Source of the DNA: Acuticoccus sp. MNP-M23
Lineage (GTDB): Bacteria; Pseudomonadota; Alphaproteobacteria; Rhizobiales; Amorphaceae
Assembly: GCF_031195445.1 (NCBI RefSeq)
Contig: NZ_CP133480.1
Coordinates: 806,001 to 870,000 of the forward strand
Direction: 5' to 3'
DNA length: 64,000 nt
This document shows positions 1 to 64,000 of this stretch, piece by piece. The stretch's first letter is position 1. The number at the start of each line of letters is the position of its first letter. The translations under genes were made by a program, and so were the position numbers. The notes under the pieces are model-generated. The model ran no database searches, had not been told where the DNA came from, and saw only the letters and a list, made by a program, of their open reading frames with translations.

Positions 1-1039
1 TGCCGATCGCGCCGTCTTGAAAATTGTGTGCACGGGCGGCGACGATCTCGTCGTAAAGGGCGGATTCGTCGAACTGGCGTTCCAGCGAAACCAGCGTCGG
101 CATCGCGGCTGCGGTGTTGGCGCTCGCCATGTCCATCACCGGCCCGCACGGGTTGTGAAGGCTGGCGCCCACGCCGAACGCGGCTGCAAGATGGCCGATC
201 CGCACCACCTCGCGCGGGCCGCCGGCCAGAATGATGTCGGGCATGACGATGTCGTAGGTGCCGCCCACCACAAAGGGCAGGAACTCGGCAAGGTTCCCGG
301 CGCTTTCGGCGCCTGCCGTCACCACGCCGAGCGCGCTCGCCTGCGGGCGAAGTGCTGCCAGCGCCGGCCGGTTGGCCGCCGTCTCGGCCACCGGCTCCTC
401 GAACCAGCTCACCCCGCACCCGGCGGCCGCCTCCAGCATGGCCGCCGCCTCGTCAGCGCGGAAGCGGGAATGGCAGTCGATCTGTACGCCAACGCCGGAA
501 GGCACGGCCTGCGTTACGGCCCTGATGCGCGAAAGCCCGTCCGCCAGCAGCGCCTCGCGGGCCGCATCATCGGTTGCCGCCGCAGTCACCGCGTCGAACG
601 GGGCAAGTTTCACGGCGGTGTAGCCGGCGGAAGCCGCCTTTCGCGCGCGGGCGGCAAATTCCTGCGGCGTGCGGGACAGCGTGCCACGATTGATGTTGGC
701 ATAGGCCGGCACCTTGTGCCGGAACGCGCCACCAAGGAGCGCGTGGACCGGCAGGCCGGTCCGCCGGCCGGAAAGATCGAGAGCGGCCTGTTCCAGTCCG
801 CTGGCAATGGCCCGGCCGACCGCACCGTCGATCGCCGCGATCACCGCCATCCGCGCAGCCTCGGCGGACGTTGCGCCCGCCGCAGCCGCAGCGGCAGGTT
901 CGACCGCCGCCAGCACGGCAGCAGTTTCGCGGTTGAGTGTCGCCTCGCCGATGCCGACCCAGCCGTCCGGCCCGGTCAGGCGCAGCACGATCCAGTCTGT
1001 CTTGTCCGAAACGTGGACTGTGAAGACATCGAGCTGCAT
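1..1039 (-). CDS. Enolase-superfamily (mandelate racemase/muconate lactonizing) enzyme, C-terminus beyond window
   Basis: The reading frame is open from an ATG at 1039 to the left edge, giving 346 codons; the missing part should be short because the sequence is already in the C-terminal barrel region. The N-terminal capping domain contains GWVGIGEATLNRE (about residues 26-38). The barrel carries a candidate Lys (AVKLAP, K144), the three acidic Mg ligands (QIDCHSRF D188, WFEEPV around E214, TAGAES E245) and a His in SLHNPCGP (about 305). These support an acid-sugar dehydratase or cycloisomerase of the mandelate racemase subgroup; the substrate cannot be read from the sequence. It is divergent from the split UxaA-type dehydratase, so the two may share a sugar-acid substrate or pathway. 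This frame is easy to miss because a 493-codon antisense frame covers it. Confidence 0.85.
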   Translation of the reverse strand, partial: MQLDVFTVHVSDKTDWIVLRLTGPDGWVGIGEATLNRETAAVLAAVEPAAAAAAGATSAEAARMAVIAAIDGAVGRAIASGLEQAALDLSGRRTGLPVHALLGGAFRHKVPAYANINRGTLSRTPQEFAARARKAASAGYTAVKLAPFDAVTAAATDDAAREALLADGLSRIRAVTQAVPSGVGVQIDCHSRFRADEAAAMLEAAAGCGVSWFEEPVAETAANRPALAALRPQASALGVVTAGAESAGNLAEFLPFVVGGTYDIVMPDIILAGGPREVVRIGHLAAAFGVGASLHNPCGPVMDMASANTAAAMPTLVSLERQFDESALYDEIVAARAHNFQDGAIG

Positions 1040-1070
1040 CGCGGCGCCTTTGCGGTCTGCGGGCATTCTT

Positions 1071-1085
1071 GCAAGCATTGCTTGC
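1071..1085. promoter_or_regulatory. Palindromic operator candidate between divergent sugar-acid genes
   Basis: GCAAGC-ATT-GCTTGC is a perfect inverted repeat with 6-base arms. It lies 31 bases upstream of the leftward enolase-like gene and about 60 bases upstream of the rightward SAF-domain gene. The ten bases CTTGCGAGGA at 1081-1090, overlapping its right arm, recur at 1131-1140, where they supply the ribosome binding site of the rightward gene. A repressor site serving both directions is an inference from symmetry and position. Confidence 0.45.
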
Positions 1086-1147
1086 GAGGACCTCTATTGA
1101 GGCACAATGCTTCGCATCTGTGCAACATGTCTTGCGAGGAACAGCCT

Positions 1148-1498
1148 GTGACTCACGCCACCACCACGCCGAAAGCCCCGCAGTGGGATGCCATCCGCCT
1201 CACGCGGGCGGACACCGTGGCCACCGCGCTGCGACCGCTGGGGGCCGGAGACCAGCCCCGCGTGGTGGACGAAGCCGGCACGGCGGTGGCCGCACCAATG
1301 CTGATTTCGGCCATCCCGCGCGGCCACAAATTTGCCCTCGGTCCCATTGCCGCCGGCGAAACCGTGCTGAAATATGGGGCGCCCATCGGCGCAGCCACCG
1401 CCGCCATTGCAGCAGGCGCCCACGTCCACCTGCACAATCTGGAAGGCTTTGCCGGCCGCGCCGCGCGCCGTTCCGCGGCCGGAGCAGACGCCGCATGA
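1148..1498 (+). CDS. SAF-domain small subunit of UxaA-family dehydratase
   Basis: This 116-residue protein corresponds to the N-terminal SAF domain of altronate/galactarate dehydratases (UxaA, GarD), with the features HKFALGPIAAGETVLKYG and, near the end, GAHVHLHNLEG. I chose the GTG at 1148 because GAGGA at 1136-1140 sits seven bases upstream; an in-frame ATG at 1127 lacks such a site. The stop overlaps the start of the next gene (ATGA), so the two halves of the enzyme are translationally coupled. Split UxaA-type enzymes include sugar-acid dehydratases and (R)-sulfolactate sulfo-lyase (SuyA/SuyB). The neighbouring enolase-like gene favours a sugar acid, but this is inference. Confidence 0.8.
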   Translation: MTHATTTPKAPQWDAIRLTRADTVATALRPLGAGDQPRVVDEAGTAVAAPMLISAIPRGHKFALGPIAAGETVLKYGAPIGAATAAIAAGAHVHLHNLEGFAGRAARRSAAGADAA

Positions 1499-2667
1499 GC
1501 GCACCGGACACCGCATTTCTCGGCTACACGCGGGCCACAACGCCGCCCGGCGTGCGCAACCATGTTGTCATCCTGTCGCTCAGCGGGCTGGAGCACGGGG
1601 CCGCACGCGCCCTTCACAGGCTGTTTCCGCAAACGGTGCTGGTGGCCTCCACCTACGGGCGCGGCCATGTGGGCGACGATCGCACCTTTCAGCGGCAGAC
1701 CATGGCGGCCCTCGCAACCCACCCCAATACCGGCGCCTGTCTCGTCCTCGGGGCGGACAACGCGATGGTGGCGGACGTGGCCGCTGCACTGGCGCGCGCC
1801 GGCCGCCCGCACGCTGCCCTCTCGCTTCAGGGGATTGGCGAGGACCGGTTCCGCCTGATCGACGAAGGGGCGCGGGCGCTGACGGCGCTCATCCGCACCG
1901 CATCACAGGCGCGGCGCAGCGCGCATCCCGTGTCGGCGCTGTCCATTGCGGTGGAATGTGGCCATTCGGACGCCACCTCCGGCCTTGTCGCCAACCGGCT
2001 GTGCGGACGGCTGATGGAACAGCATGTGGCCGCCGGTGGCCGCGCCGTGTTCAGCGAAACGCTGGAATGGACGGGCACAGACGAAATCCTGTGCGAGCGC
2101 GCCGCATCGCCGGCGGTCGCCGATGCAATCCGCGCCGCCATGGCCCGTCGCCACGCGCTGGCCGCGGCCGCCGGGCATGACGTGCAGGCCGGCAACCCCG
2201 GCCCGCAGAACCACGATGGCGGCATCACCACGCTGGAAGAAAAGTCGCTCGGTGCCATCGCCAAGGGCGGCGACCAGCCCATCAGCGGACTTCTGCGCGA
2301 GGGGGACCCGCTCGGCGGCGCACCCGGCCTCTATCTGATGGACACGCCCTGTTTTTCGCCAGAATCCATCACGTCCATGGTGGCAGGCGGCGCGCAGCTC
2401 GCCCTCTTCACCACCGGCGCCGGCAACCCCTACGTCTCCGCCCTCGCCCCGACCTTGAAGGTGAGCGCAAACCCCGACACGGCCGCCCGCCTCACCGGGC
2501 AGATCGACTTTGACGCAAGCCCGGTGGTCACGGGCCACGCGCCGCTGGACGCCTTGATCCCGCCTCTGGCGGCGCTGGTGGCCGAGACGGCAAGTGGAAC
2601 CCTCACCCACGGCGAAGCGGCCGGCGAAGGCACGGAAAGCATCAGCCGCCTCGGCGCTTCCATCTGA
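1495..2667 (+). CDS. UxaA-family dehydratase large subunit (altronate/galactarate dehydratase-like)
   Basis: This 390-residue catalytic part of a UxaA/GarD-type Fe(II)-dependent dehydratase contains the family signature CGHSDATSG (about residues 155-163) and the conserved stretch NPGPQNHDGGITTLEEKSLG (about 240-259). Its N-terminal GYTRATTPPGVRNHVVIL matches the usual start of the UxaA C-domain. It overlaps the SAF-domain gene by four bases. Together they should remove water from a hexonate or hexarate to give a 2-keto-3-deoxy acid. The exact substrate is open (altronate, galactarate, or a SuyB-like lyase reaction). Confidence 0.85.
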   Translation: MSAPDTAFLGYTRATTPPGVRNHVVILSLSGLEHGAARALHRLFPQTVLVASTYGRGHVGDDRTFQRQTMAALATHPNTGACLVLGADNAMVADVAAALARAGRPHAALSLQGIGEDRFRLIDEGARALTALIRTASQARRSAHPVSALSIAVECGHSDATSGLVANRLCGRLMEQHVAAGGRAVFSETLEWTGTDEILCERAASPAVADAIRAAMARRHALAAAAGHDVQAGNPGPQNHDGGITTLEEKSLGAIAKGGDQPISGLLREGDPLGGAPGLYLMDTPCFSPESITSMVAGGAQLALFTTGAGNPYVSALAPTLKVSANPDTAARLTGQIDFDASPVVTGHAPLDALIPPLAALVAETASGTLTHGEAAGEGTESISRLGASI

Positions 2668-2924
2668 GATGCCGATCAGCGTAACCGGCGGCAGACGCAG
2701 GACAGGGTCGCACGGCAGGTTTGGTGAATTCGGCCGGAGGGTTTAGCCCTACTATCCGTCCTGATCCGAACTCACCGAACGTATCTGCCCATGTCCAGTC
2801 CACGCCGCGCGGACCCGCTCGTCCGTCCCTCGAATGCCGGCTGCGCGCCTCCCCACCGGGCAGTCCGCCGGGAGCAAGACCGCTGAACGCCCCTTCCCCC
2901 GCCGGCAGTGTCGGCCCGCTCGGG

Positions 2925-4328
2925 GTGCCGCAGAGCCGCACGAGCGGCGCCTCGCCCCTCGTCGGACTGCTGATCGTCCTCGTCACCCTCCTTGTCGTGA
3001 TTTCAGACTGGGGCGGTTCGGCGTTCGTCGGCATGGTGACCCCCGTCGCAACGGTGGCGCTGGCGCTGGTGCTTGCGTTCAAGGTGCGTGCGGCGCGGCT
3101 GGCTTTCATTCTTGCTGCGGCCGGGCTTACCGTCGCCGTCGCCATTTTGCATGACGATTGGCAGGATGACGTCCTGCGCGGCCTCGGCGTTACCGCCTTC
3201 ATCGTGGCGTTCTTCTCGGCGCTCGCCACGTTGCGCAACGCTGCGCAGACTTCACCCGCCATCCGCACCTGCGGTGCCTTTCTGGCCAGCCAGCCGCCAG
3301 GGCGGCGCTATGCGGCGCTTTCGGTCGGCGGGCAGCTTTTCTCGTTGCTGCTCAACTACGGCGCCATAGCGCTTCTGGGGAGCCTCGCCGCCACCAGCGC
3401 AAGGGAAGAGCCGGACCTCGAAATCCGCACCATTCGCCTGCGCCGGATGCTCCTTGCGATCCAGCGCGCCATGGTGTCGACGCTGCCATGGTCGCCGCTG
3501 TCCTTTTCCATCGCCATCTCCACGGCGCTCATTCCGGGCACGGCGTGGGCAAGCGTCGTGGTCCCGAGCCTCGTTTCCGGCCTCATTCTGGTCGGCACCG
3601 GCTATGCCATGGACACGCTGTTCAAGCCCCGCCTCAACCGCCCGCGCCCGCAGCCGCGCAAGGTCGAGGGCGGCTGGAGTTCGCTCTACCCGCTGTTGAT
3701 GCTGCTCGCGATCCTGTTCGGGCTGGTCGGTGTCCTGCATGTGGCAACGGGCGTGCGCACCGTGGGCGTCGTCACGCTGGTGGTGCCGCTGGTCTCACTC
3801 CTGTGGATTGGCGCGCAGGCGGAGCCCGGCAACCGGGTCCGCCACATGGTCAGCCGCTCGCGTGAGTATGTGCGCAGCGAATTGCCGAGCTACCGCGGCG
3901 AGATCACGCTGTTGTCGATGGCAGGCTACATCGGCACGCTCGGCGGCGTTCTCCTTGCGCCATGGATCGCCGAAGCCGGGATCAGCTTCGAAACGATCCC
4001 GACCGCGGCCATTCTGGTCGGGCTGATCTGGATCTTCCCCATCGCGGGGCAGTTTGCGATGAACCCGCTTCTGGCAGCCTCTCTCCTGTTGCCGCTGTTG
4101 CCCACGCCAGCCGCCATGGGCATCTCCCCCACGGCCTTGCAGGTGGCGGTCACGGCAGGCTGGGCGCTGACCGGCGCGTGTTCGCCGTTCACCGCAACTA
4201 CAATCATCACCGGCTCGTTTGCCGACAAGAGCGCATGGCATGTGGGCCTTCGCTGGAATGGCCTCTACACGGTGCTGTGCGCCCTTGTCCTGTCCGGCTG
4301 GGTGCTGGTCTACGCCTACGTGCTCTGA
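2925..4328 (+). CDS. Multi-pass inner-membrane protein of unknown family
   Basis: This is a very hydrophobic protein with roughly ten or more predicted membrane segments (from PLVGLLIVLVTLLVVI to the C-terminal VLCALVLSGWVLVYAYVL). Towards the C-terminus it has FAMNPLLAASLLLPLLP followed by GWALTGACSPFTATTII. A Pro/Gly-rich segment next to a small-residue motif of this kind recalls ion-transporter-superfamily carriers, but I do not recognise the family. The frame is open back to 2721 (TTG), but the residues between there and about 2925 are Pro/Arg/Ser-rich and look non-coding, so the GTG at 2925 is the more likely start; neither start has a strong ribosome binding site. The 3' end overlaps the convergent DUF2239 gene by 13 bases. 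Confidence 0.65.
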   Translation: MPQSRTSGASPLVGLLIVLVTLLVVISDWGGSAFVGMVTPVATVALALVLAFKVRAARLAFILAAAGLTVAVAILHDDWQDDVLRGLGVTAFIVAFFSALATLRNAAQTSPAIRTCGAFLASQPPGRRYAALSVGGQLFSLLLNYGAIALLGSLAATSAREEPDLEIRTIRLRRMLLAIQRAMVSTLPWSPLSFSIAISTALIPGTAWASVVVPSLVSGLILVGTGYAMDTLFKPRLNRPRPQPRKVEGGWSSLYPLLMLLAILFGLVGVLHVATGVRTVGVVTLVVPLVSLLWIGAQAEPGNRVRHMVSRSREYVRSELPSYRGEITLLSMAGYIGTLGGVLLAPWIAEAGISFETIPTAAILVGLIWIFPIAGQFAMNPLLAASLLLPLLPTPAAMGISPTALQVAVTAGWALTGACSPFTATTIITGSFADKSAWHVGLRWNGLYTVLCALVLSGWVLVYAYVL

Positions 4329-4945
4329 GCCGCCGCGGTCTCCGCCGCCGCGCCCAGCGGCGCAGCGAGGCGCGCAAGGTAGGTGCGCACGTCCGCCGGC
4401 CAGTCCGCCATCAACGTGTTGAAGCGGGCGATGTCGGCGGCAAAGAGTGCCCGCGTCGCCTCCTCGTAATTGGGACGGTCGCCGGCGAGCACTGTCATCG
4501 CATGGTAGGTTGTATCCTGCGCAGCGCGGGCAGTGTCGGCGCCCGCGGTGCCGCGGCGCTTCTCATCGATCAGGCGCCGTAGCGTGGCAGAGGCGCCGCC
4601 CTTCTGGGCACCAAGCCAGTCCCAGTGGCGGGGCAGCAGCGTCACCTCCCGTGCAACCACGCCGAGCTTCGGCCGGCCCCGCCGCCCGGACGCCGCGGGC
4701 GCATCCGCCCCGGCGCTCTTGCCGGAAGCACCCGCCAGCCGGGCCGCAATTTCCTCCCGGTCGCCGCGCACATCCACATCGATGACGGCGCCTGTGGCGT
4801 CGTCCAGCACCAGTAGCCCGGTCTCTCCCGCATCACCGGCCGCTTTCACGCAAAGCGCGACCTCAAGCAGCGCGCCTTCCGCAACCATCCGCCCGCCAGC
4901 AAACGCTGCGGCCGCCCTGTTCCATTCTTCCGCCAACGAACTCAC
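4316..4945 (-). CDS. DUF2239 family protein
   Basis: This 209-residue protein matches DUF2239: a central GRRGRPKLGVVAREVTLLP (about residues 86-104) followed by RHWDWLGAQKGGASATLRRL, and a helical C-terminal half (DTTYHAMTVLAGDRPNYEEA). The function of the family is unknown. GRPK followed by a basic helix recalls DNA-associated tails, but no classic DNA-binding fold is evident. It has its own promoter region with two near-identical 10-base palindromes, suggesting tight regulation or autoregulation. It appears monocistronic and converges on the membrane-protein gene. Confidence 0.8.
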   Translation of the reverse strand: MSSLAEEWNRAAAAFAGGRMVAEGALLEVALCVKAAGDAGETGLLVLDDATGAVIDVDVRGDREEIAARLAGASGKSAGADAPAASGRRGRPKLGVVAREVTLLPRHWDWLGAQKGGASATLRRLIDEKRRGTAGADTARAAQDTTYHAMTVLAGDRPNYEEATRALFAADIARFNTLMADWPADVRTYLARLAAPLGAAAETAAAQST

Positions 4946-4969
4946 TCCTGATAGATCCAGAAGGGCTTT

Positions 4970-5008
4970 TACCCGGGTATAATCAGCGTTGTCAATTCTA
5001 CCCGGATA
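4970..5008. promoter_or_regulatory. Paired palindromes upstream of the DUF2239 gene
   Basis: TACCCGGGTA at 4970-4979 is a perfect palindrome, and TACCCGGATA at 4999-5008 repeats it with one change. Their centres are 29 bases apart, close to a whole number of helical turns. AT-rich bases (taat, ttat) follow each, in an otherwise very GC-rich region. They sit 25-63 bases upstream of the DUF2239 start and 105 or more bases upstream of the rightward TRAP operon. This is the layout of an operator pair for a dimeric repressor; the regulator is not in the window. Confidence 0.5.
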
Positions 5009-5112
5009 TTATTTTTGCCGCCAGCGCGACGGCGGCGCTGGCATCGTCTGTGCATGAATGCAGCGTGCGCCGGCCTTCCAGCCGGCATCAGGCCTCACCG
5101 AACCGGATACCC

Positions 5113-6177
5113 ATGCCCATGACCATTCTTCGTGCTGCCACACGCCTCGCCGCTGCCGGGGGCATGCTTGCAACCCTCGGGCAGGCTGGCGCGCTTGCTG
5201 CGGATGTCGACCTGCGCGTCCTCGGCTGGTACGGCAACCAACCCCAGCAGCAGGACATCGAAGCCCCGTTCTGGAAGGGGCTCGAAGAGCGGACCGATGG
5301 CACGTTCTCTGCGCAGTTCCGCACCATCGACGAGCTTGGCCTGACCGGCTTCGAGGCGCTGCGCACCCTGCAGACCGGCGCGTTCGACGTGGTCTCGATC
5401 CAGGTGTCCCACGTCAGCGGTGACGATCCGCTGTTCATGGGCGCTGACCTGCCGGGCCTGTCCTACACCTTCGACGAGCTTGGCGAACTGCTCGAAGCCT
5501 ACAGCCCCGTGCTCGACGCACGCCTGCAGGAGCGTTACGGCGCCAAGCTCATGGCGGTCTGGGCCTACCCGCCGCAGATTCTTTTCTGCAAGGGCGACAT
5601 CACCAGCCTGAAGGATCTCGCGGGCCAGAAGGTGCGCGTCTCCAGCGCGTTCAGCGCAGCGGCGGTCGAGGAATTCGGCGGCGCTTCGATCACGCTGGCC
5701 GGCCCGGAAGTGTATCAGGCACTCCTGCAGGGCGTGGCGGACTGTTCGGCCACCGGCAGCGTCTACGGCAACGTCAACGGTTGGCACGAGGTGACGGACA
5801 CGCTCTATCCGGTGCCGCTGGGCGGTTCGGGCGTCGCGATCCACACCATCCGGCTCGACAGCTGGAACAAGCTCACGCCCGAACAGCAGGAGGTGCTGAC
5901 CGCGGAAATGAAAGAGCTCGGCGATGCTCTGTGGCAGATGGGCGTTGACGACAACCAGGACGGCATCAACTGCAACATCGGCGCCGAGCCCTGCAAGAAC
6001 GGCATCGTCGGCAAGATGAGCCTCCTCGAAGTTACCGACGAGGGCCGCGCCGAAATGAAGGCCGCGCTCGAAAACGTCATTCTGCCCACCTGGGTCGAGC
6101 AGTGCGAGCGCGTCGTCGACGACTGCCGCGCCCAGTGGAACGAGACCGTCGGCAAGATCCTCGACATCCAGCTCTGA
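5113..6177 (+). CDS. dctP: TRAP transporter solute-binding protein (DctP family)
   Basis: This 354-residue periplasmic receptor of a TRAP transporter has a Sec signal peptide (MPMTILRAATRLAAAGGML..., Ala-X-Ala-like site near AGALAA). DctP features include QTGAFDVVSIQ, ADLPGLSYTFDE and the ligand-contact region LKDLAGQKVRVSSAF (about residues 177-191). The C-terminal quarter is rich in Cys (INCNIGAEPCKNG, EQCERVVDDCRAQW), which may form disulfides. ATG 5113 or 5119 gives the correct signal peptide. It is the first gene of a transport operon and is followed by two stem-loops before the small permease gene. The downstream AllA-like and PuuE-like genes suggest a ureide or related N-containing substrate, but this is inference. 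Confidence 0.88.
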   Translation: MPMTILRAATRLAAAGGMLATLGQAGALAADVDLRVLGWYGNQPQQQDIEAPFWKGLEERTDGTFSAQFRTIDELGLTGFEALRTLQTGAFDVVSIQVSHVSGDDPLFMGADLPGLSYTFDELGELLEAYSPVLDARLQERYGAKLMAVWAYPPQILFCKGDITSLKDLAGQKVRVSSAFSAAAVEEFGGASITLAGPEVYQALLQGVADCSATGSVYGNVNGWHEVTDTLYPVPLGGSGVAIHTIRLDSWNKLTPEQQEVLTAEMKELGDALWQMGVDDNQDGINCNIGAEPCKNGIVGKMSLLEVTDEGRAEMKAALENVILPTWVEQCERVVDDCRAQWNETVGKILDIQL

Positions 6178-6184
6178 GCCGCGC

Positions 6185-6267
6185 GCCGGGGCCTCCCGGC
6201 GACGGATCGACACTCGGGCGCGGGCCTTTGCCCAACCCCTTGAGGGCGTCTCCGAGAGGGGGCGCCC
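6185..6267 (+). promoter_or_regulatory. Two stem-loops between TRAP receptor and permease genes
   Basis: The first hairpin is GCCGGG-GCCT-CCCGGC (6185-6200), starting just after the receptor stop codon. The second is a 10-pair stem (6244-6253 with 6258-6267, two G-U pairs in RNA) closed by a GAGA loop of the GNRA type. Hairpins here would protect the receptor mRNA from 3' decay or partly terminate transcription, giving more receptor than permease. That role is inferred from position. Confidence 0.6.
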
Positions 6268-6295
6268 GTCTCTCTTTCAAGCGGAACACAACGCC

Positions 6296-6895
6296 ATGAA
6301 CGGGCTCGACCACGCCATCGAGAAGGTGACGCGCACCTTGTGCATTGCAGGCGGGTGGGTGCTGATCGCACTCTCGCTGGCCACCGTGGCGAGCGCGATC
6401 CTGCGCAAGTTCTTCGGCACCAGCCTTCAGGGCGTCGACGAGTATGGCGGATACATTCTGGCCGTCGTCGCCGCCATCGGCTTTTCCCATGCGCTGGTGA
6501 AACGCGCCCATGTGCGCATCGAACTCCTGCGCCAGCCCCTGCCGCCGCGCGCGCAGGCGCTGGTGGACCTGTTTGCGCTACTCGCGCTCCTCTTCACCGC
6601 AATCGTTTTGGTGTGGGTTGCCATCGGCGTGGTGCGCAGCACGGTGGCAATGGATGCGCTGTCCAACACGCCACTGCGCACACCGCTCGTGATTCCGCAG
6701 TCGATCTGGGCCGGGGCGCTCGGCTTCTTTGCGCTGATCTCACTCATCCTGTTCGTGCGCTGCGTCGCCGCCTTCATCCGCGGCGACATCGACTTCGTGC
6801 GCCGCCGCCTCGGCTCCGAAACGCTCGACGAAGAGATCACGCGCGTGAAGGGCGACCTTGCCGCGCGCGGCACCGCTGAGGAGATCCGCAATTGA
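6296..6895 (+). CDS. dctQ: TRAP transporter small permease (DctQ family)
   Basis: This 199-residue protein has the four hydrophobic segments of DctQ proteins (around residues 15-35, 50-70, 90-115 and 135-160). It contains the typical region LQGVDEYGGYILAVVAAIGFSHALVKRAHVRIELL between segments 1 and 3. It acts as the accessory subunit of the DctM channel in the inner membrane. Its stop overlaps the start of the large-permease gene by four bases, so the two are co-translated. Confidence 0.88.
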   Translation: MNGLDHAIEKVTRTLCIAGGWVLIALSLATVASAILRKFFGTSLQGVDEYGGYILAVVAAIGFSHALVKRAHVRIELLRQPLPPRAQALVDLFALLALLFTAIVLVWVAIGVVRSTVAMDALSNTPLRTPLVIPQSIWAGALGFFALISLILFVRCVAAFIRGDIDFVRRRLGSETLDEEITRVKGDLAARGTAEEIRN

Positions 6896-8184
6896 GCGCG
6901 TCCCTCCTTTATTTCGGTGCCATCCTCGTGGTGCTCGGCACCAGCGTCTACGTGGGTGCGGCGCTGGTGATGCTCGCCTTCGGGGCGGATGCGATGTCGC
7001 TCGGCATCCTGCCCAACATGGTGGGCAACATCGTGTGGAGCACGATGAATTCCTACATTCTCATTGCCGTCCCGCTGTTCGTGCTGCTCGGCGAAATCCT
7101 CTCGCTGAGCGGCGTGGCGGACCGGATGTATCGCAGCCTTGCCAACTGGGTCGGCTGGCTGCCGGGGGGCCTCGTCCACGCCAACATTGCCACCTGCGCG
7201 CTGTTTGCTGCGGCCTCCGGCTCCAGCGTCGCCACGGCGGCAACCATCGGCACCGTGGCACAGCCGACGCTCCTGCGCCTCGGCTACGACCAGAAGCTGG
7301 TGCTGGGCTCGATCGCAGCAGGCGGGACGCTCGGCATCCTCATTCCGCCGTCAATCAACATCATCATCTACGGCGCCCTCACCAACACCTCCATCGGCCG
7401 CCTGTTCGCCGCCGGCATCCTGCCGGGCATCGTCCTTGCCATCACCATGTCGCTGATCGTGATCGTCATCTCGCTCATCAAGGGCTCCAAGGCCGAAAAG
7501 CTGGAAGACCAGCTGACGCTAGCCCAGCGGATCCGCTCGCTGGTCAACATCCTGCCGGTGATGTTCGTTTTCGCGATGGTGATGGGCAGCATCTATCTCG
7601 GCATCGCGACACCCACCGAGGCCGCCGCCATCGGCATCCTGGCAGCGCTGCTGCTGGCCGCGCTCAACGGCACCTTGTCCATCAGGATGCTGCACACGGC
7701 GTTTGAGTCCGCCCTCAAGACCACGGCCATGATCCTCCTCGTGATCGTCGGCGCGTTCATTCTCAATTTCCAGCTCAGCGTTACCGGGGTGCCGCAGGAT
7801 TTTGCCAACTGGGTCGTCTCGCTCGACCTCGGCAAATATGGGACGATCTGGCTGCTGGTGCTGTTCTACGCGGTGCTCGGCTGCTTCCTCGAAGCGGTCG
7901 CCATGCTGGTGACCACCATTGCCGTCGTCTACCCGCTCGTCATCGCGCTGGGGTTCGATCCGGTGTGGTTCGGCATCTTCATCATCGTTTTGATGGAGAT
8001 GGCGCTGATCACTCCGCCGGTGGGGCTCAACCTGTTTGTGGTGCAGAATATCCGCATCAAGCAGGGCAGCATTCTGGACGTTTACATCGGTGTCCTGCCA
8101 TTTGTGCTGGCGATGGTGATCTTCCTCGCCATCCTCATCTACGTGCCGCAGCTTGCGCTGTGGCTTCCTTCGGTTCTCTTCTGA
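6892..8184 (+). CDS. dctM: TRAP transporter large permease (DctM family)
   Basis: This 430-residue protein with about 12 hydrophobic segments is the Na+- or H+-driven carrier subunit. DctM hallmarks include AASGSSVATAATIGTVAQP (about residues 108-126), GGTLGILIPPSINIIIYG (about 144-161), TPTEAAAIG and the C-terminal ITPPVGLNLFVVQNI. Translation starts at TTG 6892, overlapping the dctQ stop, with GAGGAG eight bases upstream. With the two preceding genes it makes a complete TRAP system. Confidence 0.9.
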   Translation: MSASLLYFGAILVVLGTSVYVGAALVMLAFGADAMSLGILPNMVGNIVWSTMNSYILIAVPLFVLLGEILSLSGVADRMYRSLANWVGWLPGGLVHANIATCALFAAASGSSVATAATIGTVAQPTLLRLGYDQKLVLGSIAAGGTLGILIPPSINIIIYGALTNTSIGRLFAAGILPGIVLAITMSLIVIVISLIKGSKAEKLEDQLTLAQRIRSLVNILPVMFVFAMVMGSIYLGIATPTEAAAIGILAALLLAALNGTLSIRMLHTAFESALKTTAMILLVIVGAFILNFQLSVTGVPQDFANWVVSLDLGKYGTIWLLVLFYAVLGCFLEAVAMLVTTIAVVYPLVIALGFDPVWFGIFIIVLMEMALITPPVGLNLFVVQNIRIKQGSILDVYIGVLPFVLAMVIFLAILIYVPQLALWLPSVLF

Positions 8185-8194
8185 CAGGACGGCC

Positions 8195-8674
8195 ATGATT
8201 GACCCGACCGCGACGCTCCAGGCGCGCGCAGCCACTGCGGAAAACTTCGCCCCCTTCGGCGCCATCGTTCCGGCGCCGGCCGTTGGCGACCGGATCCCGC
8301 TGCCGCTTTCATTCGATGGCGAACCCACAGACGGCGAGGCGCGCATGTCGCTGAACTCCGTCCTGCCGCCCGAGGCGGCGGTGCCCCTCACCATCGAGCG
8401 GCATCCGTTCAGCGTGCAGGTGTTCGTACCGCTGGGCGACGAGCCTCTTCTGGTGGTCGCCGCCCCGCCGGAGATCGAAACGCCCGGTGCGGGCGATTTC
8501 ACAGCCTTCGCCATCCCGCCGCGCCACGCCGTCATCTACCGTGTGGGCACCTGGCACCTTGGCATGGCCTCGCAGACGGCACCGACCACCGTTGCCGGCT
8601 TCATCCGCCGCATCGCGGACGGCAGCGACACCGAGATCCGCCAGCTGGAAGGAGCCTTTGCCATTGTCGTCTGA
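8195..8674 (+). CDS. Ureidoglycolate lyase (AllA)-like protein
   Basis: This 159-residue cupin-fold protein matches the AllA/ureidoglycolate lyase family: an N-terminal ENFAPFGAIV, the central ERHPFSVQVFVPLG (about residues 69-82) and PRHAVIYRVGTWHLG (about 109-123). AllA splits ureidoglycolate to glyoxylate and urea at the end of allantoin breakdown. It lies 10 bases after dctM and overlaps the next gene. The PuuE-like neighbour supports a ureide pathway; related proteins in sugar-acid loci mean the substrate is not certain. Confidence 0.75.
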   Translation: MIDPTATLQARAATAENFAPFGAIVPAPAVGDRIPLPLSFDGEPTDGEARMSLNSVLPPEAAVPLTIERHPFSVQVFVPLGDEPLLVVAAPPEIETPGAGDFTAFAIPPRHAVIYRVGTWHLGMASQTAPTTVAGFIRRIADGSDTEIRQLEGAFAIVV

Positions 8675-9602
8675 ACCAGCCCTCCCCCGCGACTTCGTCG
8701 GCTACGGCGCCAATCCGCCGGATCCCAGATGGCCGGGCGGCGCCCGCCTTGCGCTCAACATTGTCGTCAACGTGGAAGAAGGGTCCGAACCGTCGGTGCC
8801 GGACGGCGATGCGGTCTCCGAGACCGGGCTTGCCGAAGGCGGCGGTGCTGCCTTCGAGGGTCGCGATCTCGCCGCTGAATCCATGTTCGAGTATGGCAGC
8901 CGTGTCGGCTTCTGGCGCCTTCTGCGCATCCTCCGGGCCCATGATGCACCCGCCACCTTCTTCACCTGCTCGCAGGTGCTTGAGCGCAATGCGGAAATTG
9001 CCGCCGCCATCCGCGATGCCGTGGCCAGCGGTTCCGGCGATGTGTGTGGCCATGGCCAGCGCTGGGAACGCCACCAGACGCTGAGCCGCGAGGCCGAGGA
9101 GCAGGCGATTGCCACCGCGTTCGCCTCGCTGACCCGCCACACCGGAACCGAGCCGATGGGCTGGTACTGCCGCTATGCACCCACAGTCCACACCCGTGAC
9201 ATTGTGGTCGCCCACGGCGGCTTTGCCTACGACAGCGACGCCTACAACGACGAGCTGCCCTACTGGACCCACGTGCGGGACCGGGCTCACCTCGTCATTC
9301 CCTACAGCCTCGCCATCAACGATGCGAAATTCGCACGCGGCGCCATCGCCACGGCCGGCCAGTTTTTCGAGTATCTCAAGGACAGCTTCGACATGCTTTA
9401 CGCCGAGGGCGAAACCGCTCCGAGGATGATGTCCGTCGGTCTTCACTGCCGCGTGGCGGGGCATCCCGGCCGGGCGGTCGCGCTGACGCGCTTTCTGGAA
9501 CATGTGGCGGCGCACGAGGGTGTGTGGCTCTGCAAGCGCGGCGACATTGCGCGCCACTGGGCCCGCAATTTTCCGGCTCCTGCCAAAGGAGTGGCGGCAT
9601 GA
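8664..9602 (+). CDS. puuE: Polysaccharide-deacetylase-family allantoinase-like hydrolase (PuuE type)
   Basis: This 312-residue NodB-fold protein resembles the metal-independent PuuE allantoinases: RDFVGYGANPPDPRWPGGAR near the start, LNIVVNVEEGSEPSVPDGD (about residues 30-48), EYGSRVGFWRLLRIL (about 75-89), YDSDAYNDELPYW and MMSVGLHCRVAGHPGR. PuuE hydrolyses allantoin to allantoate. It starts at TTG 8664, inside the end of the AllA-like gene, with GGAAGGAG about ten bases upstream. Paired with the AllA-like gene and a TRAP carrier it suggests ureide use. No allantoate-degrading gene lies in this operon; the closest candidate is the M20 gene at 42.5 kb. Confidence 0.75.
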   Translation: MSSEPALPRDFVGYGANPPDPRWPGGARLALNIVVNVEEGSEPSVPDGDAVSETGLAEGGGAAFEGRDLAAESMFEYGSRVGFWRLLRILRAHDAPATFFTCSQVLERNAEIAAAIRDAVASGSGDVCGHGQRWERHQTLSREAEEQAIATAFASLTRHTGTEPMGWYCRYAPTVHTRDIVVAHGGFAYDSDAYNDELPYWTHVRDRAHLVIPYSLAINDAKFARGAIATAGQFFEYLKDSFDMLYAEGETAPRMMSVGLHCRVAGHPGRAVALTRFLEHVAAHEGVWLCKRGDIARHWARNFPAPAKGVAA

Positions 9603-10360
9603 GCCGGCTTGAAGGCAAGAAGGCCGTGGTGATCGGCAGCGGCACCGGGATCGGCCGCGCTGTGGTGCAGCTCTTCGCCAGGGAAGGCGCCGACATTCTG
9701 GCAGCCGACCATGGCAAGGACGACGAGCTTGCCTCGCTGCGGGCCGAGGTGGAGGCCATGGGCCAAACCTGCCTCACCGCCGCAGTGGACGTGCGCAACC
9801 CGGCCGAGATCGACGCTGCCATCGCCCGCGCCCACGAGGCGTTCGGCCGGATCGACGTTCTGGTGAACAATGCCGGCGTGTCCGCGCCGAAAAAGCCGTT
9901 CCAGGAGCATGACGCTGCGGTGTGGGACGCTGTCCTCAGCGTCAACCTCATGGGGGTGGCCCATGCCATGCGCGCCGTGGTGCCGATCATGCTGGCGCAG
10001 GGCTCCGGGTCGATCATCAACACCGCGTCGCAGCTGGCCCACAAGCCTGCGCCCGGCAACAGCATCTACTGCGCCTCCAAGGCTGGCGTTGTGGCACTGT
10101 CGGTTTCGGTGGCGCAGGAGGTTGCGGCGGATGGCGTGCGCGTCAACATCGTGTGCCCCGGCCCCATCGACACGCCCATGTGGCGCACCGGCGCGGCCGG
10201 CAACCCCGCCTGGGCCGAATGGAAGCTGAATTCGCTGCCCGCAAAGCGCCTCGGCACCCCCGAAGAGGCCGCCCACGCCTACGTCTACCTGGCGTCGGAC
10301 GAGAGCACCTACATGATCGGCCAGAGCGTTTCGCCCAATGGCGGCGACGTGATGTGGTAG
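9599..10360 (+). CDS. Short-chain dehydrogenase/reductase (last gene of TRAP operon)
   Basis: This 253-residue classical SDR has the nucleotide-binding motif GSGTGIG (about residues 13-19), VDVRNPAEIDAA, NNAGVS (about 89-94), the catalytic Tyr-X3-Lys in YCASKAG (about 156-162) and the C-terminal NGGDVMW. It probably oxidises a hydroxyl group with NAD(P). The ATGA overlap with the deacetylase gene places it in the same operon, so it probably acts on the imported compound or its breakdown product. The substrate is unknown. Confidence 0.8.
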   Translation: MSRLEGKKAVVIGSGTGIGRAVVQLFAREGADILAADHGKDDELASLRAEVEAMGQTCLTAAVDVRNPAEIDAAIARAHEAFGRIDVLVNNAGVSAPKKPFQEHDAAVWDAVLSVNLMGVAHAMRAVVPIMLAQGSGSIINTASQLAHKPAPGNSIYCASKAGVVALSVSVAQEVAADGVRVNIVCPGPIDTPMWRTGAAGNPAWAEWKLNSLPAKRLGTPEEAAHAYVYLASDESTYMIGQSVSPNGGDVMW

Positions 10361-10379
10361 CGCCGTCGCGCCGGGCGCC

Positions 10380-11156
10380 TTAGCGGCCCCCGGTGCTCCC
10401 CGCAACAAGAAAGCCGCCGCCCGAAACATCGAGCGTCGCGCCTGACACGAACGACGCCTCGTCCGACAGCAGGAACAGGATCGGCGCCGCAATCTCGGCC
10501 GCCTCCGCCGGGCGCTTCATCCCGATGGTCGCCACAATCTCAGCCATTACGGCCGGGTTTTCCCGCAGCGCTGTCGTCATGTCCGTCATCGTCACGCCCG
10601 GACGCAATGCGTTGACGCGGATGCCCTCGGCGGACACCTCCTTGGCAAAACCGACGGTGAATGCATCCACAGCCGCCTTGGACGTTGCGTAGGCGCTCGC
10701 CTCGCGCCGCCCGCCGATGGTCGCCGCCATCGACGATACATTGACGATGGCCCCGCCCTTCCCGCCATTGGCAGTCGACATCAGCCGCGCCGCCTCCCGG
10801 CAGCACAGCATGGTCCCGACAACGTTGACCCGCATCAGATGAGCTAGCGCGTCACCGTCAAAATTCTCGACGCGCCCGTGGACGCTGATCCCGGCTGAAT
10901 TGACGAGCGCAGTCGGCACGCCAAGCTCGGAAACAACGGCCTCGAACATTGCGCTTATGGCTTGTTCATCCGCAACATCAGCGCCGACGGCCATGGCACG
11001 GCCACCGCCATTCCGGATCTCCGAAACGATGCTGTCCGCCGCGGCGCGGTCGGCGCGGTAATTGACGGCGACCGCAAAACCCTGCCGCGCCGCGAGCCGG
11101 CAGGTGGCAGCGCCGATGCCCCGCGATCCACCTGTGACGAGAATTATCTTTTCCAA
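10380..11156 (-). CDS. Short-chain dehydrogenase/reductase, glucose-dehydrogenase/FabG-like
   Basis: This 258-residue SDR starts at TTG 11156 with GGAGGG upstream. Motifs are GGSRGIG (about residues 9-15), VGADVADEQAI, NSAGIS, SSMAATIGGRREASAYATSKAAVDAF (Ser and Tyr-X3-Lys catalytic residues) and the end SGATLDVSGGGFLVAG. It is convergent with the TRAP operon's last gene and separated from the next operon by about 550 bases carrying a repeat element. It is monocistronic; the role is unknown beyond an NAD(P)-dependent alcohol/ketone reaction. Confidence 0.8.
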   Translation of the reverse strand: MEKIILVTGGSRGIGAATCRLAARQGFAVAVNYRADRAAADSIVSEIRNGGGRAMAVGADVADEQAISAMFEAVVSELGVPTALVNSAGISVHGRVENFDGDALAHLMRVNVVGTMLCCREAARLMSTANGGKGGAIVNVSSMAATIGGRREASAYATSKAAVDAFTVGFAKEVSAEGIRVNALRPGVTMTDMTTALRENPAVMAEIVATIGMKRPAEAAEIAAPILFLLSDEASFVSGATLDVSGGGFLVAGSTGGR

Positions 11157-11232
11157 ATTAAGCCCTCCTCCGCGCCTCTTTCACCCAGAAGATGCCACAT
11201 CACGCGGCAACGCCAGAGGGTTTGGACGGCGC

Positions 11233-11450
11233 GCCGCGCCGGAGTCTCACTTGAAAGAGCGAGGGTGTTCCCCCTCGCGCTCCCCCCGTTCGCCACGTGG
11301 CAGGGGTTCAGGACAGATCAGCCGCTTCGCGTCTGCCTTGCCTGAACCCCTGATGCGAGCGTTTCGCGGGCAGCCGCGGGGTCAAGGCCCCGTCCTCGCC
11401 ATGCTCGCCGCCGGCTGCGCGTGGCTCCGGGCGAAGCCTTGACCCCGCCT
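11233..11450 (+). repeat. Structured intergenic repeat, copy 1
   Basis: This element of about 220 bp is homologous to the one at 36243-36459. It holds three nested-order hairpins: GAGCGAGGG (11257-11265) with 11272-11282; CAGGGGTTCAGG (11301-11312) with a perfect 12-base complement at 11341-11352; and a 13-base arm at 11376-11388 with a perfect complement at 11436-11448. Sequence between the arms, for example GTCCTCGCCATGCTCGC and TGCGCGTGGCTCCGGGCG, is almost identical to copy 2. It carries no gene. It resembles the intergenic palindromic repeats known from rhizobia, but I cannot name the family. Confidence 0.85.
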
Positions 11451-11469
11451 CTACCCTCATTCGGCTCCC

Positions 11470-11520
11470 ACCGCTTTTATATCGTATTTATATGTTGCTT
11501 CTGTAATATTTTTATGGGAG
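11470..11520 (+). promoter_or_regulatory. AT-rich promoter region of the aldose operon
   Basis: In an otherwise GC-rich stretch, 11474-11516 is very AT-rich (TTTTATATCGTATTTATATG, then TAATAT at 11504-11509). It lies about 200 bases before the dehydratase gene, to the right of the repeat. It probably holds the operon promoter; the imperfect symmetry around ATCGTAT could be the site of the operon's own FadR-type regulator. No clear gene is present between 11521 and the start at 11707. Confidence 0.35.
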
Positions 11521-11706
11521 CTTCCAGGCAACGAAGAACAAGAACGTCCGGGGGGACCCGTCAGGAGCGGCCGGATTTGCGCGTGGCATCGCTGCGCCCA
11601 CTGCCGCCTTCCCGTCATTCTTGTTTCTCGCGGCGCAACCTCGCGCTTCGGATCAATGCAATTTTTTCGTGCAGGCCAGCCTGCGCGCTTGCCGGGAGAA
11701 CAGAGC

Positions 11707-12879
11707 TTGCGGATCACCGGGATCGACGCGCTGGTGTGCAATGCGGTCATGCGCAACTGGATCTTCGTCCGGGTGAAGACCGACGTGCCGGGCCTTGTCG
11801 GCTACGGCGAGGCGACGCTGGAGTGGAAGACCCGCGGCGTCGTCGGCACCATCTCCGACCTTGAGCCGCTGCTCGTCGGCAAGGACCCGCGCGACATCGA
11901 GCATTTGATGCAGACGATGCTCAAGCACGGCTTCTGGCGGCTCGGCGTGGTTGGCATGTCCGCCGTCTCCGGCATCGAGCTTGCGCTTTGGGACATTCTG
12001 GGCAAATCGCTCGACCAGCCAGTCTGGCGGCTTCTGGGCGGCAAGTGCCGGGATTTCTTGCGCGTCTACACCCACCTTGGCATGGGCGAGATGGGCTCGG
12101 TCTACGAGACGCTGGAGGGCGAGCGGCTGGCGCAAAAGGGCCGCGAGGTGGTCGACGCCGGCTACGATGCCGTCAAGGTCGTGCCGATCCCCTACACCCA
12201 CTACACCGCCTCCAACCGGAACATCGACGCTGTCGGCCGGATGCTGACGGGCCTTCGCGGAACCGTCGGCCCCGACGTCGACATCATGGTCGATTTTCAT
12301 GGCCGCCCCGCGTCGCGCCATGCGGCGCTCGCCTATATCGAGGCGCTGGCGCCTGCCCGGCCGCTGTTCGTGGAAGAGCCGGTGCCGCCGGAGGATCTGG
12401 ACGGCACGGCCTTCCTCACCGCCCATTCGCCGGTGCCGATTGCAGCAGGCGAACGGTTTGTGGGGCGGCGCGAGTTCGCCCCTGCCGTCGCGCGCCACGC
12501 ATTCGACATTGCGCAGCCGGACATCTGCCACACCGGCGGCATTCTGGAGACCAAGAAGATCGCGGCGCTTTGCGAGACGGCGGGCATCGGCCTTGCGCCG
12601 CACAACCCGCTGGGGCCGATCGCGGGGGTGGCCGCGCTGCATTTCGGGATCTCCACGCCCAACTTCATCATCCAGGAAGAGATGGTTGGCGCCGTGCCCT
12701 GGTACGACGATGTCGTCGGCTGGCCCATCGCGCGCACGCCCGGCCGCTGGGATTGCCCCGAGAAGCCCGGTCTCGGTATCGAGGTGAACGAGGCCGAGAT
12801 CGCGAAGCACCCCTTCGAGCAGGAAGTGCTGCACACCGCCAACGCCGTCATGCCCGACGGCACAGTCGTGGATTGGTGA
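11707..12879 (+). CDS. Enolase-superfamily sugar-acid dehydratase (D-galactonate dehydratase-like)
   Basis: This 390-residue protein follows the galactonate dehydratase plan: VGYGEATLEWKTR in the cap, then Mg ligands D196 (in MVDFHGR, with H198 as candidate acid/base), E223 (FVEEPVPPE) and E249 (AAGERFVGR), and H299 in LAPHNPLGPIAG. The DFHGR motif is typical of DgoD. TTG 11707 begins at the family's usual start and has GGAG about ten bases upstream; an ATG at 11656 would add an atypical leader. It is first in an operon with a sugar dehydrogenase, sugar ABC transporter, GntR regulator and lactonase, so it should convert an aldonate to a 2-keto-3-deoxy acid. Confidence 0.85.
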   Translation: MRITGIDALVCNAVMRNWIFVRVKTDVPGLVGYGEATLEWKTRGVVGTISDLEPLLVGKDPRDIEHLMQTMLKHGFWRLGVVGMSAVSGIELALWDILGKSLDQPVWRLLGGKCRDFLRVYTHLGMGEMGSVYETLEGERLAQKGREVVDAGYDAVKVVPIPYTHYTASNRNIDAVGRMLTGLRGTVGPDVDIMVDFHGRPASRHAALAYIEALAPARPLFVEEPVPPEDLDGTAFLTAHSPVPIAAGERFVGRREFAPAVARHAFDIAQPDICHTGGILETKKIAALCETAGIGLAPHNPLGPIAGVAALHFGISTPNFIIQEEMVGAVPWYDDVVGWPIARTPGRWDCPEKPGLGIEVNEAEIAKHPFEQEVLHTANAVMPDGTVVDW

Positions 12880-12880
12880 G

Positions 12881-13639
12881 ATGATGGATCGCTTGAAAAA
12901 CAAGGTGGCGCTGGTCACAGGCGCCGGACAGGGGATCGGCGAGGCCATCGCGCGCGCGTTCGCCAGCGAAGGCGCGAAAGTGGTGGTCGCCGAACGCAAC
13001 GAGGCGACCGGCGCGAAGGTCGCCGAAGAGATCGGCGGGCTTTTCGTGCGCACCGACGTGACGGTGGCCGCCGACGTTGCGGGCGCCGTGCAGGCCGCAC
13101 AGACGCTTGGCACGGTGGACATTCTGGTCAACAACGCCGGCGCCAACGTCTTTTACCGGCCGCACGAGATGCCGCGCGCGGAGTGGGCGCGCTGCATGGC
13201 GCTCGACCTGGAAGCCTGCTGGGCGATGGCGGAGGCGGTGCTACCGGGGATGCGGGCGCAAAAGCGCGGCGCCATCGTCAACATTGCCAGCGTGCACGGG
13301 TTCAAGATCATCCCGCACACCTTCCCCTACCCCGTCGCCAAGCACGGGCTGATCGGGCTCACGCGGTCGCTCGGCGTCGAGTACGCACCCGAGGGGGTGC
13401 GGGTGAACGCCATCGCGCCCGGCTACATCGATACTGAGATTGCGCGCGACTACTGGGCGGAGTTCGACGACCCCGCCGCAGAGCGCGCACGGGCCGAGGC
13501 GATGCATCCCGCCCGGCGCATCGGATCACCCGAAGAAGTCGCAATGACCGCGGTGTTCCTCGCCTCCGACGAGGCGCCCTTCATCAACGCCGAGACCATC
13601 GTCATCGATGGCGGACGCTCGGCGCTTTACCACGACTGA
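12881..13639 (+). CDS. Short-chain dehydrogenase (probable aldose/sugar 1-dehydrogenase)
   Basis: This 252-residue SDR has GAGQGIG (about residues 14-20), NNAGAN, Ser in NIASVHG, a Tyr-X3-Lys (YPVAKHG, about 152-158) and the end INAETIVIDGGRSALYHD. Its operon (dehydratase before, sugar ABC transporter and SMP-30 lactonase after) fits a sugar 1-dehydrogenase that makes the lactone for SMP-30 to open. It starts one base after the dehydratase stop. The alternative is a 2-keto-3-deoxy acid dehydrogenase. Confidence 0.8.
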   Translation: MMDRLKNKVALVTGAGQGIGEAIARAFASEGAKVVVAERNEATGAKVAEEIGGLFVRTDVTVAADVAGAVQAAQTLGTVDILVNNAGANVFYRPHEMPRAEWARCMALDLEACWAMAEAVLPGMRAQKRGAIVNIASVHGFKIIPHTFPYPVAKHGLIGLTRSLGVEYAPEGVRVNAIAPGYIDTEIARDYWAEFDDPAAERARAEAMHPARRIGSPEEVAMTAVFLASDEAPFINAETIVIDGGRSALYHD

Positions 13640-13661
13640 CCCCAACGGGAGGAAAAACCAC

Positions 13662-14630
13662 ATGAAGAAACAACTTCTTGCCGGCATCGCACTCGCCGCC
13701 CTGACCACCGCCGCCTCGGCGCAGGACGACGTGAAGATCGGCTACATCAACAAGATGGGCGACCACCCCTGGTTCGTCGCCGAAGTGGACGGCGCCCGGA
13801 AGGCGGCCGAGGCCGGCGGCGCCGAATTCGTCAGCCAGGACGTGCAGTTCAACGCCGACCTCACCATCACCACGCTCGACACCATGATCGGCGACGGCGT
13901 GAAGGGCATCGCCATTGTCGTGCCCGACAAGGCGCTCGGCCCCGTGGTCGCCGCCCGCGCCAAGGAAGCCGGCGTGCCGCTGATTGCAGTGGACGACGAC
14001 ATCAACTTCGAGGACGGCACGCCGGTGCCTTACGTGGGCCTCAACGCCTACTCCATCGGCCGCAACGTGGGCGAGGAGCTGGCGCGGCTTTACAAGGAAG
14101 AGGGCTGGGCGGACGAAGAGGTGCGCGTTGCCTCCATCGAGGACCGCAAGGCGGACACCTGCATGCAGCGCAACAAGGGCGCCGAGGAAGCCTTCCTCGA
14201 GAACGTGCCGGACTTCGACCCCGAGAACGTCGTCCGCGTTCCCTACGACAACACCATGGTCAACTCCATCGACGTGATGACCACCACGCTGACCGCCAAC
14301 CCGCAGGCGACCAAGTGGGTGTTCTTCTCCTGCAACGACGACGGCGTTTTGGGTGCCGCGCGCGCCATGGAGAACTCCGGCTATGCGGCGGCGGACGGCA
14401 TGGGCGTCGGCATCGACGGCAGCCGCGCCTGCGATGCGTTCGGTTCGGGTCGCGATTCGGCGTTCCGCGGCACCATGTGGCTGAACTCGGCCAACCACGG
14501 CCGCCAGGCGGTGGAGCTGTTGCTGGCCTCGATCAAGGACGGCACCGAGCTTCCGGCGGCGACCTACTCGGACCCCGAGCTGATCAGCATGGACAACTTC
14601 GCCGACTACAAGGACCGCCTCTGCAACTGA
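13662..14630 (+). CDS. Sugar ABC transporter periplasmic binding protein (AraF-like)
   Basis: This 322-residue protein has a signal peptide (MKKQLLAGIALAALTTAASA, cleavage before QDD). It follows the L-arabinose-binding protein pattern: KIGYINKMGDHPWFVAEVDG, GDGVKGIAIVVPDKALG, VPLIAVDDDINF (about residues 104-115), NDDGVLGAARAMENSGY and MGVGIDGS. A pentose or related aldose is the likely ligand. It is followed by a strong hairpin before the ATPase gene. Confidence 0.85.
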   Translation: MKKQLLAGIALAALTTAASAQDDVKIGYINKMGDHPWFVAEVDGARKAAEAGGAEFVSQDVQFNADLTITTLDTMIGDGVKGIAIVVPDKALGPVVAARAKEAGVPLIAVDDDINFEDGTPVPYVGLNAYSIGRNVGEELARLYKEEGWADEEVRVASIEDRKADTCMQRNKGAEEAFLENVPDFDPENVVRVPYDNTMVNSIDVMTTTLTANPQATKWVFFSCNDDGVLGAARAMENSGYAAADGMGVGIDGSRACDAFGSGRDSAFRGTMWLNSANHGRQAVELLLASIKDGTELPAATYSDPELISMDNFADYKDRLCN

Positions 14631-14638
14631 GGCCGTCC

Positions 14639-14662
14639 GGGCGGGCCCGTCGCGGCCCGCCC
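14639..14662 (+). promoter_or_regulatory. Stem-loop between binding-protein and ATPase genes
   Basis: GGGCGGGCC (14639-14647) pairs perfectly with GGCCCGCCC (14654-14662) around a six-base loop, followed by CCTTTCCC. It begins nine bases after the binding-protein stop. It is a probable mRNA stabiliser or leaky terminator that raises binding protein over permease. Confidence 0.65.
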
Positions 14663-14694
14663 CCTTTCCCGACAATCACCGAAAGGCTTGACCC

Positions 14695-16224
14695 GTGAGC
14701 GGTGAAACCATTCTCAAGGTCGATGGCATCGGCAAGACTTTTGGCGCGGTGACTGCGCTGGAGGGACTGACGCTCGACTTTCGCGCCGGCGAAGTGCTGG
14801 CGCTGGTGGGCGAGAACGGCGCTGGCAAATCCACCCTGATGCGGCTGATCGAGGGTGTCTTCGGCCCCTCTTCCGGCACCATTGTGGTGGACGGCGCGGC
14901 GGTCTCGTTCTCCGGCCCCAGCGATGCGCACGGGCACGGCATCCGGGTGATCCACCAGGAGCCCGAAATTGTCCCGCACATGAGCGTGGCGGAAAACATC
15001 TATCTCGGCCACCTCCCCAAATTCGCCGGCGTCTTGCTCGACCGGCGCAAGCTCAACCGGATGACCGACGCGCTGCTCGCCGAATTCGGCATGGCAAGCG
15101 AACTCTCCGCCAGCCGCCACTGCGAGGGCCTTGGCCCGGCGCAGCGGCAGATGATCGAGATCATGCGCGCCGTCCACGCCGGCGGCCGCCTGATCGCGTT
15201 CGACGAGCCGACGTCTTCGCTGACGGACGACGAGGCGCGGCGCCTGTTCAAGATCATCGACCGGCTGCGCAGCGAGGGCGTCGCGGTCATCTACATCTCC
15301 CACCGCCTTGCCGAGGTGAAGGCGCTCGCCGATCGCGTCGCCGTCCTGCGCGACGGCCGGCTGGTGGACGTTGTGCCCGTCGACACCGTCACCGAGGAGA
15401 CAATCGGCGAGATGATGGTCGGCCGCGCGCTCAGCGACCTCTACCCGCCGCGCGATCCCTCCACCGGCGCCGTGGTGCTGAAGGTCGATGGCATGACCAC
15501 CGACCATGTCACGGACATCTCGTTTGACCTCAAGGCCGGCGAAGTGCTCGGCATCGGCGGCCTGATGGGCGCCGGACGGTCCGAGCTTGCCAAGGGCATC
15601 TTCGGCTTCCACCGCCGCAAGGCCGGCACCGTGACGCTCAACGGCAAGGCGCTCCCCTCGGGCGACACCGCCGCTGCCATTGCCGCCGGCATCGGCTTTG
15701 CGCCGGAAGACCGCAAGGAGGAGGCGCTTCTCCTGATGCAGTCCATCCTCGACAACGCGGTCCTGTGCATTCCGGACAAGGTGTCTTCCGCCGGCTTTTA
15801 CTCCCGCGGCAAGGCGCTCGGCGTCATCCGCGCCATTGCGGAGCGGCTGTCGGTCAAGGCGCCGTCGCTGGACACGCCCGTTTCCAGCCTGTCCGGCGGC
15901 AACCAGCAGAAGGTGGTGCTCACCCGCTGGCTCGCCGCCGAACCCTCCGTGCTCATTCTGGACGAACCCACCCGCGGCATCGACGTCGGCGCCAAGGGCG
16001 AGATCTACCAGACCATCCGCGCGCTCACCGACAACGGCCTCGGCGTCATCGTCATCTCCTCGGAAATGCCGGAGCTGATCGGCATGTCGGACCGCATCCT
16101 CGTGATGTCGGACGGCCGCATCCGGGCCGAATTCAGCGCGGACGACGTGTCCGAAACCGCCATCCTCAACGCCGCAATGCCCCATGGCGCACCGGCGCGA
16201 CCCCTCGCGGAAGAACTCGCATGA
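14695..16224 (+). CDS. Sugar ABC transporter ATPase with two ABC domains (AraG/XylG-like)
   Basis: This 509-residue tandem ABC ATPase of the CUT2 type starts at GTG. The first domain has Walker A GENGAGKST (about residues 38-46), a degenerate signature (GLGPAQRQMIEI) and Walker B AFDEPTSSLT. The second has the usual degenerate Walker A (GLMGAGRSEL), SGGNQQKVVLTRW and LILDEPTRGIDVGAKGE. It powers uptake through the adjacent permease. It overlaps the permease gene by four bases. Confidence 0.9.
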   Translation: MSGETILKVDGIGKTFGAVTALEGLTLDFRAGEVLALVGENGAGKSTLMRLIEGVFGPSSGTIVVDGAAVSFSGPSDAHGHGIRVIHQEPEIVPHMSVAENIYLGHLPKFAGVLLDRRKLNRMTDALLAEFGMASELSASRHCEGLGPAQRQMIEIMRAVHAGGRLIAFDEPTSSLTDDEARRLFKIIDRLRSEGVAVIYISHRLAEVKALADRVAVLRDGRLVDVVPVDTVTEETIGEMMVGRALSDLYPPRDPSTGAVVLKVDGMTTDHVTDISFDLKAGEVLGIGGLMGAGRSELAKGIFGFHRRKAGTVTLNGKALPSGDTAAAIAAGIGFAPEDRKEEALLLMQSILDNAVLCIPDKVSSAGFYSRGKALGVIRAIAERLSVKAPSLDTPVSSLSGGNQQKVVLTRWLAAEPSVLILDEPTRGIDVGAKGEIYQTIRALTDNGLGVIVISSEMPELIGMSDRILVMSDGRIRAEFSADDVSETAILNAAMPHGAPARPLAEELA

Positions 16225-17210
16225 CCCTTTCCAGCCCTGCCGAAGCCCGGCCCACCCCCACGCTGACCCGCATTGTGGAGCGCGTCGGCATCCACAATCT
16301 CAGCCTCATCCTGGCGCTGGTGGTCCTGCTCGTCATCTTCGGGACGCTCCGGGGCGACGTGTTCTTTTCCACCCGCAACATCCTCAACATCGGCATGGGG
16401 GTCGCGATCCTCGGCGTCCTCGCCATCTCGCAGACGGCGGTGATCGTGTCCGGCGGGCTCGACATCTCGGTCGGGTCCATCGTCGGCCTTTCCACCGTCG
16501 CCACCGCCATGGCGATCCAGCAGACCGACGCTGCCGGTGTCGGCATTGCGGCAGGGCTTGCCATCGGTGCGATGGCCGGGCTCGTCAACGGCCTGCTCAT
16601 CACCTACGGGCGGATCAACGCGGTGATCGTGACGCTGGGCACCATGGCGATCTTCCGCGGCGTAGCGTTCATCCTGTCCAACGGGCAGTCGATCTCCATC
16701 TTCAACGATGCGTTCCGCTGGATCGGCATCGGCCGCGTCATGGGTCTGCCGGCGCCGATCTGGATCCTGATCCTCGTCGCCGTCGCGTTCTACATCTTCA
16801 TGCACAAGTCCATCAAAGGGCGGAACCTCTACGCCATCGGGGGCAACCCGGTGGTGGCACGGCTTTCGGGCATGAACCTCACCGCCTACCGGGTGTCGAT
16901 GTACATCCTCTCGGGCTTTGTCGCGGGAATTGCAGGCATCCTTCTTGCCGCGCGCACCGGGTCGGGGCAGCCGATTTCGGGGTCGCAGGGGCTGGAACTG
17001 GAAGCCATCACCGCGGCCTTCCTCGGCGGCTGCGCCATGCAGGGCGGCAAGGGAACTGTGGTCGGCGCGCTTCTGGGTGTTGCGATCATCGGCATTTTGA
17101 ACAACGGAATGATCCTGACCTCCGTGCCGACCTTCTACCAGATGCTTGCCAAGGGAACGCTGTTGATCCTCGCCGTCTTCCTCGCCGAATACCGGCTCAA
17201 CAAGAGCTGA
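16221..17210 (+). CDS. Sugar ABC transporter permease (AraH/XylH-like)
   Basis: This 329-residue CUT2 permease has about nine to ten hydrophobic segments and the family motifs SGGLDISVGSIVGLS (about residues 76-90), VTLGTMAIFRG and RNLYAIGGNPVVARLSGMN (about 200-218). It probably forms a homodimeric channel for the AraF-like receptor. The stop is four bases before the ATG of the GntR gene, so the regulator is co-transcribed. Confidence 0.9.
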   Translation: MTLSSPAEARPTPTLTRIVERVGIHNLSLILALVVLLVIFGTLRGDVFFSTRNILNIGMGVAILGVLAISQTAVIVSGGLDISVGSIVGLSTVATAMAIQQTDAAGVGIAAGLAIGAMAGLVNGLLITYGRINAVIVTLGTMAIFRGVAFILSNGQSISIFNDAFRWIGIGRVMGLPAPIWILILVAVAFYIFMHKSIKGRNLYAIGGNPVVARLSGMNLTAYRVSMYILSGFVAGIAGILLAARTGSGQPISGSQGLELEAITAAFLGGCAMQGGKGTVVGALLGVAIIGILNNGMILTSVPTFYQMLAKGTLLILAVFLAEYRLNKS

Positions 17211-17213
17211 TGG

Positions 17214-17951
17214 ATGGAAGACCAACGCGCTGACAAGACGCGCGCCGAACGCCCGCGCGCCCATGTGGTCTCCACACTCGCCAAGCAGATCCTCGGCGGC
17301 ACGTTCGTGCCCGGCGAGAAGCTTCCCTCCGAGGCTGATCTCAGCGAGCGTTTTTCCGTCAGCCGCACGGCACTGCGCGAAGCCATCCGCACCCTCGCCG
17401 GCAAGGGGCTGATTGCCAGCCGAACGCGCTCCGGCACCGTGGTGCTACCATCGACCCAGTGGAACCACCTCGACCCGGAGCTTCTGGCCTGGCGGGAGAT
17501 GATGGAGCCGGACTACGCGTTCATCCGCAGCCTCAACGAATCGCGGATGGCGATCGAGCCCGCGGCCGCGAGGCTTGCCGCCGAGCGCGCCACCAGCACG
17601 GATCTCGGGCACATCGATGCGGCGTTCGCGTGGATGAACCGAGCAACGACCAGCGACATCGACGACGCCGCAAAGGCGGACGAGGCCTTTCACTTCGCGG
17701 TGCTGGTGGCCAGCCACAACCCGTTCTATGCCAGCTTCGGTGCGGTGATCGGGTCAGCGCTGCGGATGAGCTTCCGCCTCACCACATCCGCCTCGGCCAA
17801 CTACCGCAAGACGCTGCAGATCCACGGCGAAGTCCTCGAAGCGATCCGGATGCGCGACCCGGTTCTCGCTGGACAAGTGATGCATCAACTGGTTGCCATG
17901 GGCAGTTCCGACCTTGCCCGTATCACAAGGCTCAAGGAGGGTGACACCTGA
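17214..17951 (+). CDS. GntR regulator, FadR subfamily
   Basis: This 245-residue protein has an N-terminal winged helix (HVVSTLAKQILGGTFVPGEKLPSEADLSERF... SRTALREAIRTLAGKGLI, about residues 16-67) and an all-helical FadR-type C-terminal domain with the metal-ligand pattern Asp...His (DEAFHFAVLVASHN) and later His residues (LQIHGEVLEAI). Regulators of this group sense sugar acids or keto-acids (DgoR, LgoR, KdgR types). Its place inside the operon suggests autoregulation of this aldose pathway. Confidence 0.88.
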   Translation: MEDQRADKTRAERPRAHVVSTLAKQILGGTFVPGEKLPSEADLSERFSVSRTALREAIRTLAGKGLIASRTRSGTVVLPSTQWNHLDPELLAWREMMEPDYAFIRSLNESRMAIEPAAARLAAERATSTDLGHIDAAFAWMNRATTSDIDDAAKADEAFHFAVLVASHNPFYASFGAVIGSALRMSFRLTTSASANYRKTLQIHGEVLEAIRMRDPVLAGQVMHQLVAMGSSDLARITRLKEGDT

Positions 17952-18814
17952 TGGCTGAAATCACACTGGCTGCCCACACGGACGATGTGCTGGGCGAAGG
18001 CCCCGTCCACGACGCCGCCGACAATTCGTTCCGCTGGGTCGACATCATGACCCGGCGCTGGCACCGGCTGGACCTTGCCTCCGGCGCCGTCACCTCGCTC
18101 ACCTTCGACACGGCGCTGACCGGCTTCGCGCCCGCGGCCTCCGGCAACTATGTGGGCGCGTTCTGGGACGGGATCGCGCTGTTCAACGCCGACGGCCAGC
18201 GCAGCCCTTTCCTGCACCAGCCGGAAGCGGACCGCGCCGACAACCGCTTCAACGATGCCGGCACCGATTCCGCCGGACGCTTCCTCGCCGGCACGATGAA
18301 CATGGCCGGCGGCAGCGACGGCACGCTCTACCAGCTCGGCGCAACGGGCCGCCTCGAAATCCTGCGGACCGATATCGGCATCGCCAACACCATCGCCTTC
18401 AGCCCCGACGGCAAGATCCTCTACAACGCCGACACGGCCACCCGCGACCTCGGCGCCTACAATTACGACCCGGACACCGGCACGCTGGGCGACCGGATCG
18501 ACAGCTTCCGTCCAGACCCCACCCTGCCCGGCTCGCCCGATGGCTCGGCCGTGGATGCCGAGGGCTACCTGTGGAACGCAAGGTGGGATGGCGGCTGCCT
18601 CATCCGCTTTGCGCCGGATGGCTCGACCGACCGCATTCTCGATCTGCCGGTGGAGAAGGCCACGTCCTGCGCCTTCGTCGGCACGAGCCTCTACATCACC
18701 ACCGCCACGGTGGAGATGACCGATGCCGCGCGCGCCGCGCTTCCCATGTCCGGCGGTCTCCTGCGGGTGGATGTGGGGATCGAAGGCGTGCGCCGAACCC
18801 CCTACGCCCGCTGA
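17951..18814 (+). CDS. SMP-30/gluconolaconase-type sugar lactonase
   Basis: This 287-residue beta-propeller protein has LGEGPVHDAADNSFRWVDI (metal-binding Glu in EGP, about residues 14-16), NRFNDAGTDSAGRFLAGTM (Asn in the metal site, about 98-116), SPDGKILYNAD and SPDGSAVDAEGYLWNARW (Asp in the site). It hydrolyses a sugar lactone to the aldonate, the step between the SDR and the DgoD-like dehydratase in this operon. The ATG overlaps the regulator's stop by one base. No keto-deoxy-acid aldolase is encoded here, so the pathway must finish elsewhere. Confidence 0.88.
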   Translation: MAEITLAAHTDDVLGEGPVHDAADNSFRWVDIMTRRWHRLDLASGAVTSLTFDTALTGFAPAASGNYVGAFWDGIALFNADGQRSPFLHQPEADRADNRFNDAGTDSAGRFLAGTMNMAGGSDGTLYQLGATGRLEILRTDIGIANTIAFSPDGKILYNADTATRDLGAYNYDPDTGTLGDRIDSFRPDPTLPGSPDGSAVDAEGYLWNARWDGGCLIRFAPDGSTDRILDLPVEKATSCAFVGTSLYITTATVEMTDAARAALPMSGGLLRVDVGIEGVRRTPYAR

Positions 18815-18909
18815 CCGGCGAAACAGGCGGCACAATCAATTCATTGCCGCAATGCTTTGGACTTGCAGCCGGGCAAGCTGCCTGACACCTTGTCGGTGCA
18901 GGCGATGCT

Positions 18910-18923
18910 GTTTGCATGCAAAC
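18910..18923. promoter_or_regulatory. Perfect 14-bp palindrome upstream of the polyamine-type transporter
   Basis: GTTTGCATGCAAAC is fully self-complementary and lies 53 bases before the start of the binding-protein gene, in the only sizeable gap (18815-18976). It is a good operator candidate. Its half-site TTTGCA also forms the palindrome at 30337-30352, but with different spacing. Confidence 0.5.
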
Positions 18924-18976
18924 GCAGACCGCGGCAGCCGTGCGTCAATGTCCACGGATAGACTGGGGAGTGAGAG

Positions 18977-20032
18977 ATGCGCCCACAACTGGCTTCCATC
19001 GCCATTGCACTGGCGGTTGCCGGCGCCGGCAGCACTGCGGCCACCGCGGAGACGATCCGCGTCCTCAACTGGCAAGGCTACGGCACGGATGAAGACTGGG
19101 CCGTCAAGGCATTCGAGGACGAGACCGGCCACACCGTCGAGCACGAATATTTCAACTCCGAGCAGGAGATGCTCACCAAGCTCCGGACCAACCCCGGCGG
19201 CTACGATGTGGTGCTGATCAACAGCGCCTACACCCCGCAGGCGGCAAGCGAGGGACTGATCGAGCCGCTCGACATGGCCAAGCTCACCAACGCTGCCGAC
19301 GCGATTGCCGACCTGCGCGACAACCCCAACCTGATGATGGACGGCAAGCACTACGGCGCCGCCTGGGTGTGGGGTGCCACGTCCTTTGCCATCAACACCG
19401 ACAAGATGGCCGCGCCCGACACCATCGAAGTGCTGTGGGCGGACGACATGGCAGGGCGCATCGGCTGGCGTGACGACGCGGTGGAATCGGTACAGCTCAC
19501 CGCAATCGCGTTGGGGCAGGACATCAACGACCCCAAGGACATGGATGCCATCCGCGAAAAATTGCGGGCGCTGAAGCCGCAGATCCGCACATTCTGGACA
19601 TCCGAGAACGACTGGAACCAGTACATGGCATCCGGCGAATTCGACGCTGCCACCTACTGGAGCGGCTCGGCGGCCCGGTCGGCCACCAATTTCGAGCTGC
19701 CGGTCGAATTCGTCATTCCGAAGGAAGGCGCCATCGGCTGGCTTGACGGCCTCTCCATCGCCAAGGATGCCCCGAACCCGGACGCAGCCTACCAGTTCAT
19801 CGACTGGATGATCGACCCGGACTTCTACGTGAAGTGGGACACCGACGTGGGCGCACCGGCCTCCGCCAATGCCGCCGCCATGGACCAGCTGCCCGAAGGC
19901 GCGTTCAACCGCGAAGTGCTTGCCAAGGCCGCCGACGAAGGCCGGCTCCAGTTCATGGGGCCGATTGCGGACGACACCCGCAAGAACATGCTTGAGCTGT
20001 GGCAGGAAACGAAGACCTACTTCCAGGAATAG
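18977..20032 (+). CDS. Polyamine-type ABC transporter binding protein (PotD/PotF-like)
   Basis: This 351-residue class of extracellular binding protein has a signal peptide (MRPQLASIAIALAVAGAGS, cleavage near ATA-ET). PotD-like features are IRVLNWQGYGTDEDWAVKAF, KLRTNPGGYDVVLINS, GAAWVWGATSFAINTDKM (about residues 131-148) and an Asp/Trp-rich C-terminal part with WQETKTYF. The acidic residues that bind spermidine or putrescine are only partly apparent, so the ligand may not be a polyamine. It begins a six-gene operon with PotBCA-type components, a hydrolase and a glycosidase. Confidence 0.82.
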   Translation: MRPQLASIAIALAVAGAGSTAATAETIRVLNWQGYGTDEDWAVKAFEDETGHTVEHEYFNSEQEMLTKLRTNPGGYDVVLINSAYTPQAASEGLIEPLDMAKLTNAADAIADLRDNPNLMMDGKHYGAAWVWGATSFAINTDKMAAPDTIEVLWADDMAGRIGWRDDAVESVQLTAIALGQDINDPKDMDAIREKLRALKPQIRTFWTSENDWNQYMASGEFDAATYWSGSAARSATNFELPVEFVIPKEGAIGWLDGLSIAKDAPNPDAAYQFIDWMIDPDFYVKWDTDVGAPASANAAAMDQLPEGAFNREVLAKAADEGRLQFMGPIADDTRKNMLELWQETKTYFQE

Positions 20033-20047
20033 GCCGGAGCTTCGGCG

Positions 20048-20920
20048 TTGAGCACCAGCACGCCCCACCCCGCGCGGCGCCCGTCCGCCGCGCGGTCCAT
20101 CGCCATGCTGACCGGGCCGGCCTATGTGTGGCTGACGCTGACGGTGCTGTTGCCCATAGCCGCAATGCTCTATTTCAGCTTCCTGACCGAAGCGCCGCTG
20201 GCCGGCGGCACCGGCACCTTGACGCTGGATCAGTATCGCGCCTTCTTCGAGAAGGATTTTTACGCAACCCTTCTCCTTCGCTCCCTGAAGCTCGGCGCGG
20301 AGGTGGTGGCGATCTGCATCGTCCTCGGCTTTCCCTGCGCCTACGTGCTTGCAAAAACGGTGAAGGGGCGGTGGCGCGAGGCGCTCTTCATCCTCGTCAT
20401 CATCCCGTTCTGGAGCAACGCGCTGGTCCGCGTCTTTTCGTGGACCATGGTCCTGCGCGGCAACGGCGTTCTGGAAACCGCCATCCATGCCGTCTTTCCG
20501 GACGCAGAGCTGAACCTGATGTTCACCTACGAGGCTGTGGTGATCGGCCTCGTCCACTCGTACCTGCCGTACATGATCCTCACCTGCTACATCTCGCTCC
20601 AGGCAATTGATGACGACCTGATCGAGGCGGCCCGCTCGCTGGGGGCCGGGTGGGGCACCATCCTGCGCCGGATCATTCTGCCGCTGTCGCTCCCCGGCCT
20701 TGTCGCCGGGGCCGTGCTCATCTTCGTCCCGGTGATCGGGTCCTTCATGGAGCCGCGCATTCTGGGCGGACGGCAAGGCACGTTCCTGGGCACGGTGATC
20801 GAGGACCAGTTCACCGCCGTCTTCAACTGGCCGCTGGGGGCTGCGCTCTCGTTCATCCTGCTGGCGTGCGTGCTCGTGATCTTTGCGCTGTTCGCCCCCA
20901 TCCTGAAGCGGGCGGCGTGA
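20048..20920 (+). CDS. Polyamine-type ABC transporter permease (PotB-like)
   Basis: This 290-residue permease has six hydrophobic segments. It starts at TTG 20048, 15 bases after the receptor gene. It carries the cytoplasmic EAA loop DDDLIEAARSLGAGWGTILRRIILPLSLPG (about residues 187-216) that contacts the ATPase, and PVIGSFMEPRILGG, which is typical of PotB. It overlaps the PotC-like gene by one base. Confidence 0.88.
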   Translation: MSTSTPHPARRPSAARSIAMLTGPAYVWLTLTVLLPIAAMLYFSFLTEAPLAGGTGTLTLDQYRAFFEKDFYATLLLRSLKLGAEVVAICIVLGFPCAYVLAKTVKGRWREALFILVIIPFWSNALVRVFSWTMVLRGNGVLETAIHAVFPDAELNLMFTYEAVVIGLVHSYLPYMILTCYISLQAIDDDLIEAARSLGAGWGTILRRIILPLSLPGLVAGAVLIFVPVIGSFMEPRILGGRQGTFLGTVIEDQFTAVFNWPLGAALSFILLACVLVIFALFAPILKRAA

Positions 20921-21693
20921 TGCTGGGCGTTGCGGGACGGATCTATCTCGGCCTCGTTCTGGTGTTCCTCTACGCGCCCATTGCCGTGATGGCGGCCATG
21001 TCGTTTAACAAGTCGCAATTCTATACCCTGCCGATCCAGTGGTCGCTGCGCTGGTACGACGACCTTGCCGGCAACGAGCGCCTTCTGGAGGCCGGCTTCA
21101 ACAGCATCGTCATTGCAATCATCACCACCGTCATTGCATCGGCGCTCGGCACCGCGGCGTCGCTTGCCTTCTTCCGCTACGAGTTTCGCGGCAAGCGCAT
21201 CCTGCAACTTCTCCTGTTCCCGCCCATTGCCATCCCCTGGCTGATCACGGGCACGGCGATGCTTCTGTTCTTCTTCTGGACGGGGGTCGGCCGCGGCCTC
21301 CACGCCATGGTGCTTGGCCACGTGGCGCTGGCGCTGCCCTACGTGATCATCGTCGTCTCGGCCCGGCTCAAGGCCTTCGACCCCGACCTTGAGGCCGCCG
21401 CCCGCTCGCTGGGCGCAAGCCCGTGGCAGGTGGCGCGGCACGTCACCCTGCCCTTTCTGGCACCCGGCATCATTGCCGCGGCACTGTTTGCCTTCGCCGT
21501 GTCGTTCGATCAGTTCGTGATTTCCTATTTCCTTGCGGTGCCGGGTGTTTCCACGCTGCCGGTGGAAATCTACACATCCATCCGCAAGGGTTTCACGCCC
21601 GAGATAAACGCCATCTCCACCATCGTCATCGTCTCTTCCATGGTGATCCTCATCATCGTTTCACGCTTCTATCGCTTCGGGGGAGACCGCTGA
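20920..21693 (+). CDS. Polyamine-type ABC transporter permease (PotC-like)
   Basis: This 257-residue permease is typical of PotC: FLYAPIAVMAAMSFN at the start, WYDDLAGNERLLEAGFNS, and the EAA loop DPDLEAAARSLGASPWQVARHVTLPFLAPG (about residues 157-186). It pairs with the PotB-like subunit. The stop overlaps the start of the ATPase gene by one base. Confidence 0.88.
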   Translation: MLGVAGRIYLGLVLVFLYAPIAVMAAMSFNKSQFYTLPIQWSLRWYDDLAGNERLLEAGFNSIVIAIITTVIASALGTAASLAFFRYEFRGKRILQLLLFPPIAIPWLITGTAMLLFFFWTGVGRGLHAMVLGHVALALPYVIIVVSARLKAFDPDLEAAARSLGASPWQVARHVTLPFLAPGIIAAALFAFAVSFDQFVISYFLAVPGVSTLPVEIYTSIRKGFTPEINAISTIVIVSSMVILIIVSRFYRFGGDR

Positions 21694-22742
21694 TGGCGTC
21701 CGTTTCGGTCAAGAATCTCTCGCGGCACTTCGGCCCCGTCACGGCGCTCGACGATGTGTCCATCGAGTTTGCCGACGGCGGCTTCTACGGCCTCCTCGGC
21801 CCCTCCGGCAGCGGCAAGACCACGCTCCTGCGTGCCATCGCAGGGTTCGAATTTCCGGACGCCGGCACGATCGAGATCGGCGGCGCGCCCATCGAGAGCC
21901 TGCCGCCCGAAAAGCGGGACATCGGGCTGATGTTCCAGAGCTACGCGCTGTTTCCAAACATGAGCGTGTTCGACAACGTGGCGTTCGGCCTCAAGGTGCG
22001 CGGCGTGCCGGGCGGAGAGATCAGGCGCCGGGTGAAGGATGCGCTGGCGCTGGTGCGCCTCACCGAGCACGACCGCCGCCGGCCGCATCAGCTTTCCGGA
22101 GGCCAGCGGCAGCGCGTGGCGCTCGCCCGTGCGACGGTCATCCGCCCCAGCGTCCTGCTGCTCGACGAGCCGCTGTCCGCGCTGGACAAGGCGCTTCGCA
22201 CCGGAATGCAGGTGGAGCTGAAACGGATCCAGCGCGAGATCGGCATCACCACCATCTTCGTCACCCACGACCAGGAAGAGGCGCTGACCCTGTCCGACAA
22301 GGTGGGCGTCCTGCGCGATGGCAGGCTGGTGCAGGAAGGCCCCCCGCGCGAGATCTACGACAGGCCGAAGACCGCGTTCGCTGCAACCTTTCTCGGCGAG
22401 GCGAACCTCTTCGCCGGCAACGCCGACAGCGGCATCATCCAGCTTGAAGACGGCGCCCGGATTGCGCCCGAAGAGGCCGTGCCCGCCGGTGCCGCCACTG
22501 TGGCCGTGCGGCCCGAGCGCATTATCATCGCGCCATCCGCAGGCCCCGCCAGCGGCACCAACGCGCTCAACGGAACGGTGTCCGAAGTCATCTTTCAAGG
22601 CAGCAGCGTCAGCTATCTGGTGGCGCGCGGCGAGGAGACCATCAAGGTGTTCACCCAGAACAGCGGCGGCGCATCCCTTGCCGCCGGAACCCCCGTGGAG
22701 CTGAGTTTCAAGCCGGCCGACGCGGTCATCGTCGCGCCGTGA
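21693..22742 (+). CDS. Polyamine-type ABC transporter ATPase (PotA-like)
   Basis: This 349-residue ATPase has Walker A GPSGSGKTT (about residues 35-43), the Q-loop LMFQSYALFPNMSV, the signature LSGGQRQRVALARA and Walker B LLLDEPLSALD. A C-terminal TOBE domain runs from about residue 240 (ANLFAGNADSG... FVVRPERI-type region VAVRPERIII). It completes the importer. The stop overlaps the GTG of the isochorismatase-like gene by four bases, tying that enzyme to the transporter. Confidence 0.9.
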   Translation: MASVSVKNLSRHFGPVTALDDVSIEFADGGFYGLLGPSGSGKTTLLRAIAGFEFPDAGTIEIGGAPIESLPPEKRDIGLMFQSYALFPNMSVFDNVAFGLKVRGVPGGEIRRRVKDALALVRLTEHDRRRPHQLSGGQRQRVALARATVIRPSVLLLDEPLSALDKALRTGMQVELKRIQREIGITTIFVTHDQEEALTLSDKVGVLRDGRLVQEGPPREIYDRPKTAFAATFLGEANLFAGNADSGIIQLEDGARIAPEEAVPAGAATVAVRPERIIIAPSAGPASGTNALNGTVSEVIFQGSSVSYLVARGEETIKVFTQNSGGASLAAGTPVELSFKPADAVIVAP

Positions 22743-23347
22743 CGGGCCTCACCTTCGGCCCCTTGCCGGACGACACGCTCGTCCTGTGCATCGACATGCA
22801 GCGCCTGTTCATGGAGCCCGGCGACTGGTTCTGCCCGGAGGCACTCACGATCCTGCCGAACGTCGAAGCGCTGGTGCGCGCCCGCCCGGCGCAGACGCTG
22901 TTCACCCGGTTCATCTCCGCCGATCGTGCGGAGACTGCATCGGGCGCCTGGCAGCGCTACTACACAAGGTGGGCGAGCGTGACGGTGGACCGGATTGGCA
23001 CGGCGCCCTTCAATCTCCACGAGACCCTTCGCCCCCACGCCTTGCCGCACAACGTGTTCGACAAGACCACCCACGACGCGTTCGATGCGCAGCCCTTCGC
23101 AGATCGCGTCGGCATCGACGGGCCTGCCTCGCTGGTTTTTTGCGGCGTGGAGACCGATGTCTGCATTCTCGCTTCTGTGCTGTCCGCCATCGACCTTGGC
23201 CACCGCGTGGTGCTGGTGCGCGATGCAATGGCAAGCTCCGTTCCCGCTTCCCACGACGCCGCCCTGACGCTCATGCAATCGCGCTTCGACCAGCAGGTGG
23301 AAACGGTGGACACGGCCGAACTTCTGTCCGCCTGGGGCGCACCATGA
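22739..23347 (+). CDS. Isochorismatase-like cysteine hydrolase
   Basis: This 202-residue member of the isochorismatase-like superfamily has LCIDMQRLFMEPG (catalytic Asp, about residue 18), a Lys in NVFDKTTHDAF (about 109) and the nucleophile Cys in CGVETDVCILASVLSAIDLG (about 144). Family members hydrolyse amides, carbamates or imides such as N-carbamoylsarcosine and nicotinamide. The GTG start overlaps the ATPase gene. The transporter context suggests it cleaves an imported amide, possibly releasing the sugar portion acted on by the next gene. Confidence 0.82.
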   Translation: MTGLTFGPLPDDTLVLCIDMQRLFMEPGDWFCPEALTILPNVEALVRARPAQTLFTRFISADRAETASGAWQRYYTRWASVTVDRIGTAPFNLHETLRPHALPHNVFDKTTHDAFDAQPFADRVGIDGPASLVFCGVETDVCILASVLSAIDLGHRVVLVRDAMASSVPASHDAALTLMQSRFDQQVETVDTAELLSAWGAP

Positions 23348-25491
23348 GCGACCGCGGCTGGGGCACATGGTCGGCAGACCGGCCAGCGGCACTGGTGCAT
23401 CCGCCAAGCGGGCTGACCGTGACACCGCTGCTTTATTCGGCACGGGCCGGTGCGGTCAGCCAGATCGGCATGGGGCCGGACCTTGTGCTGGGCGCCCGCC
23501 CCCGCAATGACAGCAGCGCCACCTTCCGCGTCACCCATGCCGGCACCACGCTCACGGTCCGCTACGGCTTCAACGGCCCGGCGGCCACCATCGACTGGTG
23601 GACCGACACCTACGGTGAATGGGGCCTGCGCTTCTGGGTGGTGCTGTGCGTTTCCGGCGCGGGCGCGCTCACCTACGACCCCGCCACCGGCATTCTTTCC
23701 GCGCCGGAGGCATGGCTTGCCGTCGCCGCGGCCAAAAAGCCGCTGATGGCTACCTTCCACCGGAGCATCGACGCGGTGACGGCCGAGCTTCACGAGCACG
23801 GCTACTTCTATCTCGCCTCCCGCGGCACGGCGGGCACCGTCGCAGCCCTTCGCTTCAACCTCGAGGAAGCACCCGCAATGGCGCTTTCCATTGCCCCCGG
23901 CACACCAAAGCGCCCGCCGTTGCCGGCCGTTGCGCTGCCCCTGGCTGGCGCCAGCACGGAGGCCAACGGCCCACTGGATGCCGTGCACGACGTGATGGCC
24001 TGGAACCATGTGTGGGACAGCGTCAACGACCGCCCCTACACGGTGCTGACCCGCTACTGGAACACGCGAAAATTCGGCGGCTTCGGCGTATGGCTGAACG
24101 ACATCGTGTTCAACGCGATGATGTGGTCGCCGTTCGACCTTGCACGCGCCCGCGAAAACCTTGCGGCGGTGTTCGCGTGGCAGACGGAGGCCGGCAACTT
24201 TCCGTGCCTCATCACCGGCAACGATGCGTGGCTGGACCGTTCGCAGCCCCCCATCGTCTCCTACGCGGTGTGGACCATTGCCGCCCGCCACGGCGACACC
24301 GCGCTCCTGGAATGGGCCTATGACGGCCTCGTGCGCAATCACGACTGGTGGTGGGAAAAGCGCAGCGCAGGCGAGGCCGGCCTCGTGGTCTACGGCACCA
24401 GCCTCGACGCCGGCGACGGCCTCTACAAGGGCACCAAACTCGCCGCCAAGGACGAATCGTCCATGGACAACATGGCCATCCACGACCCCGCCCCGTTCGA
24501 TGAGGCAACCGGCCTCCTGATGTCCTACGACGTCGCGCTCAACTCTCTCCTCGCGCTCGACGGCGAGGTTCTTGCGATGATTGCCGAAACCCTTGGCAAA
24601 TCCGGGGACGCCGCCCGCCTCACCGCCGCCAGCACCACCCACAAAGCCGCCATCAGCACCCATCTCTGGGATGCCTCGCGCGGGATCTTCGCCAACCGCC
24701 TCGTCGGCGGCGGCTTTGTGGAGCCGCTGGCGCCCACATCGTTTTTCCCCATGGTGGCGGGCGCAGCGACGCCAGAGCAGGTGGAGAGCCTCACCCGGTG
24801 GCTGGCCGACCCTGACATGTTCGGCGGCTTTCCCGGTCTGCCATCGGCGCCGCGCAACCAGCCCGCCTATCAGGACAACGTCTACTGGCGCGGCCGCATC
24901 TGGGGTCCGCTCAATTACTGGACCTATCAGGGCCTTGCGCGCGCCGGACGCACCGCCGAGGCGCGCGCACTTGCAGCCATGAGCTGGCGCCTGTTCGACG
25001 AGCACGGCTGGCAGGACCGCCTCTGCGGCGAAAACTACAACGGCGCCACCGGCGAAATCCTCGACCAGTCCGACACCGACCCGTTCTATTCCTGGGGCGC
25101 GCTCCTGCCGTTGATGGCCACCGGCGTTGCCGCCGACGTGACCCCGTGGGACGGCCTCTCGCTGGGCGCGCCGCTCGGCGATGGTGTGCTCGGCCCGGTC
25201 GCCATCCCGGCCGGAACCTTGCGTGTGGCCGCTGGCGGCGGGCTGATTGTCGACGGCCCGGATCTCAGGATCACCACAACGCTGAGCCGGTTGTCGGACG
25301 TCGTGTTCGAGGCGGATGCATTCGAGGCGATGCTGCCGGCTGGCCCCACGGCGCGCTTTGCCGTCTCGGGCAAGACCGTCGCGTCGGCGGCGCTGGACGA
25401 TGTGCCGCTCGGTGTCGGGCCGGACGGGGCGGTCATGCTGCCGCCGCGTCAGACGCCGGCGCGGCTTGTGGTTCGCTTCAGCGGCATCTGA
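23344..25491 (+). CDS. GH63/MGH1-like glycoside hydrolase, cytoplasmic
   Basis: This 715-residue protein has an N-terminal beta-rich domain (about residues 1-200) and an (alpha/alpha)6 barrel (about 220-600) of the GH63 C-terminal / mannosylglycerate-hydrolase-like family: RYWNTRKFGGFGVWLNDIVFNAMM, SMDNMAIHDPAPFD (candidate general acid Asp), YWRGRIWGPLNYWTYQGL and CGENYNGATGEILDQSDTDPFY (candidate Glu). A small beta domain follows. There is no signal peptide, so the substrate must be imported. Related enzymes act on alpha-glucosides, mannosylglycerate or glucosylglycerate. The ATGA overlap places it last in the polyamine-type transporter operon. Confidence 0.82.
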   Translation: MSDRGWGTWSADRPAALVHPPSGLTVTPLLYSARAGAVSQIGMGPDLVLGARPRNDSSATFRVTHAGTTLTVRYGFNGPAATIDWWTDTYGEWGLRFWVVLCVSGAGALTYDPATGILSAPEAWLAVAAAKKPLMATFHRSIDAVTAELHEHGYFYLASRGTAGTVAALRFNLEEAPAMALSIAPGTPKRPPLPAVALPLAGASTEANGPLDAVHDVMAWNHVWDSVNDRPYTVLTRYWNTRKFGGFGVWLNDIVFNAMMWSPFDLARARENLAAVFAWQTEAGNFPCLITGNDAWLDRSQPPIVSYAVWTIAARHGDTALLEWAYDGLVRNHDWWWEKRSAGEAGLVVYGTSLDAGDGLYKGTKLAAKDESSMDNMAIHDPAPFDEATGLLMSYDVALNSLLALDGEVLAMIAETLGKSGDAARLTAASTTHKAAISTHLWDASRGIFANRLVGGGFVEPLAPTSFFPMVAGAATPEQVESLTRWLADPDMFGGFPGLPSAPRNQPAYQDNVYWRGRIWGPLNYWTYQGLARAGRTAEARALAAMSWRLFDEHGWQDRLCGENYNGATGEILDQSDTDPFYSWGALLPLMATGVAADVTPWDGLSLGAPLGDGVLGPVAIPAGTLRVAAGGGLIVDGPDLRITTTLSRLSDVVFEADAFEAMLPAGPTARFAVSGKTVASAALDDVPLGVGPDGAVMLPPRQTPARLVVRFSGI

Positions 25492-25688
25492 ACACCGGGG
25501 CGCACGGTGACGCTCTTAACGGCGGCGAGAGTGTGCCGCGATAGCATCACGCGGCGTCATTCACGGTGGCGTCGGCCCATGCGCAGCGGCGGCTCGGCCG
25601 GCCGTCGTGCTGCGGAATGAACCGCTTTCGCGCAATCTCGCTGGGGCGCCCCGCGTCCCGTCCGGGCGCGTCACCGCAAAGGCGCTCA
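25492..25688. other. Gap between convergent operons
   Basis: These 197 bases separate the glycosidase stop from the stop of the leftward DUF4432 gene. I see no conserved frame and no hairpin with a U-tract; terminators for both operons are expected here but none is convincing. Confidence 0.3.
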
Positions 25689-26861
25689 TCAGCGGCCTCG
25701 GATCGGGCGGTGGTTGCCCGATGGCGCGGGGTAGTCCTCCGCCGGTTGCGCCGCGATGGCGGTGATGCGGGCCTCTGCGCCGGCGATGGCATCGGTGTCG
25801 GGGAGGATGCGCATAACGGTGTCGTAGCGGCGGCTTTCACCGTGCTCGAGCCAGATCAGCTCGCCCTTGTCCGCTGCGTAGCCGTGGCCGAGAATATGAT
25901 TGGTGGCAGGCTCGATCCCCATGGTGTACTGGCCTTCTGCAAAATTCTGCCACTGGAACTGGCAGGGGAACTGGTCCTTGCGCGTGACCAGCTCAAAGCC
26001 GATCCCGAGCTTGTCGTTGACCAGCGCAACCGGCACCTCGCCATCCGTCGCCGCCATCTCGTGCTGCCACACCTGCTCGTGGAAACCGGGCTTGGGGCCG
26101 GGGAGCGTGCGATAGCCGACCCCCTGTTTTTCGTACGCGCCGGCGTGGGCGGCCCACACCACGTCCTCGATCGGGGCGATGTAGCGCGAGCCCTCCGCCA
26201 GCACCGGGTGCCCGACATTGATGTGGTAGCACAGCATGTGCGGCGTCTTGTAAAAGCCGCGGTTCTCTATCCGGTCGGTCAGGCGGATCTCGTTGGTGCC
26301 GACGTTGATCTCGATCCGGCGGGTAAGGGTCAGATCCTCGCCGAACACGGTTGCCTGCCGCACCTCACCCTCTGCCCACAGGACGCACTCGTCGCCGTCC
26401 CACGTTTCGCCGTAGCCGGAGAGACGCGCCGGGATGGTGCTGACCCTGCCGTGGATCGAGTGCTTCACCGTCTTGCGGGGGCCGTAGATGAAGTGGCTGG
26501 CGTCCTCCTCGTGCATGAAGAGGATGTGGTCGAGCCCGCAGGTGACGAGGAGGCCGGAGAAGGAGCGCAGCCAGGCAAGGCCGCCCTCCCCCTCATATTC
26601 GTGGAGCGCGGCGTTGCGGAAGCCGGCGGGCGAGTGCCAGCCGATCGCAAGGCCGCGATAATTGCAGTCGGCAATGTCGAAGCCGCGGTCCACCAGCACG
26701 GTGAAGACAAGGCCGCTGCCTGTGCGAAATTCCAGCATGCGGATGCCGCGCTCCACACCGTCACCCAGGGTCATCAACCGCACGCCGGCGAAGGCGGAGA
26801 GGCCGCCGGCCCGCGCCATCACGTCGCGCCGCGTCAGGGTTTCATCGTAAAGCTGCACCAT
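25689..26861 (-). CDS. DUF4432 aldose-1-epimerase-like protein
   Basis: This 390-residue beta-sandwich protein of the galactose-mutarotase superfamily (DUF4432) has GRVLTLGDG-type start (RLMTLGDGVERGIRMLEF), LVDRGFDIADCNYRGLAIGWHSP (about residues 55-77), GLLVTCGLDHILF, HGRVSTIPA and CYHINVGHPVLAEGSRYIAP. The conserved His pairs fit a mutarotase-like active site. I chose ATG 26861, with GGAGA upstream, over a start 48 bases earlier. It is probably last in the leftward operon and may interconvert anomers of an imported or modified sugar. Confidence 0.8.
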   Translation of the reverse strand: MVQLYDETLTRRDVMARAGGLSAFAGVRLMTLGDGVERGIRMLEFRTGSGLVFTVLVDRGFDIADCNYRGLAIGWHSPAGFRNAALHEYEGEGGLAWLRSFSGLLVTCGLDHILFMHEEDASHFIYGPRKTVKHSIHGRVSTIPARLSGYGETWDGDECVLWAEGEVRQATVFGEDLTLTRRIEINVGTNEIRLTDRIENRGFYKTPHMLCYHINVGHPVLAEGSRYIAPIEDVVWAAHAGAYEKQGVGYRTLPGPKPGFHEQVWQHEMAATDGEVPVALVNDKLGIGFELVTRKDQFPCQFQWQNFAEGQYTMGIEPATNHILGHGYAADKGELIWLEHGESRRYDTVMRILPDTDAIAGAEARITAIAAQPAEDYPAPSGNHRPIRGR

Positions 26862-26924
26862 CGGGGTTCTCCGTTGTTGTTCTTCTTGAGGGGGGCGGAC
26901 GGCACCCATCCGGGATTAGAGCCC

Positions 26925-27065
26925 GCGAGTGCGCAGCTTGTCGTCGATGAATTTGTCGGCCCCCCGGCACATCCGCCTCGGCAACCATCCGCAGCGTCTC
27001 GTCCGCCGAGGCGACCACGGTGTTGACGCCGGCTTGGAGCGGGACCGTTGCGCCGCGGCTCCGGG
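26925..27065 (-). pseudogene. Frameshifted C-terminal gene remnant
   Basis: Reading leftward, one frame gives ATVPLQAGVNTVVASADETL and continues RMVAEADVPG, then meets a run of G residues (CCGGGGGGCC, around 26972). The next frame continues smoothly as ADKFIDDKLRTRGL to a stop near 26926. Removing one G would give an uninterrupted, protein-like tail of about 45 residues. It lies between the Gfo/Idh gene (ending at 27100) and the DUF4432 gene. It could be the end of a decayed gene or a sequencing error; the family is not recognisable. Confidence 0.4.
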
Positions 27066-27099
27066 CGTGCTGCGCGGGAATATTCCGAAGGGAAACGCC

Positions 27100-28143
27100 C
27101 TACACCGCACCGGTGGCGATGAACGCTGCAAGGTCCACCGTCGCGCCGGTTTCTGCGGAGCGATAGGCCGCCAGCGCCATCGCCAGGGTTTCGAGGTTGT
27201 GGGCGCCGGAGGGTTGCGGCTCCGCGCGGCCGTCCAGCACGTCGACCACATGGGCTTGGAACGCCACCACGGAATCCTGCACTGCGTGCCACGGCCGGCC
27301 GCCCCAGGCGGGCGTATCGGGCTCCACGTTGCGCGCGGTCAGCTCGCCTTCCTTGTGGAGGCGGAGCGTGTAGTCGCCGGTCAGCTCCAGCGTGCCGTCC
27401 ATGCCCTCGATCCAGGCCAGCGTCTGCGGGAACGGGTCCGGCACGATTTTAGAGAAGAACGAGCACTCGATGGTGGAAACCACGCCGCCTTGATGGCGAA
27501 GGGTGGCGACAAAGGCGTCCTCCCCGGCAATGCCCGGTTTCAGGCTCTGGGTGCGGCAGTGAATGTCGCGGACATCGCCGAGGAGATAGCGTGCGGTGTC
27601 GAAGAGGTGCAGGCCGACGTCCATCAGCGCAAACTGCTCCGTCTGCGCCAGATAAGGCTGGTTGGCATAAACGTCGTAGCCATGCCGGAATGAGAGGCGC
27701 GCATAGGTGGGCGCGCCGATGACGCCGCTGTCCAGCGCCGCCTTCAGCGCCATCAACGGCGCCTCCCAGCGAAAATTCTCGTGGATGATGAGCGGCTTGC
27801 CCGCAGCGTCCGCGGCATCGACCATGGCTTTGGCGTCCGCGTAGGTCTCCGCAAACGGCTTCTGGCACACCGTGAGCGCGCCGTGGCTGAGCGCAAGTTC
27901 CACCAGCGGCCGGTGGGAGGGGACGGTGGTTGCCACGTCCACGAAGTCCGGCTGCTCGGCTGAGAGCATTTGCGCAGCGTCGGTGTAGACGGCCGGAATG
28001 CCGAACCGCGCCGCCATCGCGTCCGCCTTGGCACGGTCCAGATCACAGACGGCGACAATCTCGGCGCCCGCCGCATCGGCCCAGCCGTGCATGTGGTTTT
28101 CCGCAAAGAAGCCGCAGCCGATGAGGGTGCCGCGGTGGGTCAT
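27100..28143 (-). CDS. Gfo/Idh/MocA-family oxidoreductase
   Basis: This 347-residue protein has an N-terminal Rossmann domain (GTLIGCGFFAENHMHGW, about residues 4-20; VCDLDRAKADAMAARFG) and the family EKP-like catalytic Lys in VCQKPFAETYADAK (about 98). The C-terminal domain has NFRWEAPLMALK and ALMDVGLHLFDTARYLLGD, containing the Asp-X3-His pair. ATG 28143 begins the usual N-terminus. The family oxidises sugar hydroxyls, often to 3-keto sugars, with NAD(P). It lies in the leftward operon with a 2-hydroxyacid dehydrogenase and a PfkB kinase. Confidence 0.85.
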   Translation of the reverse strand: MTHRGTLIGCGFFAENHMHGWADAAGAEIVAVCDLDRAKADAMAARFGIPAVYTDAAQMLSAEQPDFVDVATTVPSHRPLVELALSHGALTVCQKPFAETYADAKAMVDAADAAGKPLIIHENFRWEAPLMALKAALDSGVIGAPTYARLSFRHGYDVYANQPYLAQTEQFALMDVGLHLFDTARYLLGDVRDIHCRTQSLKPGIAGEDAFVATLRHQGGVVSTIECSFFSKIVPDPFPQTLAWIEGMDGTLELTGDYTLRLHKEGELTARNVEPDTPAWGGRPWHAVQDSVVAFQAHVVDVLDGRAEPQPSGAHNLETLAMALAAYRSAETGATVDLAAFIATGAV

Positions 28144-28193
28144 GGGGTCGCTCCATCGGTGAAATGCCGCGCCGGCGTCATGGGCGTGAACGG

Positions 28194-29219
28194 TCAGCCA
28201 CGCCGCGCACGCCACGCCGCGCTTTCCAGCACCGCGCGGTTGGCAAGGCCGTGTGGAACTTCGCCGCGCCGCACGGCTTCCACGGCGTCGATGTTGCAGG
28301 CGCCAATGTCCGCGAAGCACTGGTCGGTCCAGCAGATGGAGTGGGGCGACAAGATGACGTTGGCCATCTGCATCAGTGGATCGTCCGGCGCGGTGGGCTC
28401 GTGGTCGAACACATCGAGCCCGGCGCCGGCAATCCAGCCCTCGCGCAGCGCTTCGGTGAGGGCGCGCTGGTCGACGATGGGGCCGCGCGCGGTGTTGATG
28501 AGGAACGCCGTGGGCTTCATCCGCGCCAGCCTGTCGGCGTTGACGATCCGGCGGGTTTCGTCCGTCAGCGGACAGCTCACCGACAGGAAGTCCGAGCGTG
28601 CAAACAGCTCATCCAGACCGACGAGGCGCACGCCGCATACGCCTGCGGACTTGGGGTCGGCAAACGGGTCGTGGGCGATGTGCTCCATCTCCAGGGGCGC
28701 GGCCAGGCGGTAGAGTTCGGCGCCCACGTTGCCGATGCCGAGCGAACCCAGAACCCGCCCCTTGAGGCCGGTGCCGATGTGGTGGTCCCGCGCCGCCCAC
28801 CCTTCGCTGCCAAGGCGGGTGATGCGGTCCTTGATGCCAAGCCGCTGGGACAGGGCCAGAATGTAGGTGAGGATCGACACGGCCACCGGCCGGCGCACCC
28901 CGTCCGGCGTGATCGATACGGCAATGCCGGCTTCGGTGCAGGCGTCGAGGTCCACGTTGTCGGTGCTGACGCCGTAGCGGGCAATCAGCGCCAGCCGTCC
29001 GTCCGCCGGCACGCTTTGCGCGGTGAAACGCGGTGACATCAGGATCAGCGCGTCGAACCCTTCCAGCGCCCCCGCCGGGATGATGCCGCTGCGGGGACCC
29101 ACCACCTCAAGGTCGATGTCCAGGTCTGAGTGAAGGGACGACATGTCGAAGTCGAAGAAAGCGGGAGACCCATCCAGGTTGATGAAATCGCCGCTGATTG
29201 CGACACGGAAACGCGCCAT
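28194..29219 (-). CDS. D-isomer-specific 2-hydroxyacid dehydrogenase
   Basis: This 341-residue protein has LIARYGVSTDNVDL (about residues 73-86), the NAD site LGSLGIGNVGAELY (about 159-172) and the catalytic trio Arg in INTARGPIVDQ (about 247), Glu in GLDVFDHEP (about 276) and His in LSPHSICWTD (about 295). It would reduce a 2-keto acid or glyoxylate-like product to the D-hydroxy acid, or the reverse. It is the second gene of the leftward operon, after the PfkB kinase gene with 148 bases between; no frame in that gap is convincing. Confidence 0.87.
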   Translation of the reverse strand: MARFRVAISGDFINLDGSPAFFDFDMSSLHSDLDIDLEVVGPRSGIIPAGALEGFDALILMSPRFTAQSVPADGRLALIARYGVSTDNVDLDACTEAGIAVSITPDGVRRPVAVSILTYILALSQRLGIKDRITRLGSEGWAARDHHIGTGLKGRVLGSLGIGNVGAELYRLAAPLEMEHIAHDPFADPKSAGVCGVRLVGLDELFARSDFLSVSCPLTDETRRIVNADRLARMKPTAFLINTARGPIVDQRALTEALREGWIAGAGLDVFDHEPTAPDDPLMQMANVILSPHSICWTDQCFADIGACNIDAVEAVRRGEVPHGLANRAVLESAAWRARRG

Positions 29220-29367
29220 CAGTCCTCCCTGCCGCGCCGCCGGTTGCCCACGGGCGCGCTTCGATCCTGCCTTATCCGCCGCGTTGCGGCTGAGCAAGGG
29301 TGCCGCGGGATTGTGCAGCCTGTCCAGCCCCGTGAGTGTCCACTCGGGTGTTTCCGCCAGCTCTGGC

Positions 29368-30315
29368 TCAGCCGCCGTCCCCCAGAAAGGCGCGGATCTT
29401 GCCAAGGCTGCTGTTGCCCTCCATCGGGCCCAGCCGGGTGACAGCGAGCGCGCCTGCCGCATTGGCGAACCGCGCCGCCTCCGCAACGCTCGCCCCGGCT
29501 GCACGCGTGGCGACGAAGGTTGCAGCAAACGCATCGCCCGCCCCGGTGGGATCCACCACGTCCACCGCGTGCCCGTCCAGCGCCAGCTCGCCGCCAGGGT
29601 GAAACACGCGCACGCCGCCCGCGCCGCAGGTGACGGCCACGGTGTCGATCCCGCTCTCTCGCAAGCTGGCAGCGGCTTCGGCAACGCTCGCCCCCGGCAT
29701 GAGTGCGGCAAGGTCTTCTTCGCTCGGCGTTGCAAAATCGGCCCCCGCAAGAAGGGCGTTCAGCGCAGAGGCCGCCCCCGGCTCGCGCATCAGCTCCGCG
29801 CGCACGTTGGGGTCCACCGCAATCCGGCCGCCGGCCTTGCGCACCCGCACCGCGGCATCCAGCACCGCGGCGCGCAAGGCGGGAATCCCCAGCGTGGAGC
29901 CGGACACCATCAGGATCGCGCCGGCCGGAACAGCGGGCACGAGGCAACGCTCGGCCGCGCTGCCCTCGATGTGGAACACGAACGCGCGGGACCCGTCGCC
30001 ATGATAGGCGACGTGTGCCGTGCCGGTCGGCGCATCCTGCGCAATCTCGATGCCGGACACGTCCGTGCCGCCCTCTTTCAGCCGCGATACGATGGCCCGG
30101 CCGAAAAGATCATCCCCAACCGCGCCGAACATCTGCGTGGGGGCGCCGCACCGGGCGGCCTGGTCGGCGGCAATGGCCGGCGCCCCGCTGGGAAAGGGTC
30201 CGGCGTAAAGCTGCGGGTCCTGCCCGGACGCGTCGATGGGCACACCCGCAGCGTCCACAGCGATGAATTCAGCCAGGATTTCGCCTGCGGATACTATTGT
30301 GACGGCCGCGCCCAA
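29368..30315 (-). CDS. PfkB-family carbohydrate kinase
   Basis: This protein of about 315 residues belongs to the ribokinase/PfkB family: PFPSGAPAIAADQAARCGAP (about residues 40-59), FGAVGDDLFGRAI, the anion hole and catalytic base in VVDPTGAGDAFAATFVA (about 251-267) and FANAAGALAVTRLGPMEG near the end. KDG kinases and fructokinases look like this. The TTG at 30315 follows AGGAGGT with ideal spacing; a longer reading from 30351 would run into the palindrome. It heads the leftward operon, divergent from the sugar ABC transporter. Confidence 0.85.
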   Translation of the reverse strand: MGAAVTIVSAGEILAEFIAVDAAGVPIDASGQDPQLYAGPFPSGAPAIAADQAARCGAPTQMFGAVGDDLFGRAIVSRLKEGGTDVSGIEIAQDAPTGTAHVAYHGDGSRAFVFHIEGSAAERCLVPAVPAGAILMVSGSTLGIPALRAAVLDAAVRVRKAGGRIAVDPNVRAELMREPGAASALNALLAGADFATPSEEDLAALMPGASVAEAAASLRESGIDTVAVTCGAGGVRVFHPGGELALDGHAVDVVDPTGAGDAFAATFVATRAAGASVAEAARFANAAGALAVTRLGPMEGNSSLGKIRAFLGDGG

Positions 30316-30336
30316 AGTCACCTCCTGCTCGTTTTG

Positions 30337-30352
30337 TTTGCACTCTTGCAAA
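30337..30352. promoter_or_regulatory. Operator candidate between divergent sugar operons
   Basis: TTTGCA-CTCT-TGCAAA is a perfect inverted repeat with a four-base spacer. It lies 22 bases upstream of the PfkB gene and about 150 bases upstream of the sugar-binding-protein gene. A LacI- or ROK-type repressor is a reasonable guess, but no regulator gene lies in either operon. Confidence 0.5.
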
Positions 30353-30500
30353 CGTCATCCTTGCCCGACAAGTCCAATGATTCGTCTTGCTAACCGCCAT
30401 GACCGGCGCGTAGGTTTCACGAACAAAACAAGGCACCACCATCCTGATCGCGCGAATAGATTGCGGCGGGCAAGGCGGGCCACCCAAGGAGGAGACAAGA

Positions 30501-31481
30501 ATGCTCAAGACGATGACGCTTGCCGCAATGACGGCGCTCGGCGCGCTTACGCTCGCCGTCCCTGCAACCGCGCAGGACAAGGACGTCACCATCACGCTGG
30601 TGCCCGGCCTGACGACGGACGCCTTCTACATCACCATGAACCGCGGCGCGCAGGCCGCTGCCGAAGCTCTCGGCATCACCGTCGACTTCCAGGGCGCCGA
30701 AGAATTCGATCCCGTCCTTCAGACCCCGGTGCTCGACGCCGTGATCGCCCGCGGCCCCGACGCGATCCTGATTGCGCCGACGGACACCACGCAGCTCATC
30801 GAGCCGCTGCGCCGCGCCGACGAGGCCGGCATCCCGGTCATCACCGTCGACACCTTCATCGGTGACGGCAAGTATCAGGACGGCTCCGGCGACGGCGACT
30901 TCCCGGTCTCCTACATCGCGTCCGACAATGTCGGCGGCGGCCGCATGGCAGCCCGCTTCATGGCCGACGCCATCGGCGGCAAGGGCTCGGTCTACGTCTC
31001 CAACGTGCGCCCCGGCATCTCGACGACCGACCAGCGCGAAGAAGGCTTCAAGGCCGAGATGGCCGAGAACTATCCGGACGTGACCGTGCTCGACACCCAG
31101 TACAACGAGAACGACGCCTCGCTCGCCGCCTCGCAGTTCAACGCCGTCTTCGCCCGTGACCAGGAGATCAAGGGCGTGTTCGGCGCGAACCTCTTCTCCG
31201 CCATCGGCGCTGCCAACGGCGTCCAGGGCGCCGACAAGTCCGGCGACATCACGGTCATCGCATTCGATGCCCCGCAGTCCATTGTCGACAACATCTCGTC
31301 CGGTCTCGTCGATGCTGCCATCGCGCAGCACCCCGCCGAAATCGGCTATTACGGCGTCATGACCGCTTATGCCCACCTGACGGGCCAGTCCGTGCCGCCT
31401 GCAATCGGCACCGGCTTCACGGTCATCAACGCCGACAATGTCGACGACGAAGCGACCAAGAAGTTCATCTACTCCGAATAA
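30501..31481 (+). CDS. Sugar ABC transporter periplasmic binding protein (RbsB/FrcB-like)
   Basis: This 326-residue type-I periplasmic binding protein has a signal peptide (MLKTMTLAAMTALGALTLAVPATA, cleavage before QDK). It has DAFYITMNRGAQAAAEALGI, ARGPDAILIAPTDTTQLIEPLRRADEAGIPVITVD (hinge and ligand strand, about residues 85-118), YIASDNVGGGRMAARF and VIAFDAPQSIVDNI. The ligand is a sugar, probably a ketohexose or pentose given the kinases and aldolase downstream. A very strong hairpin follows the stop. Confidence 0.85.
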   Translation: MLKTMTLAAMTALGALTLAVPATAQDKDVTITLVPGLTTDAFYITMNRGAQAAAEALGITVDFQGAEEFDPVLQTPVLDAVIARGPDAILIAPTDTTQLIEPLRRADEAGIPVITVDTFIGDGKYQDGSGDGDFPVSYIASDNVGGGRMAARFMADAIGGKGSVYVSNVRPGISTTDQREEGFKAEMAENYPDVTVLDTQYNENDASLAASQFNAVFARDQEIKGVFGANLFSAIGAANGVQGADKSGDITVIAFDAPQSIVDNISSGLVDAAIAQHPAEIGYYGVMTAYAHLTGQSVPPAIGTGFTVINADNVDDEATKKFIYSE

Positions 31482-31497
31482 TCGGCCCTTCGCCGGC

Positions 31498-31527
31498 AAC
31501 GGGGGCGCGGCACGCCGCGCCCCCGTT
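31498..31527 (+). promoter_or_regulatory. Strong stem-loop between binding-protein and permease genes
   Basis: AACGGGGGCGCGGC (31498-31511) is perfectly complementary to 31514-31527; with a realistic loop this is 12 pairs around six bases. It starts 16 bases after the binding-protein stop and 38 bases before the permease start. It is the same arrangement as in the other three receptor-first operons of the window. Confidence 0.7.
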
Positions 31528-31564
31528 CGCTGTCTCTCTTATTGCCAGTTCCGCGAAGGCTCAG

Positions 31565-32596
31565 ATGTCAGCCCCCAATCGCTCCGACGGCTCGGCTTCG
31601 CCAAGTGCCGTCAAATCCATCGTCAAAACTCTTCTCAACGGCTGGTCCTGGCTGTTCCTCGCGCTGATCCTTGCCTTTTTCGAGATCTACGCGCAGCGCA
31701 ACGTCGGAACGACCTTCATCTTCCGCGCCTACAACATTCAGGCGATCGGGGTCGCCGCCGCCCAGATTCTGGTGCTTGCCCTTGGGCTGACGATGGTTGT
31801 CGTCGCCGGGCATATCGACCTTTCCATCGCCTTCTCCACCGGCCTTGCCGCCGTGCTGATGGCCCTCGTCATCCGCCTGACCGACCCCATGGTCGGCGGC
31901 CTTCTCGCGCTGTTTCTGGGCATGGGCGCAGGCATTCTCGGCGCCATCGGTGTCGGCATCGTCAACGGGTGGCTGGTGGCGAGCCTCAATGTGCCATCGT
32001 TCATCGGCACGCTGGGCACGTTCGGCGTTGCGCGCGGCGTGGCGCTGATTGTCGCCGGCGGCGCCACGGTCTCCATCCGCTCCGAGGAAGCGCGCTTCTT
32101 CGGCAATGGCGAGGTCCTCGGCATCGAAATGCCCATCGCCGTCGCCATCGTGCTCGTCATCGCGTTCTATTACCTGCTGGCGCACACCAGGTTCGGCGTC
32201 CACACCTACGTCATCGGCGCCAATCGCGCATCGGCCGAGCGGGCGGGAATCAACGTCAAGCGGCACCTGATGATGCTGTTTATCCTCTCCGCGTTCACCG
32301 CGGGCGTGGGCGGGCTCATCTACACCGGGCGCTTCTCGGCGGGTGCAGCAAACGCGGGCGAACCGATCCTGCTTTATGCCGTTGCGGCCGTGTTCATCGG
32401 TGGCGCATCGCTCACCGGCGGACAGGGCACCATCATCGGGACCGTCATCGGCGCCATCATCATCGCGACCATCCAGTTCGGCCTCGTGTTCTCGGGCCTG
32501 CCGCCCTACTGGCAGTTCGTGGCCGTCGGCCTCGTCATCATCGTGGCCGTTCTCGTCGACCAGTCGCGCGACAAGCTGACGGGGCACCTGTCATGA
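31565..32596 (+). CDS. Sugar ABC transporter permease (RbsC/FrcC-like)
   Basis: This 343-residue CUT2 permease has about ten hydrophobic segments. Motifs are VVVAGHIDLSIAFSTGLAAV (about residues 77-96), FIGTLGTFGVARGVALIV, HTYVIGANRASAERAGINV (about 213-231) and GGASLTGGQGTIIGTVIGAI. It overlaps the ATPase gene by four bases. Confidence 0.88.
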   Translation: MSAPNRSDGSASPSAVKSIVKTLLNGWSWLFLALILAFFEIYAQRNVGTTFIFRAYNIQAIGVAAAQILVLALGLTMVVVAGHIDLSIAFSTGLAAVLMALVIRLTDPMVGGLLALFLGMGAGILGAIGVGIVNGWLVASLNVPSFIGTLGTFGVARGVALIVAGGATVSIRSEEARFFGNGEVLGIEMPIAVAIVLVIAFYYLLAHTRFGVHTYVIGANRASAERAGINVKRHLMMLFILSAFTAGVGGLIYTGRFSAGAANAGEPILLYAVAAVFIGGASLTGGQGTIIGTVIGAIIIATIQFGLVFSGLPPYWQFVAVGLVIIVAVLVDQSRDKLTGHLS

Positions 32597-33330
32597 GCGA
32601 ACCCATTCTGGTTGCAGAAAACCTCTCCAAGCGGTTCGGCGGCGTGGAGGCGGTGCGCGATGTGTCCTTCTCCGTCTACCCCAGCGAATGCGTGGTGCTG
32701 GCGGGCGACAACGGCGCCGGCAAGTCGACCGTCATCAAGATGCTGTCCGGCGTCTACGAGCCGAGCGGCGGCAGGGCCCGTTTTCAGGGCAAGGTGATTT
32801 CCGGCCGCCCGCCCGCCGAGGTGCGCGATGCGGGCATCGAGACCATCTATCAGGACCTTGCACTCGCCGATAACCTCGATGTCGGCCTCAACCTCTATCT
32901 CGGCCGCGAGAAGACGAAGCGCATTGCCGGCATCCCGTTCGTGGACCGTGCGGGAATGCGCGAGGAAGCCGCCAAGGTGCTGGAACGGCTCGGCATTGTG
33001 GTGCCCAACGCGGCGCTCCCGGTGCACAACCTCTCGGGCGGCCAGCGGCAGGCCATCGCCATTGCGCGCGCCATCCACTGGAAGGCGCGGCTTGTCATCA
33101 TGGATGAGCCGACCGCCGCGCTGGGCGTGCCGGAACAGCGTGAGGTGATGGCCCTCATCAAGCGGCTGAAGGCCGATGGCGTCGGCATCATCCTCATCAG
33201 CCACAACCTGCCAGACATCTTTGCGGCGGCAGACCGGATCATCGTGCTGGCGCGCGGCAAGGTTGCCGGCGAACGCACGCCCGACGAAACCAGCGACGAG
33301 GAAATTGTCCGCCTGATGATGGGCGGCTGA
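32593..33330 (+). CDS. Sugar ABC transporter ATPase, single ABC domain (FrcA-like)
   Basis: This 245-residue protein has one ABC domain: Walker A GDNGAGKSTV (about residues 36-45), Q-loop TIYQDLALADNLDV, signature NLSGGQRQAIAIARA and Walker B VIMDEPTAALG. Most CUT2 ATPases have two domains; the single-domain form resembles FrcA of the Sinorhizobium fructose transporter. It must therefore work as a homodimer. The stop overlaps the start of the PFK-like gene by one base. Confidence 0.9.
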   Translation: MSEPILVAENLSKRFGGVEAVRDVSFSVYPSECVVLAGDNGAGKSTVIKMLSGVYEPSGGRARFQGKVISGRPPAEVRDAGIETIYQDLALADNLDVGLNLYLGREKTKRIAGIPFVDRAGMREEAAKVLERLGIVVPNAALPVHNLSGGQRQAIAIARAIHWKARLVIMDEPTAALGVPEQREVMALIKRLKADGVGIILISHNLPDIFAAADRIIVLARGKVAGERTPDETSDEEIVRLMMGG

Positions 33331-34262
33331 TGCGCCTCGCAATCCTCACTTCGGGCGGCGATTCCCCCGGCATGAACGCCGCCGTCTGGCGCCTTGACCG
33401 CGCCGCCGCCGCCAGAGGGTGGACAGCCCTCGGCATCCCCGGCGGCTTTGCCGGACTGCTCGCGCGGAGCGCCGCTCCCATCGACCCCGCCATGGCCGCA
33501 CGCTTTGCCCGGCTGGGCGGCACGTGGCTCGGCACCTCGCGCCTACCGGACCTGCCGGCGCGGCTCGGCGAGATTGCCGGGGCGATCGACGCGCTCGGTA
33601 TCGGTGGCCTCGTCATCCTCGGCGGCAACGGGTCGCTGGCCGGCGCGGGGCGGATTGCCGAGGCGGCCGGCATTCCGGTGGTCGGCATCGCAGGCACCAT
33701 CGACAATGACGTTGCGGTCACGGATCTCTCGCTGGGCTTCGATACTGCCGTTGCCTACGGCATGGAGGCGGCGGACAGGCTGCGCGACACCGCCGAGAGC
33801 CTGCCGCGCTTCTTTGCGCTGGAAACGCTGGGCGGCCCCACCGGCCACATTGCAGCGGCGGTCGGCCGGCTTGCAGGCGCCGTTGCAACGCTGATCCCCG
33901 AAGAAGACGCCGACCTTGGCAAGGTGACTGACGCGGTCGGCGAGGCTCTGGCCGCCGGCGATCACGCCCTTGTCGTTGCCAGCGAAGGCGTCGCCAGTCT
34001 GGAGGCGACGCTCGGCACCATCGCCGAAGGGGTGGCAACGCGGCTGAGGATGGTCCGCCTCGGCCACGCCCAGCGTGGCGGCTCGCCCTCGGTGCGCGAC
34101 CGCGCCGCCGCCGCCGCCTACGCCGCACTTGCGGTGGACGCCATTGCCGAAGGGACAAGCGGCATTGCGGCGCTGAAGGCCGGCAGCCTGACCCTTGCCA
34201 CCTACGCCGAGCACCGGGACGCCGATGCGCCGGATCCCCGGCGCTGGCGCGGCTTGCTCTAG
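33330..34262 (+). CDS. 6-phosphofructokinase-family (PfkA) sugar-phosphate kinase
   Basis: This 310-residue PFK has GGDSPGMNA (residues 9-17), GTSR, AGTIDND (121-127; D125 is the catalytic base) and LGHAQRGGSPS. The usual GGDGS is GGNGS here (N100 replaces the Asp that helps bind Mg-ATP); the following Gly, associated with ATP rather than pyrophosphate use, is kept. It probably phosphorylates a ketohexose 6-phosphate at C1 for the aldolase two genes downstream. Because it sits in a sugar-uptake operon, a tagatose-, psicose- or modified-fructose-6-phosphate substrate is as likely as fructose 6-phosphate. Confidence 0.85.
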   Translation: MRLAILTSGGDSPGMNAAVWRLDRAAAARGWTALGIPGGFAGLLARSAAPIDPAMAARFARLGGTWLGTSRLPDLPARLGEIAGAIDALGIGGLVILGGNGSLAGAGRIAEAAGIPVVGIAGTIDNDVAVTDLSLGFDTAVAYGMEAADRLRDTAESLPRFFALETLGGPTGHIAAAVGRLAGAVATLIPEEDADLGKVTDAVGEALAAGDHALVVASEGVASLEATLGTIAEGVATRLRMVRLGHAQRGGSPSVRDRAAAAAYAALAVDAIAEGTSGIAALKAGSLTLATYAEHRDADAPDPRRWRGLL

Positions 34263-34267
34263 CGCCG

Positions 34268-35212
34268 ATGGAGCCGGTTTCGTCCTCCACCAGCCTCGGC
34301 CCCGGTGACACGCTCGTGGCGGTGGATGTCGGCGGCACCACCACCCGCGTGGGCGCCGTCACCCGTGAAGGCGCCGGCGACATGGACCGTTTCTCGAGCA
34401 GCCGGCTCGGCGGCGAACCGCTGGACTCGCTGGCTGCAATCATCCATGCAGCCGTCCCCCACGGCAAGACGCTCATCGGCGCCGTCGTCGGCCTTCCCGT
34501 CTCGTTCGACGCGGCGTGCATCGTGGCGCTGTCCTCGCCCAACCTTGCCGGCTTCGAGGGTGTGGCGGTGGCAAAGGAGCTGACAAAGAAGCTCGGCGTG
34601 CCGGTGGTGGTCGACCGGGACACGGTGCTGCTGGCAACCGGGGAATGGATTTCCGGCGCAGGCGCCGGTGCCGCCTCCATGCTGGGCGTCTTCATCGGCA
34701 CCGGCATCGGCGGCGCAATGCTGGTGGCGGGCGTTCCCTATCGCGGCGCATCCGGCGGTGCGGTGGAGGTGGGCCATCTGCCGATCCGCGACCATGGCCG
34801 CCGCTGCATCTGCGGCAACATCGATTGTCTGGAAGCCTACGCCTCCGGGCACGCGCTGGAGGCGATTGCCCGCGATGCCGGCGTCCCGGTGGCGGACGTG
34901 TTCACCCACCCTGCCGCGGCCGAAGGGGTTGCGACCTATGTCGGTGCCCTCGCCCATGGTCTTGCCGCGGCGGTCAACATGCTGGACCCGCATGTGCTCC
35001 TGCTTGGCGGCGGCCTCCATGGCCGGCCCGGTTTTCCGCGCGATGCCCTCGCTGCGGCCATCCGGCAGCACCTGCGCGCCCCGGTGCCAAGCACCAGCGT
35101 GGAGATCCGCCACGCCATCCTCGGCAGCGACGCCGTCCTCCACGCCGCCCCCGTTCTGTTTGCACGCGCACAGACCGGGCGGCGGTCAGCTCCCCTCCCA
35201 GTCCCCTGTTAA
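34268..35212 (+). CDS. ROK-family sugar kinase
   Basis: This 314-residue protein has phosphate-1 motif VAVDVGGTTTRVGAV (about residues 17-31), the catalytic Asp in VVVDRDTVLLATGEW (about 118), GVFIGTGIGGAMLV, and the ROK zinc motif EVGHLP...CICGNIDCLEAYASG (Cys triad about 180-187). It has no N-terminal helix-turn-helix, so it is an enzyme and not a repressor. It would make the sugar 6-phosphate used by the PFK-like kinase. The usual END triad before the catalytic Asp is altered, which may reflect an unusual substrate. Confidence 0.85.
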   Translation: MEPVSSSTSLGPGDTLVAVDVGGTTTRVGAVTREGAGDMDRFSSSRLGGEPLDSLAAIIHAAVPHGKTLIGAVVGLPVSFDAACIVALSSPNLAGFEGVAVAKELTKKLGVPVVVDRDTVLLATGEWISGAGAGAASMLGVFIGTGIGGAMLVAGVPYRGASGGAVEVGHLPIRDHGRRCICGNIDCLEAYASGHALEAIARDAGVPVADVFTHPAAAEGVATYVGALAHGLAAAVNMLDPHVLLLGGGLHGRPGFPRDALAAAIRQHLRAPVPSTSVEIRHAILGSDAVLHAAPVLFARAQTGRRSAPLPVPC

Positions 35213-35225
35213 CAAGGAACCTTTC

Positions 35226-36212
35226 ATGCTCACGCTCGGCAAACTGCGCGGCCTCGACTCCATGGCCGCTGCCAACGGCACCTACTCCATGCTGGCCCTC
35301 GACCACCGCAACTCCTTCGCGCAGCTGACCGCGGAAATGTTCAGCGGCAATGCCACCTGGGAACAGGTGGTTGCCGAGAAGGAGCGTCTCGCCCGCGCCA
35401 TGGCGGGGCACGCCACCGCCGTCCTGATGGATCCGCTGTTCACCGCTGGCCCGCTTGTGGCGAGCGGGGCAATTCCCGGCGCCATCGGCGTTGTGGTGGC
35501 CGTCGAACGCTCCGGCTTCGACAAGAGCGACGGCGGCCGCCTCAATGTGCTGGAACCGGGCTGGACGGTGGACGCGGTCAAGCGGATGGGCGCCGACGGC
35601 GTGAAGCTCCTCGTCCAGTATCACCCGTCCGAAGCCGCGGCTTCTGCGCAGGAAGATTTCGTGGGCAAGGTCGCCGACGCCTGCCGCGATGCCGACATCG
35701 CGCTCGTGCTGGAGCCGATCTCCTACGCCCCGTCCGGCAAGAAGACCGACCCGGCGTTCAAGGAAGCCCTTCCCGGCCTCGTTGCCCAGATCGCTAAAAC
35801 CTTCGATCCCTACGCCGACATCCTCAAGCTCGAATACCCGCTGCTGGACGATGCGCCCTTTGAAGACATGGTTGCCGCCTGTCAGGCGGTGACCGACGCA
35901 ACCCGCCTTCCCTGGGTCGTTCTTTCCGGCGGTGTTCCGTTCGAGGATTTCATGATGCAGGTGCGCGCCGCGTGCGAAGGCGGCGCGTCCGGCTTCCTGG
36001 GCGGCCGTGCCATCTGGAAGGAGGCCATGAACATTCTCGACGTCGACGGCCGTGACGACTTCCTGCGGCGCACCGCAGGACCCCGGATCGCGGCACTACG
36101 CGCCATCTCCGACGCGTCCGCCACACCATGGCGCGACCGGCCGGTGGCCAGGGAGGCAACCCGGATGGTGGATGGCTGGCACGGCACCTACGCCGGCGGC
36201 AACCAGGGCTGA
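35226..36212 (+). CDS. LacD-family class I aldolase (tagatose-bisphosphate aldolase-like)
   Basis: This 328-residue TIM-barrel aldolase of the DeoC/LacD family has MLALDHRNSFAQL (about residues 22-34), GADGVKLLVQYHP (Lys about 126), VLEPISYAPSGKK, DILKLEYPL (candidate Schiff-base Lys, about 202), PWVVLSGGVPFEDF and GASGFLGGRAIW. LacD cleaves tagatose 1,6-bisphosphate; the related YihT/SqiA cleaves sulfofructose 1-phosphate. With the transporter, ROK kinase and PFK-like kinase it completes an import, 6-phosphorylation, 1-phosphorylation and cleavage route to triose phosphates. There is no isomerase gene, which points to a ketose substrate. Confidence 0.85.
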   Translation: MLTLGKLRGLDSMAAANGTYSMLALDHRNSFAQLTAEMFSGNATWEQVVAEKERLARAMAGHATAVLMDPLFTAGPLVASGAIPGAIGVVVAVERSGFDKSDGGRLNVLEPGWTVDAVKRMGADGVKLLVQYHPSEAAASAQEDFVGKVADACRDADIALVLEPISYAPSGKKTDPAFKEALPGLVAQIAKTFDPYADILKLEYPLLDDAPFEDMVAACQAVTDATRLPWVVLSGGVPFEDFMMQVRAACEGGASGFLGGRAIWKEAMNILDVDGRDDFLRRTAGPRIAALRAISDASATPWRDRPVAREATRMVDGWHGTYAGGNQG

Positions 36213-36242
36213 GGCCGGAGCCAGCAGATTGAGGTCGGCGCT

Positions 36243-36459
36243 GCGCGCCGGCATCTCACTTGAAACGGTGCGAGGTGTTCCCCCTCGCGCTCCCCCATCT
36301 CGCCGACGGGCAGGGATTCAGGGCATCCGGCCGCTGCGCGTCCGACTGTCCTGAGCCCCTGATGCGAGCGTTTTTCGGGCGTCACCGGCGTCAAGGCCAC
36401 GTCCTCGCCATGCTCGCCTGCGGCTGCGCGTGGCTCCGGGCGCGGCCTTGACGCCGGCG
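36243..36459 (+). repeat. Structured intergenic repeat, copy 2
   Basis: This is homologous along its length to the element at 11233-11450 and in the same orientation. It keeps the second stem (36311-36322 with 36350-36361, with one mismatch and one wobble) and has a perfect 14-base outer stem (CCGGCGTCAAGGCC at 36385-36398 with 36444-36457). In that stem two base pairs that are G-C in copy 1 are C-G here, with both sides changed. It fills the gap between the aldolase gene and the convergent dipeptide operon. Confidence 0.85.
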
Positions 36460-36464
36460 ATGCC

Positions 36465-37454
36465 CTATCTTGACGGGTGACCGAGGGGGAAGTGGCAGGC
36501 GCTGGTGTGGCTGCCGTCATCGCCGTGCGCTGCGAGGGGGGGCTGTTCGCGCTGGCAGACGGGTTCGGCTGCGGGGCAGCGCGCTGCGAACGCGCAGCCT
36601 TGCGGGGGGTCGTATGGGTCGGGGAGCTGCATGTCCTCGTCTTCGGCAACGTCCAGCGGGCGGCCGGGGGCTGGCACGCTGCGCAGGAGAAGTGCCGTGT
36701 AGTGGTGCTGCGGGCGGGCAAACACCGTGCGAACGGGACCCACCTCCGCCACCTTGCCGAAATAAAGGATCGCAACGCGGTCGCTCACGGCCTCGACCAC
36801 CGAAAGGTCGTGGCTGATGAAGACGAATGTGAGACCGAGCCGCGCCTTCAGCTCCGCCAGAAGGTTGAGCACCTGCGCCTGCATCGAAACGTCCAGCCCT
36901 GAAACCGGCTCATCCAGCACAAGAAGCTGAGGGTCCGCTGCAAGCGCCCGCGCAATGCCCACCCGCTGCGCCTGCCCGCCGGAAAGCTCATGCGGATAGC
37001 GCTCCAGAAAGGACGGGTCGAGATTGACCAGCGCCATCAGCTCAGCGAGCCGGTCCTTGCGTTTTTCGGCGCCAAGCGCGGTCAGGTGACGCAGTGGAAT
37101 TTCGAGCGCGGCTCGGATGGTCTTGCGCGGATTGAGGGCGGCCGAATTGTCCTGAAAGACGTATTGGGTGACGCGGGCAGTTTCCGCGCGGCGGGCACCT
37201 GGCGTGATTGCGCCGCCCTCGCCTTCGATGCGGATGGTGCCGGCCGTGGGCGCATCAAGGCCCACCATCATCCGCGCGAGCGTTGATTTTCCGCAGCCGG
37301 ATTCTCCCACCACGCCCAGCGTTTCGCCCTTTCGGACGGCAAGCGATACGCCGCGCACTGCGTGAACCGCCGGGGCCGAACCGCCGAAGAGCCGGCGGCC
37401 GCCGCCAAAGGTGCGCACCAGGTCTGAAATCTGCATCACACTGTCAGACGGCAT
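36465..37454 (-). CDS. Dipeptide/oligopeptide ABC transporter ATPase (DppF/OppF-like)
   Basis: This 329-residue ATPase has Walker A GESGCGKST (about residues 50-58), Q-loop VFQDNSAALNPRK, signature LSGGQAQRVGIARA and Walker B LLVLDEPVSGLDVSMQ. The C-terminal oligopeptide-transporter domain contains four Cys (PQGCAFAARCPAAEPVC...C), a pattern known to bind an iron-sulfur cluster in DppD/DppF proteins. It is the last gene of the leftward dpp-like operon and overlaps the fused permease-ATPase gene by 11 bases. Confidence 0.9.
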   Translation of the reverse strand: MPSDSVMQISDLVRTFGGGRRLFGGSAPAVHAVRGVSLAVRKGETLGVVGESGCGKSTLARMMVGLDAPTAGTIRIEGEGGAITPGARRAETARVTQYVFQDNSAALNPRKTIRAALEIPLRHLTALGAEKRKDRLAELMALVNLDPSFLERYPHELSGGQAQRVGIARALAADPQLLVLDEPVSGLDVSMQAQVLNLLAELKARLGLTFVFISHDLSVVEAVSDRVAILYFGKVAEVGPVRTVFARPQHHYTALLLRSVPAPGRPLDVAEDEDMQLPDPYDPPQGCAFAARCPAAEPVCQREQPPLAAHGDDGSHTSACHFPLGHPSR

Positions 37455-39363
37455 CGGACGCCTCCAGCGGGTGGATGCAGCGCACGGCACGGCCTTCGCC
37501 GAAGGGTGCAATCTCGATCGGCGCCTTGCGGCAATCGTCCTTTGCGCGGGGGCAGCGGGCGGCGAAGGCGCACCCTTGCGGCAGGTCCGCCAGCGAGGGC
37601 GGACGGCCCGGAATGGTGGCAAGGTGCCGGTCCGGCTGGCCAAGCACCGGCACGCACGCCACCAGCGCTGCAGTGTAGGGGTGGGCCGGGGCCTTCAGGA
37701 TGTCGGCGGTGGGGCCGGTCTCGACGATGCGGCCGGCGTACATCACCGCCACCCGGTCGCAGACCGCGGAAACCACGCCAAAGTCGTGGGTGATGAAGAG
37801 CACGCCGACGGTGCGCTCCCGGCGCAGGCGGTTGAGGAGCGACAGGATCTGCGCCTGCACCGTCACGTCGAGCGCGGTGGTCGGCTCGTCTGCGATCACC
37901 ACCTCGGCACTGCCGGCAAGTGCCATCGCAATGCCGACGCGCTGGCGCATTCCGCCCGACAGTTCGTGCGGGTAGGCGGCAAGGCGGCGCGCGGGACTGG
38001 AAATCCGCACCAGCGTCAGAAGCTCCGCGGCGCGGTCGGCTGCCGCCTTCCGGCCCATCGGCTTGTGGAGGCGGATCGCTTCGATCAGCTGCTGGCCGAT
38101 GGTGAACTGCGGGTGCAGCGTGGACAGCGGGTCCTGGAAGACGTAGGAGACCGCCCCGCCGCGCAGGGTCCGCAGCAGCCCGGTGGGCATCGCGAACAGA
38201 TCGCGCCCCTTGAAGTAGGCCGCCCCGGCCGAAATCCGCCCCGGCGGCGAGGGCACCAGCCCCATCACCGACATGGCCGTCACCGACTTGCCGGACCCCG
38301 ATTCCCCCACAAGGCCGACGCACTCGCCCTCGCCCACATGAATGTCGATGCCGTTGACGGCCTTGATGGTGGCGCCGCCGAGGCGGAACTCGGTGGACAT
38401 GCCAGCAAGGTCCAGCGCCGCATCGGGGTGGCTCGATGCAGGCGGTGCAGCGCTGCGAGCCACCGCGGTGCGGGCGCTCGGCCGGGCAACCGCGCCTGAG
38501 CGCAGGCGCGGGTCGAGCACATCGCGCACCCCGTCGCCCAGAAGATTGATGCTCATGACGAGGACGAAGATCATCACCCCCGGCACCACCGAAACGTGCG
38601 GGGCGTTGAACAGGACCTTGCGCCCCTCCCCCAGCATGGAGCCGAGATCGGCCTGCGGCGGCTGCGCGCCGAGGCCTAGGAAGGAGAGGCCCGCGGTTTC
38701 CAGGATCATCCAGCCGACCGTGGTCGACATGGTGATGACGATGACCGGAAGAACGTTGGGAAGGACTTCGCGAAACAGGATTGCCGCGTCGTTCTGGCCC
38801 GAGAGACGGGCGGCATCCACGAATTCGCGGCGCGAGAGGCCGAGCGCGAGGCCGCGCACGTTGCGCGCAAAGAACGGGATGTTGACCACCGCGATGGCGT
38901 AGAGCGCATTGATGAGGCCGGGGCCCAGCACCGCAACAATGGCAAGCGCCAGGAGGATGTAGGGAAAGGCCAGCACCATATCGATGCCGCGCATCAATAT
39001 GCTGTCGACCCAGCCGCCGGCATAGCCGGCAACAAGGCCGATCACCGAGCCCACCAGCGCCGCAATCAGTGTGGCCGATGCACCGACCGCGAGGCTGACC
39101 CGCGTGCCCCAGACAAGGCGGGAGAGAATGTCCCGCCCCAGCGCATCGGTGCCGAAGAGGTGGCCATCGGTAAAGGGCGGGATCAGGCGCCGCGCGGGTG
39201 CCGTCGCGTCGGGATCGGCCAGCGGCAGGAGCGGGGCGAAAAGCGCAATGGCGACGATGAGCACCAGAAGGACAAGCCCGGTGGTTGCCAGCGTGTTGCG
39301 CAGGAGGAGCGACCATGCGCCCGGACGCGTGACAGCGGCGGCGGACCCTGCGGCGGCGGCCAT
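37444..39363 (-). CDS. Fused dipeptide ABC permease and ATPase (DppC-DppD fusion)
   Basis: This 639-residue protein joins a DppC-type permease to a DppD-type ATPase in one frame. The permease (about residues 1-290) has six hydrophobic segments and the EAA loop REFVDAARLSGQNDAAILFREVLPNVLP. A Pro/Ala/Ser-rich linker of about 35 residues follows. The ATPase (about 315-639) has GESGSGKSV, YVFQDPLSTLHP, LSGGMRQRVGIAMA, VVIADEPTTALD and a four-Cys C-terminal domain. No stop or frameshift lies at the junction. Such fusions are known in some proteobacteria. It overlaps the DppB-like gene (ATGA). Confidence 0.9.
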   Translation of the reverse strand: MAAAAGSAAAVTRPGAWSLLLRNTLATTGLVLLVLIVAIALFAPLLPLADPDATAPARRLIPPFTDGHLFGTDALGRDILSRLVWGTRVSLAVGASATLIAALVGSVIGLVAGYAGGWVDSILMRGIDMVLAFPYILLALAIVAVLGPGLINALYAIAVVNIPFFARNVRGLALGLSRREFVDAARLSGQNDAAILFREVLPNVLPVIVITMSTTVGWMILETAGLSFLGLGAQPPQADLGSMLGEGRKVLFNAPHVSVVPGVMIFVLVMSINLLGDGVRDVLDPRLRSGAVARPSARTAVARSAAPPASSHPDAALDLAGMSTEFRLGGATIKAVNGIDIHVGEGECVGLVGESGSGKSVTAMSVMGLVPSPPGRISAGAAYFKGRDLFAMPTGLLRTLRGGAVSYVFQDPLSTLHPQFTIGQQLIEAIRLHKPMGRKAAADRAAELLTLVRISSPARRLAAYPHELSGGMRQRVGIAMALAGSAEVVIADEPTTALDVTVQAQILSLLNRLRRERTVGVLFITHDFGVVSAVCDRVAVMYAGRIVETGPTADILKAPAHPYTAALVACVPVLGQPDRHLATIPGRPPSLADLPQGCAFAARCPRAKDDCRKAPIEIAPFGEGRAVRCIHPLEASDAV

Positions 39364-40307
39364 CAGCGCAGCCTCGGGTCGATCAGCATCTGCACCACGT
39401 CCGCGGCGAGATTGAAGAGCACATAGGCGGCCGCCACCACCAGCACGCCGCCCTGCACCAGAAGGATGTCCCTCTGCGCAATGGCATTGACCAGCATGGA
39501 GCCGATGCCGGGCCACTGGAACACGGTTTCCACGTACACCGCGCCGCCAAGGACGAAACCGGCCTGAATGGCGATGACCGGAATGACGGAGACCAGCGCT
39601 GCCTTGAAGGCATGCTTGAAGATGACCTTGCGCTCGGACAGCCCCTTGGCGCGCGCCGTGCGGATGAAGTCCTGCCGCAGCACCTCCAGCATGGCCGTGC
39701 GGGTGAGGCGCGCAATGACGCCGGTTGCCACGATCGCAAGCGTGAGGGCCGGGAGAACGAGGTGGTAGGCAATGTCCGCCGGTCCGCCGCCGCCATAGAT
39801 CGCGACCATGCCGCTTGCCGGAAATAGCCGCCAGGTGACCGCAAAGCCGAGGATGAGGAGAAGCCCCAGCCAGAAGGCCGGCATGGAAATGCCGACAAGC
39901 ACCAGAAATGTCAGCACCTTGTCGGTGAGGCCGTACTGACGCACGGCAGAGACGATGCCGGCGAGAAGGCCGAGGATCGACGCGATCACCAGCGCGGTGC
40001 CGGCCAGAAGCAGCGTTGCGGAAAGGCGCTCCAGCACCTCGTCCAGCACCGGGCGGTTAAGGGCGTAGGAGCGGCCGAGGTCGCCCTGCGCGAGGTTGCC
40101 GAGCCAGATGGCGTATTGCTCCGGCAAGGTCCGGTCGAGGCCGAGCTGGCGGTTGAGCCGCTCGACATTTTCCGGCGTGGCGTAGGAGCCGAGAATGGCG
40201 GTGGCCGGGTCGCCGGGGATCAGCGCCATGATCACGAACACGATCACGGTAAGGCCGAGCAGCACCGGGATTGCGGCGAGGAAACGCTTGAGGATTGTCG
40301 CGCTCAT
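39363..40307 (-). CDS. Dipeptide ABC transporter permease (DppB-like)
   Basis: This 314-residue permease has the DppB/OppB N-terminal segment (ILKRFLAAIPVLLGLTVIVFVIMALIPGDPA), the hydrophilic insert ENVERLNRQLGLDRTLPEQYAIWL and the EAA loop RQDFIRTARAKGLSERKVIFKHAFK (about residues 217-241). ATG 40307 gives the normal N-terminus. It pairs with the DppC half of the next protein. Confidence 0.9.
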   Translation of the reverse strand: MSATILKRFLAAIPVLLGLTVIVFVIMALIPGDPATAILGSYATPENVERLNRQLGLDRTLPEQYAIWLGNLAQGDLGRSYALNRPVLDEVLERLSATLLLAGTALVIASILGLLAGIVSAVRQYGLTDKVLTFLVLVGISMPAFWLGLLLILGFAVTWRLFPASGMVAIYGGGGPADIAYHLVLPALTLAIVATGVIARLTRTAMLEVLRQDFIRTARAKGLSERKVIFKHAFKAALVSVIPVIAIQAGFVLGGAVYVETVFQWPGIGSMLVNAIAQRDILLVQGGVLVVAAAYVLFNLAADVVQMLIDPRLR

Positions 40308-40341
40308 GCCGCCCCCCCAGCCGACTCGCCGCGATGCGCCA

Positions 40342-40767
40342 TCACTGGAGCGACATCGGGCGCATGCCGCCGGCACCAAGGCCGAAGCGGGCACGGATGA
40401 AATCGAGCCAGATGCCGTAGGGCCTGCCGACCAGCATCATCAGAACCGCAAAGCCGAGGCAGCCGCGCAGGATGGCGGCGCCGGACGCCCCGCCCATGGC
40501 GACGATTGCGGCATAGATCGGCACCTGGAAAACGAGCAGCGCCACAGCGTCCGCCACGAACTGCGGCAAAGGTGGTGCGGTGCGCGCGACAAACCAGTCC
40601 CGCCACAGGCCGTAGGGGCGCGCCGTCAGCACCATCAGGGGCGCGCCGATCATTCGTGCGGTGGCGACCTCGTCCCACCCCATCCCCGCGACGAAGCGCT
40701 CGTTCAGCGCCCCGACGATGGTGAAGAACACCACCAGCGCCAGCGTGTCCGCAATGAAGCTTCTCAC
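40342..40767 (-). CDS. alaE: L-alanine exporter AlaE-family membrane protein
   Basis: This 141-residue protein has about four hydrophobic segments arranged as two similar halves: VADTLALVVFFTIVGALNERF-like start (FIADTLALVVF) and FVADAVALLVFQVPIYAAIVA, each followed by an Arg-Pro-Tyr-Gly-X-Trp motif (TARPYGLWRDWF, about residues 48-59; VGRPYGIWLDFI, about 113-124). This matches AlaE (YgaW), which expels L-alanine when alanine-containing peptides are taken up. Its place between the peptide-binding-protein and permease genes of a dipeptide importer fits that role well. Confidence 0.8.
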   Translation of the reverse strand: MRSFIADTLALVVFFTIVGALNERFVAGMGWDEVATARMIGAPLMVLTARPYGLWRDWFVARTAPPLPQFVADAVALLVFQVPIYAAIVAMGGASGAAILRGCLGFAVLMMLVGRPYGIWLDFIRARFGLGAGGMRPMSLQ

Positions 40768-40820
40768 GCCTCAGCGCCGGACGGGGGAGATGGGCGGCCA
40801 CCGGCACCATGCACCCCGCC

Positions 40821-42389
40821 TCAATTCTTCGCCACGTCCTGCAGCATCAGGAAGAAGGACGGCTGGAGCTTGAAGCCCTCCACCCTGTCGTTGGTGACGG
40901 CGTTCTGCTTCCAGTTGGCGACGAACACCCAGGGCGCATCGTCCGCAACGATCTCCTGCATCTTTTTATACAGCGTGGCGCGCTCGTCCTGATCGGTGGC
41001 ACGGCGGGCTTCCTCCAGGAGAGTGTCCACCTCCGGGTTGGAGTAGTAGCCGGAGTTGAAGCCGCCTTCCGACGGGAGCGCCTCGGAGCGCAGCGTGAGG
41101 AAGGGGAGCGTGTCGGGGTCGTTGGTCATCCACGCCATCTCGGCCATGTCGGCCTTGCCTTCGAGGCCGGGGTTCACGAGGCCGAGATAGGTGTTCCACT
41201 CGTAGGTCTCGATCTCGGTCTTCATGCCGACGGCTTCGAGGTCGGCCTGGATGGCCGTGCCCATGGCGACCGGGTCGAGCATCCCGGAGCCGCCCTCGGT
41301 GACGTAGAAGGTGACGGGGGTGCCGTCGTAACCCGCCTCCGCCAGCAGCGCCTTGGCCTTTTCGGGATCGTAGGGGTACGGCTCCAGCGTATCGTCATGC
41401 GCCCAGGCGAACGCGGGCGGCGTGGGGCCGGCGGCCACCTCGGCAGTGCCCTGAAGGATGTCCTTCGTCAGCGCACCCTTGTTGATGGCGTAGTTGGCCG
41501 CCTGGCGGATGCGCTTGTCGGCGAACGGGCCTTCCTTCGTATTCAAGATGAGGAACCACAGGTGCGGGCCGGCCTGCTCGTACACGGTGAAGGCCGCGTC
41601 ATCGCGGAACTGGGCGACGGCGTCAGGCGGGGTCTCGACCATCACGTCGATGCCGCCGGACAGCATCTCGGCCAGCCGCGTGTTGGCGTCGGTGATGGGG
41701 CGGAACACGACGGCCTCAAGCGGCGGGGCGCCATCCCAGTAGTCGGCGTTCTTTTCCAGAACCACGCGCTGGTTGGGCGTCCAGTCGGCAAACTTGAAGG
41801 CGCCGGTGCCGGCGGGATTGCGGCCGAAGTCCGCGCCGCCCGCTTCCACCGCGGCGGGCGAAACGATGAGGCCCGTGGGGTAGGCAAGGTTCGACAGGAA
41901 CGGGGCGTAGGGTTCCTTCAAGGTGAAGCGGACGGTAGCATCGTCCACCGCCTCGACCTTGTCGACCGCGGAGAAGAAGAACGACAGCGGGAACGGGCCA
42001 GTATCGTGGAAGGGATGATCTTCGTTCAACATCCGCTCGAAGTTGAACACCACAGCCTCGGCATTGAACGGCGTGCCGTCGTGGAAAGTGATGCCATCGC
42101 GCAGCTGGAACGTGTAGGTGAGACCATCGTCCGAGACGTCGTAGCTCTCGCTGAGCGCAGGCTCGACCTCCAGCGTCCCGTCCTTGAAACGGACCAGACC
42201 GTCGTAGAGGTTCACCAGTATCCGAAAGTCGTTGACCGCCGTGACGGCGTGCGGGTCGAGCGACTTGGGCTCGGCAATCTGGCCGACCACGAGAACGCCG
42301 GGCGGCGTTTGCGCGCTTGCGGGGCCGGCGAACATTGCGCCGGCAACAGTCGCAATCGCCAGAACGACCGCGGAAAAGATGCGGGCCAT
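40821..42389 (-). CDS. Dipeptide ABC transporter periplasmic binding protein (DppA-like)
   Basis: This 522-residue SBP_bac_5 protein has a signal peptide (MARIFSAVVLAIATVAGAMFAGPASA, cleavage before QTP). Family features are EPKSLDPHAVTAVNDFRILVNLYDGLVRF, YTFQLRDGITFHDGTPFNAEAVVFNFERML (about residues 92-121), GTGAFKFADW and DTLLEEARRATDQDERATLYKKMQ. It is the first gene of the leftward operon, divergent from an M20 hydrolase gene with about 100 bases between. Confidence 0.9.
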   Translation of the reverse strand: MARIFSAVVLAIATVAGAMFAGPASAQTPPGVLVVGQIAEPKSLDPHAVTAVNDFRILVNLYDGLVRFKDGTLEVEPALSESYDVSDDGLTYTFQLRDGITFHDGTPFNAEAVVFNFERMLNEDHPFHDTGPFPLSFFFSAVDKVEAVDDATVRFTLKEPYAPFLSNLAYPTGLIVSPAAVEAGGADFGRNPAGTGAFKFADWTPNQRVVLEKNADYWDGAPPLEAVVFRPITDANTRLAEMLSGGIDVMVETPPDAVAQFRDDAAFTVYEQAGPHLWFLILNTKEGPFADKRIRQAANYAINKGALTKDILQGTAEVAAGPTPPAFAWAHDDTLEPYPYDPEKAKALLAEAGYDGTPVTFYVTEGGSGMLDPVAMGTAIQADLEAVGMKTEIETYEWNTYLGLVNPGLEGKADMAEMAWMTNDPDTLPFLTLRSEALPSEGGFNSGYYSNPEVDTLLEEARRATDQDERATLYKKMQEIVADDAPWVFVANWKQNAVTNDRVEGFKLQPSFFLMLQDVAKN

Positions 42390-42490
42390 GGGTTCGCTCC
42401 TTCTGCGTTGTTTGCCCAAGCCAACCACACCACCGGCGCCGATGACAACCGGACCGGACAATTCGGCACCCACGCCGCCGGGGCCGCAGC

Positions 42491-43732
42491 ATGACCAGTG
42501 CCCCCCTCGCCATCGACCCGGCGCGCCTTGCCGCCCTCATCGGCGGCATCAACGCCTTCGGCCGCAACGCTGAGACGGGCGGCTTCGACAGGGTGGCGTT
42601 CTCGGAGGCGGACATGGCCGCCCGCGCGTGGTTTGCCGACGAGATGCGACGGGACGGGCTGACCGTCAGCACCGATGGCGCTGGCAACCTTTTCGGCCGC
42701 TATGGCCCGGCGGACGGCTCGTGCATCATGGCCGGCTCGCATCTGGATACCGTACCGGACGGCGGGGCCTTCGATGGCGTGATCGGCTGCGCTGCCGCGC
42801 TGGAGGCTGTGCGGACCATGCAGGACCGCGGCATCGTCCCCGCCACCGCCATCGAGGTGGTGGCGACGGCTGACGAGGAAGGCCGCTTCGGCGGCATGCT
42901 GGGATCGCAGGCGATCACCGGCACCGCCACAGCCGAATTCGTCGCCGCCGCAGTGGCCGCCGACGGTGTGCGGCTGACCGACGCGATGCGGCAGGCCGGG
43001 CTCGACCCAGCCGCGGTGCCGGGTGCGGCGAGAGCGCCCGGCTCGGTCCGCGCCTTCATCGAGCTGCACATCGAGCAGGGTCCGGTGCTGGAACAATCCC
43101 GCGCCGAAATCGGCATTGCGGGCAGTGTTTCGGGCGTTTGCGTTCTGGCCGTAACGCTCACCGGGCGCGCCAACCACTCCGGCACCACGCCTATGACCAT
43201 GCGCGCCGATGCCTTTCAGGCGCTCGCCGAAATTGGCGCGGCCCTGCCGGACCTTGCCAGCCGCCACGGCACGGACCAGACGCGGATCACCATCGGCCAC
43301 GTGTCGCTGTCACCCAATGCGGTTCACACCATTGCCGGCGAGGCGCGGTTCACCATCGTCCTGCGCGACACGGCGCGCCCGGTCATGGTGGCGCTCATGA
43401 AACGCATTGAAAATCTTGTGGCGAATGTCGGCGAGAGCCTTGGCGTGATGCCCGGAATGGAGACGGCAAGCTGGCTCGACCCCGTGCGGCTCGACACCGC
43501 GATCGTGGATCTACTCACAGCCGAATGCTCGCGCCTCGGCTACCGGATGCAACATCTGCCGTCCGGTGCCGGGCACGATGCGCAGACCATGGCGGCGCTC
43601 TGCCCCACCGGGCTCATCTTCGTGCCGAGCCGCAACGGGATCAGCCATGCCCCGGCAGAGTTCACAGGCGATGCCGAAATTGCCCGCGGCGCCACCGTGC
43701 TTGCCAACGCGCTTATGCAGCTGTCGTCTTAG
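42491..43732 (+). CDS. M20 hydantoinase/carbamoylase-family amidase
   Basis: This 413-residue dinuclear-metal amidohydrolase of the N-carbamoyl-L-amino acid hydrolase / allantoate amidohydrolase group has GSHLDTVPDGGAFDGVIG (metal His and Asp, about residues 77-94), VVATADEEGRFGG (Glu pair, about 120-130), FIELHIEQGPVLEQ, ANHSGTTPMTMRADA (dimer-contact His) and SGAGHDAQTMA (C-terminal His, about 358). It is divergent from the dipeptide operon. It might act on an imported carbamoyl compound, or be the missing allantoate step for the ureide-like genes at 8-9.6 kb; neither is shown. Confidence 0.85.
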   Translation: MTSAPLAIDPARLAALIGGINAFGRNAETGGFDRVAFSEADMAARAWFADEMRRDGLTVSTDGAGNLFGRYGPADGSCIMAGSHLDTVPDGGAFDGVIGCAAALEAVRTMQDRGIVPATAIEVVATADEEGRFGGMLGSQAITGTATAEFVAAAVAADGVRLTDAMRQAGLDPAAVPGAARAPGSVRAFIELHIEQGPVLEQSRAEIGIAGSVSGVCVLAVTLTGRANHSGTTPMTMRADAFQALAEIGAALPDLASRHGTDQTRITIGHVSLSPNAVHTIAGEARFTIVLRDTARPVMVALMKRIENLVANVGESLGVMPGMETASWLDPVRLDTAIVDLLTAECSRLGYRMQHLPSGAGHDAQTMAALCPTGLIFVPSRNGISHAPAEFTGDAEIARGATVLANALMQLSS

Positions 43733-44555
43733 GCCGGCCGGGCTCTCTGGCGGCGGTCTCGCCTTCCGCCGCCTTGGCGCGGGCCGCTTGTGCCTGCCGC
43801 CACCCTTCTTCGGGCCGAGGCCCGCGCCCTGCCACAAAATTGGCCCAGCTGATGGTCTCGATCAGCTTGTAGTCCAGCGCATTGAGGCGCAGGAGCAGGC
43901 GGCGTGTCCGCGGCGTCAGCATCTCGGGCGATGCCTTCACGAACGGGTGGTCCGCCTTGTAATCGCTGCTGCGGTTGACGTGTGGCAGCGTCTTGCCGGG
44001 AATCACGACGTCGTTCTCCGACAGCCACGTCTCCACCACGTCCAGCGTGCCCGTCACGAAGCGGCCCGCGCTCATATCATCCAGAAGGCGGGTTTCCAGC
44101 GCATCATATCCGGCTTCCGTAACCTCCTTGCCGGCAAAGTGCCGGCAGATGAGATTGGTGAACTGGGCGCGGAAGCCAGGCGTGCGCTCGATCCAGTGGG
44201 GATTGATGGCGTTGATATCCGGCAGCGTGTTGGCGATCCGCTCATGGGCCGGGTGACCTGGCTGGAGGTGGACGTAGTTGAAGAAACTGCACAGCCGTTC
44301 GAGCGGATCGCGCACGACGGAAATGTAGATCACCGGCCGCGTGAACTTTTCATGCATGCCCCAGACGATGTGGCCGGCGACACAGTCGTATGCGGCATCC
44401 CGCTCGCTTGCGGGCATCGCCTCGAACCTGGCCATCTCGTCGCTGTGCTCTGCGCTGAGCATGCGCAGGCCAATGCGCTCCTTCAAACTGAACTTGATTG
44501 AAGTTCCTGCACATTTCGGGACGTGCAGATGGATGATAACGGGAATTGTGCTCAT
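43713..44555 (-). CDS. Sulfotransferase-family protein
   Basis: This 280-residue protein has the PAPS 5'-phosphosulfate loop (HVPKCAGTSIKFSL, about residues 9-22) and the 3'-phosphate motif VVRDPLERLCSFFNYV (about 79-94), as in carbohydrate sulfotransferases. No signal or membrane segment is visible, so it is probably cytoplasmic. ATG 44555 is the natural start. The 3' end overlaps the convergent M20 gene by 20 bases. The glycosyltransferase gene to the right, transcribed the other way, suggests modification of a surface or secreted glycan. Confidence 0.78.
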   Translation of the reverse strand: MSTIPVIIHLHVPKCAGTSIKFSLKERIGLRMLSAEHSDEMARFEAMPASERDAAYDCVAGHIVWGMHEKFTRPVIYISVVRDPLERLCSFFNYVHLQPGHPAHERIANTLPDINAINPHWIERTPGFRAQFTNLICRHFAGKEVTEAGYDALETRLLDDMSAGRFVTGTLDVVETWLSENDVVIPGKTLPHVNRSSDYKADHPFVKASPEMLTPRTRRLLLRLNALDYKLIETISWANFVAGRGPRPEEGWRQAQAARAKAAEGETAAREPGRPKTTAA

Positions 44556-44894
44556 CAGACCTTCAACCGGAAACTGTAGGCGAATTGCCCGCGGCGGCAC
44601 GGTAGTGAGCTTAAATCCGGGTGGTCAAGGGTGGATCGGCATAGCGCCCCCCGGAATAAGCCGTCAGATGACCGGGCGGCCTGATTTTCGGCGGGGCCGC
44701 CAGCTCGCAGGCGAGACCAGCGCAGTCTTTCGGGCGGCCGAGCCAACCCGGCACAGTGCTGTTATCACGAGCGGATGGAGATCTGACGGTCAGATCGACC
44801 CGCCGCCGCGATGGGCGATTTGCCATCGGGCCTTTGAACGCTAGAGTCTCCGCGCCGCGACATTGCCGCCCCACCACGCCCGAACGGAACCGAA
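44556..44894. other. Divergent intergenic region of 339 bases
   Basis: I found no conserved frame in this region between the sulfotransferase and glycosyltransferase genes. It holds one notable palindrome at 44780-44796 and is presumably the promoter region for both genes. Confidence 0.5.
44780..44796. promoter_or_regulatory. 17-bp palindrome in the divergent region
   Basis: GATCTGAC-G-GTCAGATC has perfect 8-base arms around a single base. It lies about 100 bases upstream of the glycosyltransferase start and 225 bases from the sulfotransferase start. It is too compact for an RNA hairpin, so a DNA-binding site is more likely. Confidence 0.45.
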
Positions 44895-45914
44895 ATGCAC
44901 TGGATCGTCGCCCCGTCGAACCCGCGCGAGTCCCATCACACATGGTTGCCGCACTTTGCGCCCGAGGATTGCGGCCACACCTTCGAGACGGTCGCTGCCA
45001 CCTACGACCACGACCGATCGCGCGCCTCGACCTCGCTCGGCCAGTGGGGGGATTATTTCGGGCAGGCACGCGCCGTGCTCGCCGCCGCCCGCCGGCACCG
45101 CGGCCCGGTGGGCATCATCACCGTGTTTCCGCAGCTTGCCATGGCGGTGGGGCTGTTGAAGCGCCTTACCTTGTCCCGCGTCCCGGTGATCGCCTACTAC
45201 TTCAACACCGGCGCGCTTGGCTCGCGGATCAAACGCCGCGTGGCGACACTCGGCCTTGGCGGGATCGACCGTTTCGTCCTGACCACTCACCTCGAAATTC
45301 CCGCCTACGCCACGGCGCTGGGGCTGCCCGAAACGCGGTTCGCGTTTGCGCCGTTCACCGTGCGGCGCGAGGTGCGCAGCCTGAAGGTGGACGAGGACGC
45401 GCCGTTTGTCGTCGCCATGGGCTCTCACCACCGGGACTATGCGACGCTGTGCGAGGCGCTGCGCGGCTTTCCGGGCAATGCGACCATTGTGGCCGGCCCC
45501 CATGCCACCGAAGGGCTGGACCTGCCGGATAACGTGACCGTCCGCTCCGGCCTGCCGCTGGTGGAGTGCCACGCGCTCGCCCAGCGGGCCCGCATCAATG
45601 TGGTGCCGCTGGATGGCGCGGCCATGGGCGCCGGCACCGTCACCATTGTGGAGGCGATGATGTTCGGCGCGGCGGTGATTGCCACAAACGCCAATGGCGC
45701 GGACGATTATGTGGCGGACGGCACGACCGGCATCCTCACCCCCTTGCGCGATGCGGCTGCCCTTCGCCGGACACTGGACGCGCTGTGGACCGACGAGCCG
45801 CGCCGCACCGCCCTTGGCAACGCCGCCGCAAATGCGGTGACCGACGAATTTTCGCACGAGGCGGGAGCGCGGCGGCTGATCGAGATCTGCAACAGTTTCG
45901 AGCCGCCACGCTGA
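44895..45914 (+). CDS. GT4-like glycosyltransferase
   Basis: This 339-residue protein has a GT-B plan: an N-terminal acceptor half (MHWIVAPSNPRESHHTWLPHF) and a C-terminal nucleotide-sugar half with VAMGSHHRDYATLCEAL, LPDNVTVRSGLPLVECHALAQRARINVVPL, then AGTVTIVEAMMFGAAVIATNANGADDYV (the GT4 EX7E-like region, about residues 248-275) and DGTTGILTP. The sugar and acceptor are unknown. Together with the divergent sulfotransferase gene it may build a sulfated glycan. Confidence 0.8.
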   Translation: MHWIVAPSNPRESHHTWLPHFAPEDCGHTFETVAATYDHDRSRASTSLGQWGDYFGQARAVLAAARRHRGPVGIITVFPQLAMAVGLLKRLTLSRVPVIAYYFNTGALGSRIKRRVATLGLGGIDRFVLTTHLEIPAYATALGLPETRFAFAPFTVRREVRSLKVDEDAPFVVAMGSHHRDYATLCEALRGFPGNATIVAGPHATEGLDLPDNVTVRSGLPLVECHALAQRARINVVPLDGAAMGAGTVTIVEAMMFGAAVIATNANGADDYVADGTTGILTPLRDAAALRRTLDALWTDEPRRTALGNAAANAVTDEFSHEAGARRLIEICNSFEPPR

Positions 45915-45920
45915 CGGACC

Positions 45921-47111
45921 TCAGCCGCCTTCCGTGATGCGGAAGTTGTGGAGGTGCTTTTCGCTCAAGTTGAGCCCCATGCCGGGCTTGTTCGGGTCAA
46001 GCCGGATGGTGCCGTTTTCGGCCAGCGGCTCACCGTCGAAGATGTACCAGAACAGCTCGTTGCCGACCTCGATCGGGCACGGCGGGAAAAACTCCGCCAT
46101 CGGCGCCGCATAGCTCGACATCACCACCTGATAATTGTGCATCTGCCCCGCGTGCGGCACGAACTCCACGCCGAACGCCTCCGCCAGCGTCGCGATCTTG
46201 CGCGCAGCCGTGATGCCGCCGACGCGGTTGGTGTCGAACTGCAGATAGTCCACCGCGCGTTTTTCCACCAGCGTGCGGAAGCCGGCCAGCGTGTGTTCGT
46301 GCTCGCCGCCCGCAATCGGCACATGGCCGAGGCGGTTGAGCTCAGCGTAGCCCTCGATCTCGTCCGGCAGCAGCGGCTCCTCCACCCAGCGCAGGTTGAA
46401 CTCGGCAAGGCGCGGCAGGATCTGCCGGGCGTAGTTGAAGGTCCACCCCATGTAGACCTCGACCATCAGATCCACCTCGTCGCCGATGGTTTCGCGCACG
46501 GCGCGGATGTTGGCGATGTTCTTTGCCATCCCCGCTGCCCCGTCGCGCGGGCCGTAGCCGAGCCGCATTTTCACGCCCTGGAAATTCTGGCGCTTGTAGT
46601 CCGCCGCCTCGGCAATCAGCGCGTCCAGCGGCTGATTGTAGATTTTCGACGCATAAACCGGGATCGCATCGCGCGTCGCGCCGCCGATGAGGCGGTACAC
46701 CGGCTGGCCTGCCGCCTGACCCAGAATATCCCACACCGCAATGTCGATGGCGCTGATCGCTGCCAGCACCGCACCCTTGCGCCCGAACGCGATGGTCTTG
46801 CGGTACATCAGTTGCCACAGCCGCTCGATGTCCCACGGGTCTTCGCCGACCACGATGGCGCGCAAATGATGGTCGATCACCGCGCGCGTCACCTGCGGCG
46901 AGAGGGCCGCGTTGCCGATGCCGACGATGCCGTTATCGGTTTCCACCTCCACAATCAGCCAGTTGTGGAAAGCGAAGCTCTTCAACGTGTTGCCGCCGGC
47001 TTCGGACGAGGTCTCGAAGATGTCGAGCGGATTGTTGGACAGCTTTTGCGACGGGGCCTCGGTGGGTCCGGTCCACTCGTACAGCTTGGTGCGGACGGCT
47101 TTGATCTTCAT
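45921..47111 (-). CDS. Enolase-superfamily dehydratase (L-rhamnonate dehydratase-like)
   Basis: This 396-residue protein resembles rhamnonate dehydratase: WLIVEVETDNGIVGIGNAAL in the cap, VKMRLGYGPRDG (about residues 180-191), WVEEPLLPDE (E244), AGGEHEHTLAGFR (E270, H271) and VPHAGQMHNY (H320). The first metal ligand, Asp in RhmD (D226 of E. coli), aligns with E218 in LMVEVYMGW. It is divergent from an SDR gene and lies next to the rhamnose-type transporter locus, so it probably dehydrates a 6-deoxyhexonate; the exact substrate is open. Confidence 0.82.
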   Translation of the reverse strand: MKIKAVRTKLYEWTGPTEAPSQKLSNNPLDIFETSSEAGGNTLKSFAFHNWLIVEVETDNGIVGIGNAALSPQVTRAVIDHHLRAIVVGEDPWDIERLWQLMYRKTIAFGRKGAVLAAISAIDIAVWDILGQAAGQPVYRLIGGATRDAIPVYASKIYNQPLDALIAEAADYKRQNFQGVKMRLGYGPRDGAAGMAKNIANIRAVRETIGDEVDLMVEVYMGWTFNYARQILPRLAEFNLRWVEEPLLPDEIEGYAELNRLGHVPIAGGEHEHTLAGFRTLVEKRAVDYLQFDTNRVGGITAARKIATLAEAFGVEFVPHAGQMHNYQVVMSSYAAPMAEFFPPCPIEVGNELFWYIFDGEPLAENGTIRLDPNKPGMGLNLSEKHLHNFRITEGG

Positions 47112-47224
47112 CGGGGTCAGGACCTTCTTGAGGGGAGCGCGGCTTGTGCGGCCCGGCGCCGCCGCTTAACGGTGGATTTATTCGAAACGATAACAAGCGC
47201 CTCCGGCGCAAGGGAGAAAGCGCA

Positions 47225-47995
47225 ATGAACGGCGCCACCATGTTCCGCCTCGACAACGAAATTGCCCTGGTGACGGGCTCCAGCCGCGGGCTCGGCTCCT
47301 TCATCGCGCGCGGCTTGGCCGAGGCCGGCGCCCGCGTCATCATCCATGGCACCAACATTCAGGGCGCGGAGGCGACTGCCGCAACCTTTACCGCGGACGG
47401 CCTGTCGGCCGTTGCCGCAGCGTTCGACGTTTCGGATGCGGGCGCAGTTGCCAAAGGCGTTGCGGCGCTGGCCGCGCAGGGGGACGTCCCGTCGATCCTC
47501 GTCAACAACGCCGGCATCAACATCCGCAAGCCGCTGGTCGAGTTCGGCGATGACAACTGGCACAGGATCATGGGCATCCACCTCGATGGCGCCTACTTCC
47601 TTGCCAAGGCCTGCGCGCCTGCGATGCTGAAGGCGGGACATGGCAAGATCATCAACATGTGCTCGCTGACCAGCGAGGTCACGCGCCCCAACGTTTCCGC
47701 CTACGCGACCGCCAAGGGTGGCCTCAAGATGCTGACCCGCGCCATGGCGGCCGAGTGGGCCGACAAGGGCATCAACTGCAACGGAATCGCGCCGGGCTTC
47801 TTCGCGACCGACATGAACCAGCCGCTGATCGACGACCCCGAGTTCAATGGCTGGGTGAAAAAACGCACGCCCGCCGGCCGCTGGGGCGATCCCACCGATA
47901 TTGCGGGCGCTGCAATCTTCCTCGCCAGCTCCGCAGCGGCCTACGTCAACGGGCACATTCTGGCAGTGGACGGCGGCTTCCTCGGCTCCATGTAG
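47225..47995 (+). CDS. Short-chain dehydrogenase (gluconate 5-dehydrogenase/KduD-like)
   Basis: This 256-residue SDR has GSSRGLG (about residues 18-24), FDVSDAGAVAKGV, NNAGINIRKPL (about 94-104), the Ser in MCSLTSE, YATAKGG (Tyr-X3-Lys, about 159-165) and the end NGHILAVDGGFLGSM. It follows AGGGAGAAA at good distance from ATG 47225. Members of this group oxidise keto-sugar acids. The divergent rhamnonate-dehydratase-like gene makes a 2-keto-3-deoxy-rhamnonate 4-dehydrogenase role plausible. Confidence 0.8.
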   Translation: MNGATMFRLDNEIALVTGSSRGLGSFIARGLAEAGARVIIHGTNIQGAEATAATFTADGLSAVAAAFDVSDAGAVAKGVAALAAQGDVPSILVNNAGINIRKPLVEFGDDNWHRIMGIHLDGAYFLAKACAPAMLKAGHGKIINMCSLTSEVTRPNVSAYATAKGGLKMLTRAMAAEWADKGINCNGIAPGFFATDMNQPLIDDPEFNGWVKKRTPAGRWGDPTDIAGAAIFLASSAAAYVNGHILAVDGGFLGSM

Positions 47996-48000
47996 CGCAC

Positions 48001-48810
48001 TCACAGCGCAGGCTCGATCAGGCGTTTCAGGCTCACCGTCTCGGTGAGCACGTCGTCGGACAGCGTGTTCATGTACGCCTGGTGGACGTACTCCAGCGCG
48101 AGGTAACCGTCGTAGCCCGCTGCGCGCAGGGTCTCGATCATCGCGACAAAATCGAGCGTCCCTTCCCCGAGCTTGGCCTGAAGCGCGCCGGGGCGGGCCT
48201 GCCTGAGGTGAACGTGCCCCGCGTGCGGCGCCAGCCTGTCGATCTCCGCCTGCGGATAACCCATCGCCACAAAGTGCGCATAGTCCAGCGTGAGCTTGAG
48301 GCCGGGCACCGCGTCCACCAGCTGCTCGGCCATCTCGGGGCACGCGATCAGCCCGCCGACGTGCGGCTCCACCGTGAGGAGCACGCCGGCTTCGTCCGCC
48401 ACAGGCTTCAGCGCAGCGAGCGCGCGGACCGACGCCGCGAACGCATCGGAAAGCCGCGTGCCCGCATGGGCGACACCGGGCAGGACGAAGATCGACGGCG
48501 CGCCGATCGCCGCGGCAAACGCCACAACCTTGCGAAAGTCGGCAAGGTTCTCGTCCAGCGCGGCGGGATCGCTGACCGCCCTGTCGAACGGCGAAGCGCC
48601 GAACAGCCAGTACAGGTTGGAAACACTGATCCCGATGTCGCGTACTTTGGCGGCGGCTGCTTGCGGGTCGGCAAGGATGGCGGCGCGGTCCAGCGCCGGG
48701 CGATGCAGAAGCCCCAGATCCATTGCGCCAAGCCCGATCGCCTGCGTCACGCCCCACGCCTCGCGGAGCGTGAGTTCGGTGAACGACCACGCGGTGATCG
48801 TCAGTTTCAT
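48001..48810 (-). CDS. Sugar phosphate isomerase/epimerase-family TIM-barrel protein
   Basis: This 269-residue AP-endonuclease-2-like barrel protein has AWSFTELTLREAW at the start, VEPHVGGLIACPEMAEQLVDAVPGLKLTLDYAHF (metal-binding Glu and Asp/His, about residues 146-179), HAGHVHLRQARPG (His pair about 195-199) and GYLALEYVHQAY (Glu). The metal-ligand set fits a Mn/Mg-dependent epimerase or isomerase. It converges on the SDR gene; the substrate is unknown but probably a deoxyhexose or its keto form. Confidence 0.78.
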   Translation of the reverse strand: MKLTITAWSFTELTLREAWGVTQAIGLGAMDLGLLHRPALDRAAILADPQAAAAKVRDIGISVSNLYWLFGASPFDRAVSDPAALDENLADFRKVVAFAAAIGAPSIFVLPGVAHAGTRLSDAFAASVRALAALKPVADEAGVLLTVEPHVGGLIACPEMAEQLVDAVPGLKLTLDYAHFVAMGYPQAEIDRLAPHAGHVHLRQARPGALQAKLGEGTLDFVAMIETLRAAGYDGYLALEYVHQAYMNTLSDDVLTETVSLKRLIEPAL

Positions 48811-48924
48811 GCGTCTCTCCCAGTCCGGCTTATTGTTCGTCCGCGCAGCAACCGCCGGTATTGCCGCGCGCCAGTTTGCCAGGGGTGAGCGCCATCCAGA
48901 AGCGGCGATCCCCCTGGCGGATCT

Positions 48925-49503
48925 TCACTGACACCCGTTGTGCTGCCGCCACCTCGCCGCGTCGTGCCCCTCTGGTACCGTGTCGCATGGGTCTTCGGCA
49001 TAGCCGCGCAGCACCGCGTAGCGGCGGAGCTGCGCCTCGGTCAGAAGTGCCGGCGTTTCAATATGGCGAGACAGGTGGACGAAGCGGAGCGCAGCGCGAC
49101 TGGCTTCCGCAGCTTCGATCAGGTTGGACAGCATCGCCGCATCCGGCGTCCCATCACGGAACGCATCGGTCAGCGCCGCTTCCGTTTCAATCAGCCGCTC
49201 GCCAGCGGCGATCGCATCGGCGCGCATCTCCTCGTAGATTGCGCGGATCTCCGAGACCTGCTCCGCGCCGAGCTGGAGCGCATCGGCATTTTCCAGAAGA
49301 TGCGCCGGACCCGGCACGCCGTTCAGCTCGGCCGGCAGCGCCAGCCCCCAGCCCCCGCCTCGCCGGATCTCGCCGATATCGTCCTCTGAAAGGCTGGCGA
49401 TCCTGCGATCCTGAAGACCCGAATAGGGCGCTTGGGGCGCCTGCGCGAAGGCGACGGACGGCAGCATAAGGCAAACAATCGCGAAGAGACGAGGCGTCAG
49501 CAT
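48925..49503 (-). CDS. Hypothetical periplasmic protein, Spy/CpxP-like
   Basis: This 192-residue protein has a clear signal peptide (MLTPRLFAIVCLMLPSVAFA, cleavage before QAP). The mature part is mostly helical with LSEDDIGEIRRGGGWGLALPAELNG and a helix-turn region LGAEQVSEIRAIYEEMRADA followed by EASRAALRFVHLSRHIETPALLTEAQLRRYAVLRGY. The LTxxQ-like LTEAQ and helical hairpin recall Spy/CpxP/ZraP periplasmic proteins, but similarity is weak. ATG 49503 has AGGAG eight bases upstream. There are two Cys near the C-terminus. Confidence 0.65.
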   Translation of the reverse strand: MLTPRLFAIVCLMLPSVAFAQAPQAPYSGLQDRRIASLSEDDIGEIRRGGGWGLALPAELNGVPGPAHLLENADALQLGAEQVSEIRAIYEEMRADAIAAGERLIETEAALTDAFRDGTPDAAMLSNLIEAAEASRAALRFVHLSRHIETPALLTEAQLRRYAVLRGYAEDPCDTVPEGHDAARWRQHNGCQ

Positions 49504-49627
49504 GTGATGGCTCCTGCGCATCAGGTTAAACTTTCGCCAGTCGCTAGCATCGGCCACCGCCGGCCACACTTACGCACGTCGTCACGGCCCGGTCCGTCGG
49601 CCTGATTTCGGTCGCCCAATTCCATGG

Positions 49628-49670
49628 TTGACACAACTGGCACCGCGCTGTGAAGTGGCCTGACCAATTT
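49628..49670 (+). promoter_or_regulatory. Promoter and GntR-type operator of the rhamnose transporter operon
   Basis: TTGACA at 49628-49633 is a consensus -35 box; the -10 box is poor. Downstream, TGGCCTGACCAAT (about 49656-49668; on the other strand ATTGGTCAGGCCA) is an imperfect FadR-type site with half-site ATTGGT. It would overlap the transcription start region, fitting repression by the GntR protein encoded at the end of the operon. Confidence 0.45.
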
Positions 49671-49724
49671 GCACCACCACAGAGGCCGAAAACGGCCCGG
49701 CAATTGGGAGGGAACATTTAGAAA

Positions 49725-50774
49725 ATGACACGCGCAAACCGTATTCGCACCGTATTACTTGGGACCGTGGCCGCCGTTCTTCTGGCCGCTCCAGTGACCG
49801 CCCAGACGGTCGTGGCCGAGAAAGGCAAGGAGGCCAACATGGTCCTCCTGCCGAAATTCCTCGGCATCCTGCCGTTCGACCAGGCCAACAAGGGCGCCGA
49901 AGAAGCCCACGCCGAACTCGAAAACCCCGGCAAGCTCCTCTACACGGGCCCGACGCCGGAGAACTCGGTCGCCGGCCAGATCGAGATCATGACCACCTCC
50001 GCCTCGCAGGGGCAGAACGCGGTGATGCTGTCCAACAATGCCGGCGAGCAGATCGTCCCCGCCGCCAAGGCCGCGATGGACGCCGGCACCACCGTCGTCA
50101 CGTGGGACAGCCCCATCGGGTCGGCTGAGGGCGAACAGGTGTTCGTGGCGCAGGTGGACTTTTCCGACATCGGCACAGTGATGGCCGACATGGCGCTCTC
50201 CATTCTGGACGGCGAAGGCAAGATGGCGGTCCTCTCCGCAACGCCGGACGCTGCGAACCAGAACGCCTGGATCGCCGCCATGAACGAGGCCCTGAAGGAC
50301 GAGAAATATTCCGGCATCGAGCTGGTCGACACCGTCTATGGCGACGACCAGTCCGAGAAGAGCTACAGCCGCGCGCTCGCGCTGGTCGACAAGCACCCCG
50401 ACCTCGGCCTCATCATGTCGCCGACGTCGGTGGGCATCGTCGCCGCCGCCAAGGCGATGCAGGACGAGGGCCTTTGCGACGAGGTGAAGGTGTCCGGGCT
50501 CGGCGTTCCGGCCGAAATGGTGAGCTACACCATGAACGACTGCGCGCCCGAGTTCGCGCTGTGGGACTTCGTCGACCTTGGCTACCTCACCTACTACGTC
50601 TCCTACCTGATCGCGACGGACCAGATGGAAGGCGTCGAGGGTGACAGCTTCACCGCCGGGCGGATGGGCGACTACACCATCGAGAAGGACCCCACGCGAG
50701 ACGCCGGCCGCCGCGTCCTGATGGGGCCGTTCACCGTCTACAACAAGGACAATGTCGAGGCGGCCTCCAAGTAG
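49725..50774 (+). CDS. rhaS: Rhamnose-type ABC transporter binding protein (RhaS)
   Basis: This 349-residue periplasmic protein has a signal peptide ([26 protein letters not shown], before QTV). It matches the RhaS pattern closely: [26 protein letters not shown] (about residues 40-65), [48 protein letters not shown] and [21 protein letters not shown]-rhamnose is the likely ligand, supported by the mutarotase gene downstream. A 10-base-pair hairpin follows the stop. Confidence 0.88.
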
Positions 50775-50786
50775 GCTTCCCACCTC

Positions 50787-50810
50787 GCGCACCGGCTCCG
50801 GCCGGTGCGC
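50787..50810 (+). promoter_or_regulatory. Stem-loop between rhaS and rhaT
   Basis: GCGCACCGGC (50787-50796) and GCCGGTGCGC (50801-50810) pair perfectly around TCCG, 12 bases after the rhaS stop. This is the fourth receptor gene in the window with such a hairpin. Confidence 0.65.
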
Positions 50811-50839
50811 ATCCTTCCGCTCAATCCCATCGAGGCGCC

Positions 50840-52341
<1,502 letters not shown>

Positions 52342-52345
<4 letters not shown>

Positions 52346-53400
52346 AGACCCTGATTGCCCGCCTCGGGCCCGACACCGTGCGCGTCCTTGCCCTCCTCCT
52401 GGTGCTGGCGGCGGTGGTCGCCTTCTTCGCCTCGCAGATCGACAATTATTTCAATGCACGGCTGTTCAACCGCATCTCCACCTCGGTTGCCATCATCGCC
52501 GTCATTGCGGTGGGTCAGGCCTTTGTGGTGCTGACGCGCAACATCGACCTTTCGGTCGGCTCCATCGTGGGCTGCGTCGCGTATTTTCTGGGTGGACTGG
52601 TGGCGGCCTACCCCGGCATTCCGGCGCCGCTGGTGCCGCTCATTGCCATGGCGTTCGGCATGGCATTCGGCCTGGTGAACGGCTTTCTGGTCGCCCGGTT
52701 CAAGCTCCCCTCCATCATCGTGACACTGGCAACGCTTGCGATCTTCCGCTCGCTTCTGGTGGAGTTTTCCGACGGGTCGTCCATCACCACCGGCTCGCTG
52801 CCCCCGTGGCTGGTGGAATTTGCACGGATCGACGCCTTCGAGATCGGCGGTCTGCGCTTCCGCTGGCTGGTGGTGATCGCACTCGCCGTGGTGATCGTCG
52901 CACACATCTTCCTCACGCGCTTTCGCGCCGGCCGCCGCTTTTATGCTGTCGGCTCCAATCCGGATGCGGCCCAATTTGCCGGGATCGACGTTGCCGGAAC
53001 CGTGATGCGCGCCTTTCTGATTTCCGGCGCGCTGTCCGGCCTTGCAGCATTCCTGTTCCTCTCGCGCTTCGGCAACATCACCGTGGTGGCGGGGCTGGGG
53101 CTGGAACTGTCTGCGGTGGGGGCGGTGGTGGTTGGCGGGGTCAACATCTTCGGCGGGTCCGGCACGGTGATCGGCGTTCTGATCGGCGCCACGCTCATCA
53201 ACCTGCTCGACACGTCGCTGGTGCGGTGGGAGCTGGTCTCCGAATTCTGGCGCGATGCGGTGCTGGGGCTTCTCATCCTCCTCGCCGTCGCGCTCAACAC
53301 CTTGCTGACCAAGCGCCTTCTGGCACGGCCGAAAACTGCGTTGCCGCCACCTTCAACAACGCCACCGCCTGCAACAAATGCCGCGAAGGACGCGCCATGA
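52342..53400 (+). CDS. rhaP: Rhamnose-type ABC transporter permease 1 (RhaP)
   Basis: This 352-residue CUT2 permease starts at GTG. Motifs are [21 protein letters not shown] (about residues 65-85), [34 protein letters not shown] (about 197-216) and [21 protein letters not shown]. It ends in a short, Pro/Thr-rich cytoplasmic tail. Four-base overlap with rhaQ; the two probably form a heterodimer. Confidence 0.9.
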
Positions 53401-54377
53401 GTGTCGCCGCAATCCGCCGTGCGCTGGTGTCCTGGGAAGGGTTCCTGCTTCTGGTTCTGGTGGCGCTCATCACGCTGAACGCGTTCGCCTCGCCGTTCTT
53501 CCTCACCCTGTCCAACCAGATCAACCTGTTCCAGCTCTCCATCGAAAAGGTCATTGTTGCTCTGATCATGACGCTGGTGATCATCAACGGCGAGATCGAC
53601 CTGTCGGTCGCCTCGATCATGGGCCTGTCGGCGTGCGCGTTCGGCTTTCTCTTTCAGATCGGCGTGCCCGCCTCGGTCGCAGTCGCACTGGTGCTGGCAC
53701 TCGGCGTTTTCTGCGGCGCCTTCAACGCGTTCTTCGTGACAGTGGCCGGCATCCCGTCGCTGGTGGTGACGCTGGCGACCCTCATCGCGTTCAGGGGTTT
53801 TGCGCGCGTGCTGGTGGAAGACCGCGGCATCGGCGACTTTCCGGACTGGTTTGACGCCCTTGGCCAGAACGGCCTTCTCGGTCCGCTCCCTTTCGCCATG
53901 CTTCTGTTCTTCGCGCTGGCGGTGTTCCTGTTCGTCGTCCTCCAGCGCTCGGCGTTCGGCCGCAAGCTCTACTTCATCGGCTCCAACGCCGATGTGGCGG
54001 CCTATTCCGGCGTGGACGTCAAACGCATCAAGGCGACCGTGTTCGTGGCGTCGGGCCTGGTATCAGCGCTGGCGGGGCTGCTGTTTGCCGCCCGCGTCGG
54101 CGCGGTGCGGGGCGACGTTGCGCTGGGCTTCGAGCTTGACATCATCACCATCGTGCTTCTGGGCGGTGTCAGCATTTTTGGCGGGACGGGCACCATTGTC
54201 GGCACTGTTCTGTCCATCCTCATCGTTCTCAACCTTCGCAACGGGATGGCGCTGGTCAACATCACCGGGCATATCCAGACCGGCGTTCTGGGCGTCCTCC
54301 TCATCCTCTCGGTGCTGGTGCCCAACATCCAGCGCTGGTTCGGCAGCCTCTTTCCCCGCGAGCGAACCGAGCCATGA
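53397..54377 (+). CDS. rhaQ: Rhamnose-type ABC transporter permease 2 (RhaQ)
   Basis: This 326-residue permease has [23 protein letters not shown] (about residues 61-83), [49 protein letters not shown] and [24 protein letters not shown]. It is the partner of RhaP. Its stop overlaps the GntR start by four bases, so the regulator is co-expressed with the transporter. Confidence 0.9.
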
Positions 54378-55096
54378 CCGAACTGCCCCCGCTGGCAAGC
54401 CCGCCCGAGACCGGCGGCCGCAAGGCCATCTCCGAGCAGGTTGTCCAGCACATCCTCAGCCTCATCCGCTCCGGCCGCCTCAACCCCGGAGACCGCCTGC
54501 CGCCCGAGCGCCTGCTGGCCGCAGACTTTTCCGTGAGCCGGCCCACGGTGCGCGAGGCGCTGCGGGCGCTTTCCATCCTCGGCGTTCTGGAAATCAACCA
54601 TGGCGGCGGCGTGTTCGTCTCGGCGCTCGACAGCGCGGACCTCCTCAACCCGCTCGACTTTTTCATGTCGCTCGGTCCCGAAAACATCGCCGAGCTGTTT
54701 GACGCGCGCATCCACTTCGAGCCGACAATTGCGGTCCTCGCCACCCCGCGCCTGACAGATGCGGAACTGACGGGCCTCGCCGCGCTGGTGGATGCGCAGG
54801 TGGCCGCCCCCGGCGATGCCGAGCTGTTCTTCGACACCGACGCCGAATTTCACAAGACCATCGTCGCGGCCAGCGGCAACCTGTTCCTGGCGCGGATCGG
54901 CAAGCTGATGCAGGTGCTGGGCGAAACCTCCCGTCGCAGCTTCCTCCAGCACGACATGGTGCGCCACCAGTCCATCGCGGACCACAAGACGATCATGGCC
55001 GCTCTCGCGAGCCGCAATGCTGACGCCGCCGGTGCTGCAATGCGCCAGCACATGATCAACGTGCGCAAGGGCTACAGGGAGACTGTCGGTGTCTGA
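54374..55096 (+). CDS. GntR regulator, FadR subfamily, of the rhamnose locus
   Basis: This 240-residue protein has a winged helix ([32 protein letters not shown]... [20 protein letters not shown], about residues 22-75) and a FadR C-domain with metal-ligand residues in [14 protein letters not shown] (Asp and His) and [14 protein letters not shown]. Known rhamnose regulators are usually AraC or DeoR types, so a GntR regulator here suggests sensing of a sugar acid or keto-acid intermediate. It is likely to bind the site near 49656. Confidence 0.88.
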
Positions 55097-56138
55097 CGAA
55101 CGAGCAAGGATCGGCGTGATCGGCGCAGGCTGGTGGGCCTGCGAAACCTACCTCCCTGCGCTGACCGCAAACCCCCGCGCCGAAATTGTCGCGGTGAACC
55201 GGCTCGGCGAGGCGGAGCTGGAAGAGGTGCGCGCCAGGTTCGACGTGCCGCGCGCCTACACCGACCATGCCGCAATGCTGGCCACCGAGACGCTGGATGC
55301 GGTGGTCATCACCTCGCCCCACCCGCTGCACTTCAGCCATGCGAAAGACGCGCTCACCGCCGGCTGCCATGTGCTGGTGGACAAACCGATGACAACATCC
55401 GCCGACGACGCGCGCACCCTCGTCGCGCTGGCGGCGGAAATGCAGCGCCAGATAATCATCCCCTACGGCTGGAACTTCAAGGATTTCACCCGCCGCGCGA
55501 TGGCACTGGTGGAAGAAGGCGGCGTCGGCGAGATCCGCCATGTGGCGGTCCAGATGGCCTCCCCCACGCGCGACCTCTTCGCCGGCGAGGGGCTGGTGGA
55601 AACCGAGGGCCACATGTTCCGCCCGCCGCCCTCCACCTGGGCCGACCCGGACAAGGCCGGCGGCTACGGCTGGGGCCAGCTTTCGCACGCGCTGGGGCTT
55701 CTGTTCGCCGTTACCCGCCTCACCCCGGTCGAAGTTGCCGCCATGGCAGGCCACTCCCCGGCCGGGGTCGACTTCTACGATGCGGCAATCCTGCGCTGCG
55801 AGAACCGCGCCACCGTCAGCATTTCGGGCGCTGCCACCGTGCCCAAGCAGTGCGGCTACCAGCTCGACCTCCGCATCTTCGGCACCGAAGGGATGCTCCT
55901 CCTCGACGTGGAGCGCGAGCGCATGGCCCTCCACCGCGACGATGGCCGCGACACGGTGATGGACATTGCCCCCGGCGCGGGCGCCTACGCGTGCACCGAG
56001 CCCACCGAACGGCTGGTGGAAATCGCGCTGGGGCACACCGCCACCAGCGAGGCGCCGGGCCTCGTCGGCCAGCGCGCCGTTGAGGTACTGGACGCCATGT
56101 ACCGCTCGGCCCTCTCCGGCCGGACGGAGGCGGTATGA
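55089..56138 (+). CDS. Gfo/Idh/MocA-family oxidoreductase in the rhamnose locus
   Basis: This 349-residue protein starts at GTG 55089 inside the regulator gene. It has IGVIGAGWWACETYLPAL (about residues 8-25), VVITSPHPLHFSHAKDALTAGCHVLVDKPMTTSADDAR (catalytic Lys about 100), IIPYGWNFKDFTRRAMAL and GGYGWGQLSHALGLLFAV, with a His in the catalytic position. It probably oxidises a sugar or sugar-acid hydroxyl, commonly at C3. That would make a beta-keto acid, the substrate type of the following decarboxylase-like protein. Confidence 0.83.
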   Translation: MSDERARIGVIGAGWWACETYLPALTANPRAEIVAVNRLGEAELEEVRARFDVPRAYTDHAAMLATETLDAVVITSPHPLHFSHAKDALTAGCHVLVDKPMTTSADDARTLVALAAEMQRQIIIPYGWNFKDFTRRAMALVEEGGVGEIRHVAVQMASPTRDLFAGEGLVETEGHMFRPPPSTWADPDKAGGYGWGQLSHALGLLFAVTRLTPVEVAAMAGHSPAGVDFYDAAILRCENRATVSISGAATVPKQCGYQLDLRIFGTEGMLLLDVERERMALHRDDGRDTVMDIAPGAGAYACTEPTERLVEIALGHTATSEAPGLVGQRAVEVLDAMYRSALSGRTEAV

Positions 56139-56911
56139 CCGACCGCCCCACCTGGCAGCGCAACACCACCGCGCACATAAGGGCGCCGGGCTTCTCGACG
56201 CCGCTTGATGCGCCCACCATCCCGCCCTTCCCGTTCAAATTCCGCGACTGCCGGATCGTCACGCTGGTCTACCGCAGCACCATGGACGCCATGCGCCGCC
56301 TCCTGCCCGAACCGCTGGAGCCCACCGGCTCCGAAGTGATGATCCACTTCTACGAGATGAACGACACCGACTGGCTGGGCCCCTACACCGAGGTCAACGT
56401 GATGTTCGGCGCCACGCTTCCCGGCGGCCCGGCAGGCTCCTATTCGCCCTACCTGTTCCTGTCGTCGGACGTTGGCGTTGCCCATGGCCGCGAGGTCCAC
56501 GGCCAGCCGAAAAAGCTCGCCGACCCGCGCGTCGACTTTCGCGGCGACCTCATCGTCGCGACGCTTGAGCGCAACGGCATCGAAATTGTCACCGGCACCA
56601 TGGCCTACAAGCAGACCCCCGCGGACATTGCGGACCTCTCGGCGATCTTCCCGTTCGCCACCAACTTCAACCTGAAAGCCGTCGACCATATCGACGGGCG
56701 GCCCGCAATCCGCCAGCTCACCTCGCGCAGCCTTGCCGACGTTGCGGTGAGCGAATGCTGGCGCGGCCCCTCCACGGTGGAGCTGCGGCCGAACGCGCAG
56801 GCGCCGGTCCACCGCCTGCCGGTGGTGGAGATGCTGGACGGCTATTTCTGGTCCGCCGGGTTCACCCTGGTGCCCGGCACCATCCTTCACGATTATCTGG
56901 CGGAGAGCTGA
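56135..56911 (+). CDS. Acetoacetate-decarboxylase-family protein
   Basis: This 258-residue ADC-fold protein has IVTLVYRSTMDAMRRLLPEPLEP (about residues 41-63), EVMIHFYEMNDTDWLGPYTEVNVM (Glu residues of the active site), then GREVHGQPKKLADPRV (about 119-134), aligning with the Schiff-base Lys region of acetoacetate decarboxylase. The Lys and Glu residues seem present, so decarboxylation or aldol chemistry of a beta-keto acid is possible. It overlaps the Gfo/Idh gene by four bases and lies two bases before the mutarotase gene. Confidence 0.82.
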   Translation: MTDRPTWQRNTTAHIRAPGFSTPLDAPTIPPFPFKFRDCRIVTLVYRSTMDAMRRLLPEPLEPTGSEVMIHFYEMNDTDWLGPYTEVNVMFGATLPGGPAGSYSPYLFLSSDVGVAHGREVHGQPKKLADPRVDFRGDLIVATLERNGIEIVTGTMAYKQTPADIADLSAIFPFATNFNLKAVDHIDGRPAIRQLTSRSLADVAVSECWRGPSTVELRPNAQAPVHRLPVVEMLDGYFWSAGFTLVPGTILHDYLAES

Positions 56912-56913
56912 CC

Positions 56914-57231
56914 ATGGCGCCCTATGCATGGGTTCTGAAAGTGCGTCCCGGCTACGAGGACGAATACAGGCGACGGCACGACGAGCTGTGGCCCGAGATG
57001 GACGAGGCGCTGCGTGCGTCCGGCATCACCACCTACACCATCTTCCGCCACGGGCTGACGCTGTTCGGCTATTTCGAAACGGATGACCTCATCGCCATGC
57101 AGGCGTATCTGGCGAAAAGCGAGACCAACGCCAAATGGGGCGAATGGATGGGGCCGATCATGGAGGTCGACATCGACCCCGCGACGGACTTCCCCTTCCT
57201 CCTGCCCAAGCAGTGGAGCCTCAACAAATGA
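56914..57231 (+). CDS. rhaM: L-rhamnose mutarotase (RhaM/RhaU)
   Basis: This 105-residue ferredoxin-like protein has VLKVRPGYEDEYRRRHDELWPEMDEALRASG (catalytic His about 22), TYTIFRHGLTLFGYFE and NAKWGEWMGPIMEV (Trp pair, about 75-79). The family interconverts alpha and beta anomers of L-rhamnose (or L-fucose for FucU). It is the clearest evidence that the locus handles a 6-deoxyhexose. It overlaps the next SDR gene by four bases. Confidence 0.87.
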   Translation: MAPYAWVLKVRPGYEDEYRRRHDELWPEMDEALRASGITTYTIFRHGLTLFGYFETDDLIAMQAYLAKSETNAKWGEWMGPIMEVDIDPATDFPFLLPKQWSLNK

Positions 57232-57980
57232 CCGATCTTTCCACCCGCACCGCCCTTGTCACCGGCGGCAACCGCGGCATCGGCCTCGAAGCCGTGCGCG
57301 CACTCGCCGCCGCCGGCGCAAGCGTCACCTTCACCGCCCGCTCCGCCGAAAAGGTGGACGAGGCGATGGCCGCGCTCTCCGACGTTCGCGACCGCGTCTT
57401 GGGCGAGGTGGTGGACGCCACCGACCGCGCCGCCGTCTCGGCGCTCTGCGGCAAGGGATTCGACATTCTGGTCAACAACGCCGGGGTCGTCGGCCCCATC
57501 GGGCGCATCGGCGACGTTGCCATCGCGGACTGGGCGGCCAATATCGAGACCAACCTTGTGGGCGCATTCCACGCCATCCAGCAGGCGCTGCCGCCGATGC
57601 TGGCGCGCGGCGGCGGCACGGTGGTCAACCTTTCGTCGGGCGCCGCGCGCAATGCGATGGAAGGCTGGAGCGCCTACTGCGCCGGCAAGGCGGGTCTCGC
57701 GATGCTGACGCGCTCCGTCCATCTGGAGTTCGGCGACAAGGGCATCCGCATCTTCGGCTTCGCGCCCGGCGTGGTCGACACCGACATGCAGGTTTCGATC
57801 CGCGCCTCCGGCATCAATCCCGTGTCCAAGCTGAAGCGCGAAGAGCTCGCCCCCGCCGCCGAACCGGCGCAAGCCATCGCATGGCTCTGCACCCCGGCCG
57901 CCGACGGCTACTGCGGCGAGGAGGTGGACGTCCGCGACCCCGAGCTGCGCGCCGCCTGCGGACTGCCGCCGCAATCATGA
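57228..57980 (+). CDS. Short-chain dehydrogenase in the rhamnose locus (1)
   Basis: This 250-residue SDR has GGNRGIG (about residues 13-19), NNAGVVGPIG (about 86-95), the Ser in NLSSGAARN, YCAGKAG (Tyr-X3-Lys, about 152-158) and the Pro-Gly turn FAPGVVDTDM. Its tail (EEVDVRDPELRAACGL) is not the usual SDR ending, so the substrate loop differs from its neighbours. It overlaps the mutarotase gene and the dehydratase gene by four bases each. A rhamnose or keto-deoxy-acid dehydrogenase role is plausible. Confidence 0.8.
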   Translation: MTDLSTRTALVTGGNRGIGLEAVRALAAAGASVTFTARSAEKVDEAMAALSDVRDRVLGEVVDATDRAAVSALCGKGFDILVNNAGVVGPIGRIGDVAIADWAANIETNLVGAFHAIQQALPPMLARGGGTVVNLSSGAARNAMEGWSAYCAGKAGLAMLTRSVHLEFGDKGIRIFGFAPGVVDTDMQVSIRASGINPVSKLKREELAPAAEPAQAIAWLCTPAADGYCGEEVDVRDPELRAACGLPPQS

Positions 57981-59104
57981 GCAAGGTCCGCTCGGTCGAA
58001 GCGATCCCCATCGCCTACCCCGAACCGAACGACCACAACCGCCACCGCTCGGTCTGCCTCGTCCGCATCACCGACGAGGACGGCCGCACCGGCTGGGGCG
58101 AATGCGCCACCTACTTCCCCGAAGCCACTCGCGCGGCGGTGCCCTTGGTGGAAGCCCTCGGCACCCTCATCACCGGCGCCGACCCGGTGGAGACCCATCG
58201 CCTGTGGCATCTCATGCGCGAGCAGACCTGGTGGTACGGGACCGGCGCGGGGATCGCCTCGATGGCGATTGCCGGGATCGACATCGCGCTGTGGGACCTC
58301 AAGGGCAAAGAGCTCGGGCGCAGCGTACTCGACCTTCTGGGCGGTGCGGCCCACGAGCAAGTGGAGGCCGTCGCGTCGATCCACGCCACCCATGCCAGCA
58401 TCGACAAGATGGCAGACGAGATCGCAGAGCATCTTGCGGGCGGGATGCACGGCATCAAGGTCGGCTTCGGCAAGCGCGGCGACGCGAACCTCGGCTTCGA
58501 CCATGACCGTGACGTGGCGTTCGTGAAGGCGGTGCGCGAGGCCATCGGCGACAAGCGCCTGATGATCGACCTCGGCGTGAAGAATTTCTGGGACGTGCCG
58601 ACCGCCATCGCCAGAGCCCGCGCCTTCGAGCCCTACCGCATCCACTGGCTGGAGGAACCCCTCGGCCACGACGACCCCGCAGGCTACCGCGCCCTGCGCG
58701 CCGCCACGTCGCTGCGGCTCGGTTATGGCGAGCGCGAGTCCACCCCGCGCGGGGTGCAGACCATCGTGGAAACCGGCACGGTGGACGTGGTGGGGCTGGA
58801 CCCCGGCCGCATCGAGGGCATCACCGGGTTCATGAAGGCGGCGGAAATCTGCTGGCTCCACCGCCGGCAGGCCAACGCGCACAATTTCTCCACCGCCATC
58901 GTGGGCGCCGCCAGTGCCGCGCTCGCCTTCGCCGCCCCCGCCAGCCGCGAGCTGGAAATTCAGCCCGTCTACGGCCCCGCCCAGCGCGACTTGGTGGACG
59001 TGCCGCTGTGGAACCAGGGCGGTTTCGTCAACAAACCCGCCGGGCCGGGGCTCGGCATCATCGTCAACGAGGAGCTCGTCACCCACATGCGGCTTGATCG
59101 ATAA
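57977..59104 (+). CDS. Enolase-superfamily sugar-acid dehydratase in the rhamnose locus
   Basis: This 375-residue protein has the cap motif TGWGECATYFPEATRAA (about residues 38-54). In the barrel it has IKVGFGK (K161), LMIDLGVKN (D198), HWLEEPLGHDD (E226), GYGERES (E252) and NAHNFSTA (H302). These fit a mandelate-racemase-subgroup dehydratase. As a second enolase-type enzyme in a locus that already has a rhamnonate-dehydratase-like gene, it may act on another epimer such as L-fuconate. The stop and the next ATG share one base. Confidence 0.83.
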   Translation: MSKVRSVEAIPIAYPEPNDHNRHRSVCLVRITDEDGRTGWGECATYFPEATRAAVPLVEALGTLITGADPVETHRLWHLMREQTWWYGTGAGIASMAIAGIDIALWDLKGKELGRSVLDLLGGAAHEQVEAVASIHATHASIDKMADEIAEHLAGGMHGIKVGFGKRGDANLGFDHDRDVAFVKAVREAIGDKRLMIDLGVKNFWDVPTAIARARAFEPYRIHWLEEPLGHDDPAGYRALRAATSLRLGYGERESTPRGVQTIVETGTVDVVGLDPGRIEGITGFMKAAEICWLHRRQANAHNFSTAIVGAASAALAFAAPASRELEIQPVYGPAQRDLVDVPLWNQGGFVNKPAGPGLGIIVNEELVTHMRLDR

Positions 59105-59868
59105 TGGGACTTCTGGATCTCGGTCTCGAAGGCCGCACCGTCATCGTCACCGGCGGGGCCGGCGCCATCGGCCGCGCCGTGGCGGAGGGCTTTGCCGAAG
59201 CCGGCGCAAGGGTCGCGGTGGTGGACATTGCCGCAGAGCGCACCGCCGCCGTCGCCGCCGAACTCGGCCCCGAACACGCGGGCTTTGCCGCCGACCTCCG
59301 CGATATCCCGAGCCTAGACCCGCTGGTCGGCCGCATTTCCGAGACGCTGGGGCCGGTGGACGTGCTGGTCAACATTGCCGGCATCATCAAGCGGACGGAC
59401 AACCTCTTCACCGTCACCGAGGCGGACTGGGACGCGCAGCACGACATCAACCTCAAGGCCCTGTTCTTCCTCAGCCAGGCCGTGGCCCGGCGGATGGTGG
59501 AGGAGAAGCGCGGCGGGTCGATCATCCACTATACCTCGCAGGGGTGGATGTCGGGCGGGTTCGGCGGCTCGGTGGTCTACAATGCGTCGAAGGGCGGCGT
59601 GACCACCATCACCCGCGGCATGGCGCGCTCGTGGGCGCCGCACTCCATCCGCGTCAACGCCGTGGCGCCCGGCCTCGTCGAAACGCCAATGCTGGTGACG
59701 CCCGAGACGCCGCCCGAGTCCGTGCAGGCGCTGATCGATTCCATCCCCATGAAGCGGCTCGGGCAGCCGGCGGACCATGCCGGCGCCACCGTCTTCCTCG
59801 CCTCCAACATGGCGGCCTACATTACCGGCGCGACGCTCAACGTCAGCGGCGGCTTCCTGATGTACTGA
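59104..59868 (+). CDS. Short-chain dehydrogenase in the rhamnose locus (2)
   Basis: This 254-residue SDR has GGAGAIG (about residues 17-23), VDIAAERTAAV, NIAGIIKRTDNLF (about 94-106), YTSQGWM, YNASKGG (Tyr-X3-Lys, about 158-164) and the end ITGATLNVSGGFLMY. It may be the 2-keto-3-deoxy-L-rhamnonate/fuconate dehydrogenase, since it directly follows the dehydratase. Substrate not shown. Confidence 0.82.
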   Translation: MGLLDLGLEGRTVIVTGGAGAIGRAVAEGFAEAGARVAVVDIAAERTAAVAAELGPEHAGFAADLRDIPSLDPLVGRISETLGPVDVLVNIAGIIKRTDNLFTVTEADWDAQHDINLKALFFLSQAVARRMVEEKRGGSIIHYTSQGWMSGGFGGSVVYNASKGGVTTITRGMARSWAPHSIRVNAVAPGLVETPMLVTPETPPESVQALIDSIPMKRLGQPADHAGATVFLASNMAAYITGATLNVSGGFLMY

Positions 59869-59879
59869 AGGTGCCTCAA

Positions 59880-60902
59880 ATGCCCCAATATCCCGACGTC
59901 ACCGCCCCGCCCGCGCCAAAATTCCCCGAGGACTGGCCCAAGCTCGGCCTCGGCTGCGCCCCCCTCGGTGACCTGTTCGACCCCATCCCCGAGGTGGACG
60001 CTTTCGCCCTCCTCAACGCGGCGTGGGCCGCGGGCGTGCGCTTCTACGACACCGCACCGTGGTACGGCCACGGCATCAGCGAGCACCGCCTCGGCGCGCT
60101 CCTGCGCCAGCACGACCGCGCCGATGCGCTGATTTCCACCAAGGTCGGCCGCGTCTACACGCCCGCGCCGCGGGGCGAGGACGTGCGCATCACCTGGAAG
60201 GGCGGCCTCAACTTCGCCCGCCACTTCGACTATACGGCCGACGGTTTTTCCGCCTCCATCGCCCAGAGCCAGCTGCGTCTCGGCACGCCGGTGATCGACA
60301 TGCTGGTGATCCACGACCTCGACGCGCCCCACCACGGCGACGCCATGGAAGGCCACGTCGACGAGCTGATGCGCTCCGGCTTTCCCCATCTTCAGGAGCT
60401 GAAGGCCACCGGGGTGATCAGCGCCATCGGCATGGGCGTCAACCGCACGGTGGAGTTCGAGCGCTTTTCGGACGAGATCCCGGTGGACTATTTCATCGTC
60501 GCGATGCCCTACACGCTGCTCGACCAGGGGTCGCTGCACGGGCCGATGGCGCGGTGCGTGGAGCGGGGCATCAAGGTGGTGATCGGCGCGCCACTGGCGT
60601 CCGGCATCCTCTCCAACCCGTCCGCCCCCGGCGTGCGCTACGCCTACGAGCCGGCGCCCGAGCCAATCGTGAAGAAGGCGCTCGCCATCGAGGCGGTGTG
60701 CAAGCGGTACGATGTGCCGCTGACAGCGGCGGCGCTGCAATTCCCGCTGCTGCACCCGGCGGTCACGTCGGTCATTCCGGGTGCCAATGTCGCCGCGCAC
60801 ATCGAGGCCAACGTGCGCAACGTGTCGATGCCGATCCCGCCCGAGCTGTGGGCCGACCTCAAGCGCGACGGGCTGATCGCCGAGGACGCGCCCACCGGCT
60901 GA
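59880..60902 (+). CDS. Aldo/keto reductase (L-fucose / D-threo-aldose 1-dehydrogenase-like)
   Basis: This 340-residue AKR has LGLGCAPLGDLF (about residues 22-33), the catalytic Asp and Tyr in FYDTAPWYGHGISEHRLG (about 55-72), Lys in LISTKVGRVY (about 91), His in MLVIHDLDAPHHG and the NAD(P) region GVNRTVEF and PLASGILSN. The group includes L-fucose dehydrogenase and pyridoxal 4-dehydrogenase. It probably oxidises the aldose at C1 to the lactone, the first step of the non-phosphorylative route. No lactonase gene is nearby, so the lactone may open spontaneously or use another enzyme. Confidence 0.84.
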   Translation: MPQYPDVTAPPAPKFPEDWPKLGLGCAPLGDLFDPIPEVDAFALLNAAWAAGVRFYDTAPWYGHGISEHRLGALLRQHDRADALISTKVGRVYTPAPRGEDVRITWKGGLNFARHFDYTADGFSASIAQSQLRLGTPVIDMLVIHDLDAPHHGDAMEGHVDELMRSGFPHLQELKATGVISAIGMGVNRTVEFERFSDEIPVDYFIVAMPYTLLDQGSLHGPMARCVERGIKVVIGAPLASGILSNPSAPGVRYAYEPAPEPIVKKALAIEAVCKRYDVPLTAAALQFPLLHPAVTSVIPGANVAAHIEANVRNVSMPIPPELWADLKRDGLIAEDAPTG

Positions 60903-60905
60903 CGC

Positions 60906-61745
60906 CTAGTGGCGCGTGAGGCCGAGGGTCGCGCGCGCCTCTTCCACCGTCGCGGGACGGCGGCCATACTTGGCGAGCTTTTCCTTGCACAGCTCCACCA
61001 GCGCGGCGTTGGAGGCCGCCAGCGTGTTGCGGTCGACGCGCACGTTGTCTTCCATGCCGGTGCGGCAGTGGCCGCCAAGCTCGGCGCACCATTCGTTGAC
61101 GATGATCTGGTTGCGGCCGATCCCCGCCGCACACCACGTCGCCTCCGGCATCAGCCGCTTGGTGGTGCGGATGAAGAATTCGAACGCCTCCCGGTCCACC
61201 GGCATCGCGTTCTTCACGCCCAGCACGAACTGGACGTGGAGCGGGCTTTTCAGCCGTCCGTCCTCCACCATCTTCGCCGCCTGGAAGATGTGCGACAGGT
61301 CGAACGCCTCGATCTCCGGCTTCACGTCGTGGGTCAGCATTTCAGCTGCCAGCCAGTCCACCAGCTCGGGGCTGTTTTCGTAGACGCGGGTCGGGAAATT
61401 GTTGGACCCCACCGTCAGCGACGCCATGTCCGGCGACAGCGGCAGCATCCCGCCGCGCTCGCGTCCGGTGCCGGAGCGGCCGCCGGTTGAGAGCTGCACG
61501 ATAAGCCCCTTGCAATGTTTCTCCAGCCCCTCTTTCAGGCGGGCGAAGCGCTCGGGGTCGGAGGTCGGCTTTCCCTCGTCGTCGCGCACGTGGCAGTGGG
61601 CGATGGTCGCCCCCGCCTCGAACGCCTCGTGCGTGGACTCGATCTGCTCGGAGATCGTGATGGGAACGGCCGGGTTGTTTTCCTTGGTGGGCAAGGAACC
61701 GGTGATGGCGCAGCAGATGATGGCGGGATTTGTCATGGCGACCAT
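60906..61745 (-). CDS. Beta-keto acid cleavage enzyme (BKACE, DUF849 family)
   Basis: This 279-residue TIM barrel of the BKACE family (Kce is the type member) has AIICCAITGSLPTKENNPAVP (about residues 8-28), the metal motif AHCHVRDDEGKPTSD (about 48-62), IVQLSTGGRSGTGRERGGM (about 81-99), SLTVGSNNFPTRVYENSP, FVLGVKNAMP and a Glu/Arg catalytic area GIGRNQIIVNEWCAELGGHCRTGMEDN. The family cleaves beta-keto acids with acetyl-CoA to an acetoacetate and a new acyl-CoA. It converges on the AKR gene; an alternative start is at 61736. Confidence 0.88.
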   Translation of the reverse strand: MVAMTNPAIICCAITGSLPTKENNPAVPITISEQIESTHEAFEAGATIAHCHVRDDEGKPTSDPERFARLKEGLEKHCKGLIVQLSTGGRSGTGRERGGMLPLSPDMASLTVGSNNFPTRVYENSPELVDWLAAEMLTHDVKPEIEAFDLSHIFQAAKMVEDGRLKSPLHVQFVLGVKNAMPVDREAFEFFIRTTKRLMPEATWCAAGIGRNQIIVNEWCAELGGHCRTGMEDNVRVDRNTLAASNAALVELCKEKLAKYGRRPATVEEARATLGLTRH

Positions 61746-61957
61746 TCTTTCTTGAGCCGTCCGGGGGAGGCAAGGGGCGATCCGCTCAGGAACCCCGCGC
61801 GGCGCCCTTTTTCAAGGCACTTCGGCATGAATTTCAATCTGGCACCAACAAAGCCTTGAAACGCGTGGCACTACACGCAATCTCTCCCCCAACAGTCGCC
61901 TGGCGTTCTGCGCCTCACTTTGCCTGAACCGGCGCAAAAACCGAATGGACCCGTACT
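61746..61957. other. Divergent intergenic region
   Basis: These 212 bases separate the leftward BKACE gene from the rightward nitroreductase gene and must hold both promoters. The central part (about 61810-61870) is relatively AT-rich. I see no strong palindrome or frame. Confidence 0.35.
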
Positions 61958-62623
61958 TTGAGCACCGAGACAAAAGACACCGAGCGGCTTGACGCCGAAG
62001 CCCGTGCCGCCGTGCGCGCAACGCGCAAGAAGATCACGCGCGCCGACCCCGACACGCTCGACCTCCTCCTCACCGAAGCCCGCACGCACTATGGCTGGCA
62101 GGACCGCCCGGTCGCAGACGAGACCCTTCGCGAAATGTACGACATCGCGAAGATGGGTCCCACCTCCATGAACCAGCAGCCCATGCGCATCCTGTTCATC
62201 CGCTCGGCCGAAGCCAAGGCGAAGCTGGAGCCGCTGATGATGGAGGGCAACCGCGCCAAGACGATGTCAGCCCCCGTGGTCGCCATCGTCGGCTACGACA
62301 CGAACTTTTACGAAAAGCTGCCCGAGCTGTTCCCGCCCGTGCCGAAGGCGAAGCAGATGTACGAGGGCAACGACGCCATGATCGAGGATCACGGCTTTCG
62401 CAACGGCACGCTGCAGGCCGCCTACCTGATGATTGCAGCGCGCGCGGTGGGTCTGGACGTCGGCCCGATGTCCGGCTTCGACAAGGGCGGGGTCGATGCG
62501 GCCTTCTTCGCCGGCACGGCGATCAAGACCAACTTCATCATCAACCTCGGCTATGCGGACGAAGACAAGCTGTTCCGCCGCCTGCCGCGCATCCCCTTCG
62601 AAGAGGCGACAACCACCGTCTGA
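61958..62623 (+). CDS. Nitroreductase-family malonic semialdehyde reductase-like protein (RutE type)
   Basis: This 221-residue flavoprotein resembles RutE: LTEARTHYGWQDRPVADETLREMYDIAKMGPTSMNQQP (FMN-binding Ser/Asn, about residues 38-75), RAKTMSAPVVAIVGYD, GTLQAAYLMIAARAVGLDVGPMSGFDKGGVDAAFF (about 147-181) and NLGYADEDKLFRRLPR. RutE reduces malonic semialdehyde to 3-hydroxypropionate. It starts at TTG 61958. Together with the BKACE gene it might handle a reactive semialdehyde made by beta-keto-acid cleavage; this is inference. Confidence 0.83.
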   Translation: MSTETKDTERLDAEARAAVRATRKKITRADPDTLDLLLTEARTHYGWQDRPVADETLREMYDIAKMGPTSMNQQPMRILFIRSAEAKAKLEPLMMEGNRAKTMSAPVVAIVGYDTNFYEKLPELFPPVPKAKQMYEGNDAMIEDHGFRNGTLQAAYLMIAARAVGLDVGPMSGFDKGGVDAAFFAGTAIKTNFIINLGYADEDKLFRRLPRIPFEEATTTV

Positions 62624-62627
62624 CGGT

Positions 62628-63824
62628 TCAGCGGCAGCAATCGTCCACGACCCGTGCGATGAACGTGAGGCCGGCGGCAATCTGGCCGTCGGTGATCCAC
62701 TCTTCTGGCTGGTGCATGGCGGCGAACTCGCCGGGGCCGAACACCACGGTGTCGATCCCGGCGGCCTGCAGGTAGCCGGCATCGGTGCCGAAGGAGACGA
62801 CGCCGGGCGCCTCATCGGTCCACAACCGCCGGACAAGATCGGCAGCCCGGCAGTTCGCGTGCGGCGCGAGGCCGAGACAGCGCGCAATCACCTCGGTCTT
62901 GATGCTGGCCTCACGGTCCCGCGCGTGAAGGCGCTGCGCAAGCGCCGCGGCATGGCTCTCGATGCCGGCAAAGATCGCATCGCCGTCCTCGTAAGGCAGC
63001 GGGCGGACCTCCCAGTCAAAATGGCAGATGTTGGCGATGGCGTTGCGCGCCTCGCCGCCGGCAACCCGCCCGATATTGATGGTGGCGTAGGGCGGCAGAA
63101 ACGGCGTTTGCGCGTGCGGGCTTTGCGACAGCGCGTCGGCACGGCGGACGATTTCGGCCATCAGAAGGGAGGCTGCATGAACCGCGCTCACCTTGCCCGT
63201 GGGGTTGGAGGCATGCCCGCTGGACCCGGTGACCGTGGTGGTCAGCTCAAGCAGCGCGCGGTGCGCACTGACCGGCACCATCCCCGTCGGCTCACCCACA
63301 ATGGCGGCGGCCGGTGCAATGCCATTGGCCGCCAGAAATGCCCCCACTTGCGCCGCGCCGAAGCAGCCCTCCTCCTCGTCGAAGGTGAAAATGAAGTGGA
63401 TCGGCCGCTTCAGCCGCCCGGCCTCGGCTGCAATCAGCGGTGCTGCGGCCAGGCACATGGCCAGAAAGCCCTTCATGTCCACCGCGCCGCGCCCGATCAA
63501 CCGCTCACCGTCGCGCCGCAGCCGGAACGGATCGGCGCACCAGCCCGCCGGATCGGCCGGCACCACATCCATGTGGCCGCACAGGACCACGCCGCCGGAC
63601 AGGCCGTCGCCGAAGGTGGCGACCACGTTGGCGCGCGTGCCGTCCGCGTGGCGGTCGATCAGCGTCGTTGCGCCGAAGCACTCCAGCCGGGCGGCGATAT
63701 AGTCGACAATGTTGCCGTTGGGGAGGCCGGATACCGTGGGAAACCCCACGAGATCGGCCAGAATTGCCGCGGCCTCCGCCTGCATGCCGGCGTGGTCGGT
63801 GGGCGCGGTGTCATTCAACGACAT
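62628..63824 (-). CDS. M20 deacylase, acetylornithine deacetylase (ArgE)-like
   Basis: This 398-residue M20 metallopeptidase has VVLCGHMDVVPADPAGW (metal His and catalytic Asp, about residues 78-94), RLIGRGAVDMKGFLAMCL (metal Asp, about 104-121), FTFDEEEGCFGAAQ (catalytic Glu and metal Glu, about 138-151), GEPTGM, SGSSGHASNP (dimer His) and GPGEFAAMHQPEEWI (metal His). It removes an acyl group from an amino acid or diamine. The start overlaps the stop of the M24 gene by 14 bases, so the two are one operon. An N-acetyl-diaminobutyrate deacetylase role in ectoine use is possible. Confidence 0.82.
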   Translation of the reverse strand: MSLNDTAPTDHAGMQAEAAAILADLVGFPTVSGLPNGNIVDYIAARLECFGATTLIDRHADGTRANVVATFGDGLSGGVVLCGHMDVVPADPAGWCADPFRLRRDGERLIGRGAVDMKGFLAMCLAAAPLIAAEAGRLKRPIHFIFTFDEEEGCFGAAQVGAFLAANGIAPAAAIVGEPTGMVPVSAHRALLELTTTVTGSSGHASNPTGKVSAVHAASLLMAEIVRRADALSQSPHAQTPFLPPYATINIGRVAGGEARNAIANICHFDWEVRPLPYEDGDAIFAGIESHAAALAQRLHARDREASIKTEVIARCLGLAPHANCRAADLVRRLWTDEAPGVVSFGTDAGYLQAAGIDTVVFGPGEFAAMHQPEEWITDGQIAAGLTFIARVVDDCCR

Positions 63825-64000
63825 GCACGTCTCTCGGAAAGCTGGTGAGGCAGATGGCGTCATTCTCGCGCACGTGGATGGTCTCGCTGATTTCCATGCC
63901 CCAGTCCGCCATCCACATGCCGAGGATGATGTGGACCACGGCGTTTTCCGGCACGGTCACCGTGGCGCCGGGCCGGAAGCTCAAGGTTCGCTCGCCCCAG
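63811..64000 (-). CDS. M24-family hydrolase, C-terminal fragment (ectoine hydrolase/DoeA-like)
   Basis: The frame is open from the right edge to a TGA at 63811-63813 (63 codons). It reads VTVPENAVVHIILGMWMADW and then GMEISETIHVRENDAICLTSFPRD, the usual end of creatinase/prolidase-fold (M24) hydrolases with the metal-binding Glu in SET. The GMW...DWG version is most like ectoine hydrolase DoeA/EutD. The rest of the gene is outside the window, so the assignment is tentative. Confidence 0.65.
   Translation of the reverse strand, partial: WGERTLSFRPGATVTVPENAVVHIILGMWMADWGMEISETIHVRENDAICLTSFPRDVHVVE

Follow-up and report, generated by a model that had tools for sequence, protein, structure and literature searches.

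Among the structured intergenic repeats of alphaproteobacteria are the RIME, Bru-RS and ABC elements of the Rhizobiales, all of which are mosaic. A different organization characterizes the REP/RAYT system, in which, according to the available text of PMC3733652, the unit is a single palindrome of 20–40 nt carrying an unpaired GTAG or CGTC tag, a form that the element described here does not take. Mobile DNA offers a further term of comparison, namely the integrase-trio elements of the GInt, RIT and SE types (PMC5385486, PMC3414803, PMC10214605): the parts of these papers available to us mention, for RIT, an inverted repeat overlapped by a palindrome, and describe no multi-hairpin site.

Here we report that a folded non-coding repeat of about 225 nt is dispersed between genes throughout the genus Acuticoccus. 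No description of the element or of its motif was found in the literature searched, although an earlier one may exist in the original RIME, Bru-RS or RIT papers.

Organization of the Two Copies in the Window

The window, that is, the whole stretch of 64,000 nt of Acuticoccus sp. MNP-M23 that was analysed, had been reported in a previous sequence-only reading to contain two copies of a structured repeat in the same orientation. The alignment of copy 1 with copy 2 bears this out over about 225 nt. Both copies lie where that reading had placed them, with real limits slightly wider than it gave (11224..11448 for copy 1 and 36233..36465 for copy 2), and the open reading frames agree that copy 1 is flanked by divergent genes and copy 2 by convergent genes. 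Each copy is defined by a match to our models R1 and R2 (G000:C1:817224-817371, corresponding to window positions 11224-11371, and G000:C1:842233-842380, corresponding to 36233-36380) together with the hairpin H4. The parts run from H1 to H4 on the plus strand; the whole copies and H4 are nevertheless assigned to the minus strand, that being the strand on which H4 tolerates wobble pairs, while H2, the core and H3 were given no strand.

Instead of the three hairpins originally proposed, the order of the parts is H1, H2, a small core stem, H3 and H4. Specifically, H1 (11227..11241, plus strand, in copy 1; 36236..36250, plus strand, in copy 2) has a 6-bp stem and a 3-nt loop in copy 1, and over 81 copies 95.1% of its cells are paired, with two-sided changes in all six pairs. 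H2 (11259..11278 and 36270..36288) has the stem GCGAGGG / CCCTCGC in copy 1 and 91.7% of cells paired; in H1 and H2 of copy 2 the pairing is as in copy 1. H3 (11302..11351 and 36312..36360) consists of an outer and an inner helix, paired in 89.5% and 94.0% of cells, respectively, over the same 81 copies. H4 (11376..11448 and, as located by a stem search, 36377..36465, both minus strand) shows in copy 1 the arrangement GTCAAGG...CCTTGAC enclosed by a variable outer stem, and in both copies a loop of the C type, which is found in 32 of 71 H4s. This is the largest stem of the earlier description, whose 13 contiguous Watson–Crick pairs in copy 1 are confirmed, as are the two positions at which a G-C pair in one copy is a C-G pair in the other; for copy 2 we count at least 13 pairs, where 14 had been given.

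The reverse strand of both copies folds beyond dinucleotide shuffles (z −5.5 and −6.2; none of 200 shuffles equal). At gathering scores, Rfam covariance models matched nothing in the window or in four further loci; in 11 loci searched up to E 2, the element itself was hit by none of them.

Compensatory Changes and an Invariant Core

To build the model R1 we used an alignment (A1) of 12 near-complete copies of the genome of origin. The 81 matches at E ≤1e-6 among 95 loci searched with R1, which come from eight genomes, were then fitted to R1 to give alignment A2. On A2 the R1 structure pairs 89.8% of cells, compared with 77.5% in shuffled alignments; since A2 was fitted to R1, such figures favour that model's own helices. 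When the two small stems S1 and S2, described below, are included, the values over the 81 copies become 93.2% and 77.4%. In this refined structure, two-sided changes occur in 30 of 36 pairs and amount to 360 cells versus 79.3 in shuffles, none of 500 shuffles being as high, while sliding the structure along the alignment reduces pairing to 37–47%. The enclosing stem P1 of the first model was dropped, since one of its positions is paired in no more than 39 of 81 cells.

When every pair of columns was scanned without reference to the model, an invariant core missed by the sequence-only reading emerged, CC-nnn-TCG[C/G]C-nnn-n-G[G/C]CA. The two best-ranked column pairs, 131-139 and 130-140, both lie outside R1; pair 132-138, which completes S1, ranks fourth, and pair 136-143, which belongs to S2, ranks 15. 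S1 and S2 are absent from R1, one stem of which overlapped their columns. They are 3-bp stems with no base in common, interleaved around the invariant loop TCG[C/G]C. The core reads CC CGT TCGCC ACG T GGC A in copy 1 (11285..11302; S1, 11287-11289 with 11295-11297; S2, 11292-11294 with 11299-11301) and CC ATC TCGCC GAC G GGC A, with one A.C in S1, in copy 2 (36295..36312). In S1, with 97.9% of cells paired, 100 cells are changed on both sides relative to the commonest pair, none on one side, and 5 are unpaired. S2 is paired in 100% of cells, its covariation resting on pair 136-143 (C-G in 71 copies, G-C in 10), since the other two of its three pairs never vary and are uninformative. As the two stems interleave and both covary, the core may form a mini-pseudoknot, or the stems may form in alternation; a true pseudoknot would probably be sterically tight, as only one variable base links the stems.

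All together, the covariation in 81 copies from eight genomes strongly supports the earlier suggestion that pairing is under selection. The expectation that the outer stem should persist in further copies also held: H4 was located by script in 71 of 81 copies, and its outer stem is paired in these. The arms of H4 are long and nearly perfect, and their sequence changes freely.

Strand Asymmetry of the Mismatches

In the outer stem of the 71 H4s, the mismatches enclosed by two Watson–Crick pairs are A.C or C.A in 45 cases and G.T or T.G in 2, the 45 not being independent, as they are shared among related copies; the other mismatches are C.C (55), C.T (16) and others (8). A recount on longer arms gave 50 A.C against 2 G.T, in the same direction in all eight genomes. 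Since an A.C mismatch on the plus strand is a wobble pair on the reverse strand, the pairing of H4 appears to be constrained on the minus strand. Selection thus seems to see the single-strand folding of the minus strand in H4, as RNA or as ssDNA. S1 agrees with this bias (A.C 4, G.T 0) and in H3 it is mild (A.C 46, G.T 32), whereas H1 (GT 8, AC 5) and H2 (GT 7, AC 2) show no minus-strand bias. Pooled over all A2 helices the counts between Watson–Crick pairs are even (GT 42, AC 39), as was a first whole-helix wobble count (107 to 100): the asymmetry is visible per helix only, in H4. Judged by eye against a sampled and noisy GC skew, the copies show no preference for either replication strand.

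On the same minus strand, downstream of the TTGAC of H4, there is an A at +18 and a T at +22, each in 69 of 71 copies and at fixed spacing, and the base of H3 carries a purine in 62 of 71; the constancy of TTGAC itself is built in, the alignment being anchored on it. This promoter-like arrangement would suit a candidate RNA gene or a candidate ssDNA promoter.

Copies in the Genus and Their Gain or Loss

The search of the genome and its relatives with a model, proposed in the earlier description, yielded far more than two copies, namely about 135 in all eight Acuticoccus genomes. With R2 at E ≤1e-3 per genome, and after removal by eye of five reverse-strand echoes, the genomes hold from 2 to 39 places (G002 39, G006 27, G007 19, G004 17, G000 16, G003 11, G001 4, G005 2). 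The 16 distinct places of the genome of origin (G000) derive from 19 rows, three of which are such echoes; in the same genome R1 finds 13 places at E <1e-8, and blastn with copy 1 gives 17 matches including copy 1 itself. R1 has matches in 8/8 genomes of the genus and none in 53 other sampled genomes, two of the same family among them. On the G000 chromosome (C1) the orientation of the 16 places comes in long runs (minus at 1.5–2.4 Mb, plus at 2.7–4.0 Mb, minus at 4.6–0.27 Mb, plus at 0.31–0.84 Mb) and shows no evident relation to GC skew.

Copies cluster by genome, with 18 label changes on a 149-column tree against 53.4 when shuffled (0 of 200 shuffles as low). The 16 copies of G007 form one clade (100/92) and those of G006 need 10 changes, on a tree whose bootstrap is not settled. 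In all eight G004 copies tested (of 17 places), the orthologous G006 locus is free of the element, with both flanks syntenic in six cases and the left flank only in two; no target duplication or exact junction can be read at these empty sites, the flanks being only 79–90% identical. The other two of the ten G004 copies in A2 share their site with G006, and there the stems are compensated (L068/L101, L080/L107). In one orthologous gap the element lies in opposite orientations in G007 and G002 (L088/L117). Copies have, in conclusion, been gained or lost between species, and gain, that is mobility rather than loss, would be our reading of it. A fourth locus pair (L050/L074) shows weak matches on both flanks.

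Further observations concern single loci: in L094 and L051 the loop of H4 is interrupted by extra palindromic sequence, as if inserted into the hairpin, and the 3-kb locus L064, which holds one G002 copy, also contains a serC leader RNA (RF00517; L064:177-228).

Placement Relative to Genes

Neighbouring genes were assigned with a codon-score gene caller, and 75 of the 81 copies could be classified: 48 lie between convergent genes, 14 and 10 between codirectional ones and 3 between divergent ones; five have no neighbour and one falls inside a gene call. Compared with gaps of at least 50 nt (n=204) called in the same way in a 480-kb sample of two of the eight genomes, the element is clearly enriched between convergent genes (48/75 versus 34/204, or 17%; p 7e-20) and depleted between divergent ones (3/75 versus 43/204; p 3e-5), copy 1 of the window being one of the divergent exceptions. 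The convergent count may be low, since copy 2 of the window (L022) was called codirectional (>E>) and is convergent by its open reading frames.

H1 overlaps a called gene end, or follows it within 40 nt, in 48 of the 81 copies, and a T-rich stretch follows H1 in 25/81, compared with 313/9600 in the background. T-runs follow H2 on the minus strand in 11/81 copies. After H4 they occur in none of 71 copies on the minus strand and in 7/71 on the plus strand; several G007 copies (L047, L067, L090) have such plus-strand runs with the look of intrinsic terminators.

Relatives on Plasmids and Other Mobile DNA

In a class-wide sample of 385 genomes, four beyond the genome of origin have one match each under strict filters (G101, G401, G437, G223). 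Plasmids proved richer: 35 plasmid records contain parts matching copy 1, and the 182-nt form of a Rhizobium plasmid, used as query, finds at least 80% of the element in 20 plasmid records, in which the similarity stops near the same GGACGTCTG. Twelve of these 20 plasmids were opened, and in all 12 the H1 end is turned towards the beginning of a gene, or gene piece, for a tyrosine recombinase. A tblastn search with a single GinA was used to assign the type of neighbour, which is ginA-like in 10/12, with seven genes intact (L256, L258, L259, L290-L293), one split (L260) and two in pieces (L288, L289), while in L257 and L287 the neighbour is an integrase distantly related to GinA, whose gene starts 14–15 nt from the element; a ginA-like identity for all 12 neighbours is thereby ruled out. 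Since the recombinase differs in these two loci, the element is more constant than the gene adjoining it, and the two seem to be exchanged separately.

The element is also found in other company. Core-H3-H4 is carried by a Klebsiella plasmid of 2970 bp that has mobV and a Rep_1 gene (PF01446, E 2e-89), the latter a signature of rolling-circle replication. In the assembly of origin, a 31-kb contig (C5) encoding MobA/MobL and resolvase genes contains the core and H3. In L143, from a Rhodospira MAG, the element lies 17 nt from the gene of another tyrosine recombinase; this protein gave no tblastn match to GinA and was rejected as a GInt protein, and a search made without a positive control found it in 0/8 Acuticoccus genomes. 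In L251 and L252 the element adjoins an uncharacterised gene, near a tRNA in L251 and near an integrase in L252. The protein encoded next to the element in these two genomes of one genus (L251:205-1752 and L252:1376-2266) has the HUH-like motif 'HLNMHSHVLM', recognised by eye, and no Pfam or PHROGs match; it was set aside, since a search lacking a positive control did not find it in Acuticoccus. Finally, in L262-L264, the three plasmids opened far enough to show it, the operon comprises a trio of recombinase-like genes plus a small fourth ORF, an arrangement that domain matches and the available parts of PMC5385486 and PMC10214605 allow us to liken to GInts.

Candidate mobilising enzymes were sought in the genus itself. 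GinB was found in none of seven of the eight Acuticoccus genomes, with two control plasmids positive, and G001 gave one weak match of 61 residues (E 9e-4). The Y1 transposase (PF01797) was found in 0/8, with controls positive in 5 of 14 named genomes. A REP/RAYT origin was rejected: the reverse strand of H2 does consist of GGAG, presumably a REP tag, plus a palindrome, but PF01797 is absent from the genus.

Outside these groups, IMG/VR gave no match to a strict pattern, phages gave one 39-nt match and none with the plasmid form as query, and E. coli genomes gave none with the Klebsiella form. At least 80 loci resembling H2 in Rhodobacteraceae and other phyla were set aside as shorter units; among the 80 listed, R1 recognises the Acuticoccus records and L143 and, weakly, the pseudomonadal L179 (E 0.06). 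Several Rhodobacteraceae records (within L126-L205, e.g., L126, L127, L187 and L194) carry a shorter hairpin, GCGAGGGGTTCCACCCCTCGCGCTCCCCGGAGTATTTTT or close variants, and the same H2-like palindrome appears in 45-nt tandem arrays in gammaproteobacterial MAGs.

Discussion

We propose, with a probability of roughly one in two, that a structured, putatively single-strand-folding site of mobile DNA gave rise to the element, which was then amplified in chromosomes as a dispersed non-coding repeat. On plasmids and integrative elements the ancestral site would adjoin a recombinase or replication gene, and would probably act while the minus strand is single-stranded, when H4, H3, the mini-pseudoknot core and H2 could fold and be recognised by replication or recombination proteins, in the manner of single-strand origins and attC-like sites. 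What the occurrences outside Acuticoccus share is mobile DNA carrying such genes, and this, together with a fold specific to one strand and the invariance of the core, suggests that the site is recognised as ssDNA in the course of replication, transfer or recombination. In Acuticoccus the site would have multiplied without its gene, as a non-autonomous element gained or lost between species, and its copies would persist mainly between convergent genes, where they may do least harm and may offer a hairpin to the mRNA 3' end of each neighbour. Several observations count against this proposal: searches of the genus for a mobilising enzyme, covering GinB and Y1 transposase, were negative apart from the weak GinB match in G001, H1 and H2 show no minus-strand wobble bias and H3 a mild one, the pooled helices are even, the mismatches of H4 are shared among related copies, no bias relative to the replication strand was seen, and the empty sites offer no readable junction.

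A serious rival, although we hold it rather unlikely as a full account, is that the host selects the element as a two-sided 3'-end structure, similar to BIME/REP or to a bidirectional terminator, with H1 in the plus-strand RNA ending one mRNA and H4 in the minus-strand RNA protecting the opposing 3' end. The strong preference for convergent gaps and avoidance of divergent ones, the proximity of H1 to gene ends, the T-rich stretches after it and the wobble polarity, on the minus strand for H4 and weakly on the plus strand for H1, are all what it predicts. It fits poorly with the lack of T-runs after H4 on the minus strand, with the element-free orthologous gene pairs in 6/6 cases with both flanks in place, and with the core and the position beside recombinase genes on plasmids, which it leaves unexplained. 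In addition, the A.C bias persists in H4s facing no called 3' end (A.C 6, G.T 0, n=9; 7 and 1 when one misclassified copy is included), even if such mismatches may be inherited. Such a host role may be a secondary one.

Quite improbable, in our judgement, is a minus-strand small-RNA gene with TTGAC in H4 as its −35, the A...T linker as a −10-like element, a start at H3, the pseudoknot core and H2 as terminator. The A, T and purine at fixed spacing, the T-runs after H2 and the good folding of the minus strand would suit it, but TTGAC is the alignment anchor, the spacing shifts by 2-nt steps in plasmid and Klebsiella copies (by eye), the strongest strand bias lies in H4, outside such an RNA, and Rfam has no match. 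The long, near-perfect arms with free sequence, above all in H4, could also reflect a mutational process rather than selection, such as quasi-palindrome correction during replication. This process predicts neither 3-bp core stems covarying around an invariant loop nor the strand-specific asymmetry of A.C versus G.T, and we consider it already disfavoured and very improbable indeed.

Descent from a mobile-DNA site thus being our preferred reading, the element represents a concrete and testable candidate for a folded DNA site used by mobile elements and inherited by chromosomes. In our judgement, few bacterial intergenic repeats combine covariation this clear, a strand of action legible from sequence and relatives beside recombinase or replication genes. 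The same fold beside such genes on the plasmids of other bacteria suggests that mobile DNA spread into chromosomes.

Comparison with Known Systems

REP/BIME and CGTC repeats, as far as they are covered in the available text of PMC3733652, share with the element their nature of intergenic palindromes at gene 3' ends for which no transposase was found, and differ from it in architecture, the element being about 225 nt long with four hairpins and a core in fixed order. On alphaproteobacterial plasmids the element adjoins the beginning of the leading gene in an integrase operon, a position that recalls GInt, RIT and SE elements; it departs from these in that the Acuticoccus copies are without GinB and the element adjoins other genes as well. 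As regards MITEs, no inverted repeat of at least 16/20 links the end of the element to the opposite side of the trio in the two plasmids compared, and one isolated 12-of-14 inverted match in L263 was taken as chance. Rolling-circle carriage, by which a single-strand origin can be judged, is found in a single case, the Klebsiella Rep_1 plasmid.

The likeness to ssi, or single-strand origins, and to Frpo, drawn in part from the available text of PMC11541004 and otherwise from general knowledge, is one of description: a multi-hairpin non-coding plasmid site, on conjugative as well as Rep_1 plasmids, with TTGAC within a stem and strand-specific folding in H4. Unlike ssi and Frpo, the element also exists as solitary, dispersed chromosomal copies. 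A putative ssi/Frpo-like site with a 17-nt mini-pseudoknot, common to alphaproteobacterial conjugative plasmids, integrase trios and a Klebsiella Rep_1/mobV plasmid and self-spreading in Acuticoccus chromosomes, is an identification that we put forward tentatively, as an unlikely one.
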